Assembly: GCA_021373015.1 (NCBI GenBank)
Contig: JAJFTJ010000020.1
Span: 1-54,483, forward strand
Source: Nitrospiraceae bacterium
GTDB taxonomy: Bacteria; Nitrospirota; Thermodesulfovibrionia; Thermodesulfovibrionales; UBA1546
Direction of reading: 5' to 3'
DNA length: 54,483 nt
The notes beneath the pieces were generated by a model that saw only the letters and a program-made list of their open reading frames with translations, did not search any database and was not told where the DNA came from. Shown piece after piece: positions 1-54,483 of the stretch (positions are counted from its first letter, which is position 1; each line of letters opens with the position of its first letter). The position numbers and the translations under genes were made by a program.

Positions 1-29
1 TGCGGGTTCAAATCCCGCCTTCGGCACCA
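1..29 (+). tRNA. 3' end of a tRNA gene (probably tRNA-Leu), cut by the window edge
   Basis: The first bases form a T-arm (stem GCGGG/CCCGC around loop TTCAAAT), followed by acceptor strand CTTCGGC, discriminator A and an encoded CCA. The implied 5' acceptor strand GCCGAAG is the common start of bacterial tRNA-Leu. The anticodon lies outside the window, so the Leu identity is inferred. The same 28 bases recur at 1357-1384, which marks this tRNA as an integration site. Confidence 0.75.
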
Positions 30-31
30 TT
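4..31 (+). repeat. attL-like 28-bp direct repeat (tRNA 3' end)
   Basis: Bases 4-31 are identical to 1357-1384, starting at GGGTTCAAATCCC and ending ...GGCACCATT. The flanking bases differ on both sides. This copy is inside the tRNA gene. It matches how tyrosine integrases use a tRNA 3' end as the att core and leave a duplicate of it at the far end of the element. Confidence 0.8.
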
Positions 32-43
32 AACTCATTGCCA

Positions 44-262
44 CTATTGGTTTTTACCCCTTTTCCCCTCGTTGTTCCTCGTTGTCCCACGAATATTAAT
101 GATGTCATATATTCTTTCTTCCGTTGGGTGGAAATATTTTAGCGTGCTTTGAAGGTCTGCATGACGCATAAGTTTCTTTGCTGTGAAAGTATCCGCCCCA
201 CTCTCTACTATCTGTGTGCAAAAACTGTGTCTGGAAGCTTCGTAGTATGCTGTGCGTGTCCC
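44..262 (-). pseudogene. Tyrosine recombinase (integrase) C-terminal relic
   Basis: Reading the minus strand from 262 to the TAG stop at 44-46 gives about 72 codons with the catalytic end of a tyrosine integrase: YEASRHSFCTQIVESG (the Arg-His box), LMRHADLQSTLKYFHP (the second His box and the nucleophilic Tyr), then a short basic tail. The same frame meets a stop at 263-265 and nothing integrase-like is visible beyond it, so the catalytic N-terminal two thirds is gone. It ends 15 nt from the attL repeat and points to the tRNA, the usual arrangement for an integrase of a tRNA-integrated element. Confidence 0.7.
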
Positions 263-316
263 TTAAAGAATCAAAAATTTAAAATTAAAGCCAAAAAAAT
301 CGGGAGGTATTATAAT

Positions 317-469
317 TTGAATACTTATCATTTCGTGGCATGCAGTAAAAAGAAGGTTTTGCATGAACTAGAAATAGTAGAAAAAGGGGTTATTTATTAT
401 AATAAAAATAATAGTTGTTGTAATTACATTGATTGGCATGATATATCTGTAAAAAAAGGGGGGAAATAG
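317..469 (+). CDS. Small hypothetical protein with a TTG start
   Basis: A 50-codon frame starts at TTG 317, eight bases after a strong Shine-Dalgarno (GGGAGGT at 302-308), and stops at 469, four bases before the next gene. The longer frame from 149 is not preferred, because its first part is antisense to the integrase relic and has no ribosome site. The protein is basic with four cysteines (a single Cys, then an adjacent pair CC, spaced too irregularly to call a zinc site). No family is recognised. The tight spacing suggests co-translation with the winged-helix gene downstream. Confidence 0.4.
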   Translation: MNTYHFVACSKKKVLHELEIVEKGVIYYNKNNSCCNYIDWHDISVKKGGK

Positions 470-473
470 TGGG

Positions 474-824
474 ATGGTTAAAAAAGATGAAAAGTTTACT
501 AAAGGAATTGCCTTTGTAAGAGAAAAGATAAACCCAGATTTTGCTATAGGTCAACTTTTAACTTTTCTCTTGATAGGTGAGAACGAGGGAATTTTAACTC
601 AAGACATAATTAAAGAGTTAAAACAACCTGCGGGAACAATAAGCAGAAACTTAAAGCATCTAGGGCAATATCTTGTCAGGGGTGGCGACCACTCTTTATT
701 AGGTTATGGCTTGGTGACAACTAGACCTGATATGTTAGAGAGGCGTTGTTCTACTTGCCACCTTACTGATAAAGGTAGGCAGCTCTTTAATCAGTTGATA
801 GAATTGACTAATAATGGTCGATAA
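474..824 (+). CDS. Winged-helix (MarR-like) DNA-binding protein of the element
   Basis: A 116-residue protein. Residues about 25-70 read as a helix-turn-helix (ILTQDIIKELKQPAGTISRN), and the segment ending FNQLIELTNNGR after TDKGRQLF is the typical wing-plus-terminal-helix ending of MarR/PadR-type folds. It follows the small TTG-start gene by 4 nt and lies between the integrase relic and the terminase fragment, so it was probably an element regulator. The specific operator or ligand cannot be deduced. The ORF looks intact. Confidence 0.6.
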   Translation: MVKKDEKFTKGIAFVREKINPDFAIGQLLTFLLIGENEGILTQDIIKELKQPAGTISRNLKHLGQYLVRGGDHSLLGYGLVTTRPDMLERRCSTCHLTDKGRQLFNQLIELTNNGR

Positions 825-883
825 AAAGGGGTATCTGTCTAAAGATTTATCTCTGTGCTGTAGAGGAAGCCGACCGAGCAATC

Positions 884-1237
884 ATGCAAAAAGAAAAAAG
901 AATCATAGACACCTTAGAACCAGTTATGAACAGACACAGATTGATAGTTGATGTCTCTGTAGTAAAGAACGATTTAAAACATCTGGACTCAGAGCCAATA
1001 CAATATTCATTATTTCACCAGCTAACCAGACTCACAAAGGATCGTGGCTCAATCAAATATGATGATAGACTAGATGCTCTGTGTGGTGCGGTAGCGTATT
1101 GGCTGGATGCTATGGCAAGAGACGAAGCCCTTTCCGTTAAAAAATATAACGAGGATCAGTTAGACACACAACTACAAGCCTTTATAGAAGATAGTTTTGG
1201 TACAAGAAGAAGTGGTGAAAACTGGCTCGATAATTAA
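884..1237 (+). pseudogene. T7-type terminase large subunit (DNA maturase B), C-terminal fragment
   Basis: The 117-residue frame resembles the end of podovirus gp19-like terminase nucleases: KRIIDTLEPVMNRHRLIVD, then SLFHQLTRLTKDRGSIKYDDRLDALCGAVAYWLDAM. The DDRLDAL segment holds an acidic nuclease-site pair. Full maturase B proteins are near 580 residues, so about four fifths is missing. The frame stays open upstream to around 821 without terminase-like sequence beyond EEADRAI, so the deletion junction is near 860-880. The ATG at 884 is an internal methionine rather than a proven start. It probably makes no functional protein. Confidence 0.6.
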
Positions 1238-1244
1238 TAAAAAA

Positions 1245-1296
1245 ATAGGACAAACTCATAGGTTAATTAGCCTAAAGGTCTGTCCTATCTTTTATC
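1245..1296 (+). terminator. Hairpin terminator after the terminase fragment
   Basis: ATAGGACA (1245-1252) pairs with TGTCCTAT (1281-1288), and the loop contains a second small stem TAGG/CCTA. A T-rich tract (CTTTTATCTTTC) follows. The position directly after the stop at 1237 fits an intrinsic terminator. Confidence 0.5.
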
Positions 1297-1356
1297 TTTC
1301 GTTGTTCTCTCGTTGTTCTTTTCACTATAACTCCTTGATTTTAAAGGCACAACATA

Positions 1357-1384
1357 GGGTTCAAATCCCGCCTTCGGCACCATT
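1357..1384 (+). repeat. attR-like 28-bp direct repeat (duplicated tRNA 3' end)
   Basis: This is an exact copy of 4-31, including T-loop, T-stem 3' strand, acceptor strand and CCA, but the sequence upstream (GGCACAACATA) cannot complete a tRNA. It is the orphan tRNA end left by site-specific integration. The nfo start codon is 25 nt downstream, so integration replaced the DNA that once lay between the tRNA and nfo. Confidence 0.8.
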
Positions 1385-1408
1385 CAAAACAAAACCACAA
1401 AAATAAAA

Positions 1409-2296
1409 ATGGCTGATAATATTCAAAAAAAATCCCCTCAGAAGAAAAGAAACAGCCGAAGATTGGGGGTTCACACTTCAATAGCAGGCGGAATTCACAT
1501 CAGCCTTGAGAGAGCATATGAATTAGGCTGCAATACAATGCAAATATTTTCGCACAACCCAAGAGGCTGGCTTGTCAGAGAAATACCAGATGAAGAAAAA
1601 ATTCAGTTTAAAAAACTAAGGGTAGAGATGGACATCTCGCCTGTTTATATTCACACTTCATATCTGATAAACATGGCTTCAAATTCAGAAACCTTAAGAA
1701 AAAAATCCATAATGCTTCTGAAAGAGGAGATGCACAGAGCGGACATGATAGGAGCTGATTTTGTGATACTCCATACAGGAAGTGCATCGAATGATGACGA
1801 GAGGATTGCACGAAGCCGTGCAGTAGAGAGCTTGAAAGAGACGTTCAATGATGAAAAATGGGATGCAGGTCTTTTGCTGGAGAACACAGCTGGCGAGCGA
1901 GGGGACATTACATCGAAGATAAGCGAACTTGCAGAAATTATGGACAAGCTTGACGGACTTATATCAGGAGTGTGTATAGACACATGCCATGCCTTTACGG
2001 CTGGATATGACATCAGAAAAGACGAGGGAATAAAAAAAATCTCGGATGAGATAGAAAAATACATTGGCATTGATAAATTCAAGCTTATACATCTTAATGA
2101 TTCAAAAGCAGAATATGGTTTTCACAGAGACAGACACGAACACATAGGTGCAGGGAAAATAGGGATGAACGGCCTGAAGAAATTCATCAATCATAAGCCA
2201 TTCTCAAATATCCCAATAATACTTGAGACACCAAAAGAAAAAGATTCTGATGACAAGGAAAACATAGAGAAAGTTTTAGGAATGCTTAAGGACTAA
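1409..2296 (+). CDS. nfo: Endonuclease IV (AP endonuclease)
   Basis: A TIM-barrel AP endonuclease that cuts 5' of abasic sites in base excision repair. The 295-residue product keeps the family's metal ligands: His82 (IHTSY), His122 (LHTGSAS), Glu158 (LENTAG), Asp191 and His194 (CIDTCH), His228 (IHLND), Asp241 and His243 (HRDRHEH), and Glu273 (ILETP). The length is normal except for a basic N-terminal extension of about 16 residues. There is no clear ribosome site before the ATG, and the upstream DNA is the attR copy. A start nearer RRLGVHTS is possible but no ATG is there. It neighbours other repair genes. Confidence 0.95.
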   Translation: MADNIQKKSPQKKRNSRRLGVHTSIAGGIHISLERAYELGCNTMQIFSHNPRGWLVREIPDEEKIQFKKLRVEMDISPVYIHTSYLINMASNSETLRKKSIMLLKEEMHRADMIGADFVILHTGSASNDDERIARSRAVESLKETFNDEKWDAGLLLENTAGERGDITSKISELAEIMDKLDGLISGVCIDTCHAFTAGYDIRKDEGIKKISDEIEKYIGIDKFKLIHLNDSKAEYGFHRDRHEHIGAGKIGMNGLKKFINHKPFSNIPIILETPKEKDSDDKENIEKVLGMLKD

Positions 2297-2299
2297 AAA

Positions 2300-2635
2300 T
2301 TATTTACTGAGCCTGCATCCGCATTTTTTATTTTTCAGTATTTCTATCTGCTGTTTTTTTGTATGCACAAACTTATCCTGTTTTGCCTTTCCACTTGCGA
2401 GTTTTTTGTCGAGATCACTTTGATGAATATATCCTCTTTTATACATCTCTTTTACAAGGAGATCGTGCCTTTTAAAAAGCGCCTTAAGCCTTCCTTTCCA
2501 TCTCAGAGTTTCAGGGTGTCTGGAATATCCTTTTTTGTTTTTTGTAATGACTGTCCAAAGTGCATGAAGCTCCCTGTGCTCACCAAGAAGATGTTCTCTG
2601 CATAATCTCTGAGGCTGTATATCCCATATGCGCAT
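2300..2635 (-). CDS. Pyrimidine-dimer DNA glycosylase / endonuclease V-like protein
   Basis: This 111-residue protein matches the T4 endonuclease V (DenV)-like family (Pyr_excise). It has the MRIWDI start, the conserved CREHLLGEHRELHALW segment, and the KGYSRHPETLRWKGRLKALF segment. In the family the N-terminal residue and a glutamate in the GEHRE region carry out glycosylase/AP-lyase chemistry on UV dimers. It is convergent with nfo (4 nt between stops) and divergent from endonuclease Q, with about 85 bp shared as the promoter region. The assignment is from motif recognition, so the exact substrate is not certain. Confidence 0.8.
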   Translation of the reverse strand: MRIWDIQPQRLCREHLLGEHRELHALWTVITKNKKGYSRHPETLRWKGRLKALFKRHDLLVKEMYKRGYIHQSDLDKKLASGKAKQDKFVHTKKQQIEILKNKKCGCRLSK

Positions 2636-2706
2636 AATGAATATAATAATTTAAACAAAAATAAAAATAATCTTAATTTTTCAGACTGTCTGCTGATAAA
2701 ACAGTG

Positions 2707-2715
2707 TGTTATAAT
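2707..2715 (+). promoter_or_regulatory. Extended -10 promoter element immediately before endonuclease Q
   Basis: TGTTATAAT (TGn plus a perfect TATAAT) ends 5 nt before the ATG at 2721. With usual spacing, transcription would start at or within about 2 nt of the start codon, giving a leaderless mRNA. No Shine-Dalgarno is present. No good -35 is seen, as is common for extended -10 promoters. Confidence 0.55.
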
Positions 2716-2720
2716 CTCTA

Positions 2721-3992
2721 ATGAGTTTTATTGCAGACCTTCATATCCATTCAAAATACTCACGCGCAACCAGCAAAAACATGTCGCCAGAAAGCATTTG
2801 GCGGTGGGGACAGCTCAAAGGCATTTCTGTAATCGGAACAGGAGATTTTACACATCCGGGCTGGGTTAAAGAACTCGAGGAAAAATTGGAACCAGCCGGC
2901 AACGGCCTTTTCAGGTTGAAAAAAAAATTCATCACAAATGATGTACCCGAATCATGCAAATCAGACGTTTTCTTCATGCTAACCGCAGAAATAAGCTGTA
3001 TCTACAGTAAAAACAATAAAACGAGGAAAGTTCATTCAATCCTGCTTGCGCCTGATTTGACTACAGTGATCAAGATAAACAATTCATTATCAAAAATAGG
3101 AAATCTCGCCGCAGACGGAAGACCAATTCTCGGGTTGGACGCGAAAAAACTGCTTAAGATAGTTCTGGACATATCGCCTGATATTATGCTGATTCCTGCG
3201 CATGCATGGACTCCGCATTTTGCAGTCTTTGGTTCTGTATCTGGCTTTGATTCTCTGGAAGAATGTTTTGAGGAACTTACCCCTAATATTCACGCCATAG
3301 AAACAGGGCTTTCATCAAATCCCTTAATGAACTGGAGGCTTTCAAATCTTGACAGAATAACAATGACTTCACACTCTGATGCGCATTCACCTGCAAAGAT
3401 AGGCAGGGAGGCAAATATCCTTGATACTGAAATTTCTTATTCTTGTATTGTTGAGGCTATTAAAACAAAAAAAGGATTTACAGGCACGATAGAGTTTTTC
3501 CCTGAAGAAGGCAAATATCATTATGACGGACACAGGCTTTGCGGAGTAAGCCTCACGCCTAAAGAGACAATAAAGAATAATTTCATCTGCCCTTCATGCG
3601 GTAAGAAAGTTACAGTTGGAGTAATGCACAGGGTAGAAAAACTGGCTGACAGGGATGAAGGCTACAGGCCAAAAGGCGCGCCGTTTTTTAAATCCATAAT
3701 TCCTCTGCCTGAGATAATCTCAGAAACCATAAAGGTCGGTGTAAGCAGCAAGGCAGTGGCTAATGCGTATTTCAATCTCCTTGATAAATTGGGAAACGAG
3801 TTTAAGATACTTATGGATTCAACTCTGGATGATATTGAACAAGCAGGAACGCCGCTCTTAAAAGAAGCCGTATCGCGCATGCGCTTGGGAGATGTTCATA
3901 TCACTCCGGGATTTGACGGCGAATACGGCAAGATAAAGATATTTGAATCTGTTGAGAGAAAGACTATAAAAAACAGCCCAACGCTTTTTTAA
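2721..3992 (+). CDS. Endonuclease Q-like PHP-domain nuclease
   Basis: The 423-residue protein begins with a PHP metal-binding motif (FIADLHIHSKYSRATS) and continues GTGDFTHPGW, ending this domain with SHSDAHSPAKIGRE around residues 215-230. A CPSC zinc half-site (FICPSCGKKV) follows near 290, with the conserved EGYRPKGAPFF segment after it. This layout is that of endonuclease Q (the TIGR00375 family), which nicks 5' of deaminated bases (uracil, hypoxanthine, xanthine) and abasic sites. EndoQ is best known from Thermococcales, some methanogens and scattered bacteria. Older annotations call it a helicase-related PHP protein. The promoter element lies right at the start codon. Confidence 0.8.
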   Translation: MSFIADLHIHSKYSRATSKNMSPESIWRWGQLKGISVIGTGDFTHPGWVKELEEKLEPAGNGLFRLKKKFITNDVPESCKSDVFFMLTAEISCIYSKNNKTRKVHSILLAPDLTTVIKINNSLSKIGNLAADGRPILGLDAKKLLKIVLDISPDIMLIPAHAWTPHFAVFGSVSGFDSLEECFEELTPNIHAIETGLSSNPLMNWRLSNLDRITMTSHSDAHSPAKIGREANILDTEISYSCIVEAIKTKKGFTGTIEFFPEEGKYHYDGHRLCGVSLTPKETIKNNFICPSCGKKVTVGVMHRVEKLADRDEGYRPKGAPFFKSIIPLPEIISETIKVGVSSKAVANAYFNLLDKLGNEFKILMDSTLDDIEQAGTPLLKEAVSRMRLGDVHITPGFDGEYGKIKIFESVERKTIKNSPTLF

Positions 3993-3998
3993 AAAATT

Positions 3999-4394
3999 TT
4001 ATTTCAATGACATAAGTACAAGGTCTGCGATTACAGCAATAAGCGATAGAGTAAATATAAGCATATAATTCCAATCTTCAGGAGAAGCCTTGATCGATCT
4101 CAAAAGATAAAGCACAACGTCTCTGTCTTCGTCTGTCAGACAGGCATTTGCCTTCACTTTTTCTATCAGGTTAAAATTTCGGATCGCATTTTTCCTCTTC
4201 TTTGTTATCTTGAATCTATAAAAGAAAAAAAGCATATATCCGAATATCCCTATATACCATATTGGTCTGATCAATGAAGGCTCTATATGCTGGGCTATGA
4301 TCACAGCCCTGAACGCTATCGCAGACAACAGACCTAGTATAAAAAATAAATATGTTACATATCTGGGCACTACATGAGGTTTGTGCTTTTCCAT
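3999..4394 (-). CDS. Membrane protein of unknown function
   Basis: About 131 residues. I place the start at ATG 4394 (MEKHKPHVVPRY), because AGGAGA lies 9 nt upstream on the minus strand. A TTG 27 bases further out is less supported. Three hydrophobic segments are visible (about residues 16-35, 44-63 and 108-128), with a cytoplasm-type basic loop (RFKITKKRKN) between the second and third. No family is recognised. It ends 7 nt from the stop of endonuclease Q and sits upstream of dinB on the other side without overlap. Confidence 0.65.
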   Translation of the reverse strand: MEKHKPHVVPRYVTYLFFILGLLSAIAFRAVIIAQHIEPSLIRPIWYIGIFGYMLFFFYRFKITKKRKNAIRNFNLIEKVKANACLTDEDRDVVLYLLRSIKASPEDWNYMLIFTLSLIAVIADLVLMSLK

Positions 4395-4466
4395 TTTCGT
4401 CTGTCTCCTAAATACAATCAAACAAACTGCTTGTCTGAATTTTAACAGTAAAATACATGTTTAAGG

Positions 4467-5687
4467 CTATTTTTTAACGTTTATATTTCTTATTCCTGAC
4501 GGCCGCCATGCCGGAGATATCACTCTAGAACGCTCAAGCTTTTTAAGGTATGATGCCCAAATTATTGTGCAGTCGCCGTATTTGTCATTTATTTTGTCCA
4601 TTGCATTAAGCAGGGATTTTTCTCTTTTTTTGTTCTCGAAAAGCAGCATCTGGTTGTCATCTTTTCTGAGTTTTGAGAGGCAGACGCCTAGAAGCCTTAC
4701 CTTGTCTTTTAAATCGATTTTGTCAAACAGCGAGACAGTGTTCGAAAATATCTCTCGCGTATTATTTGTGTAATCAGGAAGAGTCATCTGTTTTGAAAAT
4801 GTATCAAAATCAGGATATCTGATTGTAAGGCTGATCTTTCTTCCTTCAAAGCCATATCTCCTTGCCCTTCTGCCCACCATCTCGCTGAGATTAAGGATAT
4901 GGGATTTTATTACAGCTGCATCAGAAATATTCTGAGGGAGCGTTGTGCTGTGCCCGATTGATTTCGGATCTTCTTCTTTAGCAATGACCGTTCTTTCACA
5001 TTCTCCCAGTCCCATTGACTTCAGAGCTTCGCCTATTATCCCGAATTTGTTTCTTAAAAGACTTGCAGGCGCCCTGCCAAGTTCTCCGCATGTTTTTATT
5101 TCAATCTGTTCGAGCCTTGCGGCGATCTTAGAACCTATCCCCCAGAGTTCTCGAACAGGCATATCCTCAAGAACTGACTTAAGATCCTCTGTCTTGATCC
5201 ATCTCATGCCGTCAGGTTTTGCAATATCGCTGGCAAGTTTTGCGATAAGAATATTAGGAGCAATTCCCACAGTGCATGCGATCCCGAATCTTTTCTTTAC
5301 TTCTTTTTTTATGGAATCTCCTATTGATTCAGGCCCGCCGAAAAGGTGATGTGTTGTTGTTACATCAAGAAAAGCCTCGTCTATGGAATAGATCTCGACA
5401 TCAGGAGTGAATCTTAAATATATCTTTTCGAGTTCTTTGCATGTGTAGGAATATTTTTGATTGTCTCCGATGACAAATATGAGTTCGGGGCAAAGTTTTT
5501 TTGCTTCATAAATATTCATGCCTGTCTTTACTCCGAATTTTCTTGCCTCATAAGAACAAGTTGTAATAACTGTTCTTGCGCCTGAACCTATGACAGCAAC
5601 GGGTTTCCCTCTTAATCTGGGATTTGCCTGTTGTTCGACAGATGCAAAAAACGCATCCATGTCTATGCAGAGAATTATTCTTGGCAT
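4467..5687 (-). CDS. dinB: DNA polymerase IV (Y family)
   Basis: This is a translesion DNA polymerase. The 406-residue product has the palm metal motifs CIDMDAFFASVE (Asp9) and YSIDEAFLD (Asp103-Glu104), the SYEARKFGVKTGM fingers segment, the GIAPNILIAKLASD motif, and a little-finger domain from about residue 230. A QMLLF segment near 346 fits a beta-clamp binding motif, although it is followed by about 60 more residues rather than closing the protein. The gene lies 14 nt downstream of a small membrane-protein gene on the same strand. With nfo, the dimer glycosylase and endonuclease Q it completes a local DNA-repair group. Confidence 0.95.
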   Translation of the reverse strand: MPRIILCIDMDAFFASVEQQANPRLRGKPVAVIGSGARTVITTCSYEARKFGVKTGMNIYEAKKLCPELIFVIGDNQKYSYTCKELEKIYLRFTPDVEIYSIDEAFLDVTTTHHLFGGPESIGDSIKKEVKKRFGIACTVGIAPNILIAKLASDIAKPDGMRWIKTEDLKSVLEDMPVRELWGIGSKIAARLEQIEIKTCGELGRAPASLLRNKFGIIGEALKSMGLGECERTVIAKEEDPKSIGHSTTLPQNISDAAVIKSHILNLSEMVGRRARRYGFEGRKISLTIRYPDFDTFSKQMTLPDYTNNTREIFSNTVSLFDKIDLKDKVRLLGVCLSKLRKDDNQMLLFENKKREKSLLNAMDKINDKYGDCTIIWASYLKKLERSRVISPAWRPSGIRNINVKK

Positions 5688-5701
5688 AATAAGTTTTTTG
5701 A

Positions 5702-5950
5702 TTATTGCAGCTTATTCTTCTTTGCCAATTTTTTTGCTAAAAAGATAAAGGCTATACCTAAAATACTGAATACTATTGCTGTAATCCCGAATATCTCGAC
5801 GCCGGCAAAAAACAGACCAGGACCTTTTCTTGCACGCTCTATCAATCCCAATGCTGACACCATTGCCGAAAGCGCTGCGATCAGCAGGAATATTCCTCCG
5901 GCAAGTCTCGAAGAGATAACGAAGAAAATTCTGCACCATGTTATATTCAT
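5702..5950 (-). CDS. Small two-helix membrane protein
   Basis: An 82-residue protein with two strong hydrophobic helices (about residues 17-37 and 47-71) joined by a basic, glycine-containing turn (ERARKGPG), ending in a lysine-rich tail. No conserved family is recognised. It lies between the secreted protein upstream (28 nt) and dinB downstream (14 nt), all on the minus strand, so the three may share a transcript. A second frame across the same bases is less likely because it lacks membrane or domain character. Confidence 0.5.
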   Translation of the reverse strand: MNITWCRIFFVISSRLAGGIFLLIAALSAMVSALGLIERARKGPGLFFAGVEIFGITAIVFSILGIAFIFLAKKLAKKNKLQ

Positions 5951-5978
5951 CTCAGTCTATATCCGATTAAGCTGTAGA

Positions 5979-6590
5979 CTAAGCACAAGCATCACAGCCT
6001 TTTATCTTTTCTTTGGTATTAAAACCTGATTTACTGATATTTTTTAATTTGAGCCAGCCTTTTTTCCCCTCTTTGTTTTTAATCAGCACCCACCATATCA
6101 TCTCAGGCGAATTTTTTAAAATCCCATTTGCTTCATTCTTTGAGATGTCATCAGACCAGAACTTCTCAATGTCTTTTATAACTTTGCCTTTATACCAGAC
6201 ATCATAATATCCCTCGCCTTTATAAGATAAGACATACATCTTTCCGCCTCTTTTAAAACCCTCGAATGATTTTGTAATAATAACCATTCCTGATTTCACA
6301 ACATGCAGATTACCTCTGATGGCAGTAAATTTTTCATCTGGTTTAATCACAAATGAGACAACAAAACTATCTCCCTCTTTTTTGTATGCCTTAAGCGGAG
6401 ATTCTGCAATCCATTCACCATATCTGCAGCATTCAAAAGGGCATGCATCTTTTACAATATATGGAACTTTAGGTTTTGTTTCTTTTGCAGAACCACTAGA
6501 AAAAAACAGAAAGACACCGAAAAATACAACAGCTATTAATAAAATAATTTTATTTTTATGAAAAATTCTTTCTTTTTTGCCAAGCTGCAT
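5979..6590 (-). CDS. Exported hypothetical protein, possibly SH3-like
   Basis: A 203-residue protein with a basic N-terminus and a hydrophobic stretch (IILLIAVVFFGVFLFF, about residues 15-30) that reads as a signal peptide or membrane anchor. The mature part has cysteines in ACPFECCRYGEW and ends with CDACA, so disulfides or metal binding are possible. The stretch MIWWVLIKNKEGKKGWLKL resembles the last strands of bacterial SH3 domains. GGGGGAA lies before the ATG. An 18-bp palindrome occupies the leader (6609-6626). The function is unknown. Confidence 0.6.
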   Translation of the reverse strand: MQLGKKERIFHKNKIILLIAVVFFGVFLFFSSGSAKETKPKVPYIVKDACPFECCRYGEWIAESPLKAYKKEGDSFVVSFVIKPDEKFTAIRGNLHVVKSGMVIITKSFEGFKRGGKMYVLSYKGEGYYDVWYKGKVIKDIEKFWSDDISKNEANGILKNSPEMIWWVLIKNKEGKKGWLKLKNISKSGFNTKEKIKGCDACA

Positions 6591-6608
6591 ATTAAAAATT
6601 CCCCCATA

Positions 6609-6626
6609 TAACTTTAATTAAAGTTA
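6609..6626. promoter_or_regulatory. 18-bp perfect palindrome in the leader of the exported protein gene
   Basis: TAACTTTAA is followed directly by its reverse complement TTAAAGTTA. It sits 19 nt upstream of the minus-strand start at 6590 and close to a TATAGT that could be its -10. It could be an operator for a dimeric regulator. AT-only palindromes also arise by chance in AT-rich DNA. Confidence 0.3.
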
Positions 6627-6635
6627 ACTATATTA

Positions 6636-6899
6636 TCACACCTCCACCTGTTCTATTTTCCAGACAAGCGAGCAGGAATCAAACACAAGCTCATAAAGCG
6701 TTTCCCCGTCAGTTACAGAGAAGTGATAGAGTTTATCCTTGCCTTCCTTTGTCTCCCACATGTATGTAATATCAGTAATATCGATCTGCCTTCCGCCCCA
6801 TTCAAATCTCAAAGGTCTTATCTTATCAGACATCCCGAATGAAGCAATTACGCTGATAGTCTCGCCTATTTCCATAGTTTCTTTCATTATATACAGCAT
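6636..6899 (-). CDS. Small hypothetical protein
   Basis: An 87-residue protein rich in beta-type sequence, with the pattern IRPLRFEWGGRQIDITDITYMWETKEGKDKLYHFSVTDGETLYELVFD. This reads like a single small beta-sandwich or barrel domain seen in short bacterial proteins of unknown role. The start is uncertain: ATGs occur at 6899, 6887 and 6875. A TATAAT overlaps the 6887 ATG, which would favour 6875 (MEIGETISV) if that element is the promoter. There is no membrane segment. Confidence 0.55.
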   Translation of the reverse strand: MLYIMKETMEIGETISVIASFGMSDKIRPLRFEWGGRQIDITDITYMWETKEGKDKLYHFSVTDGETLYELVFDSCSLVWKIEQVEV

Positions 6900-6980
6900 T
6901 TGGATTTATGACACGTTTTTTTTGTAAGGGAATATAGAAGAGCTTTATTTGCTAAATGCATAGACCGGAAAGGCGCATGC

Positions 6981-6989
6981 TGATATAAT
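6981..6989 (+). promoter_or_regulatory. Extended -10 promoter element upstream of the M28 peptidase gene
   Basis: TGATATAAT (TGn plus TATAAT) lies 26 nt before the ATG at 7016, predicting a leader of about 20 nt. That leader has no clear Shine-Dalgarno. Confidence 0.5.
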
Positions 6990-7015
6990 TATGTAAAAGC
7001 AATAACGCTGCTGAT

Positions 7016-7948
7016 ATGATTATTTTAACTATAATTTTTTCTGCTGTTCTTCTTACTCCCATTGGGAATAAAGAGGTTGATATGAATACAATAAAGTCAA
7101 ACCTTGTCGAGACAGTAAAGTTTCTCTCAGAAAAAATAGGCCAACGAAGCTATGCTGACATTGATAAGCTGAATGAGTCTGCTGATTATATCCAAGGAAA
7201 ATTTAACTCTTACGGCTGCAAAACAAAAAGACACGAATTTGAATATTCAGGCAAAAAATATTACAACATCTCATGCGATATAGAAGGGAGAGACAGCAGT
7301 AAAAAGGATATTATTGTAATAGGCGCTCATTATGACACTGTTATAGGAACTCCGGGCGCTGATGACAATGCAAGCGGAGTTGCAGGATTACTGGAGATTG
7401 CAAGATTAGTTTCAGAGACCCCTATAAATCGTTCTGTGCAGTTCGTGGCTTTTTCACTTGAAGAGCCTTTAGCATCTTCTTTTGTTAGACATCTTGGAAG
7501 TCATCTCTATGCAAAAAAACTTAAACAAGAAGGCTTTAAGATATATGGCATGATCTCACTAGAAATGATAGGGTATTTTTCTAATAAAAAAAACAGCCAG
7601 CATTATCCATTGCCATTTTTAAAATTGTTTTATCCTGAAAAGGGAAATTTTATTTCATTTGTAGGAAATATCAAATCAAAAAATTTTACTAAAAAAATCG
7701 CAGACAATTTCAAAACCTCCTCTTCCCTTCCTGTTGAAACGCTTAACACTATGCCAATTGTACCAGGGGTGGATTTTTCAGATCACAAGAGTTTCTGGGA
7801 TGTTGGCTACCATGCATTTATGATTACGGACACTGCATTTTACAGAAATAAAAATTATCACAAAAAGGGAGACACAGCTGAGACTCTTAATTATGATAGA
7901 ATGGCTGAAATAGTAAAAGGACTTTATAAAGCTTTGGGGATGCTCTGA
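7016..7948 (+). CDS. M28-family zinc aminopeptidase-like protein
   Basis: The 310-residue protein starts with a hydrophobic segment (MIILTIIFSAVLLTP), probably a signal peptide or anchor, so the enzyme likely acts outside the cytoplasm. The M28 co-catalytic zinc motifs are present: GAHYDTV (His), GADDNASG (bridging Asp), FSLEE (catalytic Glu pair) and a late FSDHKSFWDVGY region. The order and length fit M28 peptidases. The substrate is unknown. The next gene starts inside its stop (ATGA overlap), implying translational coupling to the cysteine-rich protein. Confidence 0.85.
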   Translation: MIILTIIFSAVLLTPIGNKEVDMNTIKSNLVETVKFLSEKIGQRSYADIDKLNESADYIQGKFNSYGCKTKRHEFEYSGKKYYNISCDIEGRDSSKKDIIVIGAHYDTVIGTPGADDNASGVAGLLEIARLVSETPINRSVQFVAFSLEEPLASSFVRHLGSHLYAKKLKQEGFKIYGMISLEMIGYFSNKKNSQHYPLPFLKLFYPEKGNFISFVGNIKSKNFTKKIADNFKTSSSLPVETLNTMPIVPGVDFSDHKSFWDVGYHAFMITDTAFYRNKNYHKKGDTAETLNYDRMAEIVKGLYKALGML

Positions 7949-8238
7949 TGGAAAATTTCTGCAAAGACTGCAAATACGGCTGTGAAACAAAACCTACAGG
8001 CATTAAGCCGCAGACAGGAACAGTATGGTGCAGCCACCGTGGGATGCAGATGGGGTTAAACAGACAGATGCCTTGTTTTGTTCCATTAAAGATAAAGAAA
8101 AACCATTGCTTTTCCTGCAAACATGCAAAGATAACAAAACCTTCTGGAGAATCTCCGTCTCTTGGGAATATATGGTGCGATAAAAAGCGCGAAGAAATAA
8201 ACAAGCAAAGAATGATGGATTGTTTTGAGCAAATTTGA
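7948..8238 (+). CDS. Duplicated cysteine-rich (probable metal-binding) protein
   Basis: A 96-residue protein built from two similar halves of about 45 residues. Each has C-x2-C, then TKP(S/T)G, a W-C pair, and a final M-x-C-F. Half one runs from FCKDCKYG to MPCFVPL; half two from HCFSCKHAK to MDCFEQI. Four cysteines per half suggests two zinc-ribbon-like sites. It starts within the stop codon of the M28 peptidase gene and ends 15 nt before rarA. The family is not recognised. Confidence 0.65.
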   Translation: MENFCKDCKYGCETKPTGIKPQTGTVWCSHRGMQMGLNRQMPCFVPLKIKKNHCFSCKHAKITKPSGESPSLGNIWCDKKREEINKQRMMDCFEQI

Positions 8239-8253
8239 TAAAGAGAAAATTTC

Positions 8254-9492
8254 ATGAGCCTTTTTGACAAAAACACAGGAATTAATGACCCATTGGCATA
8301 CAGAATGTGTCCGCGCACACTTGATGAATATGTCGGGCAAGAACATATCATCGGCAAAGACAAGTTATTGCGAAGGGCAGTGGAGGCTGACAGGATTACA
8401 TCCATAATTCTTTATGGTCCGCCCGGGACCGGCAAGACCGCGCTTGCAAGAGTCATAGCAAATATGACCAATGCGAGATTCGAATGGCTGAATGCTGCAA
8501 CTGTTGGGCTCGAGGATTTAAGAAAGGTCATAAAAAAAGCCAGGAATGAAAAAATGCAGGGAACGCGGACAATACTTTTTCTTGATGAGATACACAGGTT
8601 CAACAAACTCCAGCAGGATGCTTTGCTGCCTGATGTTGAAGAAGGCAATATTACATTGATCGCTGCAACTGTAGAAAACCCTTTTTTCTATGTTAATTCT
8701 GCCCTGCTTTCAAGAAGCCAGATATTTGAACTGAAACCTCTGACACTGGAAAATCTTCTGGCTGTGATAAAAAATGCGCTTGCGGACAAAGAAAGCGGGT
8801 TAGGCAAACTTAAAATATCTGCAGAAAAAGGCGCATTGGAACACATCGCAAAGATGTCGGACGGGGATGCACGAAAAGCGCTCTCTGCGCTTGAGATAGC
8901 AGTTTTAACAACATCTCCCAATGAAAAGGACGAAATAATGATCACAACGTCAATTGCAGAAGAATCAATCCAGAAAAAAGCAGTTGTCTATGACAAAAAA
9001 GGAGATCAGCATTATGACACAATCTCCGCATTCATAAAGAGCATGCGGGGATCTGATCCTGACGCTGCAGTGTATTATCTTGCAAAGATGTTATACGCAG
9101 GTGAAGATCCAAGGTTTATTGCAAGAAGAGTGGTTATATGCGCGGCAGAAGATGTTGGGTTAAAAGATCCAATGGCTCTTGTTCTTGCAACTTCTGCATT
9201 AAAGGCTATTGAGTTTGTTGGTATGCCTGAGGCGCGTATCCCTCTTGCAGAAGCTGTGATCTATATTGCAAATGCTCCGAAAGGAAATGCTGCATACACT
9301 GCAATAGAAGAAGCTCTCAAAGATGTTGCAAGTGAAGAAACTAGTCAGGTGCCGGATCATTTGAAAAGCACCAGTTATTCAGGAGCAAAAAAATTAGGGC
9401 ATGGAGAAGGATACAAATATCCTCATGATTATCCAGACGGCATCGTTGAACAGGAATATCTAAAGAAAAAGAAAAAATATTACAAGCCTTAA
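8254..9492 (+). CDS. rarA: Replication-associated recombination protein A (AAA+ ATPase)
   Basis: RarA/MgsA/WRNIP1-type ATPase that acts at stalled replication forks. The 412-residue product has the N-terminal RPRTLDEYVGQEHIIG-like box (here CPRTLDEYVGQ), Walker A GPPGTGKT at residues 55-62, Walker B LFLDEIHRFNK, sensor ATVENPFF, and the C-terminal tetramerisation region with AVIYIANAPKGNAAYTAIEEA and YKYPHDYPDG. Length and order are typical. AAGAGA precedes the ATG. It follows the cysteine-rich gene closely and is probably co-transcribed. Confidence 0.95.
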   Translation: MSLFDKNTGINDPLAYRMCPRTLDEYVGQEHIIGKDKLLRRAVEADRITSIILYGPPGTGKTALARVIANMTNARFEWLNAATVGLEDLRKVIKKARNEKMQGTRTILFLDEIHRFNKLQQDALLPDVEEGNITLIAATVENPFFYVNSALLSRSQIFELKPLTLENLLAVIKNALADKESGLGKLKISAEKGALEHIAKMSDGDARKALSALEIAVLTTSPNEKDEIMITTSIAEESIQKKAVVYDKKGDQHYDTISAFIKSMRGSDPDAAVYYLAKMLYAGEDPRFIARRVVICAAEDVGLKDPMALVLATSALKAIEFVGMPEARIPLAEAVIYIANAPKGNAAYTAIEEALKDVASEETSQVPDHLKSTSYSGAKKLGHGEGYKYPHDYPDGIVEQEYLKKKKKYYKP

Positions 9493-9529
9493 AGGCTGTT
9501 AAACACGCTTTATAAAGAGAGGGCTGATT

Positions 9530-9865
9530 ATGTCGAATGAAAAATTGATTCATGACTTGATTGTTGAACATCTTAAGGAAAAACTGAAAAAAGATTACAA
9601 AGAAATAAAATTTAATTCCTCCGGTAATCCTGATCTCTCTCTTTCCAATCATGGAATGCTGCTTGCAAATGTTGAGGTTGAGACAGACTCAAGCATAAAT
9701 CTTCAAAAAACAGCTGACTGGAAGGAAATGATCCAATCAGGCACAAAACTTATTCTCATTGTCCCTAAAAATGTAAAATTTAAAGTCACAGAACTTCTTT
9801 GGCAGAACAACATGACTGAAAAAATAAGCGTCGGCACTTACGAAATAAGTATAAACATGCCGTAG
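9530..9865 (+). CDS. Hypothetical protein with a weak nuclease-fold signature
   Basis: A 111-residue soluble protein. It has an N-terminal helix (LIHDLIVEHLKEKLKKDY), then NPDLSLSNHGMLLANVEVET and DWKEMIQSGTKLILIVPKN. The PD...(E)xE spacing and the following helix-strand pair recall the PD-(D/E)xK fold, but the usual catalytic lysine is replaced by Glu/Thr. That makes it either a degenerate member or an unrelated fold. It lies 37 nt after rarA on the same strand, with GAGAGGG ahead of the ATG. Confidence 0.55.
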   Translation: MSNEKLIHDLIVEHLKEKLKKDYKEIKFNSSGNPDLSLSNHGMLLANVEVETDSSINLQKTADWKEMIQSGTKLILIVPKNVKFKVTELLWQNNMTEKISVGTYEISINMP

Positions 9866-9916
9866 GTATTAGTTTCGAAAAAAGGTATAGTATTTTCGCT
9901 CATTCTTGAAGGTCTG

Positions 9917-10258
9917 TCATCCCGGAGGCCAGGTCATGTGACGGCCGCCAAGCAGATGAAGATGAATATGAAACACTGTCTGTCCTGAATCTTTATTGCA
10001 ATTCATCACAAGCCTGAATCCGCTGTCTGCAATGTCTTTGTCCCTTGCAATCTTGTTTGCAATCTGGAACATATGACCAATCAAGCCATTATCTGATTCT
10101 TTAATATCAAGAGGAGTGGAAATGTGTTTCTTCGGAATCACAAGCGTATGTACAGGCGCTTTAGGATTAACATCTTCAAAAGCAACCACCATATCGTCTT
10201 CATAGATTATTTTTGCGGGAAGCTTTTTGTCCACGATCTTGCAAAATATACAATCCAT
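9917..10258 (-). CDS. HIT-family nucleotide-binding protein
   Basis: A 113-residue Hint-like purine nucleotide phosphoramidase. It opens with CIFCKIVDKKLPAKIIYED, has VIPKKHIS in the middle, and carries the histidine triad HIHLHLLGGR (His-x-His-x-His) after SGQTVF. It closes MTWPPG as in bacterial Hint proteins. GGAGGGA precedes the ATG. It is divergent from the thioesterase gene, sharing about 75 bp. Confidence 0.92.
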   Translation of the reverse strand: MDCIFCKIVDKKLPAKIIYEDDMVVAFEDVNPKAPVHTLVIPKKHISTPLDIKESDNGLIGHMFQIANKIARDKDIADSGFRLVMNCNKDSGQTVFHIHLHLLGGRHMTWPPG

Positions 10259-10318
10259 AATCCCTCCGTATTGTATTGTTCTGACAATTTTACATTATTA
10301 GATTAAAGTTTTTCACTG

Positions 10319-10327
10319 TGTTAGAAT
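10319..10327 (+). promoter_or_regulatory. Extended -10 promoter element immediately before the thioesterase gene
   Basis: TGTTAGAAT (TGn plus TAGAAT) ends 6 nt before the ATG at 10334. Its layout and the following CTCT resemble the element before endonuclease Q. It predicts a transcript starting at the start codon. Confidence 0.5.
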
Positions 10328-10333
10328 CTCTTT

Positions 10334-10738
10334 ATGCAGAAGATGAAGATTGATGACGACCATGGTTGTTTTGTCTGCGGTGAAAATAATGATTACGGAT
10401 TAAAGCTCTCTTTCAAAAATATCGACGGCAAAGTTGTCTCGGAATTTACTCCTTCAAAAACACATCAGGGATATAAAGACATAACGCACGGAGGAATAAT
10501 AACAGCTGTTCTTGACGAGACGATGATTCAAGCGGCAATATCAAAAGACATAAAACCGGTGACTGCTGAGATAACTGTGCGGTTTAAAGCACCATTAGCA
10601 ACAGGAGAGAAAGCGGTTGTTGAGGCAGAGATAAGAAGTAAGAAACCCAGGTTTATCGAAGCTTACGCAAAGCTCTACAGAAAATCTGACGGTTCAATCA
10701 TTGCAGAGGCGTTTTCAAAACTGATCCCTTCGAAGTAA
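10334..10738 (+). CDS. PaaI-like hot-dog thioesterase
   Basis: A 134-residue hot-dog fold acyl-CoA thioesterase. It has the N-terminal CFVCGENNDYGLKLSF motif, the THGGIITAVLDETM helix that carries the active site in PaaI/YiiD-type enzymes, and strands ITVRFKAPLATGEKAVVEAEI. The acyl substrate cannot be told from sequence. No ribosome site is seen before ATG 10334; a second ATG lies three codons in. Given the nearby -10 element, leaderless initiation is likely. Confidence 0.85.
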   Translation: MQKMKIDDDHGCFVCGENNDYGLKLSFKNIDGKVVSEFTPSKTHQGYKDITHGGIITAVLDETMIQAAISKDIKPVTAEITVRFKAPLATGEKAVVEAEIRSKKPRFIEAYAKLYRKSDGSIIAEAFSKLIPSK

Positions 10739-10786
10739 GATCACTAGCCAATTTCAAGTCCGGCAGAGTCTCTGATTTTTTTGTTG

Positions 10787-10792
10787 TATAAT
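10787..10792 (+). promoter_or_regulatory. -10 element of the cysS promoter
   Basis: A perfect TATAAT lies 34 nt before the cysS ATG, with a TG just ahead of it. No convincing -35 is visible (CAGAGT at the 17-nt position). The predicted start of transcription is at about 10799, which coincides with the ATG of an eight-codon frame. Confidence 0.4.
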
Positions 10793-10799
10793 AATCGTA

Positions 10800-10826
10800 A
10801 TGTATCTGAATAAATTGGAGAGATAA
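10800..10826 (+). CDS. Possible eight-codon leader peptide of cysS
   Basis: ATG 10800 opens an eight-residue frame (MYLNKLER) whose TAA overlaps the cysS ATG as TAATG. Its last codons contain the GGAGAG used as the cysS ribosome site. The predicted transcript start falls on this ATG. The layout would allow translational coupling. There are no Cys codons, so classic cysteine attenuation is not supported. Confidence 0.3.
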   Translation: MYLNKLER

Positions 10827-12280
10827 TGAAGATTTACAACACGCTTACAGGTGAAAAAGAAGAGTTCATCCCTCTGACAAAAAACAAGGTGAACATGTAT
10901 GTCTGCGGCGTAACTGTTTATGACAACTGCCATATTGGACATGCACGAAGCGCCATTGTCTTTGATGTCATACAGAGATATCTCAGGCATAAAGGTTTTG
11001 ATGTTACATTCGTAAGGAATTTCACTGATATAGACGATAAAATAATAAACAGGGCAAAGAAAGAAAATATTCCATGGAATGAGATCTCAAAAAAATATAC
11101 CGAGGAATTTTATAAAGACATGGATGCGCTTGGCATTGCACGAGCCGATGTCGAACCAAAGGCTACAGAACATATAAAAGAGATAATCGATATTGTCAAC
11201 GGCCTGATTAATAAGGGTTTTGCTTATGAAAAAAAAGGAAGTGTTTATTTTGAAGTAGACAAGTTTTCAGGATACGGGAAGCTTTCAAAGAGAGACAAGG
11301 ACGACATGATGGCAGGGGCAAGGGTTGAGATTGACGAGACAAAGAAAAACCCTATGGATTTTGCTTTATGGAAGGCTTCAAAAGAAGGAGAACCTTTCTG
11401 GGAAAGCCCGTGGGGCAAAGGAAGACCGGGCTGGCACATTGAATGCTCTGCAATGTCATTGAAACATCTTGGAGAAGGCTTTGATATTCACGGCGGAGGA
11501 GCCGACCTTATATTCCCTCATCATGAAAATGAGATCGCACAATCAGAGGCATTTACAGGAAAGCCGTTTGCAAAATACTGGGTGCATAACGGTTTTATAA
11601 CTATTGATAAAGAAAAAATGTCAAAGTCACTTGGAAATTTTTTTACCATCAAGGAAGTGCTCGGCAAATACGATGCAGAGGTTGTGAGGTTTTTTCTCTT
11701 GTCAACGCATTACAGAAGCCCTATAGAATTCTCAGACAAGATATTAAAAGAAGCCGAAATTTCGATAGACAGATACTATACGACTCTTTTAAGGATAAAG
11801 GAGTTCCTTGGGAAACCATCCGCTGGAGACAGATCTTCTGCAGCGGCAAAATCGTTTGAGGATCTTGTGAATTCATTTGATGAAAAGTTCCATTCTGCAA
11901 TGGATGATGACTTTAATACTGCGCTTGCGCTAGGGCATATGTTTGAGTTAATAAGAGAAGTAAATATATTTTTGGATAAAAAACCTCAGGACAAAAAATC
12001 ATCTGAACTTATTAAAAAAGCAAAAAAAGCGTTGGCTGATGCGGGGAAGGTTCTCAATATATTCAGCAGGACACATGATGAATGGCGCAATGCCCTGATG
12101 AAATCAAAAGAGATTAATTTGTCTGAACAGGATGTGATTGATATGATTCAAAAGCGCAATGAGGCGAGACAAAAAAAAGACTGGCAGGCATCTGACATAA
12201 TAAGAAAAGAGCTCGAAGAAAAAGGCATAATTCTTGAAGATATAAAAGACGGCACAAGCTGGAGAGTCAAGGTTGGGTGA
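10826..12280 (+). CDS. cysS: Cysteinyl-tRNA synthetase
   Basis: This class I synthetase charges tRNA-Cys. The 484-residue product starts MKIYNTLTGEKEEF and has MYVCGVTVYDNCHIGHARS (zinc Cys and HIGH box), the GWHIECSAMS zinc-site region, DIHGGGADLIFPHHENE, and KMSKSLGN. The C-terminal helical domain ends with the short TSWRVKVG found in CysS. GGAGAG stands 3 nt before the ATG. Confidence 0.97.
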   Translation: MKIYNTLTGEKEEFIPLTKNKVNMYVCGVTVYDNCHIGHARSAIVFDVIQRYLRHKGFDVTFVRNFTDIDDKIINRAKKENIPWNEISKKYTEEFYKDMDALGIARADVEPKATEHIKEIIDIVNGLINKGFAYEKKGSVYFEVDKFSGYGKLSKRDKDDMMAGARVEIDETKKNPMDFALWKASKEGEPFWESPWGKGRPGWHIECSAMSLKHLGEGFDIHGGGADLIFPHHENEIAQSEAFTGKPFAKYWVHNGFITIDKEKMSKSLGNFFTIKEVLGKYDAEVVRFFLLSTHYRSPIEFSDKILKEAEISIDRYYTTLLRIKEFLGKPSAGDRSSAAAKSFEDLVNSFDEKFHSAMDDDFNTALALGHMFELIREVNIFLDKKPQDKKSSELIKKAKKALADAGKVLNIFSRTHDEWRNALMKSKEINLSEQDVIDMIQKRNEARQKKDWQASDIIRKELEEKGIILEDIKDGTSWRVKVG

Positions 12281-12370
12281 TGAAATGGGCGGATTTTTTC
12301 GGGATGCTGGGAGAAAAGAGAGGGGATTTGAGATGAAGGTGAAAAAGGCTAATGATTCAAAGAGCTCAGT

Positions 12371-12709
12371 TTAAAATAGATTAAGCTTTTTAAGGATTTC
12401 CAAACTTTCAATAACAAAATTTTCTATTCCTATTGGCTTTGCTTTAATATGGAGCAAGGGATTTTTAAATGGATGCTCATGATAAAAGCCGCCTTCTTTA
12501 TCTATCCCGTATATCCTCTCACCAGCAACCACAAGAGCTATATTAAGTTTTTCTTTTCTCTCATTGGCGTAAATCTGCATGAAAATCTCACTGGAAAAAC
12601 CAATCCGTGCAATTAAGGTGATGTCTGTATGGTCTATCTCTAATAGTTTTAATCCATATCTGTCAGTAATATCTTTTATGTCATGGATTATCTTCTCAAT
12701 CTTTATCAT
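12371..12709 (-). CDS. Probable toxin-like partner of a two-gene pair
   Basis: A 112-residue protein. The N-terminal helix plus LKLLEIDHTDITLIARIGFSSEIFMQIYANERKEKLNIALVVAGERIYGIDKEGGFYHEHPF reads as a small alpha/beta domain with an RIYGIDKEGGFYHEHPF segment. It broadly resembles DUF6516/TumE-like toxins and related small proteins, an assignment that is tentative. It overlaps the upstream small gene by 4 nt (ATGA), a common toxin-antitoxin layout. No catalytic residues can be assigned with confidence. Confidence 0.55.
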   Translation of the reverse strand: MIKIEKIIHDIKDITDRYGLKLLEIDHTDITLIARIGFSSEIFMQIYANERKEKLNIALVVAGERIYGIDKEGGFYHEHPFKNPLLHIKAKPIGIENFVIESLEILKKLNLF

Positions 12710-12975
12710 TCGCTTATTTTTTGTATCTTCTTTATTTTGTCTTCAAGATATCTTATGCCTTCTACAGCGTGTTCCCAATTCATAGAATCCTGCTCTACAT
12801 CCCATGAGTGGTTTTTTTCTGCCACAAGATTTTTTTTCTCAAACTCCTTGAAGCTCATGCCGTATTTCTTTCTGAATCTTTCGTCCGTGAGTTTAAATAA
12901 GGTAAGCCGTTTTTCATACTCACTAAGCACTGCCTCTTTTATCTCCTTTTCCGGAAGCAAGTCAGCAAGTTTCAT
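12706..12975 (-). CDS. Probable antitoxin-like small helical protein
   Basis: About 89 residues from ATG 12975 (MKLADLLPEKE). AGGAGGTGA, an almost ideal Shine-Dalgarno, ends 5 nt upstream, so the GTG at 12984 is not the start. The protein is helical and charged, with TDERFRKKYGMSFKEFEKKN and a WEHAVEGIRYLEDKI ending. I have seen this pattern in short proteins encoded before small toxin-like partners, but I cannot name the family. It precedes and overlaps the 12371 gene. It carries no obvious DNA-binding motif. Confidence 0.55.
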   Translation of the reverse strand: MKLADLLPEKEIKEAVLSEYEKRLTLFKLTDERFRKKYGMSFKEFEKKNLVAEKNHSWDVEQDSMNWEHAVEGIRYLEDKIKKIQKISE

Positions 12976-13002
12976 TAAAATCACCTCCTGTTTGTTTTAA
13001 AT

Positions 13003-13011
13003 AGTATAACA
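13003..13011 (-). promoter_or_regulatory. Extended -10 promoter of the toxin-antitoxin-like pair
   Basis: On the minus strand TGTTATACT (TGn plus TATACT) lies 27 nt upstream of the ATG at 12975. It predicts a leader of about 20 nt that contains the strong ribosome site. Confidence 0.5.
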
Positions 13012-13039
13012 AAATTTTCACCTTTCCTCTCTGTTCTAA

Positions 13040-13090
13040 AAAAATCTCTGACAAGTTTATTTTCAGGATAAAAAAGGACGAGAGATTTTT
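13040..13090. repeat. 10-bp inverted repeat
   Basis: AAAAATCTCT at 13040-13049 and its reverse complement AGAGATTTTT at 13081-13090 are separated by 31 nt, in the spacer between the toxin-antitoxin-like pair and the PIN operon. A second short palindrome (CATTTAAA / TTTAAATG, 13124-13141) follows. Their role is unknown. Confidence 0.35.
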
Positions 13091-13171
13091 GGGATGGAAG
13101 GGGAAGGAGAGCATGAAGAATTGCATTTAAAGTTTTAAATGTTATGTTTATGTTTGGATTATTCTACCTAT

Positions 13172-13828
13172 TTAAGAATATGTCAATATCGTAAAACCGT
13201 CTATATCTTTATATGCCTCATCCAGCGAAATCAGGCAGGGCACATTCAAATAGTCAGCAATAGCAAGATGCATTGCATCATTAGATTCGAGCTTGGGAAA
13301 GGCATCCAGCAGGATTGCAGCGTATTCAACAATGCTCATGCTGATATTGGTTAAATGAGGGGAGGGCAACGGATAAAGAACCTTCACGCCTGCTTGTTTC
13401 AGGAATTCTTCAGCTTTAGCTATTCTGTGGGAAATCTTATTAAATGCATTTAGGAATTCAGTCGGGTAATTATTGATGAAATATTTATACTTGTTATGGA
13501 TAGAATTGACGGAACTCGGCAAAGTGATCTTCTTTTGAACAATGAAATTATTAACAACTTGATACATACCATCAGACCCATACCAAAAGAAGTAGAAATG
13601 CATCAATTCACTGAACCCATAAACGGAAGTCACAAGCTCGCTATTGTTCTGTTTTATCAGATTGAAGAACTGGAAGCAGTCATTTTCTTTTGCTGTTATT
13701 TTTGTCTGGTTTGCTGCGTTATCATGATAAAAGAGCAGCGTTATGAGGAAATTAGCGTCACAGTAAAGGCGAAGAGGTTTTGTGAGTAAGGAAGGATAAT
13801 CTTTGAATAAAATTACATTAGCCGGCAT
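13172..13828 (-). CDS. PIN-domain protein (probable ribonuclease)
   Basis: A 218-residue protein with a PIN nuclease pattern: LRLYCDANFLITLLF at the start (first acidic residue), a central helical insert, then ESNDAMHLAIADYLNVPCLISLDEAYKDI (later acidic residues) and a final strand FTILTYS. PIN proteins of about 130-150 residues are the VapC toxins; this one is longer because of an insert around residues 60-150. It is the last gene of a three-gene operon, 2 nt after the preceding stop. The partner is not a typical VapB, so a simple VapBC assignment is doubtful. Confidence 0.7.
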   Translation of the reverse strand: MPANVILFKDYPSLLTKPLRLYCDANFLITLLFYHDNAANQTKITAKENDCFQFFNLIKQNNSELVTSVYGFSELMHFYFFWYGSDGMYQVVNNFIVQKKITLPSSVNSIHNKYKYFINNYPTEFLNAFNKISHRIAKAEEFLKQAGVKVLYPLPSPHLTNISMSIVEYAAILLDAFPKLESNDAMHLAIADYLNVPCLISLDEAYKDIDGFTILTYS

Positions 13829-13830
13829 CC

Positions 13831-14334
13831 CTATTCATCTTCGTCAACGCTGCCCAGCATTTCATCCAGAGTGGCGTCAGCGATATCGGGCTTCTCCTCG
13901 GCACCGGCCCACAGTTTCATTTTCGGCACTTCCTTTACCAAATATTTCTCTTTGAAATATTTTTTCTTCTCTTCAACTCTTGCTTCAACTGCTATAAAGT
14001 CACTTATAATCTTTGCAAGGGTAGGGATGTATGGTAGATAGGGTTCAATAGCCTTGAATTTTCTCTCAAGCTCGGCTAACCGCAAGTTTAAATTGCTGTT
14101 TCTCTTTTCCAGGAAAGTTACATATGATGCCAGATCATCTTCAAATACTGCCGTACTGTTTGACGCCCGCTGAGGCGCATAATAATAAGAGATGATCTTA
14201 TTGAGGTCCGGCAGATGATTGGCCCCCATATGTTCTCGCTCTTCATCCCTAAAGGAGTCATTGGTAAATGCCTGAGGGACAAACAAGGTATAAAAGTCCT
14301 TGCGACCTTTCCTTATATCAACTAAAGATGCCAT
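13831..14334 (-). CDS. Unrecognised coiled-coil protein of the PIN operon
   Basis: A 167-residue protein. Residues about 65-95 (FEDDLASYVTFLEKRNSNLNLRLAELERKFKAIE) form a probable coiled coil. A helical stretch with EARVEEKKKYFKEKYLVKE follows, and the protein ends in an acidic tail (LDEMLGSVDEDE). It overlaps the upstream gene by 17 nt and is followed 2 nt later by the PIN gene, so all three are probably translationally coupled. No family is recognised. It could be an adaptor or an antitoxin, but that is inference from position only. Confidence 0.6.
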   Translation of the reverse strand: MASLVDIRKGRKDFYTLFVPQAFTNDSFRDEEREHMGANHLPDLNKIISYYYAPQRASNSTAVFEDDLASYVTFLEKRNSNLNLRLAELERKFKAIEPYLPYIPTLAKIISDFIAVEARVEEKKKYFKEKYLVKEVPKMKLWAGAEEKPDIADATLDEMLGSVDEDE

Positions 14335-14917
14335 TTACATACTCCTCAAATTCATTATAGCGCATCGAGAACTCATTCTCAAAGTTAATGTCGTATGGTA
14401 TCTCGAAATGAAAGTTCGCAGAAGCTACCGCCTGCATTTTGTCCTGCAAATGCGGTCCGATATCTAATGTGCAATTATACGGGTTTTTCTTGATGAACGC
14501 CTTTATCCCAATACCCGATAGACCATCGCCGAACTTCGTCTTATATTTCTCAGTAAGAAACTCGTCTGTCGAGAACTTTCCAAACTCTGAATCGCATGTC
14601 AAGTCCATTGAAAAATTAAAACCTACCGCAACTAATTCAGGCCCCTTTACTTCCGAAATAAATTTCTTTGCCATTTTTGGTGCTGGACTATCAAGGACAC
14701 TTCCGGCGTTATGGTTGATAACAATTCGACGATTATCGACGTCCACAATAAAATTACAGGTTCCAAAATCCATTAAGCCGAACGGTGGAATTTGTATTAA
14801 GTTCTGAGGATTAGGCAAGATATCTGCAAAAAGAGACTGGGACAGAAAACTCGTATGCAGCTTGTTTGCAACTATCGTGATATTGGCATTTTTTAGTGCT
14901 TTGCTTGTAATTTTCAT
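14318..14917 (-). CDS. Unrecognised protein, first gene of the PIN operon
   Basis: About 199 residues if started at ATG 14917 (MKITSKALKN). A longer frame to 14983 would add 22 hydrophobic residues lying upstream of the promoter -10 and is not favoured. The sequence is mixed alpha/beta, with FGTCNFIVDVDNRRIVINHN and a conserved-looking GPELVAVGFNFSMDLT. There is no transmembrane or nuclease motif. No family is recognised. There is no Shine-Dalgarno; a TATAAT lies 19 nt upstream, so the leader is very short. Confidence 0.6.
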   Translation of the reverse strand: MKITSKALKNANITIVANKLHTSFLSQSLFADILPNPQNLIQIPPFGLMDFGTCNFIVDVDNRRIVINHNAGSVLDSPAPKMAKKFISEVKGPELVAVGFNFSMDLTCDSEFGKFSTDEFLTEKYKTKFGDGLSGIGIKAFIKKNPYNCTLDIGPHLQDKMQAVASANFHFEIPYDINFENEFSMRYNEFEEYVNGIFS

Positions 14918-14936
14918 AAGTGTTGATAAGTTAACA

Positions 14937-14942
14937 ATTATA
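14937..14942 (-). promoter_or_regulatory. -10 element of the PIN operon promoter
   Basis: A perfect TATAAT on the minus strand, 19 nt before ATG 14917. A possible -35 TTGTCT is 19 nt further upstream, slightly wide. The sequence between the -10 and the start (TGTTAACTTATCAACA) is an imperfect palindrome that could bind a repressor. Confidence 0.45.
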
Positions 14943-15114
14943 CACCAACCGCCATATAAAAAGACAAGGCTAAAATTTGGCAATACTTCCTTTTTTATGC
15001 TCTCATCTTTTCACTAAATTCATCCTACACATTCTCCCTCAATCTTAATCCTTTAAATCCAAGAAATTCAATAGCACTGGGGCAAGAGATGCATCAGGAA
15101 CTGGAAATTTAGGT

Positions 15115-15120
15115 TACAAT
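15115..15120 (+). promoter_or_regulatory. -10-like element abutting mnmA
   Basis: TACAAT ends 5 nt before the mnmA ATG at 15126, with no Shine-Dalgarno between. The spacing matches other presumed leaderless starts in the window, but it lacks the TGn extension and a good -35, so support is moderate. Confidence 0.35.
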
Positions 15121-15125
15121 ACAAC

Positions 15126-16196
15126 ATGCCAAAGGTAATTGTCGGAATGAGCGGAGGGGTTGACTCCTCCATTGCAGCATACCTCCTTAAAAAACACGGG
15201 CTTGAGGTTGAAGGGTTGAGCTTCCAACTATGGGATCCGCAAGTAAGAGCTGACTTGAAATCATGCTGTTCATTGCAGTCTATAGAAGATGCAGCAAAAA
15301 CAGCATCAGCAATCGGGGTACCTCATAGGTCGCTCGATGCAAGGTCTGATTTTATAGAAAAAGTCATAAAACCCTTTGCTGAGGGTTACACAAAAGGAAT
15401 AACACCAAATCCATGCATACTATGCAATATGCATATAAAGTTTCCTATTCTGCTTAAAGAGGCTGAGGAGAGAGGAGCAGAATTCATAGCAACAGGCCAC
15501 TATTCATGGATCGAGAGAGATGATGACGGAGAAGTTTTTTTAAAAAAAGGCACAGACACAAGAAAAGACCAATCATATTTCCTCTATGGACTAAAAAAAC
15601 CAGAAATGCAAAGACTCATTCTGCCCCTTGGCAATTTCAAAAAAGAAGATACAAGGAAACTCGCAACAGACCTTAAACTGCCGGCAGCACAGAAAGCAGA
15701 GAGTCAGGAAATCTGTTTTATAGAAGAACGAAATTATTTTGAATTTATAAATAAAATTCATCCTCTTGCTAACAAACCCGGAGATATAATTCACATAAAA
15801 GGCAAAAAGGTCATGGGAAAACATAACGGCATATGTCATTACACAATAGGCCAGAGAAAAGGATTGGGAGTTTCTTCATTAGAACCATTATATGTAACAA
15901 AGATCGACGGCTTGAAAAACATCGTTTATGTCGGACCTCAGGAGGCAGCAGAGATCAGGGAATTCGAGGTTGATGATCTAAACTGGCTTATGCAAAAACC
16001 TTCAGGAATCTTTCATGCAACAGTTAAGATCCGATCTATGATGAAAGATGAACCGGCAACAATATCTCCTGTGAAAAAACAGGAAAAACTAAGAGTTAAA
16101 TTTGATAGACTTCAGTGGGCGCCTGCACCTGGACAATCAGCAGTTTTCTACCATGAAGATAAAATAATCGGCGGCGGAATAATTCAGCCCTTCTAA
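15126..16196 (+). CDS. mnmA: tRNA-specific 2-thiouridylase
   Basis: MnmA installs the 2-thio group on U34 of tRNA-Lys, -Glu and -Gln. The 356-residue product has the PP-loop GMSGGVDSS at the start, the first catalytic cysteine in TPNPCILCN (about residue 98-101), the second in SQEICFIEE (about 197), and HYTIGQRKGLGV in the tRNA-binding part. It lacks the long insertion seen in some bacteria. It is a single gene, on the opposite strand to the PIN operon behind it. Confidence 0.95.
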   Translation: MPKVIVGMSGGVDSSIAAYLLKKHGLEVEGLSFQLWDPQVRADLKSCCSLQSIEDAAKTASAIGVPHRSLDARSDFIEKVIKPFAEGYTKGITPNPCILCNMHIKFPILLKEAEERGAEFIATGHYSWIERDDDGEVFLKKGTDTRKDQSYFLYGLKKPEMQRLILPLGNFKKEDTRKLATDLKLPAAQKAESQEICFIEERNYFEFINKIHPLANKPGDIIHIKGKKVMGKHNGICHYTIGQRKGLGVSSLEPLYVTKIDGLKNIVYVGPQEAAEIREFEVDDLNWLMQKPSGIFHATVKIRSMMKDEPATISPVKKQEKLRVKFDRLQWAPAPGQSAVFYHEDKIIGGGIIQPF

Positions 16197-16240
16197 AATT
16201 ATCTATTATATTCTTTGAATCTGGAAATCAGATTATTTGG

Positions 16241-16249
16241 TGATATAAT
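16241..16249 (+). promoter_or_regulatory. Extended -10 promoter of the glycine-zipper lipoprotein gene
   Basis: TGATATAAT lies 29 nt before the ATG at 16279. The predicted leader of about 23 nt carries the Shine-Dalgarno GGAGGTG. It is identical to the elements before the M28 peptidase and DsbC-like genes. Confidence 0.55.
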
Positions 16250-16278
16250 ATTAATACTATTTGCTGGAGGTGTGAGTA

Positions 16279-17013
16279 ATGAGAAAGAAAACGATTCAAT
16301 ACATTTCAATTCTTACAATAATCACTTTTTTGTCTGCTTGCAGCACAGCCTATAAGGCACAGCCTTTGTCATTCAAGGCTCCGAGCTCATATCCTAACGC
16401 ACAAAAAATAGACGGCATAACTATTGCCGCAAAGGCATATGCAAACAAGGATGAGGCACAGGAGGCCTTTGGTTTTGATGTGCGCGGCGCAGGTATGCTT
16501 CCTGTACAGGTAATTTTCGACAATCAGAGTATACATCCTCTTGAGATTAATGCTTCGCAGACATTTCTTGAAGATATGGAAGGTAATCTCTGGCCAATCC
16601 TGAGTGCAAATATTGCCTACGAACGAGCAACAAAATATATCCAGACAAAGCAGGTCTTTAAAGAAGGCGCATACGGCGGATTTTTAGGCGCTGTTGCAGG
16701 AGCAATAGTTGGTGCAGCAATAGGAATAGTAGCAGGCACTAACATTGCTGAAATAGCGGGAAAAGGCGCAGCAGTCGGAGCAGCAGGAGGCGCAGTAATA
16801 GGCGGTGCACAAGGACTAGAGGACAGAAGTGCTAGACAGGCTGTTATCGATGACCTGAAACAAAAGTCTCTCCAGGCAAAACCTGTTGAACCAAAAGGTC
16901 TGGCCTTTGGATTTATATTCTTCCCAGGAGAAGCAAAATTAGCAAAGCAGCTCAGACTCCAGATCGTTGAAAAAGACACTAACATAACACACCCGCTTCT
17001 GCTGGCATTTTAG
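16279..17013 (+). CDS. Lipoprotein with a glycine-zipper segment
   Basis: A 244-residue protein with a lipoprotein signal (FLSACS, cysteine near residue 21), so it is probably anchored in the outer or inner membrane. Residues about 133-178 are a run of small residues (GAVAGAIVGAAIGIVAG, then GAAVGAAGGAVIGGAQG), a glycine zipper typical of membrane-associated oligomers such as Rcp/SlyB-like proteins. The rest is beta-type (VQVIFDNQSIHPLEI). It is a single gene with its own extended -10 promoter and a terminator-like repeat after it. Confidence 0.75.
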   Translation: MRKKTIQYISILTIITFLSACSTAYKAQPLSFKAPSSYPNAQKIDGITIAAKAYANKDEAQEAFGFDVRGAGMLPVQVIFDNQSIHPLEINASQTFLEDMEGNLWPILSANIAYERATKYIQTKQVFKEGAYGGFLGAVAGAIVGAAIGIVAGTNIAEIAGKGAAVGAAGGAVIGGAQGLEDRSARQAVIDDLKQKSLQAKPVEPKGLAFGFIFFPGEAKLAKQLRLQIVEKDTNITHPLLLAF

Positions 17014-17033
17014 GAAAACTTTTTTACAATTGA

Positions 17034-17068
17034 ACTTCGGATGCCCTTTTTAAAAGGGCATCCGAAGT
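17034..17068 (+). terminator. 17-bp perfect inverted repeat after the lipoprotein gene
   Basis: ACTTCGGATGCCCTTTT (17034-17050) and its exact reverse complement (17052-17068) flank one base. The A/T run lies in the middle of the repeat and the tract after it is weak (ATTCTTG), so it may not be a classic Rho-independent terminator. Its place 21 nt after the stop makes a 3'-end role most likely. Confidence 0.5.
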
Positions 17069-17185
17069 ATTCTTGATATTTACACTCTCTGAATTTAGCA
17101 TGTTTGAATATCGCTTATTAAAATTAAAAAACTGTTTATTTCTAAGAAGTTAGTTATACTAAATGATGCGTTACGGCTAATAATA

Positions 17186-17215
17186 CTTGACACTAATCGA
17201 CTAAATTGCTATGCT
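17186..17215 (+). promoter_or_regulatory. Heat-shock operon promoter overlapped by a HAIR-like HspR site
   Basis: -35 TTGACA (17187-17192), a 17-nt spacer and -10 TATGCT (17210-17215) form a sigma70-type promoter. CTTGACA-N7-ACTAAAT (17186-17206) matches the HspR operator consensus CTTGAGT-N7-ACTCAAG at 10 of 14 positions with the exact spacing. It would place repressor over the -35 and spacer. Because hspR is the second gene of this operon, autoregulation is the natural reading. Confidence 0.6.
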
Positions 17216-17237
17216 ATGAAGCATAGGAGATATAAAG

Positions 17238-18332
17238 ATGGCCCCAGCAATAAAAGACTATTATGAGACACTTGGAGTAAACAAAAGCGCATCACAAGAC
17301 GAGATAAAAAAAGCGTTCAGAAAACTTGCGCGCAAATACCATCCAGACTTAAACGCAGGCAACAAATCCTCTGAACAGAAGTTCAAAGAGCTTAACGAGG
17401 CTTACAGCGTTATTGGCGATGAAAAGAAAAGAGCTGAATATGACCAGTCCGGCAAATCTCCTTTTGAAGCCGGAGGTTCATGGTCTGAAGGTGCAAGACC
17501 TGATTACAGTGATATATTTGAACACGGAGGGTTTGGAGATATATTCTCTGATTTCACAGGCAGCGGAAGACAGCATGAAGTGTACCAGCGAAGAGGCGTT
17601 GATATGCTTGTGGGAATCGAACTCTCTCTTCAAGAGGCATTCACAGGCGTTACTCGTCCGATAACAGTAACAAGAGAAGTGCTATGCAAATCCTGCAATG
17701 GAACAGGAGCAGAGTCTTCAGAGGCATGCGATAAATGCAGAGGCACAGGAAGACTCCAGGCTTCAAAGGGATTTTTCAAGATGTCACAGGCATGTACTTC
17801 CTGCAGAGGAACAGGGAGGAAGTTAACTCGCACATGCAAAAGCTGCAACAGCCGAGGAGTAACTCTTCAGACAGAGACAATCAAGGCAAAAATACCTGCT
17901 GGTGTTGACACTGGTTCGGTTGTAAAACTCAAAGGCATGGGAGGAGTCGGAGAAGGCGGAGGAGCTTCGGGAGATATTCGAATAGAGATAACTGTTAAAC
18001 ATGATCCGTTATTCACAAGAAAAGAAAATGATTTGTACATTGATATTCCTGTCACATTCGGGGAAGCAGCATTAGGTGCAAAGATAGAGGTGCCGACAAT
18101 TGACGGGATTGCTGTAATGACTATTCCTCAAGGCACACAGGGAGGCCAGAAATTCAAGCTCTCTGGCAAAGGATTCCCCTCTCCTAAAACAGGCTCAAAG
18201 GGCAGTCAATATGTAGTCGTTAAGATCGCTGTTCCAAAAGACATCAGCGATAAGGCAAAAGATTCGATAAAAGAGCTAGAGTCTTTGTATAGGGATAATC
18301 CAAGAAAAGCTATTTTTCGGAGAAAGCAATGA
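17238..18332 (+). CDS. dnaJ: DnaJ-type co-chaperone
   Basis: A 364-residue Hsp40 with a J domain at residues 1-70 ([20 protein letters not shown], catalytic HPD in YHPDLN), a G/F-rich linker, and four zinc motifs of CxxCxGxG type at about 150-215 ([32 protein letters not shown]). The C-terminal beta domains (ending [22 protein letters not shown]) follow. It stimulates the ATPase of DnaK, which is not in this window. It is the first gene of a dnaJ-hspR-clpB operon, with GGAGAT before the ATG. A separate dnaK-linked dnaJ may exist elsewhere. Confidence 0.92.
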
Positions 18333-18700
18333 CCAAGAAAAATAAAAACAGACCTCTGTATATGATAAGCGTTGTCTCGAAAATGCTTGGAGTACATCCT
18401 CAGACTCTCAGAACTTATGAAAGAGAAGGCTTTATATCGCCTCAACGAACAAAGCGGTTAAGACTTTATTCAGAAGACGATGTTGAAAAACTTAATTTTA
18501 TAATCAGCCTTACTCGCGAGATGGGAGTAAACAAAGCTGGAGTGGACATAATTCTCAGGATGAGAAACAGGCTGGATGCAATGCATAAAGAAGCCGAAGA
18601 GATGATGCAGTTAATGGATGAAGGCTTAAAGCAGGATTTTGAGAAAAGAATGAGGAAAATATTTTTTGCGGATGTGTCTGATGAAGAGGAGGAAAAATGA
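18329..18700 (+). CDS. hspR: HspR-type MerR-family heat-shock repressor
   Basis: A 123-residue protein with a MerR helix-turn-helix: [33 protein letters not shown], then [34 protein letters not shown]. The length, the ISPxRT element and the linked chaperones identify HspR, which represses at HAIR sites with DnaK as co-repressor in Streptomyces. It overlaps dnaJ upstream and clpB downstream by 4 nt each (ATGA), so the three genes are translationally coupled. The HAIR-like site at 17186-17206 would let it control its own operon. Confidence 0.92.
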
Positions 18701-21354
18701 GATTTGATAAATTCACTATAAAGAGTCAGGAAGCTGTTCAGAATGCACAGAGATTTGCAGAACAGAAAGGCAATCAGGAAATTCAGCCTGAGCATCTGCT
18801 CTCTGTATTGCTTGATGATCCGTCTGGAATAGCAGCGCAGATACTCAAGCGCATATCAGTTGACATTAGCGGTCTGCAGAAAGAACTAGGACAGGAGATT
18901 GATAAGCTTCCAAAAGTTCTTGGCGCAACTCCATCAGGACAGATATATATATCCCAGCGTTTTAAGAACGCAACAGAGAATGCCTTCAAGCAGGCAGAAA
19001 CCATGACTGATGAATATGTGAGCATCGAACATCTTCTTCTTGCACTAATAACAATCGGTGGAAAATGTTCAGAACTTCTCAAAAAATACGGTGTAAATTC
19101 TGACAATGCAATGTCTGCAATGCGCGAGATACGAGGAGCACAGCGGGTGACTGACCAGAACCCTGAAGATAAGTATCAGGCAATAGCAAAATACAGCCGG
19201 GATCTAACAGAACTTGCAAGAAAAGGGAAACTCGATCCTGTTATAGGCAGGGATGAAGAGATACGAAGAATAATTCAGGTGCTTTCAAGAAGGACAAAAA
19301 ATAATCCTGTTCTGATCGGCGAACCCGGGGTCGGCAAGACTGCAATGGCCGAGGGACTTGCACAGCGGATAGTTGCAGGAGATGTTCCAGAGACATTAAA
19401 AAACAAACGTGTTATTGCACTCGATATCGGCTCATTGATCGCAGGAGCAAAATTCAGAGGTGAGTTTGAAGACAGGCTCAAAGCGGTTTTAAAAGAGATT
19501 GAACAGGCAGAAGGAAAGATAATACTTTTCATAGATGAGCTTCATACTGTTGTAGGAGCAGGAGCTGCTGAAGGCTCAATTGATGCATCTAATATGCTGA
19601 AGCCTGCGCTTGCAAGAGGAGAACTCAGATGCGTTGGCGCAACAACGCTTGATGAATACAGAAAATACATAGAGAAAGACCCTGCCCTTGAAAGAAGATT
19701 CCAACCTATTTATATAAAAGAGCCGAGTGTTGAAGACACAATATCGATCCTTAGAGGACTGAAGGAAAAATATGAGATCCATCATGGCGTAAAGATAAAA
19801 GATTCAGCATTGATATCCGCTGCAATCTTATCAAACAGATATATCACAGACAGGTTTCTTCCTGATAAGGCGATAGATCTCATTGATGAATCTGCGTCAA
19901 AACTCAGGATGGAAATTGACAGCATGCCGGTTGAACTGGATGAGATAGAGCGCAAACTCCGTCAGCTCGAAATAGAAAAACAGGCTGTGATGAAAGAAGA
20001 TTCAGATGATGCAAAAGCCAAACTAAAAAAGATTAAAAAAGAATCTGCTGAGCTTCAGTCTAAAAGAGATGAACTGAGAGCGCAATGGCTGAGTGAAAAA
20101 GAGATAATTGCAAAAATAAGAGATATTAAGGAACAGCTCGACAATACTAAAAACGAATCTGAACGCGCAGAGCGTGATGGAGACCTTGGCAAGGCATCAG
20201 AATTGAGATACGGGAAACTTCTTGAACTTCAGCGATCTCTAGACAAAGAGAACAAAAGACTTCTCAATGCCCAGTCAACAAGAAAAATGCTCAAAGAAGA
20301 AGTTGACGAAGAAGACATTGCAGAAGTCGTTGCTAAATGGACAGGGGTGCCAGTGTCGAGAATGCTCGAAGGGGAAGTACAGAAACTTCTAAAGATGGAG
20401 GAAAGGTTAAAGCTCAGGGTTGTTGGTCAGGATGAAGCAATAGAAGCAGTTTCGAATGCTGTAAGGCGTTCTCGTGCTGGCATTCAGGACCCGAACAGAC
20501 CTATTGGTTCATTTATATTCTTAGGACCTACCGGAGTCGGAAAGACAGAACTTGCAAGGGCATTGGCTGAATTTCTGTTTGACGACGAGACCGCGATGGT
20601 AAGGATCGACATGTCAGAATATCAGGAGAGGCACACTGTTTCGAGACTCATCGGCGCGCCTCCGGGATATGTAGGTTATGAAGAAGGCGGACAGCTTACA
20701 GAGGCTGTAAGAAGAAGACCTTACGCAGTTATTTTATTTGATGAGGTTGAAAAAGCTCATCCTGAAGTCTTCAATCTTTTACTACAGGTTCTTGACGATG
20801 GAAGGCTGACAGACGGGCACGGAAGAACTGTTGATTTCAGAAATGCAGTTCTTATCATGACCTCAAACATAGGAAGCGTTCACATTCAGGAATTGTTGAA
20901 TGAAAGAGCGAAAAAAACTGCGGCGCACTGGGATGCAAGCGAAGAAAAAAATACAAACGAACTCAAAGACAAAGTTATGTCAGACCTCAAGGCATTCTTC
21001 AGGCCTGAGTTCATAAACAGAGTCGATGAGATTATCATATTCAACCCATTGTCAAAAGATATGCTGAAGCAGATCGTCTCTATACAGATCGAACGCATGA
21101 AAAAATATATCATGGAGAAAAATATCGACATTAATCTTACTGATGCTGCAAAAGAACACTTTGCAGAAACAGGATTCGATGCAGTGTACGGCGCAAGACC
21201 GCTAAAGAGAATTTTACAAAAAGAAATACTGAACCCGCTGGCCCTTCAGATACTTGACAAGACATTTAAGGAAGGTGATTCAGTACAGGTGGATTTCTCC
21301 AAAGGCAAGATTGTATTTGAAAAAAACACTGCCAAAAAACCAGCAAAAGCATAA
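18697..21354 (+). CDS. clpB: ClpB disaggregase
   Basis: A AAA+ unfoldase that rescues aggregated proteins with DnaK/DnaJ. The 885-residue product has a Clp-N domain (residues 1-150), NBD1 with Walker A GEPGVGKT at 208-215 and [13 protein letters not shown], a long coiled-coil M-domain (about 395-525), and NBD2 with GPTGVGKT at 610-617 and [10 protein letters not shown]. It lacks a ClpP-docking loop, as expected for ClpB. It is the last gene of the HspR operon. A short insert ([13 protein letters not shown]) sits before the NBD2 small domain. Confidence 0.97.
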
Positions 21355-21357
21355 ATA

Positions 21358-21379
21358 GCAAGAAGAAATGATTTCTTGC
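21358..21379 (+). terminator. Weak hairpin after clpB
   Basis: GCAAGAA (21358-21364) pairs with TTCTTGC (21373-21379) directly after the clpB stop. It lacks a clear T-tract on the plus strand, so termination is uncertain. The minus-strand lipoprotein gene converges from the other side. Confidence 0.3.
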
Positions 21380-21455
21380 AAAAATATTTAGCAATAAAGC
21401 AAAGGGGCATGGTGGTTTTTATCGCGTCCCTATTTAGCAATATTATGATTGTCTC

Positions 21456-22169
21456 CTATAACCCCTTCTCAAGTATTTCTGCTGTCAGCTCTTCAGAAAA
21501 TTTGTTTGTAAGTTTGTCCATTGCATTCATGAATGTTCTATGAAAACTTAAAACACCACCAAGTTTTTGAGACAGCATTGATTTTTCAAACTCATATTCT
21601 TTAATAATTTTTTCATTAAGCATATGCGTACTTTTTCCCTTTGCGTACAAGTTAAGGTGATTAAGTGGCGACTCCCAAACTATAAATTTGACAATCTTTA
21701 TTTTGAGAATATCAGGAGCAGATGATTTTTTCATACACAAATCATCAAAACAAATTTGCGAGGCTGTAAAGCTTTTGCTTGCTGCCGATTCAAACATGCC
21801 CGAAAAGATATTTCCGAAAGGAATTAGTATTCTAGTATTGACTAGATTTAAACCTGATTCAGCAACTACTGGCAAAAGTACCGGGGGGATAGCAAAAAAC
21901 TGAGGTTTGTAGTTCTGAGTGAATCCTATTTGTCGTGATTCTTCGATATCCCAAAATGGACCAGAAACATTATCCCAAACAGTTTCCTTAAATGACTTTC
22001 CCTCTACAGACTCCTCAAATTTAATAGTAATTTTCTGCACTTGAGTTACAGCCACTTTCTGATTGAAAGACGATATATCAAGATCTTTTCTTCTGGGTAA
22101 CGAACAAGATGTAAGTAACATTATTGCAACAACTACAGACACACACAAGAGTAAGGATTTCATTTTCAT
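21456..22169 (-). CDS. Lipoprotein of unknown function
   Basis: A 237-residue protein with an N-terminal lipoprotein signal ending LLTSC (lipid cysteine at about 22). The mature part has a mixed alpha/beta pattern (ITIKFEESVEGKSFKETVWDNVSGP; ILKIKIVKFIVWESPLNHLNLYAKG) that resembles outer-membrane lipoproteins of the kind that bind partner proteins, without a definite family. Two cysteines in QICFDDLCMKK may form a disulfide. GAGAGG precedes the ATG. It is convergent with clpB. Confidence 0.65.
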   Translation of the reverse strand: MKMKSLLLCVSVVVAIMLLTSCSLPRRKDLDISSFNQKVAVTQVQKITIKFEESVEGKSFKETVWDNVSGPFWDIEESRQIGFTQNYKPQFFAIPPVLLPVVAESGLNLVNTRILIPFGNIFSGMFESAASKSFTASQICFDDLCMKKSSAPDILKIKIVKFIVWESPLNHLNLYAKGKSTHMLNEKIIKEYEFEKSMLSQKLGGVLSFHRTFMNAMDKLTNKFSEELTAEILEKGL

Positions 22170-22265
22170 GATTCGTCCTCTCTTACTATAATCACAACAA
22201 TATAGTATAGCTTAACCTTTCTTTTAAAAAAAGGGGTTGATACAATTGCAGCTTTGAAAATATGC

Positions 22266-22616
22266 TCATTTTTTATTTTCTGATCTGTCTGAGTTTAACG
22301 ACAGGTGTCTGGCCGCATAGAAAAATATGAGTGATATGAAGATTGCAATGAATGCGATTGTGAATGCGAGTGATTCTCCGCGCCACAAATCCGCAAACCA
22401 GCGCATTAATGAATCCGTTATCAAATTCAACTTTCCTCCATAGAGTTCTAAAGCATGCCTATATTTTTTGGAATTCGCAAATTCATCAATCAAAACATTG
22501 CCGGAATCATTCTCAGCAGCAAGATAAATAAGGGCAGCGCTTATCAGACCAACAAGCAAAATAACCACTGCGGTCAGATAAAGAATCATTCTTTTATTTT
22601 TGATTTTATTTTTCAT
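22266..22616 (-). CDS. Small two-helix membrane protein
   Basis: A 116-residue protein with hydrophobic helices at about residues 11-32 and 82-103, a soluble loop between them (AENDSGNVLIDEFANSKKYRHALELYGGKLN) and a charged tail. No family is recognised. It lies 27 nt after the helical-repeat gene on the same strand. An extended -10 (TGATATAAT on the minus strand, 22638-22646) sits 21 nt upstream of its start, so it may also have its own promoter. Confidence 0.5.
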   Translation of the reverse strand: MKNKIKNKRMILYLTAVVILLVGLISAALIYLAAENDSGNVLIDEFANSKKYRHALELYGGKLNLITDSLMRWFADLWRGESLAFTIAFIAIFISLIFFYAARHLSLNSDRSENKK

Positions 22617-22643
22617 ATTAAAAGCTCATGTCATGACATTATA

Positions 22644-23426
22644 TCATTTAATCTCAATCTCTCCTCTTTCAAGCAGTTCTCTGTAAATATGCGGTTTTGT
22701 GCTCGACGGCACTTCAGGAGCATAATAAAGCTCCTTCAGATCAGTCTTCTTTAATTTTTTTAGAAAATCCACAGCATATACAAGCGGGGTGTTTGGATTA
22801 CGGATAAGCGCCCATTTTATCTCGTAGCTGCATGTCCATCTTTTGTGTCCTGCTATCAGGCGTATAACCTGAGGCGATATTCTCTCCATGTTTATAATCT
22901 TATAAAGCACTGCCTCTGTCATATACGGGCTGTCAAGACATATCGATGCAACATCTTTCAACCCCTCCTGAATAAGTTTCATAAGAACATTGCTGCTTGC
23001 CATTTTAGCAAGACTCTTTTTAATTCCGAGAGACATTGCAGGGATTCTCTCGTTTATTAATGCCTCGGTTTTTATTCTTAGGTTGATCGGCACAGTCTTA
23101 TTTCTTGCAATCTCGGCTAGATCGAATATTCTCAACGATTTTATTAATGAAAGAGCGATTCTCTGCGGGGTTTTCGGGTTCTTACACAGGGCAAGAATTA
23201 TTTTTGGATTTTCTTTCCATCTCAAGTCGTTCGCCAGCCTCTCAAGAATCTCAGAAGTTATATTTTTTCTGTTTGCAATAATCAGGACAATATCATCAGT
23301 GAGATTTTTATTCTGCAAAATGTTTGCTATTACTTTAGGCGAAGGATGGCATGCGAGTTTTTTTATTTCTTCTTCACCTGTTGTCAAGGCGCGCTTCATA
23401 TCCCTTTGCATATCTTTTTCACGCAT
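22644..23426 (-). CDS. Helical-repeat protein (LRV/DUF2336-like)
   Basis: A 260-residue all-helical protein. Repeats of about 23-25 residues contain C-x-(N/H)P followed by helix patterns such as LACHPSPKVIANILQNKNLTDD, LANDLRWKENPKIILALCKNPKTPQRIALSL and IRNPNTPLVYAVDFLKKL. The pattern recalls leucine-rich-variant or DUF2336 alpha-solenoids, which act as protein-binding scaffolds. The partner is unknown. A TAAAAT lies 5 nt before the ATG with no ribosome site, another leaderless candidate. It is divergent from the MFS gene. Confidence 0.65.
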   Translation of the reverse strand: MREKDMQRDMKRALTTGEEEIKKLACHPSPKVIANILQNKNLTDDIVLIIANRKNITSEILERLANDLRWKENPKIILALCKNPKTPQRIALSLIKSLRIFDLAEIARNKTVPINLRIKTEALINERIPAMSLGIKKSLAKMASSNVLMKLIQEGLKDVASICLDSPYMTEAVLYKIINMERISPQVIRLIAGHKRWTCSYEIKWALIRNPNTPLVYAVDFLKKLKKTDLKELYYAPEVPSSTKPHIYRELLERGEIEIK

Positions 23427-23513
23427 AATTTATTTTAACCAAATCAGTATGTGCTTTTTAAGATGAATATTGCTAAAATTTTAACAGCACAATAACAAGC
23501 GGATTAAAAAATA

Positions 23514-24704
23514 ATGGCTGATAAAAAAATTGCCGGTTTAGAAAGAAATGTTTTTTTCGCAGGGCTTGTAAGTTTCTTTATGGACTTTAGTTCTGAAATG
23601 ATTTATCCCCTTGTTCCGATATTTTTGAGCTCTGTGCTTGGGGTTAATAAATCTGTAATCGGCTTAATCGAAGGGATTGCTGAGAGCACTGCAAGTTTAT
23701 TAAAGGTTTTTTCCGGCTGGTTTTCAGACAAGATTGGAAAAAGAAAGATTCTGCTTATTGCAGGCTATGGCATCTCAACTCTCAGCAGACCGATTGTTGC
23801 GCTTTCAACTCTGTGGAGCCATGTGCTGGCATTTCGTATTGTCGACAGATTCGGCAAAGGCATAAGAGGCGCTCCAAGAGATGCAATAATCGCAGAGTCC
23901 ACTCTGCAAAAAAACCTCGGCAGATCATTTGGGTTCCATAGGGCAATGGATACCCTTGGCGCAGTCGCAGGCCCTGCAATAGCCTTTATCATACTTTTGC
24001 TTTTTTCAGGCAATTACCGCCTTGTTTTTTGGCTTTCGATGATACCGGGAATAATTGCAGTTTTGATAATCATCTTGTTTATCAAAGAGAAAAAAGCTGC
24101 ACACACTGCCAGCAAAATCCCGAAATTCTCATTAAAAGATTTTGACTGGAGATATAGGGCATTTATTCTAGTAACAACCCTGTTTGCAATTGGCAACTCA
24201 AGCGATGTTTTTCTGATACTCAGGGCTTCAAACATCGGCGTAAAAGAAACGCATATCCCGATTCTTTATCTGACATTTAATCTTGTGTATGCATTGACCT
24301 CTCTTCCTGCAGGCATTTTATCAGACCGCATTGGCAGAAAAAGAGTCATGCTTGCGGGATTCATTCTTTTTGGATGTGTTTATTGGGGGTTCGCTGCAGC
24401 TTCAGAACAAAAACACATATGGGGATTATTTATTCTATATGGTGTTTTCATGGGTATGACAGAAGGAGTGCAAAGGGCGTATCTCGGAACTATTATCCCG
24501 GAGAAATTTATTGCAACAGGCTATGGGATATATAACACATTTGTGGGACTCGCAGTCTTTCCTGCAAGTGTTGTCGCCGGCTATCTGTGGGATAAATACG
24601 GTCCTCAGGCAACTTTTTACTATGGCTCAATTACTGCATTTTCATCAGCATTGCTTTTTCTGATAATATTTGGAAAAGACAAGTTCAGGCAGAAAAGAAT
24701 TTAG
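23514..24704 (+). CDS. Major facilitator superfamily transporter
   Basis: A 396-residue membrane protein with about 12 helices and the MFS signature loop GWFSDKIGKRKILL between helices 2 and 3. It also has the RIVDRFGKGIRGAPRDAII segment seen in a subgroup of MFS permeases, and the repeat SDRIGRKRVMLAG in the second half. The substrate cannot be inferred. Its last 20 bases overlap the 3' end of proS on the other strand. Start at ATG 23514 with no strong ribosome site. Confidence 0.88.
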   Translation: MADKKIAGLERNVFFAGLVSFFMDFSSEMIYPLVPIFLSSVLGVNKSVIGLIEGIAESTASLLKVFSGWFSDKIGKRKILLIAGYGISTLSRPIVALSTLWSHVLAFRIVDRFGKGIRGAPRDAIIAESTLQKNLGRSFGFHRAMDTLGAVAGPAIAFIILLLFSGNYRLVFWLSMIPGIIAVLIIILFIKEKKAAHTASKIPKFSLKDFDWRYRAFILVTTLFAIGNSSDVFLILRASNIGVKETHIPILYLTFNLVYALTSLPAGILSDRIGRKRVMLAGFILFGCVYWGFAAASEQKHIWGLFILYGVFMGMTEGVQRAYLGTIIPEKFIATGYGIYNTFVGLAVFPASVVAGYLWDKYGPQATFYYGSITAFSSALLFLIIFGKDKFRQKRI

Positions 24705-26352
24705 CAACTTCTTCTGCTTTTATCTTCTTTGTCTCTTTTGTCTTTCTGTCTTTTATCTCAACCAGTCCTTCCTTGAGATTCTTCTCGCCGATGATGATAT
24801 GAATAGGGATACCTATTAAATCAGCATCCTTGAACTTCACTCCCGGTCTTTCATCCCTGTCATCCATCAATACTTCGACTCCGCTTTTCATTAAATCTTT
24901 ATAAAACTTCTCAGCAATTTCCATAGTCTTTTCGTCTTTTACATTCAATGGCAGTATCTGAACATCAAATGGAGCAATGCTCTTCGGCCAGATGATCCCG
25001 TCTTTGTCATTGTTCTGTTCTATTGCAGCAGCAGCAATTCGAGCAGGACCTATTCCATAGCTTCCCATAATAATAGGTTTTTCCTGGCCGCTCTCATCAA
25101 GATACACTGCCTTTAAAGGCACAGAGTATTTTGTGCCGAGCTTGAATATATTTCCTATCTCAATGCATTTTTCAATCCTGAGTTTTTTATTGCACTTTAC
25201 ACATGTATCGCCGTCTTTTGCCAGATGTATATCATGCCATTCTGCTTTAAAATCTTTTTCAGGTCTGATTCCTTTTGCATGATAGTGCTGTTTGTTTGCT
25301 CCGGTTATATAACATCCTTCCTTTAGCAATGAATCAGCGACTATTCGAACTTTTTGATTCAAAGGGCCGATAAATCCTGCCTCAACACCAAGGATTTCTT
25401 TTACCTCTGTTTTTTGCGCTGGTCTGTGTTGTCCTATAATCTTCATGAGTTTTTTCTCGTGTAATTCCTGATCACCTCTCACCAGTGCAAGCACCGGGCC
25501 ATTGTCGCTTATTACAAGTATGCTTTTAATAAAATATTCAGGGCCTGTTTTTAAAAAGTTCGAAACTTCTATGATAGTGCGTTTCTCAGGCGTATATATC
25601 TCCTCGAATTTCCAGTCTTCGAATTTGATTTTGGGAGATATTGATACTGCGAGCTCGACATTTACAGAATATCCGCAATCACACAAGGCAACCTCATCCT
25701 CGCCGGCAGGGCTTGGCGCCATAAACTCATGCGCCCCTGCGCCGCCCATCATTCCGGGATCTGATTCAACCTGATAAAATTTAAGTCCGCAGCGTTTGAA
25801 TATTTTGTGATATGCATCTGCATGAAGCTGATAACTTTTTTCGAGCCCTTTTTCATCAGCATCAAAGCTGTAGCTGTCTTTCATTAGGAATTCTCTTGTT
25901 CTCAGTATCCCGCTCTTTGGCCTTGCCTCGTCTCTTAGTTTGGTCTGTATCTGATACCACATCTGAGGCAGATCTCTGTATGAACGTATCTCTCCTGATG
26001 CAAGCCATGTCATGATCTCTTCATGTGTCATTCCAAGACACATCTCTCGTCCTGTTCTGTCCTTGAGTCTGAACATCTCATCCCCGATATCAGACCATCT
26101 TCCTGTCTGCTGCCATATCTCAGCAGGATGAAGAATAGGCATTGAAATTTCCTGTGCGCCTATTGCGTTCATTTCTTCTTTAAGAATTTTGTTTATTTTT
26201 TGCATAACCTTCCATCCAAGCGGTAAATATATATAAAGTCCTGCAGCAAGCTGACGGACATAGCCCGCTCTGAGCATAAGAATATGGCTGATTGATTCAG
26301 CATCAGCAGGAACTTCTCTAAGTGTTGGTATCAACATCGTGGAAAAATGCAT
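24685..26352 (-). CDS. proS: Prolyl-tRNA synthetase (bacterial type)
   Basis: A class II synthetase that charges tRNA-Pro. The 555-residue product has motif 1 region GWKVMQKINKILKEEM, motif 2 (RDEARPKSGILRTREFLMKDSYSFD), a YbaK-like INS editing insert at about 225-375, and motif 3 (GSYGIGPARIAAAAIEQNND). The C-terminal anticodon-binding domain follows (DVQILPLNV ... LMDDRDERPGVKFKDADLIGIP). AGGAGGG lies before the ATG. The C-terminus is 20 nt into the end of the MFS gene. Confidence 0.97.
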   Translation of the reverse strand: MHFSTMLIPTLREVPADAESISHILMLRAGYVRQLAAGLYIYLPLGWKVMQKINKILKEEMNAIGAQEISMPILHPAEIWQQTGRWSDIGDEMFRLKDRTGREMCLGMTHEEIMTWLASGEIRSYRDLPQMWYQIQTKLRDEARPKSGILRTREFLMKDSYSFDADEKGLEKSYQLHADAYHKIFKRCGLKFYQVESDPGMMGGAGAHEFMAPSPAGEDEVALCDCGYSVNVELAVSISPKIKFEDWKFEEIYTPEKRTIIEVSNFLKTGPEYFIKSILVISDNGPVLALVRGDQELHEKKLMKIIGQHRPAQKTEVKEILGVEAGFIGPLNQKVRIVADSLLKEGCYITGANKQHYHAKGIRPEKDFKAEWHDIHLAKDGDTCVKCNKKLRIEKCIEIGNIFKLGTKYSVPLKAVYLDESGQEKPIIMGSYGIGPARIAAAAIEQNNDKDGIIWPKSIAPFDVQILPLNVKDEKTMEIAEKFYKDLMKSGVEVLMDDRDERPGVKFKDADLIGIPIHIIIGEKNLKEGLVEIKDRKTKETKKIKAEEVAKFFSA

Positions 26353-26484
26353 TAATCCCTCCTAAAATAGGTCATCAACAAAAAACCAACAGCTGACGCC
26401 CAATTAATTATGTAATTATGAGTTAGAGTAATTCATAAGAATTCTTTAGTCAAGCGCTCTGTAATCCCAAATAAATACAGATTA

Positions 26485-26513
26485 TTGACAAAGATTCCCT
26501 GAACAAATATACT
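26485..26513 (+). promoter_or_regulatory. Strong sigma70-type promoter of the TPR/ABC operon
   Basis: -35 TTGACA (26485-26490), exactly 17 nt, -10 TATACT (26508-26513). The ATG of the TPR gene is at 26523, only 9 nt after the -10, so transcription should start within about 3 nt of the start codon. There is no Shine-Dalgarno in between. Confidence 0.6.
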
Positions 26514-26522
26514 TAATTTACT

Positions 26523-27239
26523 ATGAGTCTTAATCCTACAGATATTCAGGAACTCCATCAACACGGCATTGAATTATTTGAGAGCGGCAACTACGCCGAG
26601 GCAGAAGGCATTTTAAGGGAAGTAATAAAGCTAAATTCCCAATATGCAGATGTTTGGAACAAACTAGGGATAATCCTGCACTTGAAAGGCAGCGTCAAAG
26701 AAGCTGCAGACTGTTTTAAAAAATCTCTTGTTATAAACCCTAAATACACCGAGGCTTCTCTTAATCTGGCAATAGCATACAATGATCTGGGTGAGTTCAT
26801 AAAAGCACAGGAGGTTTTTTCAAAAGCAGCTCATATTGCGCATCCAACAGCAACTTCACTGGATCCTTTTGTAGCTGGGAAGCTTGCCAATGAGCATTTT
26901 AAGTTGGGCAATATTTACTATGATTTCAGTCTTATTGACGAGGCAATTGAAGAATACAACAAGGCGCTTAAATTGCATCCAAAACTTGCTGATGTACATA
27001 CAAAACTGGGAGTTGCATACAGGGGAAAAGGTCTTAAAGAAGAAGCCACAAAACACTTCACAACAGCAAAAGAAATTAATCCTAATTATGGACAGGCATG
27101 GGTACAGCTTGGACTGACATATCACATGAATGGGCTTACTGATCGTGCAATCCAGGAATGGGAAAATGCGCTTAAGCGGATGCCTAACCTCAAAGAAGCA
27201 CAGTCATATCTGCACATCCTTAAGAAAAAGGGAATCTAG
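26523..27239 (+). CDS. Tetratricopeptide-repeat protein
   Basis: A 238-residue protein made almost entirely of about six TPR units of 34 residues (for example GIELFESGNYAEAEGILREVIKLNSQYADVWNKLG, then CFKKSLVINPKYTEASLNLAIAYNDLGEF). No signal peptide is seen, so it is probably cytoplasmic. TPR scaffolds bind partner proteins; the partner here is unknown. The next gene, an ABC ATPase, begins 7 nt after its stop, so the three genes are probably one operon. Confidence 0.85.
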   Translation: MSLNPTDIQELHQHGIELFESGNYAEAEGILREVIKLNSQYADVWNKLGIILHLKGSVKEAADCFKKSLVINPKYTEASLNLAIAYNDLGEFIKAQEVFSKAAHIAHPTATSLDPFVAGKLANEHFKLGNIYYDFSLIDEAIEEYNKALKLHPKLADVHTKLGVAYRGKGLKEEATKHFTTAKEINPNYGQAWVQLGLTYHMNGLTDRAIQEWENALKRMPNLKEAQSYLHILKKKGI

Positions 27240-27246
27240 AAATTAG

Positions 27247-28230
27247 ATGACTCAAAAAGCAGCGACCCTGCTTGAAATAAAATCTCTCAATGTCTTATTC
27301 AGAACAACAAAATCTCCGGTGAATGTCATAACCAATACTTCTTTTGAGATTAAAGAGTCTGAGGTCTTCGGTCTGGTTGGCGAAAGCGGATGCGGAAAGA
27401 GTCTTACAGCGCTATCAATAATGGGTATTCTTCCTTCCAATGCATATACCGAAGGAACTATTGATTTCAGAGGACAAAATCTTTTCAGCCTTGATGCAGA
27501 ATCAATGAGACAACTTCGAGGGAAAGAGATTGCAATGATATTTCAGGAACCAATGACATCGCTCAATCCTGTGCTCACGATCGGGTATCAGATTTCTGAG
27601 GTAATGACCACACATCTTGGACTTTCCAAAAAAGATTCTCTTGACAGGTCGTTGAATTTATTGAAATACGTAAAAATACCTTCTCCCGAAATAAGGCTCA
27701 AGGAGTATCCTCATCAGTTGTCAGGAGGGATGAGACAGAGAGTAATGATCGCAATGGCTATTGCATGCAATCCTGCTTTGCTCATAGCTGATGAGCCGAC
27801 AACAGCGCTCGACGTCACAATACAGGCTCAGATACTTGCTCTACTAAATAGATTAAAAGATGAAAAAAAGATGTCAATACTCCTTATCACCCATGACCTT
27901 GGGATCATTGCAGAAAACGCAGAACGCGTTGCAATAATGTACGCAGGAAGAATTGTTGAGCTTGCAGACGTAAGAACACTATTCAGCAGGCCGCGGCATC
28001 CATATACACTAGGACTGCTTGATTCACTTCCAAAAGAAAAGGGGAAACCGCTTAACCCGATACCAGGGTCTGTTCCTCACTATGACAATATGCCTCCAGG
28101 CTGTAAATTTGCTGATAGATGCAGATTTGTTATACCTGAATGCAAGGTTAAAGAACCTGAGCTTAAATTATTTGAAAATTCAAATGAATCACACCTGGTA
28201 AGATGCATAAGAGCATCTGAGATCAATTGA
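27247..28230 (+). CDS. Oligopeptide/dipeptide-type ABC transporter ATPase (DppD/OppD-like)
   Basis: A 327-residue ATPase that energises peptide or nickel import. It has Walker A GESGCGKS, Q-loop IFQEPMTSLNPVLT, signature LSGGMRQRV, Walker B LLIADEPTTALD, and H-loop ITHDLG. The C-terminal oligopeptide-ABC domain has the cysteine cluster PPGCKFADRCRFVIPECK. It is the first of two ATPases. No permease or binding-protein gene lies in the neighbourhood. Confidence 0.9.
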   Translation: MTQKAATLLEIKSLNVLFRTTKSPVNVITNTSFEIKESEVFGLVGESGCGKSLTALSIMGILPSNAYTEGTIDFRGQNLFSLDAESMRQLRGKEIAMIFQEPMTSLNPVLTIGYQISEVMTTHLGLSKKDSLDRSLNLLKYVKIPSPEIRLKEYPHQLSGGMRQRVMIAMAIACNPALLIADEPTTALDVTIQAQILALLNRLKDEKKMSILLITHDLGIIAENAERVAIMYAGRIVELADVRTLFSRPRHPYTLGLLDSLPKEKGKPLNPIPGSVPHYDNMPPGCKFADRCRFVIPECKVKEPELKLFENSNESHLVRCIRASEIN

Positions 28231-28234
28231 GACC

Positions 28235-29188
28235 ATGGAACTTTTAAAAGTTGAAGGACTAAAAAAATATTTTGAAGTTAAGAAAAAAATTGCTGGAAGC
28301 CATCTAATTTTAAAGGCAGTTGACGGCATTGATTTCTCCATACAGCCTGACAGGGTATTTGCACTGGTCGGCGAGAGCGGATGTGGAAAATCAACAGTCG
28401 CAAGGCTTGTGCTAAAACTTACTCCTCCGAGTGATGGGAAAATATTTTTTAATGAAAAAGACATCTCAGGACTGAATGGGAATTCTCTTAAGGCATTCAG
28501 AAGATCAGTGCAGATTGTATTTCAGGATCCGTTTGCTTCTCTCAATCCAAGAAGAACAGTTTTTGATACCTTATCAGAACCATTAAAAATACATCACCTG
28601 GTTCAAAAAAATGAGCTTAAAAATGCATCTGCAGATTTACTAAGGAATGTCGGGCTTAATCCTGATGTTCTCAGCCGTTACCCGCATGAGTTCAGCGGCG
28701 GGCAGAGACAGAGAATCTGCATTGCCAGAGCGCTTGCTGTAAATCCAAAGCTTATTGTTGCTGATGAACCATTGTCAGCACTTGATGTGTCCATTCAGGC
28801 ACAGATGATCAATCTCCTGCAGGAATTAAGGGCCAAAACAAAAATCGCATTTCTATTCATCAGCCATGACCTTAAGATTGTTAATTATTTCAGTGATGAT
28901 GTTGCAGTTATGTACCTCGGGAAGATTGTCGAACATGCAAAAACAGAAGATTTATTCAAAAAACCTTTGCACCCTTATACTGAGATTTTGCTTTCATCAG
29001 CGCCTGGCATTAACCCTGTCTTTGACAAAAAGACCCTGGTTGACGGAGAGGTGCCAAGTCCTATTAATATTCCTCCTGGTTGTCCATTTCATCCAAGATG
29101 TCCAAAAAAATTTGAACCATGTGACAATATTGTCCCTGAACTGCGCAATATTAACAGCAGATTAGTATCATGTCATCTTTGGAAATAG
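28235..29188 (+). CDS. Oligopeptide/dipeptide-type ABC transporter ATPase (DppF/OppF-like)
   Basis: A 317-residue partner ATPase that starts 4 nt after its sister. It has Walker A GESGCGKST, Q-loop VFQDPFASLNPRRTV, signature FSGGQRQRICIARAL, Walker B LIVADEPLSALDVS, H-loop ISHDL, and the terminal PPGCPFHPRCP cysteine motif. The DppD/DppF heterodimer normally pairs with two permeases, which are absent here. The permeases may be encoded elsewhere. Confidence 0.9.
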   Translation: MELLKVEGLKKYFEVKKKIAGSHLILKAVDGIDFSIQPDRVFALVGESGCGKSTVARLVLKLTPPSDGKIFFNEKDISGLNGNSLKAFRRSVQIVFQDPFASLNPRRTVFDTLSEPLKIHHLVQKNELKNASADLLRNVGLNPDVLSRYPHEFSGGQRQRICIARALAVNPKLIVADEPLSALDVSIQAQMINLLQELRAKTKIAFLFISHDLKIVNYFSDDVAVMYLGKIVEHAKTEDLFKKPLHPYTEILLSSAPGINPVFDKKTLVDGEVPSPINIPPGCPFHPRCPKKFEPCDNIVPELRNINSRLVSCHLWK

Positions 29189-29291
29189 TGTATTAAATTT
29201 ATCTTATGGCCTTATTCAAAGCTTTCTAAAAAATGTGCTGTTTTAGCTTAAAAAAACTTTACAACCACTTGACAATAAAGCATTTACTGGG

Positions 29292-29306
29292 TTAATCTTT
29301 AACCAT
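29292..29306 (+). other. Short hairpin in the leader region of the chemoreceptor gene
   Basis: GGTTAA-TCT-TTAACC is a perfect 6-bp stem with a 3-nt loop in the 287-bp gap before the chemoreceptor gene. A TTGACA occurs just upstream (29269-29274) without a convincing -10. The rest of the gap is AT-rich, with no gene I can support. Confidence 0.3.
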
Positions 29307-29475
29307 AGGGAGGGAATCTGAACAATATAGATTTCGCCAATTTATGTTTTGCCAGCCATGTTTTAACCAAGACTGCACTTGTTTGTCTAAAATATCAAAC
29401 TCAACCATTAAAAAATATAATTAACGAATCATTTAAATTTATAAAAAATAAAGAAGCATTTATACTGGAGGCGCA

Positions 29476-31416
29476 ATGAAAAAACAGACTGTTCAGACAA
29501 CCAAAACTACTCAAAGAAAAAATCTTCTGAAAAAATTCATGATAGTTTATGTCATATCATCCATATTCGTTTTGGCTATCTTTGGATACACTGGGTATAC
29601 TCTTTATAAAATACAACTTCGAAATTCAGCTATAGCAGTTGCTGACGAAGTTGTTGCATTCAGAGCCTGGGTTGCAAACACCGGGGTTGTCTGGGTTAAT
29701 AATCTGCACCCTGATTTTCAGGATTTTCTTGCAAAAGTTGAATTCACTTCAAAAAAAGACAAAAACACAAATGTCACTCAGGCATATTATTCAAAAAACC
29801 CTGCGCTTGCAACAAGGGAACTTGCAAAAATCTATTCAAAAATCACAAAAGGCACAACATTCAGGGTTACCAGTGATGAGTACAGAAACCCTCTTAATAA
29901 GCCTGATGGTTTTGAACTCGGTTCAATAGTTGAATTCAAAAAGAATAAAAAACTAGCTTATACAGAAGCTTTTGAAACTAAGGTATATCGTTATTCTCAG
30001 CCGCTTTTTGTAGCTAAATCATGTTTAAAATGCCATGGTAAGGTAGAAGACGCTCCAAAAGAGGTTATTGAAAAATACGGCGATCAAAAGGCATTTGGTT
30101 ACAAGGAAGGCGACATCAGAGGAGTAATAGCAATCAGCGTTCCTCTGCTTGACATTCCGGCAATTATTAAATCATATCCTATTGTTATTGGCGGAGGCTT
30201 GGGTCTTATATTCATATTGGCTTTAAATGTTTTCTGGGTAAGAAGAATTATTGTAAGTCCTCTTAATAAGATCGAAAAAGTTATGGGTCATATTAAAGAA
30301 GGTAATTATCAGGAAAGAATTAATATACAGACAAATGACGAATTTACAGACATTGCCGAAGCATTCAATGATTCGATGGACAGGATAGTCCAGTTCATTC
30401 AAACTGACGAAGAAAGAAAGCGTATGCAGGAAAATATCGTTCACTTCCTAACGCTTCTTAGTACAGCTTCTGAAGGAGATCTAACACAGAAAGCTGAGGT
30501 TTCTCCTGACATATTCGGTTCAATAGGAGACGCATTTAATCTTATGATCGAGGGTCTTTCTGACCTTATCGTCAGGGTTAAAAATTCTGTTGAAGATATG
30601 AACAAGGAAAGACTTAGAATTCTCAGCATTCTAAAACAGATGGAGCAGGATGCTGAAAAGCAGATGGTTGAAGTTAAAAAGGCTGCAGGCGCTGTTGATG
30701 AAGCGTCTTTATCGTCAGCTGCTATTATAGATAAAACCAAAACTGCACAGAAAATATCTCAGGAAGCTATTGGATCAATTAACAGAGGCAACAAGACTGT
30801 GCTTGAGTCTATTGACGGTATACAGCTTATCAGAGTTACTATTCAGGCTATTAACAAACGTATGAAATACCTTTCGGAAAAGCTTATGGAGATTGGCACA
30901 ATATCACAGCTCATTACTGAGATATCAAACAGAACGGACTTGCTTGCAATTAATGCTTCTATTGAAGCGTCACGCGCAGGTGAACAGGGCAAGGGGTTCG
31001 TTGTTATCGCTGAGGAAATCAGAAACCTCGCGGAAAGATCCTCAAAAGCTACAAAACAGATTGGTGACATAATCAACTCAATTCAGGTTGAATCTAATGA
31101 GGTTACAAAGCATCTTGAGCAAGAAACAAGCTATGTTGAATCAGAAACAAAGATGGCAACTGATACAGCAAACGTCTTCAAAGAGGTTGAAGATACAATA
31201 AAGAATATCGGAGGAATCATCTCCGAAATTGACACCTCTGCTGAAGGTCAGAGAATACTTACCGCTAGAGTTGTTACATCTATGGAAGAGGTTAACAGAG
31301 TTTCGCTTAGAGTTCTAAAGCTGGTGCGTGATTTCTCAGATATCGCAAGTTCGCTCTCAGATACATCTGTTAAACTCATGTCTTTCACCACAAAATTTAA
31401 ACTTCCTGGTGCATAG
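29476..31416 (+). CDS. Haem-binding methyl-accepting chemotaxis protein (DUF3365 sensor)
   Basis: A 646-residue receptor with TM1 at about 25-45 and a periplasmic sensor of Tll0287/DUF3365 type ([39 protein letters not shown]). A c-type haem motif C183-x-x-C186-H187 (SCLKCHGK) sits in the sensor. TM2 is at about 232-252, followed by HAMP (about 255-305) and a methyl-accepting coiled coil with the hairpin tip [38 protein letters not shown]. It probably senses redox state, oxygen, NO or CO through the haem. GGAGGCG is before the ATG. It faces the chemosensory operon across a shared terminator. Confidence 0.9.
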
Positions 31417-31441
31417 AGTCAGACAGACTTAAAATAATATT

Positions 31442-31477
31442 AAAAATAAGGAGCGGCAAAACCGCTCCTTATTTTTT
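31442..31477. terminator. Bidirectional terminator between the chemoreceptor and cheA-like genes
   Basis: The stem AAAAATAAGGAGCGG (31442-31456) and its reverse complement (31462-31476) flank a 5-nt loop CAAAA. The T-run on the plus strand ends the chemoreceptor gene, and the A-run on the left gives a T-run on the minus strand for the cheA-like operon. It lies 25 nt after the receptor stop. Confidence 0.85.
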
Positions 31478-31548
31478 GTTCTGCAATAATCAATATTTTT
31501 AAACTAAACAAAGCTAATGTGCTGTATACGGGTAAGTGTATTGCAAAT

Positions 31549-33879
31549 TTAGGCAGATACAGAAAGATATTTGCTAAGCATGCCTGTCAATGACTTTTCA
31601 TCAAATGGCTTGACCAGAAAATCATTTGCTCCTGCCTGAATAGCCTTGTCTTTGTGTTTTTCAGCGCTTCTTGATGTAAGCACTATGATGGGGATTTTTT
31701 TCAGTTCTTCTATATTTCTAATCCTGTCTATTAGTTCGTATCCGTGCATTACAGGCATCTCAAGATCAGTAATAACCATGTCTATTGTTGAGCTCTCGAG
31801 TATATTGAGAGCCTCCAATCCATTAGTTGCACTGTGAACTTTGAATTTTCTTGCCTCAAGGAACATAGATATATATTTTCTTACGCTCAATGAATCATCC
31901 ACAATCAGCACATGTTTGCCTTGGTATTCATCAGCAACCTTTTCGGGCATCATTACTGTCGGCTGTACTTCTTCCTCGAATATCCTTGTAGGGTTAAGTA
32001 CTAATCTAACTCTTCCATCTCCCGATATCGTTGAGCCGGCATACAGAGGAAGCCCTGCAAGGAAACGGTTCATAGGTCTTATGATTGTTTCTTCCTGTCC
32101 AATTATCGAATCTACAATAAGACCTACTTTTCTGTTGGAAAGATTACATATAAGAGCAGGCTTATCAGAATTGTCAGCTTTTTCAACAAGACCTAAAATT
32201 TCAGAAAGATTCTTTGCAATAATATCCGAACCTCTGTAATTCATCATATGCGCTTCACCTTCATGGCTGAAGGTAACATCAATCTGCATTATTTCATCAA
32301 TAAGACTTACCGGCATAACAAACTCCATCTTCCCTGAAGAAAAAACTATCACATTTGTGATTGCAAGGGAAGAAGGAACTTTTATCCTTACAGTGGTGCC
32401 CCAGCCTTCTTCAGTATCAACTTCAAGAATACCATTGATTGCTGCAACACGCCTTCGTACTATGTTCATACCAACACCTCTTCCAGATGTCATATCAGCT
32501 GTTTCTGATGTAGAAAAACCCTGAGTAAATATAACTGAAAGAATTTCTTCTCTTGTTGGTTTATCGGTAGATTTCAGCAGTCCTCTTTTAACAGCCTCAT
32601 TAAATATCTTTTCTTTGTCGATCCCTCTGCCATTGTCATTAACTTCTATAATTACATTAGCGCCCTCTCGCCTTGCAGACATGAAAATAAGCCCTTCTTC
32701 TTTTTTGCCTTTCTGGACACGTTCTTCAGGGCTTTCGATTCCATGAGCTATGGAATTTCTTATGATATGCATTAAAGGGTCGAACAATCTTTCAAAAATT
32801 ACCTTGTCAATTTTTGTATCTCCGCCTGAAAGCAGAAGTTCCACTTTTTTGTTATATTGTTTTGCCATATCCTTTACAGACTTGGAGAATCTTTGGAACA
32901 ATCTGCCGATATTTATCATTCTCATATCAGAAACATCAGATCTGAGAGAATTAACCATGGTCTCAATGCTTGAAACATCATCATTGAATGAGTTGAAAAA
33001 AATCGTCATCTCCTTAAGGGCTTCTGTTATGTCATTTGTTATTTCCTGAAGTTTTCTTGAAAAAAGATTAAGCTCATCATATCTGTCAAACTCAAGCTCC
33101 CCAAACTCTGAAAGCAACGGATCTATATACTTTATATATCCAGGCATTGCATATGCGTATTTTTCCGAAAAATTAGTTATCTCTTCCAGAAGTCTTTTAC
33201 CGGCAAAAAATATTTCATCAGATACTTTTTCTGTCTCTTTTGTTTTCTGAAACAAATAATTTTTCTTAACAGTTATTTCACCAATAATATTCAGCATTGT
33301 TTCAACTTTGCGCACATCCACCTTGATGAAATTGCCTGAAAAGAATTCAAAGTCTTCCTTTCTTCTTCCTATTGCTTCGCGTTTTTCTGGAACTGCAAGA
33401 ATAGGAGTATCAGAAACATCAGCAGCTTCTTGCTGCAATGGCTCAACAGCTATAGGTTGAGATTGTGATAATTCAGAAGCAGCTCTTTCCTTTGCAAGAG
33501 CATCCTCTATCATATTTGATACATCATCTTCCAATTCAGGCTTCTCCGCCCTGCCGTCAGCAATATCATGTATAAGCGCCTTTAACACATCGAGTATCTG
33601 AGAAAGCAAATCCAAAATCCTCTTGTCAGGCCTTATATTTTCTTCTTTTAATTCCTCTAAGATATCTTCCATTTTGTGTGCTATGTTGCTGGTTGTATCA
33701 AGCTTAACCAGCGCAGCAGCGCCTTTTAGGGTATGCGCTGCCCTAAATAATTCCTCTATTACTACATTGCTGTCAGGATTTGATTCAAGCTCTGAGATGC
33801 CTCTGTCTAGTGTGCTTATGTGGTCATCTGCCTCTGCCAGGAAATATTCAAGAAGTTCTGAACGATCGAATTCAGGCAT
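31549..33879 (-). CDS. CheA/PilL-type hybrid chemosensory histidine kinase
   Basis: A 776-residue kinase with an Hpt domain (phosphorylated His49 in AAHTLKGAAALV) and a linker/dimerisation region (about 190-340). The HATPase domain contains IIRNSIAHGIES (N box) and VNDNGRGID, with TSGRGVGMNIV further on. A CheW-like domain runs about 520-645, and a C-terminal receiver carries Asp705 (VITDLEMPVMHG) and Lys in LVKPF. This single-Hpt plus REC architecture is that of Chp/Pil-like or alternative-function chemosensory kinases. It is the last gene of the operon, 1 nt after the CheW-like gene. Confidence 0.93.
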   Translation of the reverse strand: MPEFDRSELLEYFLAEADDHISTLDRGISELESNPDSNVVIEELFRAAHTLKGAAALVKLDTTSNIAHKMEDILEELKEENIRPDKRILDLLSQILDVLKALIHDIADGRAEKPELEDDVSNMIEDALAKERAASELSQSQPIAVEPLQQEAADVSDTPILAVPEKREAIGRRKEDFEFFSGNFIKVDVRKVETMLNIIGEITVKKNYLFQKTKETEKVSDEIFFAGKRLLEEITNFSEKYAYAMPGYIKYIDPLLSEFGELEFDRYDELNLFSRKLQEITNDITEALKEMTIFFNSFNDDVSSIETMVNSLRSDVSDMRMINIGRLFQRFSKSVKDMAKQYNKKVELLLSGGDTKIDKVIFERLFDPLMHIIRNSIAHGIESPEERVQKGKKEEGLIFMSARREGANVIIEVNDNGRGIDKEKIFNEAVKRGLLKSTDKPTREEILSVIFTQGFSTSETADMTSGRGVGMNIVRRRVAAINGILEVDTEEGWGTTVRIKVPSSLAITNVIVFSSGKMEFVMPVSLIDEIMQIDVTFSHEGEAHMMNYRGSDIIAKNLSEILGLVEKADNSDKPALICNLSNRKVGLIVDSIIGQEETIIRPMNRFLAGLPLYAGSTISGDGRVRLVLNPTRIFEEEVQPTVMMPEKVADEYQGKHVLIVDDSLSVRKYISMFLEARKFKVHSATNGLEALNILESSTIDMVITDLEMPVMHGYELIDRIRNIEELKKIPIIVLTSRSAEKHKDKAIQAGANDFLVKPFDEKSLTGMLSKYLSVSA

Positions 33880-33880
33880 A

Positions 33881-34303
33881 TTATGCTTCCTTTATTCTGA
33901 AAGTCCTGAAAAAATTTTTTACATCTATTACATCGTCAGCCGGGATATCAGCGCTGAATGTTACAAAATATGGCAGGCCGTTGGATACAAAGCCAATATT
34001 TTCATTTACAACTTCCCTTAATAACTCTAACTCAACCTCAACAATAACTAAACGCATATCTATTGATTTAGATTTCCCAGTTGAATAAACCTTTGAAAGG
34101 TCAACTGCAGGGATTACCTTGCCTCGAACCGGAACAACTCCGTAAATATAATCAGGAGCTGTCGGAACAGGAAAAACTGCGGATATATCCACAACTTCTC
34201 TCACCAGTTCAACTGGCAAAAGAAAATCTTTTTCGCCTACCTTAAATACACAATAGGTAGCTTGTGCGTGGGATTCTTGTTCCTGTTCTTGTTGTTTTTC
34301 CAC
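33881..34303 (-). CDS. CheW/PilI-like coupling protein
   Basis: A 140-residue CheW domain (YCVFKVGEKDFLLPVELVREVVDIS; YIYGVVPVRGKVIPAVDLSKVY). It links receptors to the CheA-type kinase. A short Gln/Glu-rich N-terminus precedes the domain. It overlaps the receiver gene by one base and ends 1 nt before the kinase gene. In Pil/Chp systems PilI has this role. Confidence 0.9.
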   Translation of the reverse strand: MEKQQEQEQESHAQATYCVFKVGEKDFLLPVELVREVVDISAVFPVPTAPDYIYGVVPVRGKVIPAVDLSKVYSTGKSKSIDMRLVIVEVELELLREVVNENIGFVSNGLPYFVTFSADIPADDVIDVKNFFRTFRIKEA

Positions 34304-34665
34304 TAACCCAGGTATTTTTTTACAGCAAGCAATAGGTCTTTTGGCTCACAGGGTTTTGTAAGATAATCATCTGCTCCTTGTTTCTGTCCCCAGAGCTTAT
34401 CGCTTGCCTGGTCTTTTGACGTGAGCATTATAACAGGGATCTTTTGCAATTTCTCATCCTTTTTTATATCCCTGCATATCTGGAAGCCATTTTTCTTTGG
34501 CATTACAACATCAAGAATTATAAGGTCAAATGGTTCACTCCTTATCATACGATCGGCTTCCTCTCCATCCATAGCTACTACCACACTGTGATTTGTATTG
34601 GCCAACACAGACTTAACAAACTGAATGTCTGTCGGGCTGTCTTCGGCAATAAGAATTTTTGCCAT
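34303..34665 (-). CDS. CheY/PilH-like single-domain response regulator
   Basis: A 120-residue receiver: acidic pair in ILIAEDSP, phosphorylated Asp52 (LIILDVVMPKKNG), Thr/Ser in MLTSKD and Lys in YLTKPCEP. It has no output domain, so it probably acts by protein binding, like PilG/PilH or CheY. GAGGATT precedes the ATG. Its stop overlaps the start of the CheW-like gene. Confidence 0.93.
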   Translation of the reverse strand: MAKILIAEDSPTDIQFVKSVLANTNHSVVVAMDGEEADRMIRSEPFDLIILDVVMPKKNGFQICRDIKKDEKLQKIPVIMLTSKDQASDKLWGQKQGADDYLTKPCEPKDLLLAVKKYLG

Positions 34666-34690
34666 TTAATCCTCCTTAATGGGTTAAACC

Positions 34691-35983
34691 CTACTTTTTC
34701 TTTAAAATCCCTACTTTAGTCAATGTATAAAAAATTCTCTTTGCTTCATGTTCGTCTATACTGCTTGCTCTAATTATATCATTAATCGTTCTCTTCCCGT
34801 CAACTAGTGAAAATACCTTTAATTCGTCTTTATCAAGATTAAGATCTTCCATACCTACATCAGTCATAAGTCTTATGAATACAATACTATTATCCTGAAA
34901 CATTTTGGCTGCAAATTTGCGTTCATCAACACGTCTTGCCCCCTCAAGTATAAGCTGCGAAGCCTTAATCCTTATTTTTATGTCAGAAAAATGTTCTGGT
35001 ATCGGCATTTTTTCAAAAAAGAAATTGCCTGACTCAAGTTCCATAGCAGAATATATAGCATCATATGTTTTTTCACTAAGTATGGACATTATCTGATCTT
35101 CTGTTACCATGCCTTCCTTGACAAATGCCCTGAGTATTGGTATCCCCGTATCTTTTGATAATTTATATGCCTTATTAAAATCTTCCTTGGATATATTTAT
35201 TCTCTTTTCCAACACATCTCCGGAAAGAAAACTTACACCCTGTTTGCTGGTAGAAGCATAAAATATACTGCCCTTATCAAAAAATATTTCCGAACTTAGT
35301 GCAGATGAAAAAACAGAAAGTTTTCCTGTTGATTTTGTGGTGTCAACAAGCTGAAGTATATCAAAAAGGCTGAATTCAGCAAGATTTCCTGAAATTGTTA
35401 TATCAGTTGTCTTGATAACGCCTGTCTGCTTAAGAATATCAGAAATACTTTTCTGAAGCATCGATGGAAATTCCTTGTAAAAATATCTTCTGAGAATCCT
35501 GTCAATATCTTCGCTGATATTAACTGAGAAACGTTTTTCTGTCTCACCTTCTTCCGGCTGTTCTGCTGCAATGTCTTGAGCGCTTTTCTGAGCTTCTGCC
35601 TCTGCCTTTTGCTGCGCATTAACTAAAGAGTTTACTTTTTCTACAAGCTGCTCAGGCTGAAACGGCTTGATAAAATAATCAACCACACCGAATTTCTCAG
35701 TAAATTTTTCTCCGACATCCTCCCCTTTTGCTGTAATCAGGATTATAGGAACATCTTTGAGGAATGGGTTGCACCTTGCCATCTTACAAAACTGGTAACC
35801 ATTCATTCGCGGCATTATAAAATCAACCAGTATCACTGAAGGTAGAACCTCTTCTGCAAGCTTAATGCCGTCTTCTCCATTTTCTGCAGAATAGACTTTA
35901 TATCCTTCTTCTGTAAGTACGAGTTCAGCAAGTTTTCTTACTGTGGGGCTGTCGTCTATGACAATGACTCTACCTTTTTCCAT
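34691..35983 (-). CDS. Response regulator with a DUF4388 (PATAN) output domain
   Basis: A 430-residue protein with a receiver at 1-120 (Asp54 in LVDFIMPRMNG; Lys in YFIKPFQP) and an acidic/Gln-rich linker. A DUF4388 domain starts around 200 (LAEFSLFDILQLVDTTKSTGKLSV; IFFDKGSIFYAS), and a C-terminal winged-helix-like segment (VDGKRTINDIIRASSIDEHEAKRIFYTL) ends the protein. PATAN-type regulators control pili or exopolysaccharide in cyanobacteria and Deltaproteobacteria. It is the first gene of the operon, AGGAGGATG being its ribosome site region. Confidence 0.85.
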   Translation of the reverse strand: MEKGRVIVIDDSPTVRKLAELVLTEEGYKVYSAENGEDGIKLAEEVLPSVILVDFIMPRMNGYQFCKMARCNPFLKDVPIILITAKGEDVGEKFTEKFGVVDYFIKPFQPEQLVEKVNSLVNAQQKAEAEAQKSAQDIAAEQPEEGETEKRFSVNISEDIDRILRRYFYKEFPSMLQKSISDILKQTGVIKTTDITISGNLAEFSLFDILQLVDTTKSTGKLSVFSSALSSEIFFDKGSIFYASTSKQGVSFLSGDVLEKRINISKEDFNKAYKLSKDTGIPILRAFVKEGMVTEDQIMSILSEKTYDAIYSAMELESGNFFFEKMPIPEHFSDIKIRIKASQLILEGARRVDERKFAAKMFQDNSIVFIRLMTDVGMEDLNLDKDELKVFSLVDGKRTINDIIRASSIDEHEAKRIFYTLTKVGILKKK

Positions 35984-36229
35984 TCATCCTCCTAACAGGA
36001 TGGTTTTTCTTAAAATACAGAAGCAGTATTTATGCTTGTTTGAAAAAAGAATTTTTCTTGTAATTTAATGTCATAGACATAACAACTTGCCTCTTATTAA
36101 TGCACTATAAATTAATTCCTGACATCTAATATATCTACAACTTTATAAATAATTATAGCATATCATTTACATAAACTATACACTTGTAATTAGGTCTATC
36201 TTTTTTTTGACATTTAGCTTTTTGGGGTC

Positions 36230-36258
36230 TTGACAAACATATAAATTGCTGGCATATT
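36230..36258 (+). promoter_or_regulatory. Promoter of the RRM protein gene
   Basis: -35 TTGACA at 36230-36235 and -10 CATATT at 36253-36258 with a 17-nt spacer. The predicted start near 36265 leaves a leader of about 90 nt. Confidence 0.45.
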
Positions 36259-36310
36259 TTAGTCATAGTTCAGAGATAGTATGTTGAAATATTAAATTAT
36301 ATATCGATAT

Positions 36311-36345
36311 TCCCCAGGGCATATGTTCTGGGATTTTCTTTTTTT
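36311..36345 (+). promoter_or_regulatory. Leader hairpin with T-tract before the RRM gene (possible attenuator)
   Basis: CCCAG (36313-36317) pairs with CTGGG (36328-36332) around a 10-nt loop containing CATATG. The stem is followed by TTTTCTTTTTTT and then the GGAGGAAG ribosome site. The structure is terminator-like but short. It may act as an attenuator or a protein-binding stem for the RRM protein it precedes. Confidence 0.4.
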
Positions 36346-36354
36346 GGAGGAAGA

Positions 36355-36660
36355 ATGGGTAAAAGGCTGTATGTGGGAAACATCTCTTATCAGGCATCAG
36401 AGGAAGATTTGAAAACGTTTTTTTCATCAGCAGGAGAGGTTGTTGCAACAAAGCTCATAAAGGACGGTGCAACCGGCAGATCAAGAGGATTTGGTTTTGT
36501 TGAGATGAACACAGATGAGGAAGCAAAAAAAGCCATTGAAACTCTGAACGGCAGCAGTTTTCTGGAAAGGGAAATTGTTGTTAACGAAGCCAAGCCTTTC
36601 AGCAAAAAAGAGCGTTCCTCTTCTTCAAGAGGAAGAGACAACACAAGGGAGAGAAGATAA
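36355..36660 (+). CDS. RRM-domain RNA-binding protein
   Basis: A 101-residue single RNA-recognition motif protein: RNP2 LYVGNI near the start, RNP1 RGFGFVEM at about 43-50, and a basic Ser/Arg-rich tail (RSSSSRGRDNTRERR). Such glycine- or arginine-tailed RRM proteins are often cold-induced in bacteria. GGAGGAAG precedes the ATG. It is convergent with the DUF89 gene and has a long leader with a hairpin. Confidence 0.92.
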   Translation: MGKRLYVGNISYQASEEDLKTFFSSAGEVVATKLIKDGATGRSRGFGFVEMNTDEEAKKAIETLNGSSFLEREIVVNEAKPFSKKERSSSSRGRDNTRERR

Positions 36661-36671
36661 ACAGAAACCTT

Positions 36672-37517
36672 TCAGGACTTCTTCAGAAGCATAGAACTTT
36701 TAGATAATCCCAGTTCTCTAGAAACAACATCGCACTTGGACTGAAACAGGTAAAATATTTCTTTTTTCGTGCCTGTGAGGGTCTCAAAATTTCCCTGTCC
36801 TTTGCTGATCACAAACGGTGCGTTTTCAAAAATGTCCTGAAACTCTCTAGATGTCCACTCAAGAATTGTCCCTACGGCATCACAGCCGTTATCTATCACT
36901 TTGCAGACATCAACAAGTCCTGTTTCCTTTGCGTCTTCTATTGTAGAATCATTAATCACAGCTGAACCCTTTGCAACAGCAGTAACATTTTTGCCAAGAG
37001 AAAGAAGCGTCTCGATAAGAATCCTGTCAAAAACTATTTCGCCTGCATTATCAAGGAGATAAAGAATTTTTTCAGCCTCCATGATCTCATTCTTAAAGTC
37101 AAAATAGTCGTCAACAGTTATTGAGGAGTTTAATGCTATGTCCACTGTTCCTTCTATATCCACCGATGTGAATATGCCGAAGTCTATAACATTGCCTGCA
37201 ATAGCAAGTCTTGCTGCGGTCCATAAAGGGTCAGGACTCAAATCAACCTGCTTTTTCAGGAAAGGATACAGCCTGAGCGCTATCTGGTTATATTCAGATT
37301 TTATATCTTTAAACGGATCTAAACCAATTAGATCACGTATCTTTCTGTGAAGAAAGGTTGTTGTATGAGCAGGGGTCTTTGAGGTATCAACTTCGGATAT
37401 TTCCTCTATTACCCTCTTTAAAATTCTTTCTCTCTTTTGCTCATCCTTGGTGCCAAGTCTTGATGCAATGTTTGTCTGCTTTAAAAAACAAGGATAACAG
37501 TCCAGATGAATTTTCAT
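36672..37517 (-). CDS. DUF89-family metal-dependent damage-control phosphatase
   Basis: A 281-residue protein of the DUF89/ARMT1 type: N-terminal LDCYPCFLKQT cysteines and LLDNAGEIVFDRILIETL with the metal-binding Asp-Asn, followed by GSAVINDSTIEDA and FVISKGQGNFETL. Relatives are metal-dependent phosphatases that remove damaged sugar-phosphate metabolites. The substrate is unknown. It overlaps purE by 4 nt and is the last gene of the long minus-strand cluster. Confidence 0.85.
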   Translation of the reverse strand: MKIHLDCYPCFLKQTNIASRLGTKDEQKRERILKRVIEEISEVDTSKTPAHTTTFLHRKIRDLIGLDPFKDIKSEYNQIALRLYPFLKKQVDLSPDPLWTAARLAIAGNVIDFGIFTSVDIEGTVDIALNSSITVDDYFDFKNEIMEAEKILYLLDNAGEIVFDRILIETLLSLGKNVTAVAKGSAVINDSTIEDAKETGLVDVCKVIDNGCDAVGTILEWTSREFQDIFENAPFVISKGQGNFETLTGTKKEIFYLFQSKCDVVSRELGLSKSSMLLKKS

Positions 37518-38011
37518 TTTTTGGCGTTCAAATCCTCAGCCTTTTTCTCAATTTTTTCTTCCATCTTCTTTTTATATTTTTTCAGTTTTTCAGCAATATT
37601 TTTATCTTTTATCCCTATTATCTCAGCTGCAAGTATCCCTGCATTCTTTGCTCCAGCCTTTCCCACTGCCATTGCTGCAACAGGAACTCCGGGAGGCATC
37701 TGCACAATAGAGAATAATGAATCAAATCCCTGCAAAGGAGATGAGTCTATAGGTACGCCTATTACTGGGAGTATTGTATGCGCTGCGATTACTCCTGCAA
37801 GGTGAGCTGCCGCGCCTGCGCCTGCAATGATTACATTGACGCCGTTATCTTCAGCTTCTTTCGTGAGCATTACAACTCTTTTAGGAGAACGATGAGCAGA
37901 AGCCACAGTCATGCTAAATGCAATGCCAAATTCATCCAATACATTTGCTGTGTGCTCCATGACTGACATATCAGAATCGCTCCCCATCAATATCAATACC
38001 TGCGGCTTCAT
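37514..38011 (-). CDS. purE: N5-carboxyaminoimidazole ribonucleotide mutase (class I PurE)
   Basis: A 165-residue PurE that converts N5-CAIR to CAIR in purine synthesis. It has LMGSDSDMSVM, ASAHRSPKRV (active-site His), AGAGAAAHLAGVIAAHT and SSPLQGFDSLFSIVQMPPGVPVA. A Lys/Glu-rich C-terminal tail of about 25 residues is added. PurK is not in this cluster. It overlaps the DUF89 gene and sits 33 nt after purD. Confidence 0.95.
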   Translation of the reverse strand: MKPQVLILMGSDSDMSVMEHTANVLDEFGIAFSMTVASAHRSPKRVVMLTKEAEDNGVNVIIAGAGAAAHLAGVIAAHTILPVIGVPIDSSPLQGFDSLFSIVQMPPGVPVAAMAVGKAGAKNAGILAAEIIGIKDKNIAEKLKKYKKKMEEKIEKKAEDLNAKK

Positions 38012-38044
38012 AAAATTACCTCCTTGCAGCTCTTCTGAATTTTA

Positions 38045-39316
38045 TTATCTTTTAAGCGCCCTGTTGGCAATATCTTTTCTGTAATGCATTCCGTCAAAGT
38101 GAATCTTTTGAGCAGCCTCATAAGCTCTGTCTCTTGCATCTTTTATATCATTTCCAAGAGCTGTTATCCCAAGGACTCTTCCGCCAGATGTTGTAATTTT
38201 ATTATTGTTAAATGACGTTCCTGCATGAAATACATATGTATTATCCATCTTTTTTACATCATCTAAGCCGTTAATTATCTTACCGTTTTCATAAGACCCC
38301 GGATATCCCTTTGATGCTGCAACAATACATACAGAGGCATCAGCGCTCCATTCAAGATCGATAAGTCCCAGCTTCTCATCAGCTATTGCAAGAGCTATAT
38401 CAACTAGGTCAGTCTTTAGTCTCATTAGAACAGGCTGGGTCTCGGGATCTCCTAATCTGCAGTTGTACTCCAGAACTTTCGGCTGGTTATCCTTAATCAT
38501 CAATCCTGCATAAAGAATCCCTTTGAATTTTATGCCTTCTGAACGAAGCCCCTTTATTGTAGGCCGCATTACCTTTTCCATTATTACTGTTTCAAGTTCT
38601 TTTGTTACAACAGGAGCAGGACTGTATGCTCCCATCCCGCCTGTATTAGGTCCTTTATCATCATCAAAAATTCTCTTGTGATCCTGTGAGCTAACCATCG
38701 GCAGAATAACATTGCCGTCAGTAAAAGCCATGAAAGATGCCTCTTCACCTTCCAGACATTCTTCAACTATTACGCGGTCCCCTGCATCTCCGAATGCTCG
38801 GTCTTTCATTATCAAACGAAGTCCATCTAATGCTTCATCAACTGTATTTGCGATAATAACGCCTTTACCGGCTGCTAACCCGTCAGCCTTAATTACTAAA
38901 GGCGCCCCTTTCATTCTTACGTAATCCTCTGCATGCAGATAGGATGAAAAGACCTTGTATTCAGCTGTCGGGATACCATAGCGTTTCATAATGTCTTTTG
39001 AAAAAACCTTGCTCGCCTCGAGCTGTGCTGCTTTTAAATTAGGTCCTATTATCTTTTTTCCTTCTTTTTCGAATACATCAACAATACCTTTAGAAAGCGG
39101 TGCCTCAGGACCTACTATTGTGAGATCAATTCCTTCATATTTTGCAAAACCAACAAGAGATTCAAAATTATTGTTATCAACATCAATACATTCTGCAAGC
39201 TCTGCTATTCCTGCATTACCCGGACAGCAGTATATTTTGTCAACTCGTCTGCTCTGGGAAAGCTTCCAAACAATTGCGTGTTCTCTTCCTCCGCTGCCAA
39301 TAACAAGAATATTCAT
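38045..39316 (-). CDS. purD: Phosphoribosylamine-glycine ligase
   Basis: A 423-residue ATP-grasp enzyme that makes GAR from phosphoribosylamine and glycine. It has MNILVIGSGGREHAIVWKL, GPEAPLSKGIVD, PLVIKADGLAAGKGV, SQDHKRIFDDDKGPNTGGMGAYSPAP and EYNCRLGDPETQPVL. Length and motifs are normal. AGGGAGG is upstream, within the 25-nt gap after purH. Confidence 0.97.
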   Translation of the reverse strand: MNILVIGSGGREHAIVWKLSQSRRVDKIYCCPGNAGIAELAECIDVDNNNFESLVGFAKYEGIDLTIVGPEAPLSKGIVDVFEKEGKKIIGPNLKAAQLEASKVFSKDIMKRYGIPTAEYKVFSSYLHAEDYVRMKGAPLVIKADGLAAGKGVIIANTVDEALDGLRLIMKDRAFGDAGDRVIVEECLEGEEASFMAFTDGNVILPMVSSQDHKRIFDDDKGPNTGGMGAYSPAPVVTKELETVIMEKVMRPTIKGLRSEGIKFKGILYAGLMIKDNQPKVLEYNCRLGDPETQPVLMRLKTDLVDIALAIADEKLGLIDLEWSADASVCIVAASKGYPGSYENGKIINGLDDVKKMDNTYVFHAGTSFNNNKITTSGGRVLGITALGNDIKDARDRAYEAAQKIHFDGMHYRKDIANRALKR

Positions 39317-39341
39317 CGATTATTATCTGCCTCCCTATAAG

Positions 39342-39941
39342 TCATTGACCAGCTGTCTTTGTAAGATAATCTGCAATTGCATTGTCATATTTTGATGTTA
39401 GTCTGAATACCTTCATAGCAAGTTCTAGCCTCGTTTTATAACTGATGTCGCCTTTATTTTCCTTCATCTCTTTTAAAATTTTTTCATAATCACTGCTGTC
39501 AGTAACCACAGCAACATCCTTGAAATTCTTTGAAGCAGAACGAAGCATTGTCGGACCCCCGATATCTATATTTTCGATTGCTTCTGCAAATTTTACATCA
39601 GGTTTTGCTATTGTCCGTTCAAAAGGATAAAGATTCACAACAACCATATCTATAAGTTCTATGCCATATTCTTTTATATCTTCCATATCCTTTGGGTTGT
39701 CTCTTCTCGAAAGCAGCCCTCCATGAACCTTTGGATGAAGCGTTTTAAGCCTGCCATCAAGCATTTCAGGAAACCCTGTGTAGTCAGAAACATCTTTTAC
39801 AGGCACTCCTGCATCACGCAGAGCCCTTGCAGTTCCTCCTGTTGAAAGTATCTCAATACCCAGAGAATGGAGACCTTTTACAAATTCCGGTAATTCTTTT
39901 TTGTCTGATACGCTGACAAGTGCTCTTTTGATCTTTGGCAT
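39342..39941 (-). CDS. purH: IMP cyclohydrolase domain of PurH only (no AICAR transformylase)
   Basis: A 199-residue protein equal to the N-terminal MGS-like IMP cyclohydrolase half of Pur[50 protein letters not shown] and [18 protein letters not shown]. It ends YLTKTAGQ exactly where the AICAR transformylase domain normally begins; full PurH is about 520 residues. The next gene, purD, starts 25 nt later, so no hidden C-terminal half follows. Either the transformylase is a separate gene elsewhere or another enzyme replaces it. AGGGGGATTAG precedes the ATG. Confidence 0.9.
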
Positions 39942-39978
39942 CTAATCCCCCTAAACATTTTTTATCCAAAAATTATTT

Positions 39979-40665
39979 TTATTTTATATATCCGTCGCTC
40001 AAAAGACTTGCGTGTTTGTTTTCTCCTATTATTACATGATCTATAACTTTTATTCCCACTATCTCCCCTGTCTTTACAAGCCGCTCGGTAATAGCAATAT
40101 CGTCCTTGCTCGGAGTTGGATCGCCGCTTGGATGATTGTGAACAAAGATTACCGATGCAGCAGACTCTGATATCGCATCCCTGAATGCTTCACGAGGATG
40201 TATCATCGAACTGGTGAGTGTGCCCTCTGAAATTCTGTGATTCTTGAATGCCCTGTTTTTTGCATCAAGCAGAGAACAAAAAAGAACCTCTTTCTTAAGA
40301 TTAACCAGCATTGGGTGATAAAATGCAAAAACATCCTTGCTCGAAGAAAACACCGGGCATTTCTCTTCAGTTTCTCTAAGCATTCTTTTCCCAAGTTCCA
40401 GGGCTGCTTTTATCTGAGCAGCCTTTGCCGTGCCTATGCCCTTTAATGATGAGAAATCTTTTATTGAGGCATTATCGATTTTTTTAAGACTTTTAAATAA
40501 ATCAAGCATCTCAATCGCAAGGTCAATCGCGCTTTTTTTACCGCTGCCTGTTCTAAGAATTATTGCAAGCAGCTGTGAATCAGATAAAGCAGATGCTCCA
40601 TGTTTGAGCAGTCTTTCTCTTGGTCTCTCTTCCTCAGGCCAGTCTTTTATACTTTTGTAAGCCAT
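39979..40665 (-). CDS. radC: RadC-family JAB-domain protein
   Basis: A 228-residue RadC-like protein with an N-terminal helix-hairpin-helix region (DWPEEERPRERLLKHGASALSD, then SLKGIGTAKAAQIKAALELG) and a JAB/MPN metalloprotease-like domain with Glu in SEGTL and the HNHPSGDPTPSKDD metal motif. The historical link to DNA repair is weak, and its reaction is unsettled. It lies 33 nt after the FN3 protein gene and 37 nt before purH. Confidence 0.92.
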   Translation of the reverse strand: MAYKSIKDWPEEERPRERLLKHGASALSDSQLLAIILRTGSGKKSAIDLAIEMLDLFKSLKKIDNASIKDFSSLKGIGTAKAAQIKAALELGKRMLRETEEKCPVFSSSKDVFAFYHPMLVNLKKEVLFCSLLDAKNRAFKNHRISEGTLTSSMIHPREAFRDAISESAASVIFVHNHPSGDPTPSKDDIAITERLVKTGEIVGIKVIDHVIIGENKHASLLSDGYIK

Positions 40666-40698
40666 GGAGCAAAGTGAAAATGTTAGATTCTTTATTCC

Positions 40699-43600
40699 TT
40701 ACTGAAGAGCTGTCTCTATTTCTTCAGATGGTTCGCTCTCCATATTGTCTTTATCAACAGCCGTTATACTAAGCTTGACTGATTTTGGTTTGTCTTCAAG
40801 TTTTATATCAACAGCATTATTCTTAGAGTTTACTATAAGGGTATTTTTCAACCAGCCCTTTTTATAAATATTATATCCTATGATGTCGCTCTCTTTGTTC
40901 GCATCCCATTTTAGCTGTATCTTTCCTTCACGAAATTCTGCCTTAAGCCCAGTCGGAGGCTTTGGAAGAGATTTTGTGAAAGCGCTTACAATACTCGAAA
41001 GCTCGCCCTCAAGTCCGTCTGAATCAACTGCTCTTATCGCGTAAGAATATTTTGTGTTATCCTTCAAATCTGTCTCTACAAATGTATTTTTATCAGCCTT
41101 TACTTTTACAAATGGAGAGCCATCGACAGTATTTCCAGAAGCTCGGTATATCCAGTACTCCGTTAAATCTTTTTCTTCACTCTTGTTCCATTTAAGAACA
41201 ACCTTTTTTGCAAGATTGCTTTCAGCAGAAAAATCTTTCGGGACATTCGGTCTCCTCTTTGTCTCTGCAGAAACAGATTTTGATAGAGCGCCTAAAATTT
41301 CAATGTCTTTTATTGAATAAAAACTGGCAACAATGTAATGATACTTCTTTCCGTCCATCAATCCTTTTGCATCAATGAATTGATTCTTGCTCGTCCTTGC
41401 TATCTCAGTGAAATCACCTGACTCCTTTTCGTTCTTGTATATCGCATATCCTGCGACATCCGGATCAGCATGTTTATCCCACTGTATCATTATGCTTTTT
41501 GCCATACCGCTGTATGCACGAATGCTGGAAGGCGGTGCAGGCCCCTCCTTTGTTTTTGCAGCAACTGTTTTCGAGAATTCTCCTAATGAACCAAATCTGC
41601 TTTTCCCTGTTATTCTGTAGTAATAGGTCTTCCCGTCCTTAAGTCCTTCTCTGTCAATAAAATCATTGTTGTCCCTTGAAATATTGCCAACTTCTATGAA
41701 GCTGCCGTCTGCTGATTCTGCCCGGTAAATTATATATTTTTCTATATCAGGATCCTGTTTTGCAATATCCCATACAAGATGCACCTCGCGTATTCTTATC
41801 CCATCAGCTTTTATATCTGTTGGAGGAAGGACGCCTTTTTTTGTTCTTGCCTGAAAAACATCTGACATTATTCCATCAGTATCCAAAATATTGTACGCAG
41901 TTATTTTGTAAAAAAATGTCTGGCCTTCTTTCATATCATCAGAGTCCTCAAATAAAGTATTATCCCTTCCTGAGATATCTGCTATCTTTTGATAGTTTCC
42001 GTCTTTTGAGGAAGATTTAAATATTCTGTATCCTTTTATTTCAGGCTCACGGTTCGGACTCCATTTCAAAACTATCTTTGTTGCATGGATGCCTTCTGTA
42101 GAAATTCCCGAGGGTGCAGATACTTTTTTTCTTATCCTGTCGTTCTTAGCAATCGGAATGACAAGGTCTTCTGCCATTGCATAGGAAGTGCTTGGAAGAA
42201 GTTCTGCAACTTTAATCGTTCCAAGAAATATTTCTTCTATCTGCAGAAGCTCGCCTGTCTTCGGGTCTCTGAGCTCTTTGTTTGCTCTGAAAACAATATA
42301 TCTGTCTTCTTTCTTAACATTATCTACAGTTCCAAGGGAAATAGTGATCCTGTTTTTTTCAGCATCAACATCAAGCACAAAGCCCTCTGTATAAGGCTCA
42401 AGACTTATTATCTTGACCCTGTAAGGCGTTTCTTTGTTCCCTGATGTTTCGCAATTGTTCTGCAGGTCGCACGCAAATATGTAATATTCAAGCACTGCAT
42501 CTTTTTTCAGATAAAGCTCAGGGATCATTGCCTCATATATTCCCTTTAGAGGGTTTATCATTTTTATATTCTGATAATTCATTTCTCCCTGTATCTTCAA
42601 CATCAGCGAAGCGTCACCAACAGCCTGATTGTCAACAATCCTTGCCCTGATAAAGTTTTTGTTCTCTTTTATTGCTTTAATCGGAGGTTCAAATATTATC
42701 TCAGGCTTCTGTGTATCAGTTTCAAAAAGCATCTCGTTTATTTCAGATATCTTGTCTTTTGCAACGATAACTGTTATTTCTTTTTCTTTGTATCCTGCTT
42801 TTCTAAGTTTTAGAATATGCTGAATTGCAGGGATTGAAGTAATACTCATCGGGGTTATCCCAATATTTTTGTCATCCATGATAATCTCTGCGCCAGGAGG
42901 ATCAGTCTTGACATTAAGCCCTCCTGTGTAAGAATTAAGACGAAATGCCTTTTCCGTTAAAGAACCTTTTATTTCAATTGTGTCTTTTTGATCCTCATAA
43001 CCATCTTTTATAATCCTGATCTTATGAACACCCAGCGCAACATCTTCTATTATCAATGGTGTTTTGCCCTTTGATATATCATCCAAAAATACTTCAGCAT
43101 TATCAGGTGTTGATACGATTTTGAGAATATAGTTTGCATTGCCGAGTTTTACATTAACATCTGCTATCTCCCTGCCGTTGACAAGGACTTTCCGTGTAAT
43201 CTCTCCAAATCCAGGTTTGGAAATGACAATAGTATGTTCGCCGGAATTTATATCCTTTAGAGTTAAAGGAGTTACGCCCGCCATTTTGCCGTCAAGCATA
43301 ACACTTGCAGAAGAAGGATCTGAGACAACAGATATAGAACCTGTGCTCTGGAAATCAGCAATAACATTTATGTTTTTGCCTGGAGCTAACTGGATTGTTT
43401 TAACATATTCGTTGCTTTGAGATACAACTTTTACAGTATATGTGCCGGGATGCAGACTGCGCATAACAAGAGGGGCATTCCCTTTTTTTGTATCATCCAG
43501 AAAAACCTCAGCATCAGGAGAATTTGATTTGACTGTGATTGTTCCAAGGTTCTGGGAGACCACCTCATTGTAAAGAGATATTACTTTTGGCGGATACTGC

Positions 43601-43953
43601 TCAGCGCTGAGCGTCCTGCTTGGAGCTGCCTTGAATGCATTCTTAAATGATTCTTTTGCAAGAGTTGATTTGCCCTTCCCCAGATAAGACATTCCAAGAT
43701 AAAGATTACCGGTAAATATTGCATCATTTTTTGATTCGTCATTAGGCTTTTCTTTCAAAATATTTAAGGCTTTTTTGAATTCAAGTATTGCCTTATCAAA
43801 ATCACCTTTCTCATATAGAGATGTTCCTTTCACAAGAACATCTGAGTATTCGTCAGCATATAATAACGATGAAGAAATAATGCAAAATAACAAACAAAAC
43901 AATAATATAAATAAAAACGGTTTTTGCATTGCTTTTGGCCTGCTTGGTCTCAT
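40699..43953 (-). CDS. Large exported TPR-PEGA-fibronectin III protein
   Basis: A 1084-residue protein: signal peptide (FLFILLFCLLFCIISSSLLYA), TPR-like helices (about 35-115), and four PEGA domains of about 70 residues (NSPDAEVFLDDTKKGNAPL; PSSASVMLDGKMAGVTPLTL; TPDNAEVFLDDISKGKTPL; PPGAEIIMDDKNIGITPM). A beta-sandwich region and then five fibronectin type III modules follow (for example GISTEGIHATKIVLKWSP, GLKAEFREGKIQLKWDAN). The layout suggests a cell-surface or periplasmic scaffold. Its start overlaps the kinase stop as TAATG, so it is translationally coupled to the kinase. Confidence 0.85.
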   Translation of the reverse strand: MRPSRPKAMQKPFLFILLFCLLFCIISSSLLYADEYSDVLVKGTSLYEKGDFDKAILEFKKALNILKEKPNDESKNDAIFTGNLYLGMSYLGKGKSTLAKESFKNAFKAAPSRTLSAEQYPPKVISLYNEVVSQNLGTITVKSNSPDAEVFLDDTKKGNAPLVMRSLHPGTYTVKVVSQSNEYVKTIQLAPGKNINVIADFQSTGSISVVSDPSSASVMLDGKMAGVTPLTLKDINSGEHTIVISKPGFGEITRKVLVNGREIADVNVKLGNANYILKIVSTPDNAEVFLDDISKGKTPLIIEDVALGVHKIRIIKDGYEDQKDTIEIKGSLTEKAFRLNSYTGGLNVKTDPPGAEIIMDDKNIGITPMSITSIPAIQHILKLRKAGYKEKEITVIVAKDKISEINEMLFETDTQKPEIIFEPPIKAIKENKNFIRARIVDNQAVGDASLMLKIQGEMNYQNIKMINPLKGIYEAMIPELYLKKDAVLEYYIFACDLQNNCETSGNKETPYRVKIISLEPYTEGFVLDVDAEKNRITISLGTVDNVKKEDRYIVFRANKELRDPKTGELLQIEEIFLGTIKVAELLPSTSYAMAEDLVIPIAKNDRIRKKVSAPSGISTEGIHATKIVLKWSPNREPEIKGYRIFKSSSKDGNYQKIADISGRDNTLFEDSDDMKEGQTFFYKITAYNILDTDGIMSDVFQARTKKGVLPPTDIKADGIRIREVHLVWDIAKQDPDIEKYIIYRAESADGSFIEVGNISRDNNDFIDREGLKDGKTYYYRITGKSRFGSLGEFSKTVAAKTKEGPAPPSSIRAYSGMAKSIMIQWDKHADPDVAGYAIYKNEKESGDFTEIARTSKNQFIDAKGLMDGKKYHYIVASFYSIKDIEILGALSKSVSAETKRRPNVPKDFSAESNLAKKVVLKWNKSEEKDLTEYWIYRASGNTVDGSPFVKVKADKNTFVETDLKDNTKYSYAIRAVDSDGLEGELSSIVSAFTKSLPKPPTGLKAEFREGKIQLKWDANKESDIIGYNIYKKGWLKNTLIVNSKNNAVDIKLEDKPKSVKLSITAVDKDNMESEPSEEIETALQ

Positions 43954-45680
43954 TAGTCGCCTCCCTTGTCAAGACTGAAGCTCAATTGTTCCGTTGCCCC
44001 TTCTTTTATCTCCAGAGTCTTGCTTGATTCAATGTATCCGTCTCTTGCAATCTTGATAATATGTTTCCCTGAAGAAACTTTTTCTATTGTCAAAGGCGTC
44101 TGTCCTTTCAGGTTCCCATCAAGATAAACATTGCCCCATGGCGTTGCATTTATAATAAGTTTACCAAAACCGCCAAACTTGTGCGCAATCTTTGTTATCT
44201 CGGCTTTGGAAACATTAACCTTTGTCTCCCATGGCGGGAAATTCGGATTCTCCAGCTTCAATTTGTAGTTTCCGGGCTTTAAATCAGCTATTGTCTTAGG
44301 TGTTGTACCATAAGGTTTCCCGTCTATATAAACATTTGCCCATGGACTTGCATTGATTGTCAGCCCGCTGGCAATATCTGTCTTGGCATTTTTTTCTTCT
44401 TTCTGAGTTGGAACAATCTTTTCTTTTTTGTTTTCAGTAATTGGTGTGTTGACAAGAGCATTGCCTTCAGCAGGTTTTGTCGTCTCAGAAGCAGATTGCA
44501 AAGGAGGCTGAGCAACTTCAGGAGAAGATGTTTTTTCGATGCCGCGATACCAAAATGCAAAACCACCAATAATTGAACCCAGCAAAAATACTGTAAAAAC
44601 ATAAGGCATTATGCTCTTTTTTTCCTTAACAGAACCCGGTCTTGCAGTCCCTCTTCTTGCATTCCTTCGTTCTGCTGAAAGCTTATCTGCTTCATCAAAT
44701 GCAGCAATGCTTACGGTTTCTTCTGACATCTCTGTTTTACGCTCTGCTTCAATCTCGGATTTATAATTCTCATGCATGAATTGCTTAAGGCTTAGTGCAG
44801 GATCAGTATTCAGAATCTTGAAAAGCTCCTCCGCCATATCTTTTTCCATCTCTGCCCCGCTCTGGTATCTTTCATCTGGTTCTCTTGCCAGAACCTTCAT
44901 CAGCTTTTCTTCAAGCTTTAAAGGAAGGTCTGTATTTATCTTTGAAGGCAACGGTTCAATCTTTGCTTGCCTGACCATTTCAAGTGTATTCAACTCTGAA
45001 TCTCCCTTGAAAAGCCTCTCTCCTGTCAACATCTCATAGAACACTATACCCAGAGAGAAAATGTCAGAACGGTGGTCAATCTGTTTTCCCCAAGCCTGTT
45101 CAGGAGACATGTAAGAAAGCTTTCCTTTAAGCACTCCTGTTGTTGTCTTTGAGTGAGCGCCTGCTTTTGCAATTCCAAAATCAACAACCTTGACTTCTCC
45201 TTCATATGATATAAGAATGTTTTGAGGGCTTACATCCCTGTGAATTATGTTCAGGTTTCTGCCCATATTGTCATTCTGTGAATGCGCATAATTAAGCGCA
45301 GAGGCTACTTCTTTTGCAATGAAAACAGATAAAGGCACAGGGAATTTAATTCCTTTGTCTCTGCATTTTTTTAAGATAGCTCTAAGATCTTTCCCCCTTA
45401 TGTATTCCATAGAGATAAAATAATTCTCTGCTATTTTTCCGAAATCATAAACCTGGGCAATATTTTTATTGCTAAGGCGCGCAACAAGTTTTGCCTCAGC
45501 AATGAACATATCTATAAACTCATCGTCAGAGGAAAGATGAGGGAGGATTCTTTTTATGGCAAGTACGCGCTCAAACCCTTCAATGCCAAGCTTCTTGGCC
45601 TTGAAAAGCTCTGCCATTCCGCCTGAGCCTACCTTATCCAGCAATAAATACTGACCGAATTTTTCCATAGCTAATTGCAC
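43953..45680 (-). CDS. Ser/Thr protein kinase with extracytoplasmic PEGA domains
   Basis: A 575-residue Hanks-type kinase. The catalytic domain (about 10-270) has the glycine loop KVGSGGMAELFKAK, VAIK-like Lys (VLAIKRIL), HRDVSPQNILI, and DFGIAKAGAHSKTTTGVLKGKLSYMSPEQ. A helix at about 354-374 (PYVFTVFLLGSIIGGFAFWYR) crosses the membrane. Two PEGA domains follow (ASPWANVYIDGKPYGTTPKTI; ATPWGNVYLDGNLKGQTPLTI). The PEGA domains match those of the next gene's product, suggesting a shared binding partner. It overlaps the PP2C gene by 10 nt. Confidence 0.92.
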   Translation of the reverse strand: MQLAMEKFGQYLLLDKVGSGGMAELFKAKKLGIEGFERVLAIKRILPHLSSDDEFIDMFIAEAKLVARLSNKNIAQVYDFGKIAENYFISMEYIRGKDLRAILKKCRDKGIKFPVPLSVFIAKEVASALNYAHSQNDNMGRNLNIIHRDVSPQNILISYEGEVKVVDFGIAKAGAHSKTTTGVLKGKLSYMSPEQAWGKQIDHRSDIFSLGIVFYEMLTGERLFKGDSELNTLEMVRQAKIEPLPSKINTDLPLKLEEKLMKVLAREPDERYQSGAEMEKDMAEELFKILNTDPALSLKQFMHENYKSEIEAERKTEMSEETVSIAAFDEADKLSAERRNARRGTARPGSVKEKKSIMPYVFTVFLLGSIIGGFAFWYRGIEKTSSPEVAQPPLQSASETTKPAEGNALVNTPITENKKEKIVPTQKEEKNAKTDIASGLTINASPWANVYIDGKPYGTTPKTIADLKPGNYKLKLENPNFPPWETKVNVSKAEITKIAHKFGGFGKLIINATPWGNVYLDGNLKGQTPLTIEKVSSGKHIIKIARDGYIESSKTLEIKEGATEQLSFSLDKGGD

Positions 45681-46411
45681 CTTACAAGTATTGCAGTTAT
45701 ATTATCATCTCCGCCATTTCTGTTTGCACCAGATATGAGCGTATCGCACGCATAATCAAGTTCTCTGTTTTTAGTGATTATGTCCAGCATTTCATGGTCT
45801 TCAAGCTTTCCTGAAAGACCATCGCTGCAAAGAAGGAATGTATCGCCGCTTATTATGTCATTAACCGCACAATCACATTGGATCTCTGTTCCAACTCCTA
45901 TCGCCCTTGTTATTACATGTCTCAATGAGTTTGTTTTTGCCTCTTCCTGCGTAATTGTCCCTCTTTTTATCTCTTCTGCAAGAAGAGAATGATCCTCTGT
46001 TATTTGTTCAATTTTACCATTCCTTATCCTGTAAACTCTGCTGTCTCCAATATAGCAGATATATGCTTTTGAACCTGAGATAAGCATTGTTACCATTGTT
46101 GTCCCCATGCCCTTTGATTCATTGTATATATATCTGTTAGCCAGCTTCATGCCTGAAGATAGAATATTGATCTCTCTATCAAGGGATTGGTTTATTCCGA
46201 ATGGCCATGTTATCTCACTGTCAGCAAGTGCTTTTTTCACGAAATCCCGTGTTGTCTCTACTGCAAGAGAGCTAGCAACATCACCGCTGGCATGTCCGCC
46301 CATTCCATCAGCAACAATAAAAAGGTTATGTTCAGAATCAACAATAAAACTGTCTTCATTACGGCTTCTCTTTAATCCCTTGTCTGTTTTCCCATGTGCG
46401 ATTATATTCAT
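45671..46411 (-). CDS. PP2C-type Ser/Thr phosphatase
   Basis: A 246-residue metal-dependent phosphatase of PrpC/Stp type: RSRNEDSFIVD (here KRSRNEDS), FIVADGMGGHASGDVAS, YIGDSRVYRIRNG, LLCSDGLSGKL and GGDDNITAILV give the usual Asp metal ligands. It probably reverses the action of the adjacent kinase. It overlaps the kinase gene by 10 nt and the cyclase gene by 4 nt. Confidence 0.95.
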   Translation of the reverse strand: MNIIAHGKTDKGLKRSRNEDSFIVDSEHNLFIVADGMGGHASGDVASSLAVETTRDFVKKALADSEITWPFGINQSLDREINILSSGMKLANRYIYNESKGMGTTMVTMLISGSKAYICYIGDSRVYRIRNGKIEQITEDHSLLAEEIKRGTITQEEAKTNSLRHVITRAIGVGTEIQCDCAVNDIISGDTFLLCSDGLSGKLEDHEMLDIITKNRELDYACDTLISGANRNGGDDNITAILVRCN

Positions 46412-47952
46412 GTCAAAAGCACCTCATAGACACTAACCTCTTTTGTTTTTCCTTTCACCTTCTGTTTGCCTATGGATTTAGTATTAAAAATGCCTTTTAT
46501 TTTTTCGTATGTTGTCTCGCCGATATATATCTTACCTGGTTTCGCAAGCTTTTCGAGCCTTGATGCAATATTTACCGTATCTCCGATTGCAGTATACTCT
46601 ACTCTCTGAGTAGAGCCTATGTTGCCAATAACAGCTGTTCCTGTATTTATGCCTATTCTTATCTGCATCTTGTTCAGTTTTTGTATTTGTTCTTGTATTT
46701 CAATAGCTGCCCTTACTGCCATCTCTGTATAATTTTTATCATCGCACGGAGCGCCGAATACAGCCATAGCAGCATCACCAATAAATTTATCAATGCTGCC
46801 TTTATATTTAAAAACTGACTCGGTGACAATATCAAAATATTCATTCAAAAGACTTGCTGTTTCTGCAGGGCCAAGTTTCTCTGAGAGTTGGGTAAAGCCT
46901 CTAATATCAGTGAAAAGCACTGTTATTACTCTCTCAGTTACCTTACAGTCGCCTTTCCCTTTTATTATTTCTTCGACAATCTGAGGAGAATGATACCTCA
47001 TCATGCTCTGTCTTGCCTCTGTTTCTTTTATTATTTTATTTCTAAGATCCGTCTGCTCTATGCCGATTGCAGCAAGATTGCCGATTGTAGTTAAAAGATC
47101 CAATTCTTCGTGGGTAAACTGTCTGCTTGCATTTCTTATATCTACATATATCGCACCGTTTACCTTCTCTGCTCCGAGTAATGGCACACACATAGCAGAT
47201 CTTATCCCATAGAGGAAAATACTCTCTGATTCCTTGAATCTTGTATCTGTCTTTGCATCCGCAACCAAAAGCGAAACTGCATCATCCATGACCCTGTTTA
47301 TTACAGTCTGGCTCAGCATAAGCTTATCCTGTTTTTTCGTAGTTCCTTTTGTGTCTTTGGCAAAAACAACTTTTATTAAATCTTCTCCATCTTTTTTCAT
47401 AAGCACAAACATTCTTTCAGCGCGGATATTCCGGAGGATAGTATCAGCTGTAAGGTTTAAAATTGACTCTATTTCTGTTTCCTTGAGAATATCCTTGCTG
47501 ATCTCATATAAAGCGCCTAGCATCTCAGTGCGCTTCCTTAGTATATCAACAGAAGAATCTCCCGGTTCTTTTGATGCAGCGCTCTGAATAATATCTTTGG
47601 CAGGTTTTATTGTTGTTTTAAAATCAGATGTGTCGTGTTCAGTAAAAAGTTCGTCTTTCTCGATCTCAAAGAGCAGGGTATTGCCCCCGATTGTAATCCG
47701 ATCACCAGGCTTGATTATTGAGGATTCTATTTTATTGCCGTTTACAAATGTGCCGTTCTGGCTTTTAAGATCCTTTATTGCATATTCATTATTTTCTAAA
47801 AAAATCTCTGAATGGTATCTGGAAACTCTTTTATCCTCAAACGCAATATCATTATCAACCATTCTCCCAATTCTAAAAGGAAAAGCGTTGATTAAAAAAG
47901 ATTTCTCTGCGTGTTCCCCATCATCAATTACAAGTATGTATTTTTCTGGCAT
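46408..47952 (-). CDS. FHA-GAF-adenylate cyclase (class III)
   Basis: A 514-residue protein. An FHA domain (residues about 22-100; RIGRMVDNDI, RVSRYHSEI, SQNGTFVNG) binds phospho-threonine. A GAF domain follows (about 150-300). The class III cyclase domain (about 338-510) has metal Asp349 and Asp393, adenine-selecting Lys389 with Thr454, and Asn461/Arg465 of the transition-state pair. The residues favour cAMP over cGMP. It precedes PP2C and the kinase, so phosphorylation read by its FHA domain could control cAMP production. Confidence 0.92.
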   Translation of the reverse strand: MPEKYILVIDDGEHAEKSFLINAFPFRIGRMVDNDIAFEDKRVSRYHSEIFLENNEYAIKDLKSQNGTFVNGNKIESSIIKPGDRITIGGNTLLFEIEKDELFTEHDTSDFKTTIKPAKDIIQSAASKEPGDSSVDILRKRTEMLGALYEISKDILKETEIESILNLTADTILRNIRAERMFVLMKKDGEDLIKVVFAKDTKGTTKKQDKLMLSQTVINRVMDDAVSLLVADAKTDTRFKESESIFLYGIRSAMCVPLLGAEKVNGAIYVDIRNASRQFTHEELDLLTTIGNLAAIGIEQTDLRNKIIKETEARQSMMRYHSPQIVEEIIKGKGDCKVTERVITVLFTDIRGFTQLSEKLGPAETASLLNEYFDIVTESVFKYKGSIDKFIGDAAMAVFGAPCDDKNYTEMAVRAAIEIQEQIQKLNKMQIRIGINTGTAVIGNIGSTQRVEYTAIGDTVNIASRLEKLAKPGKIYIGETTYEKIKGIFNTKSIGKQKVKGKTKEVSVYEVLLT

Positions 47953-47954
47953 AT

Positions 47955-49187
47955 TTATACATTATCAAGAATATGTCCTAATTTCTTCTTTTTTGTCTTC
48001 AGATAAGTAATATTTTTTTCATGAGGTTTTATCTCTATAGGAACCCTTTCAACTACTTTTATACCATAGCCTTCCAGTCCTATTATTTTTTTTGGGTTAT
48101 TAGTCATAAGTTTCATTTTTCTGACTCCAAGGTCAACCAATATCTGAGCGCCTATCCCATAATCTCTGAGATCAGGCTTGAATCCGAGTTTTATATTAGC
48201 CTCCACTGTATCCAGCCCTTTATCCTGAAGTTCATATGACTTTAATTTATTTACAAGGCCTATTCCTCTTCCTTCCTGTCTCATATATAGTATTACACCC
48301 TTGCCCTCTTTTTTTATGAGTTCCATAGCCTTGCTTAACTGTTCCCCGCAGTCGCATCTTCTTGAACCGAAAACATCGCCTGTAAGGCATTCTGAGTGGA
48401 CTCTGACAAGAACTTCATCTTGCGGTCGTATTTCTCCCTTAACTAATGCTATATGAACATTATTGTCCAGATCATTTGCATAGGCGATTGCAGTGAAATC
48501 ATTGTGCTCTGTAGGCAGCTTCGTTACCGCTGCCCTTCTCACAAAATGCTCTGTCTTCATCCTGTATTCTATAAGGTCTTTTACTGTCACTATTTTCATG
48601 TTGTGCTTCTTTGCAACTTCCATAAGATGCGGAACCCTTGCCATTGTGCCGTCATCATTCATGATCTCGCATATAACCCCTGAAGGGTAAAGTCCGGCAA
48701 GCCTGGCAAGGTCAACAGAGCCTTCAGTTTGTCCTGCCCTCTGCAGAACTCCGCCGGGTTTTGATCTTAGAGGAAACACATGTCCTGGTTTCGCAATATC
48801 TTCCGGTCTGGTTTTAGGGTTTATTGCTGTAAGTATTGTTACAGCCCTGTCAGAAGCTGAGATTCCGGTTGTAACTCCTTTTTTTGCTTCTATCGAAACT
48901 GTAAAGGCTGTTCCAAAAGATGAAGTATTGTCATCTGTCATCATCTGAAGTTTTAATTCTTCAACTCTTTCAGAAGTCAGTGAAAGACAGATAAGACCTC
49001 TGCCGTATTTAGCCATGAAATTTATAGCCTGAGGTGTGATTTTTTCCGCTGCCATGCAAAGATCGCCTTCATTCTCCCTGTCCTCATCATCAACAAGAAT
49101 GACTATTTTGCCCTTAGCAACATCTTTAACAGCCTCATCAATCGTATTGAATTGATATTTTTCCATCGTATTACGCGGTGAATCCAC
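47955..49187 (-). CDS. ribBA: Bifunctional DHBP synthase / GTP cyclohydrolase II
   Basis: A 410-residue fusion. RibB half: [31 protein letters not shown]-like [35 protein letters not shown]. RibA half: [22 protein letters not shown] (zinc cysteines), [30 protein letters not shown]. It supplies both early riboflavin precursors. It overlaps ribE by 17 nt and ends 2 nt before the cyclase gene. Confidence 0.97.
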
Positions 49188-49815
49188 CCTTAGTCAAGGC
49201 GCTCATAAGTCCTGCATCACTGTTGACATCTTTTTCAAGAAATTTAGCAACATATTTTCCAAGGATATCTGCCTCAACATTCAAAGTGTCGCCAACATTT
49301 TTAAAACCAAAGGTGGTAAGTTCTGCTGTATGTGGGATAATGACAACAGTCAATCCGTCTTTGAGTAGATCAACTACTGTAAGACTTACCCCGTCCAGAG
49401 CAATAGATCCCTTTTCAACAATAAATCTCATTACATTTTTGGGAACTGCTATTTCAAATTTTAGCATATCTCCAAAATTTGTTTTTGAGCGTATAGTTCC
49501 TGTTGCATCAATATGTCCTGTTACAAAATGACCGCCTATCTTTGAATTTGGGCTTAATGATGCCTCAAGATTAATCCGTTCTCTGCTTTTGAGAGTTCCC
49601 AGATTGGTGCTTCCGAGAGTCTCGTTTGAAATATCAAAAGAAAGTATATTCTTATTCTTACCGACAACTGTAAGGCATACTCCATTTACAGCAATGCTGT
49701 CGCCAATCCCAGTGTCTGATGCAGCTTTGTCTGCCTTTAAAGAAAGCGTTGAGCTTCCGCCCTTTTTTTGTACAGATACGACTTCGCCTAATTCGAGTAT
49801 AAGCCCGGTAAACAA
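49171..49815 (-). CDS. ribE: Riboflavin synthase alpha subunit
   Basis: A 214-residue enzyme that makes riboflavin by dismutation of lumazine. It has two lumazine-binding repeats: [15 protein letters not shown] with [12 protein letters not shown], and [13 protein letters not shown] with [14 protein letters not shown]. Length is typical. RibD and RibH are not next to it. It is coupled to ribBA by an overlap and follows a small membrane protein gene by 1 nt. No FMN riboswitch fits between the genes. Confidence 0.95.
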
Positions 49816-49816
49816 A

Positions 49817-50167
49817 TCAAGCCTCTACATCTACTTTAAACTCATAAGTGTGTTGATATATTCCCAGAAGATCAACGGTTGATTTCCACTCGGTTTTCAC
49901 ATGAACACCCTTTATTGTTTTTTCAATCTCTATCTCTTTTTCTGTGACAGGTATATTATGTTCCTGTGCACTTTCAAAAATTTCGGCCTTTGTTTTTTCA
50001 AGGTTTCCAAGGCTTACCCTTGCTATTTCCGTTGCATTAGTTTTGAATGCTGAGTAGTTGTAAAATGGGATCAAAAGCTGAATTCCGGCATAGATCACAA
50101 ATGCAATAATTCCTGCAGTTATCAGAAACTTTAGAAATCCTCCGCCTCTTTCATTAAGCATCATCAT
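49817..50167 (-). CDS. Small membrane-anchored protein (DUF4845-like)
   Basis: A 116-residue protein with one N-terminal membrane helix (LKFLITAGIIAFVIYAGIQLLIPFYNY) and a periplasmic tail of alpha/beta type (EIEIEKTIKGVHVKTEWKSTVDLLG). Its place directly after lepB, overlapping it by 4 nt, is where DUF4845 proteins are found in many bacteria, but the sequence match is only general. Its function is unknown. Confidence 0.6.
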   Translation of the reverse strand: MMMLNERGGGFLKFLITAGIIAFVIYAGIQLLIPFYNYSAFKTNATEIARVSLGNLEKTKAEIFESAQEHNIPVTEKEIEIEKTIKGVHVKTEWKSTVDLLGIYQHTYEFKVDVEA

Positions 50168-50775
50168 TTTACCAACCTCCCGATTCTTTCAAATCTTACC
50201 CAATTCTTATTACTGTCCCATGACCAATAAAGTATAAGCGCTTCACCCTTAATATCCTTGAGGTCAACATATCCCCAGTAGCGGCTGTCATAGCTCTGGT
50301 CGCGGTTATCTCCCATCATAAAAAATTTATCCTTGGGAACGATTAGAGGACCGAAGTTGTCTCTGGGCTCAATTCCAATAGGACGAAGATTAGCGTCCGT
50401 GTGCTGCGCATAGGGTTCATTCATAGGCTTGTCATTAATATAAATTTTTTTATTCCTTGACTCTATAACATCGCCTTCTGTTGCTATTATTCTTTTTATA
50501 AAATCTCTTGATGGATCTTCAGGATACTTAAAAACTACTACATCGCCTTTTTCCGGTTTTTTGAAATTCAGGACTCTATAATCAGTAAATGGAGCCTTTA
50601 CTCCATAGATGAATTTATTTACGAGAATGTGGTCTCCGACAACAAGAGTCGGGATCATAGATCCTGAAGGGATTTTAAATGCCTGAACTACAAATGCCCT
50701 GATCACAAGCGCAAGAATGAGGGCTGTGATTATTGCCTCTGTATATTCCCAAAATATTTTTTTCTTTGTTTTCAT
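50164..50775 (-). CDS. lepB: Signal peptidase I
   Basis: A 203-residue membrane protease with one N-terminal helix, the nucleophile Ser39 in IPSGSMIPTL, Lys94 in RDFIKRIIATEGD, and the later box MGDNRDQSYDSRYWG. It removes signal peptides from exported proteins. It precedes a small membrane protein gene and follows the ROK kinase gene by 14 nt. Confidence 0.97.
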   Translation of the reverse strand: MKTKKKIFWEYTEAIITALILALVIRAFVVQAFKIPSGSMIPTLVVGDHILVNKFIYGVKAPFTDYRVLNFKKPEKGDVVVFKYPEDPSRDFIKRIIATEGDVIESRNKKIYINDKPMNEPYAQHTDANLRPIGIEPRDNFGPLIVPKDKFFMMGDNRDQSYDSRYWGYVDLKDIKGEALILYWSWDSNKNWVRFERIGRLVK

Positions 50776-50789
50776 TAATTAAACTCTCC

Positions 50790-51731
50790 TCAATCTTTGC
50801 CCTTAGTTACTGCTAATTCTGCAAAAACCATTCCTGCTGAACCTATAATTCCTGCATCATCGCCAAGCAAGGATGGAATTATCTTAACATTCTCGAACAA
50901 TCCGGGTAATGTTTTTCTGGAGGCTTCTTTTATAGCCTCCTGAACATATATGTTCCATGCGCCTGTAAGTCCGCCAGCAAGTATTATCGCCTGAGGACTC
51001 AGTATGTTTATTATATTTGCAATTCCCACACCAAGGTATCTTCCTGTTTCTCTAAGAATTTCCTTAGCAAGATTATCTCCTTCAAGTGCGTAAGTGTAGA
51101 TGTCCTCTCCTGTAACTTTATAAAAACTGCCTCCGCAGCATTCCTTCAAAAGGCTTTCTGTTCCCTTTTCAATTGCATATATCACTTTTGATTCCATTGC
51201 CTTTGCCGCTGCATACAACTCAAGGCATCCTGAATTTCCGCAAGGACATTTATCACCGTCTGCATTTATACTCATATGCCCAATCTCAGCGGCAATATCA
51301 GCAAGCCTATTGTTCTGGATTATTCCGCTTCCTATCCCTGTCCCAAGGGTTAGAAGGACAAAATTATCAAATTCTTTTCCTGCGCCAATCCATTTTTCAC
51401 CGAGCGCCGCAGCATTTGCGTCGTTTTCAACATACACAGGAACCTCAAACTGCTTTTTTAGGATCTTTCTGAAATCTATGCCTTCGACTGAATGAAGATT
51501 CGGAGACAATGTAACAATGCGATCTTTCCTGTCAAGAAGTCCTGAAACACCAATGCCTATTCCTAAAACTTCTTTATTGATTAAAGGCTGTATAATCTTC
51601 TGGAGAGTTTCTAATATATCTCCCCCTGATGATTCTTTCGCTTTTTCAACTGCCTCTCCTTTAGCTGAAACCAGCGCAGCTCTTAGATTGGTGCCTCCGA
51701 TATCAATTCCTATAGCGTATTTTTTTGACAT
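50790..51731 (-). CDS. ROK-family sugar kinase (glucokinase-like)
   Basis: A 313-residue kinase with the ATP motif AIGIDIGGTNLRAALV, the substrate/catalytic region VENDANAAALGEKWIGAG, the zinc motif CPCGNSGCLELYA (Cys-x-Cys-Gly-x2-Gly-Cys), and the sugar-site E-I-G-H. No helix-turn-helix is present, so it is an enzyme, probably a glucokinase. AAGGATC precedes the ATG. It heads the long minus-strand block. Confidence 0.9.
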   Translation of the reverse strand: MSKKYAIGIDIGGTNLRAALVSAKGEAVEKAKESSGGDILETLQKIIQPLINKEVLGIGIGVSGLLDRKDRIVTLSPNLHSVEGIDFRKILKKQFEVPVYVENDANAAALGEKWIGAGKEFDNFVLLTLGTGIGSGIIQNNRLADIAAEIGHMSINADGDKCPCGNSGCLELYAAAKAMESKVIYAIEKGTESLLKECCGGSFYKVTGEDIYTYALEGDNLAKEILRETGRYLGVGIANIINILSPQAIILAGGLTGAWNIYVQEAIKEASRKTLPGLFENVKIIPSLLGDDAGIIGSAGMVFAELAVTKGKD

Positions 51732-51811
51732 AAGTTTTGGGATCCTTAGAATGAAGATTTTCTGATATTAACATAATAAGTTTCACACTGTAAACCAAAC
51801 CGTCTGAATTC

Positions 51812-51840
51812 TTGACATAATATTTATTTTACTGTTAAAT
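51812..51840 (+). promoter_or_regulatory. rpsU promoter
   Basis: -35 TTGACA (51812-51817), 17 nt, -10 TTAAAT (51835-51840), about 67 nt before the rpsU ATG. The 60-nt leader contains a strong G-rich ribosome site (GAGGGGGGG). Confidence 0.55.
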
Positions 51841-51906
51841 TAGTCCACCTTACAAGAGTGAGAACAGTTTTTTAAAATTTCAATATAGAGAGGGGGGGAT
51901 TCATTA

Positions 51907-52107
51907 ATGCCCTCTGTAAAGGTAAAAGAGAACGATTCTTTTGAAAATGCATTAAGGCGTTTTAAAAAACAGTGCGAAAGAGAAGGAATACTCTCAGAAA
52001 TAAAAAAGAGGGAGCATTACGAAAAGCCCAGTGTAAAGAAGAAGAAAAAAGCTATTGCTGCTCGTAAAAAAGCTCTAAAGCGTACAAGAATAACCAAAGA
52101 GAGGTAA
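51907..52107 (+). CDS. rpsU: Ribosomal protein S21
   Basis: A 66-residue basic protein: [29 protein letters not shown], then a Lys/Arg-rich tail ([18 protein letters not shown]). It is the S21 of the small subunit that helps base-pair the anti-Shine-Dalgarno. It is a monocistronic gene, not linked here to dnaG or rpoD. Its stop codon lies inside the terminator stem. Confidence 0.97.
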
Positions 52108-52131
52108 GAAGTCTTACCTCTCTTTTATTTT
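52096..52131. terminator. Bidirectional terminator shared by rpsU and murA
   Basis: AAAGAGAGGTAAG (52096-52108) pairs with its complement (52113-52125) around a 4-nt loop, followed by TTTATTTTCC. The A-run on the left serves the minus strand. The stem contains the stop codon of rpsU on its left arm, and the murA stop touches its right end. Confidence 0.85.
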
Positions 52132-53375
52132 CCTATCCTGACATCAGCTCCAACAGCAACAAGTTTTTCAGCCATTTTTTCATAGCCCCTTTCAAGATGA
52201 TAGAGCCTGTCAATAACTGTCTCGCCTTCTGCTCTGAGCGCTGCAACAACCAAAGAAGCGCTTGCCCTGAGATCTGTTGCCATGACATTTGCCCCTCTTA
52301 GTTTTCTTACGCCTTTAACAGCTGCAGTGCTTCCCCTGAAATTTATATCAGCGCCCATTCTCATAAGCTCTGCCACATGCATGAACCTATTTTCAAAAAT
52401 CGATTCTGTCACAATGCTCGTGCCTTCTGCGACAGTCATTAATGCCATAAATTGAGCCTGCATATCTGTTGGAAATCCCGGATAAGGCGCTGTCTCTATA
52501 TCCGTTGCCGCAAGTCTTGAACTGCCGTGCACTCTCACCCCATCTGATGTTTGTTCAAATTTAAGACCAACCGCTTCCAGTTTTATAATTAGGGCATGCA
52601 GATGCTCAAGCCGACAGCCTTTAATTGTTATATCTCCGCCGGTTATTCCTGTTGCGGTCATGAATGTGCCTGCCTCTATCCTGTCAGGAATTACTGTATG
52701 ATTAAGCGGCCTAAGCTCGTCAACCCCTTCTATCTCTATGATGCCTTCACCTGCTCCTTTAATCTTTGCTCCCATTGAATTAAGCGCGTCTGCCAGATCA
52801 ATAATTTCCGGCTCCCTGGCTGAATTCTCAAGAATTGTAATGCCTTGTGCAAGTGTTCCCGCCATCATGATATTTTCAGTCCCTGTTACTGTTGAGGTAT
52901 CAAAGTATATTGAAGCGCCTTTCAGTTTTTTTGCTGTTGCGGTCACATAACCTGACTCGAGCTTTATCTTTGCCCCCATTTTTTCAAGAGCGAGCAGATG
53001 CAGATTTATTGGTCTTGCGCCTATCGCGCATCCTCCGGGCAGAGAGACTCTAGCACTGCCGAATCTTGCAAGGAGTGGACCAAGAACAAGCACAGACGCG
53101 CGCATCTCCTTGACAAGTTCATATGGAGCCTCTAAATGTTTAATCTTTTCTGTATTTAGAACTACACTATCTTCTTCATGCTGAAACTCCGCACCCATGT
53201 TAACAAGCAGCCTTCCCATTGTCTTTACATCCCGAAGCCATGGGATTCTGTTTATCCTGCTCTCACCTGAAGCAAGAAGAGCGCATGCAATCGAAGGAAG
53301 CGCAGCGTTCTTTGCCCCGCTTATCTCAACTTCTCCTTTTAATCTTTTTCCGCCTTGTATGACAAGTTTGTTCAT
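52125..53375 (-). CDS. murA: UDP-N-acetylglucosamine 1-carboxyvinyltransferase
   Basis: MurA makes the first committed step of peptidoglycan. The 416-residue product has the start [24 protein letters not shown], the catalytic Cys116 in [11 protein letters not shown] (the fosfomycin target), and [14 protein letters not shown]. Cys rather than Asp is present, so the enzyme should be fosfomycin sensitive. It converges with rpsU and is divergent from the DsbC-like gene. Confidence 0.97.
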
Positions 53376-53462
53376 GGGATTGTTCTATCATAGCATAAAA
53401 ATATTGACCAGCTCATTTCTATAAATAACGCTTTATGATGTCAGGATTTTATTGTTTTTTTT

Positions 53463-53471
53463 TGATATAAT
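53463..53471 (+). promoter_or_regulatory. Extended -10 promoter element immediately before the DsbC-like gene
   Basis: TGATATAAT ends 6 nt before the ATG at 53478, with no ribosome site between, implying a leaderless transcript. It is the same motif seen before the M28 and lipoprotein genes. Confidence 0.55.
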
Positions 53472-53477
53472 CAAAAT

Positions 53478-54314
53478 ATGAATATACAAAAAAATAAGAT
53501 TTTCATATGCCTGTTTTTATTATCAGCCGTTACTTTTTATCTGGCAGTTTTTTATTCAACTCCAGCGCTTAGTTCAGGCGGTTGTGAGAGCGACTGCAAA
53601 AAATGCCATACATTAAATAATGCAGAAGTTAAAAATATCCTTTCGAAGATAAAAGTTCCGGAGGCAAAAATACTGGATGTCCAGATTAGCCCTGTAAGAG
53701 GACTCTGGGAAGTCTCGATAGAAAACAAGGGACAGCGCGGGCTTTTTTATGTAGATTTTTCAAAAAAATACGTAGTAGCTGGACAAGTCCAAATTATTGA
53801 AGTAAATGACGGAGTTAATAAGACAAGCGAAAGGCTGAAAAAACTTAATAGAGATAAAAGAGTTGATACAGGCAAAATTCCCCTGAAAAACGCCTTAATT
53901 ATCGGAGATAAAAAAGCGCCTAAAAAAATAATAGTATTCACTGACCCTGACTGCCCTGTGTGCGGAAGATTTCACAGCGAACTTAAGAAAGTTGTTGAGC
54001 AGAAAAAAGACATAGTTGTCTATCTTAAACTCTTTCCTCTGTCAATACACCCTGATGCATACTGGAAATCACAGAGCATACTCTGCAGTAAATCTTTGGA
54101 GCTTCTCGAGGCAAATTTTGCAAACAAGCCCATACCAAAACCATCATGCAAAACAGATGACGTGGATAAAAACATGAAACTGACTCAGGAGATCGGCATA
54201 TCAGCTACACCGACATCGATATTGCCCGACGGTTCTGTTCAGGTGGGTTTTGTTGAAGCTGCTGAACTCATAAGAATCATTGACTCAATAAAAACAAAGG
54301 CAGGGAAAAAATGA
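53478..54314 (+). CDS. DsbC-like thioredoxin-fold protein with an N-terminal CxxCH motif
   Basis: A 278-residue exported protein with a signal helix at about 8-28. A Cys-rich segment (Cys36, then C40-K-K-C43-H44) reads as a possible c-haem site. The DsbC dimerisation-like domain follows (VPEAKILDVQISPVRGLWEVSIENKGQRGLFYVDF), and the thioredoxin fold carries C159-P-V-C162 (FTDPDCPVCGRFH) and cis-Pro SATPTSILPDG. Family members isomerise disulfides or help cytochrome c maturation. The next gene overlaps by 4 nt. Confidence 0.85.
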   Translation: MNIQKNKIFICLFLLSAVTFYLAVFYSTPALSSGGCESDCKKCHTLNNAEVKNILSKIKVPEAKILDVQISPVRGLWEVSIENKGQRGLFYVDFSKKYVVAGQVQIIEVNDGVNKTSERLKKLNRDKRVDTGKIPLKNALIIGDKKAPKKIIVFTDPDCPVCGRFHSELKKVVEQKKDIVVYLKLFPLSIHPDAYWKSQSILCSKSLELLEANFANKPIPKPSCKTDDVDKNMKLTQEIGISATPTSILPDGSVQVGFVEAAELIRIIDSIKTKAGKK

Positions 54315-54483
54315 AAAAAATTTTATTTTTTCTTCTATCTTCAGCAGTACTTTTAATCTGCACGTCAGCTTTTGCCAACTTTAAAATAATCCTTAAAAAC
54401 GGCAGAGAATTTATTGTCGAAGATTATAAGGAAATAAACGGTAAAATAAAATTCTACCGAAGCGGCGGCGAAGTCGAACTGGA
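54311..54483 (+). CDS. Exported hypothetical protein, cut by the window end
   Basis: The first 57 codons of a gene whose ATG overlaps the stop of the DsbC-like gene (ATGA). It begins with a signal peptide (KKILFFLLSSAVLLICTSAFA, probable cleavage after AFA) and continues FKIILKNGREFIVEDYKEINGKIKFYRSGGEVEL, a pattern of short beta strands as in small periplasmic domains. The coding frame runs off the end. It is probably co-transcribed with the DsbC-like gene. Confidence 0.6.
   Translation, partial: MKKILFFLLSSAVLLICTSAFANFKIILKNGREFIVEDYKEINGKIKFYRSGGEVEL

Follow-up and report, generated by a model that had tools for sequence, protein, structure and literature searches.

An uncatalogued protein family links a Nitrospiraceae PIN-domain operon to a proposed modular three-gene toxin system

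Among described systems, the closest in logic to the operon analyzed here are the toxin-antitoxin-chaperone (TAC) modules, in which a SecB-like chaperone stabilizes the antitoxin and of which one, CmdTAC, is known to respond to infection: its chaperone is bound by a phage capsid protein, and the toxin is thereby set free (PMC11618068). VapBC pairs combine a PIN RNase effector with a small DNA-binding antitoxin of the AbrB, RHH, or Phd type, and PDC-M32 is a PADLOC phage-defense candidate named by its A and B proteins. HEPN-T proteins (PF05168), in the portion of PMC3710099 used here, occur near restriction-modification operons and carry an R-x4-D motif (D replacing H) together with a conserved His elsewhere in the chain; partners corresponding to g1 and g2 (see below) are not described for them in that portion.

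The operon lies in a 54,483-nt stretch of DNA (hereafter the window; contig JAJFTJ010000020.1 of assembly GCA_021373015.1) from a Nitrospiraceae bacterium. An earlier note on this sequence had proposed three overlapping or nearly abutting genes, and the minus-strand open reading frames place them exactly (Table 1): g1 runs 17 nt into g2 (−17 nt), and g2 and the PIN-encoding g3 are separated by 2 nt (+2 nt). Behind g1 there are thus a tightly coupled g2 and a third gene of the nuclease type. The note had further credited the operon with its own TATAAT; a perfect TATAAT is indeed found 19 nt ahead of the g1 ATG, but its best −35 element is a poor one (TTGTCT, at a distance of 19 nt), for which reason it is missing from a consensus promoter scan, and the region has no more promoter-like sites than chance would give (7 against 8.3 expected). 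In a related genome (G256, locus L017) the cysS-mnmA gap measures only 324 nt and the 2.8-kb insert is missing, so the window's cargo either is mobile or was gained or lost. The window has no tRNA genes, and the small two-gene pair that shares the insert with the trio could not be matched convincingly to Pfam, NCBIfam, PADLOC, or the plasmids.

Table 1. Positions of the operon and associated features in the window
Feature	Position	Strand or location	Description	Basis
g1	14318..14917 (ATG 14917, stop 14318)	(-)	199 aa; constant protein, uncatalogued family	ORF, profile, and alignment
g2	13831..14334	(-)	167 aa; putative cognate antitoxin or adaptor	ORF; position equivalent to class-specific g2 of other trios
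g3	13172..13828	(-)	218-aa PIN-domain protein; putative RNase effector/toxin	ORF and PF01850
TATAAT	14937..14942	(-)	putative -10 box of operon	sequence; weak -35, promoter unproven
Small two-gene pair	12371..12984	(-)	92 + 112 aa, overlapping/abutting; TA-like in size and layout	
Insert, ~2.8 kb	12281..15125	between cysS and mnmA	carries the trio and the small two-gene pair	

As judged from its sequence, g1 is a member of a real, uncatalogued protein family. A single-sequence search of 396 genomes of the window's phylum gave weak relatives (L032, E = 2.8e-5; L033; L034), and g1 relatives of this type form one coherent family; in the window g1, as aligned, the motifs A-x-G-x-N-F and N-F-H lie near residues 97–102 and 168–170, respectively. 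Profile searching found clear members in 12 of the 396 genomes, a larger profile found members in 18 of 176 genomes of the order, and 16 cyanobacterial plasmids were matched by one g1 relative in tblastn. As a control for circularity, the window protein was excluded from a profile built on 24 relatives; in the window's genome this profile matches exactly the window g1, with E = 8.4e-12. The g1-g2-g3 operon thus exceeds a chance arrangement, in that an independent profile finds the g1 homologs and the layout recurs in other genomes. In the g1 tree, no member diverges further than that of the window (end branch 2.89), from which the N-terminal NPxILNPDFL motif is absent.

Neither g1 nor g2 could be convincingly assigned to a family of Pfam, NCBIfam, PADLOC, or PHROGs; in particular, neither matches a housekeeping family, the outcome that would have told against the earlier note's reading. 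Likewise, 26 g1 members gave no convincing match to the Pfam, NCBIfam, and PADLOC models, and the family is therefore uncatalogued in these three collections. Two candidate identities were rejected because none of the 26 members matched them: SecB (Pfam, E < 0.1) and TIGR04255 (NCBIfam), the "sporadic" family that we took to be a lead. No other chaperone model was matched either, a profile search of the PDB with g1 gave nothing, and AlphaFold models from single sequences were unusable for g1 and g3 (mean pLDDT 35 and 42). Among phages, tblastn with g1 gave nothing, as did viral scans with real g1 alignments, a method that needs near-exact peptide matches and whose null result therefore does not show absence.

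The window g3 is a PIN-domain protein: it matches PF01850 with E = 1.2e-5, above the 23.6-bit cut-off, over the stretch 126–210, and it has acidic residues in all four expected PIN motifs, D24 (CDANF), E74 (SEL), D184 (NDAMH), and D203 (SLDE). These four positions are common to the PIN RNase effectors of VapBC. The operon differs from VapBC in its additional gene g1, in its longer PIN protein, in that HEPN or MBL (metallo-β-lactamase) proteins can take the place of PIN in other trios, and in the partner, since neither g1 nor g2 matches a small DNA-binding antitoxin model of the AbrB, RHH, or Phd type; we therefore agree with the earlier note that the layout is not that of VapBC and that such an antitoxin is absent. 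By inspection, g2 is mostly helical/coiled-coil with an acidic C-terminal tail.

Searches of genomes and plasmids found no relatives of the window's own g2 or PIN protein outside its genome; the exact trio is therefore known once, and our claim is built on g1 and on the architecture. Searching the plasmids by tblastn with the window proteins gave nothing, and neither did pattern searches in viral and genome collections, whether run with these proteins by themselves or with alignments that had been diversified artificially and served only as degenerate patterns; near-exact peptide matches are needed in such searches, so that a null does not show absence. The first PIN matches in relatives proved spurious: those at L004 and L006 are antisense to a PglZ-like gene, and that at L005 is an ordinary short PIN protein with an upstream partner. 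A g2 match in genome G172 was rejected because it sits within a 1309-aa reading frame.

The architecture itself recurs. Reading of the neighborhoods places g1, g2, and g3 in the same order at 17 loci, the window included, with intergenic distances of −70 to +23 nt in the 15 trios measured, and the third genes fall into four classes: HEPN (6), a ∼145-aa group that we call X (5), metallo-β-lactamase (MBL; 4), and PIN (2). In most trios g3 is thus predicted to be an RNase (PIN or HEPN) or a metallo-hydrolase. Besides the window, the PIN class contains L069 (genome G279; PF01850, 3.6e-15), whose PIN protein and g2 both differ from those of the window; no similarity was found between the two g2 proteins of these only two known PIN trios. 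The HEPN class (L067, L068, L103, L104, L105, and L106) was assigned from a PF05168 match of L068 (5e-8), the similarity of L067 to L068 (4.7e-10), and a six-way alignment with invariant residues that shows an R-x4-D-Y motif and an invariant His. These third genes thereby share the R-x4-D and conserved His reported for HEPN-T in the cited portion of PMC3710099, whereas the window carries PIN, not HEPN. In the MBL class, L070 matches PF00753 (4.1e-6) and the LmuA model (1.3e-7), L071 is homologous to L070, and L122 and L123 were included through g2 homology and sequence inspection. Group X comprises L072 and L073, which are alike, L074, which is weakly so, and L107 and L058, placed by size and layout only. 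The L058 pair resembles PDC-M32A/B (g2, 1e-5, to the C-terminal part of PDC-M32A; g3, 0.015, a weak match); PDC-M32 is matched by this g2/g3 pair only and not by the window genes, and g1, which links the trios, matches no PADLOC model well. The co-occurrence of the three-gene architecture across genomes is thus borne out, although the window's own g2-PIN pair was not found elsewhere.

In another genome, from the same family as the window's (L108:4086-6439), a distant g1 precedes genes of 112 and 197 aa and one for a ClpP-like serine protease, which may represent a further effector type.

The type of g2 matches the type of g3, and the g2-g3 pair is a variable cassette on a constant g1. Leave-one-out profiles recover the left-out g2 in 6/6 cases for the HEPN trios (E from 0.005 to 7e-16) and in 4/4 for the MBL trios (E ≤ 1.2e-18), with no other class matched at E < 1; the group X g2 proteins are heterogeneous in this test. 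In the g1 tree, members bearing HEPN and X cassettes are scattered, and well-supported branches force at least three label changes for each, which means that g2-g3 cassettes have moved relative to g1. Long branches make the details of the tree unsure, and the HEPN members of the L104/L105 clade are split from the L067/L103 group by starred nodes. Homology, order, close packing, and exchange are, like the PIN identity of g3, shown by these data.

A constant protein, a mutually specific pair, and an RNase-type third gene together follow the logic of TAC modules, on which basis we propose a sensor/chaperone-like role for g1, an antitoxin role for g2, and a toxin/effector role for g3. We put the probability at roughly 0.55 that the operon belongs to a modular toxin system of three genes, with a g1 of this kind, an antitoxin-like g2, and a swappable RNase or hydrolase as g3. 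Like TAC modules, the trios consist of three coupled genes, with one conserved protein common to differing toxin-antitoxin pairs (provided that g2 is an antitoxin), and TAC toxins, like the trio third genes, include several endoribonuclease families. The trios differ from TAC in gene order (constant gene, g2, effector) and in that TAC chaperones are SecB-related, whereas g1 has no SecB match and its chaperone role is putative. By analogy, we infer stabilization, neutralization, triggering, and an RNA target as follows: g1 would bind and stabilize g2, and g2 would keep the PIN RNase inactive; engagement of g1 by a phage product (e.g., a structural protein) would then lead to release or degradation of g2, and the freed PIN protein would cut cellular RNA, such that growth and phage replication stop. 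CmdTAC provides a precedent for a mechanism of this kind (PMC11618068). The idea that this is an undescribed defense or toxin-type PIN operon accordingly gains support in an altered form, in which the constant part is g1, whereas the third position can be taken by at least four kinds of gene, PIN among them. No description of the three-gene module was found in the open-access papers searched.

The anti-phage function of the operon we infer in part from the surroundings of the trios. At least 6 of the other 16 adjoin restriction, HerA, or SecB-type genes (a raw count): L058, on a cyanobacterial plasmid, is flanked by genes annotated as R and S of type I restriction, L069 adjoins a DUF262 protein (PDB 7p9k, 8.4e-9), L106 adjoins a type III Mod gene (EcoP15I Mod, 5.9e-15), L072 has an LlaBIII-like enzyme three genes off (4.3e-48), L074 has a HerA ATPase nearby, and L068 adjoins a SecB-like protein with toxin/antitoxin-like genes. 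An AbiE-like pair seen by eye beside L104 found no confirmation when compared with the PDB and was left out of the count. The HEPN trio at L068 stands tail to tail with a toxin/HTH/SecB-like row that resembles a TAC module (L068:4329-8474), and another HTH gene with a small partner is found on its other flank. L072 and L073, both of the X type and from different genomes, each adjoin a malate dehydrogenase-like gene; their surroundings otherwise differ.

Such defense neighborhoods would also suit the main rival, a sensor-adaptor-effector system that does without an antitoxin, in which g1 (or g1 with g2) would sense a phage component and switch on an otherwise idle PIN, HEPN, or MBL effector, much as in Lamassu and other modular systems whose effectors are exchangeable. 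The swapping of effectors on a constant g1 and the match of an MBL third gene to the LmuA model (1.3e-7) point the same way. Small stand-alone PIN and HEPN proteins, however, usually show constitutive activity and depend on a neutralizer, and the trio effectors include proteins of this kind; close tracking of g3 by g2 is, moreover, what is expected of an antitoxin. We regard a sensor that switches the effector on as unlikely.

The PIN toxins are the commonest toxins of toxin-antitoxin systems, and the tight packing of g2 and g3 and the insertion at the variable cysS-mnmA site would also be in keeping with an ordinary toxin-antitoxin pair, in which g2 is the antitoxin, g3 the PIN toxin, and g1 a gene that hitchhikes or serves only autoregulation. 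We consider this improbable: g2 has no DNA-binding domain match, and it is g1 that keeps reappearing while the g2-g3 pairs next to it are unrelated and span at least four effector classes, a pattern that would not be expected of a hitchhiker.

Outside the trios, g1 stands alone in 10 of 34 tree rows. Several solo genes are found beside a putative Uma2-type gene (by eye only, those of L109, L110, L111, and L075 adjoin such Uma2-like, putative nuclease genes), and others follow pheT, as seen in one genus. On cyanobacterial plasmids, several g1 members lie upstream of very long genes of the Ig/CARDB or polymorphic-membrane type with no evident toxin pair; at L056, L057, L060, L061, L063, and L064 they are just upstream of giant 10- to 30-kb genes, and at one plasmid locus of this kind a peptidase-ABC transporter and a peptidylprolyl isomerase are encoded alongside. 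A pure toxin model does not account for the solo and giant-gene contexts, which suggest that g1 serves as a general module for protein binding or sensing. That g1 is instead a protein-binding or export-related factor without a part in defense, and the trio a regulatory unit whose RNase serves RNA processing or stress, would fit the solo genes after pheT in one genus and the giant Ig/CARDB genes downstream of g1 on the plasmids, one of them beside the peptidase-ABC transporter gene, but is very improbable given the sporadic distribution (12/396 genomes of the phylum), the location within an insert, the restriction neighbors, and the exchange of third genes, which are typical of conflict systems.

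Returning to the modular three-gene toxin system, we suggest tentatively, as a broader proposal that could well prove wrong, that the g1 family forms the core of an undescribed, widespread anti-phage class, in which a constant infection-sensing, chaperone-like protein is combined with interchangeable antitoxin-toxin cassettes (PIN, HEPN, metallo-hydrolase, and PDC-M32-like), the PIN operon of the window being one such combination. If so, one conserved, unmodeled family would unite apparently unrelated toxin/effector operons, including a pair like a PADLOC candidate, and a profile of the g1 family would expose many overlooked defense loci. The trigger of a toxin-antitoxin module would become directly testable through g1, and a comparison of the PIN, HEPN, and MBL versions, whose g1 proteins are related, would tell the sensing step apart from the killing step.
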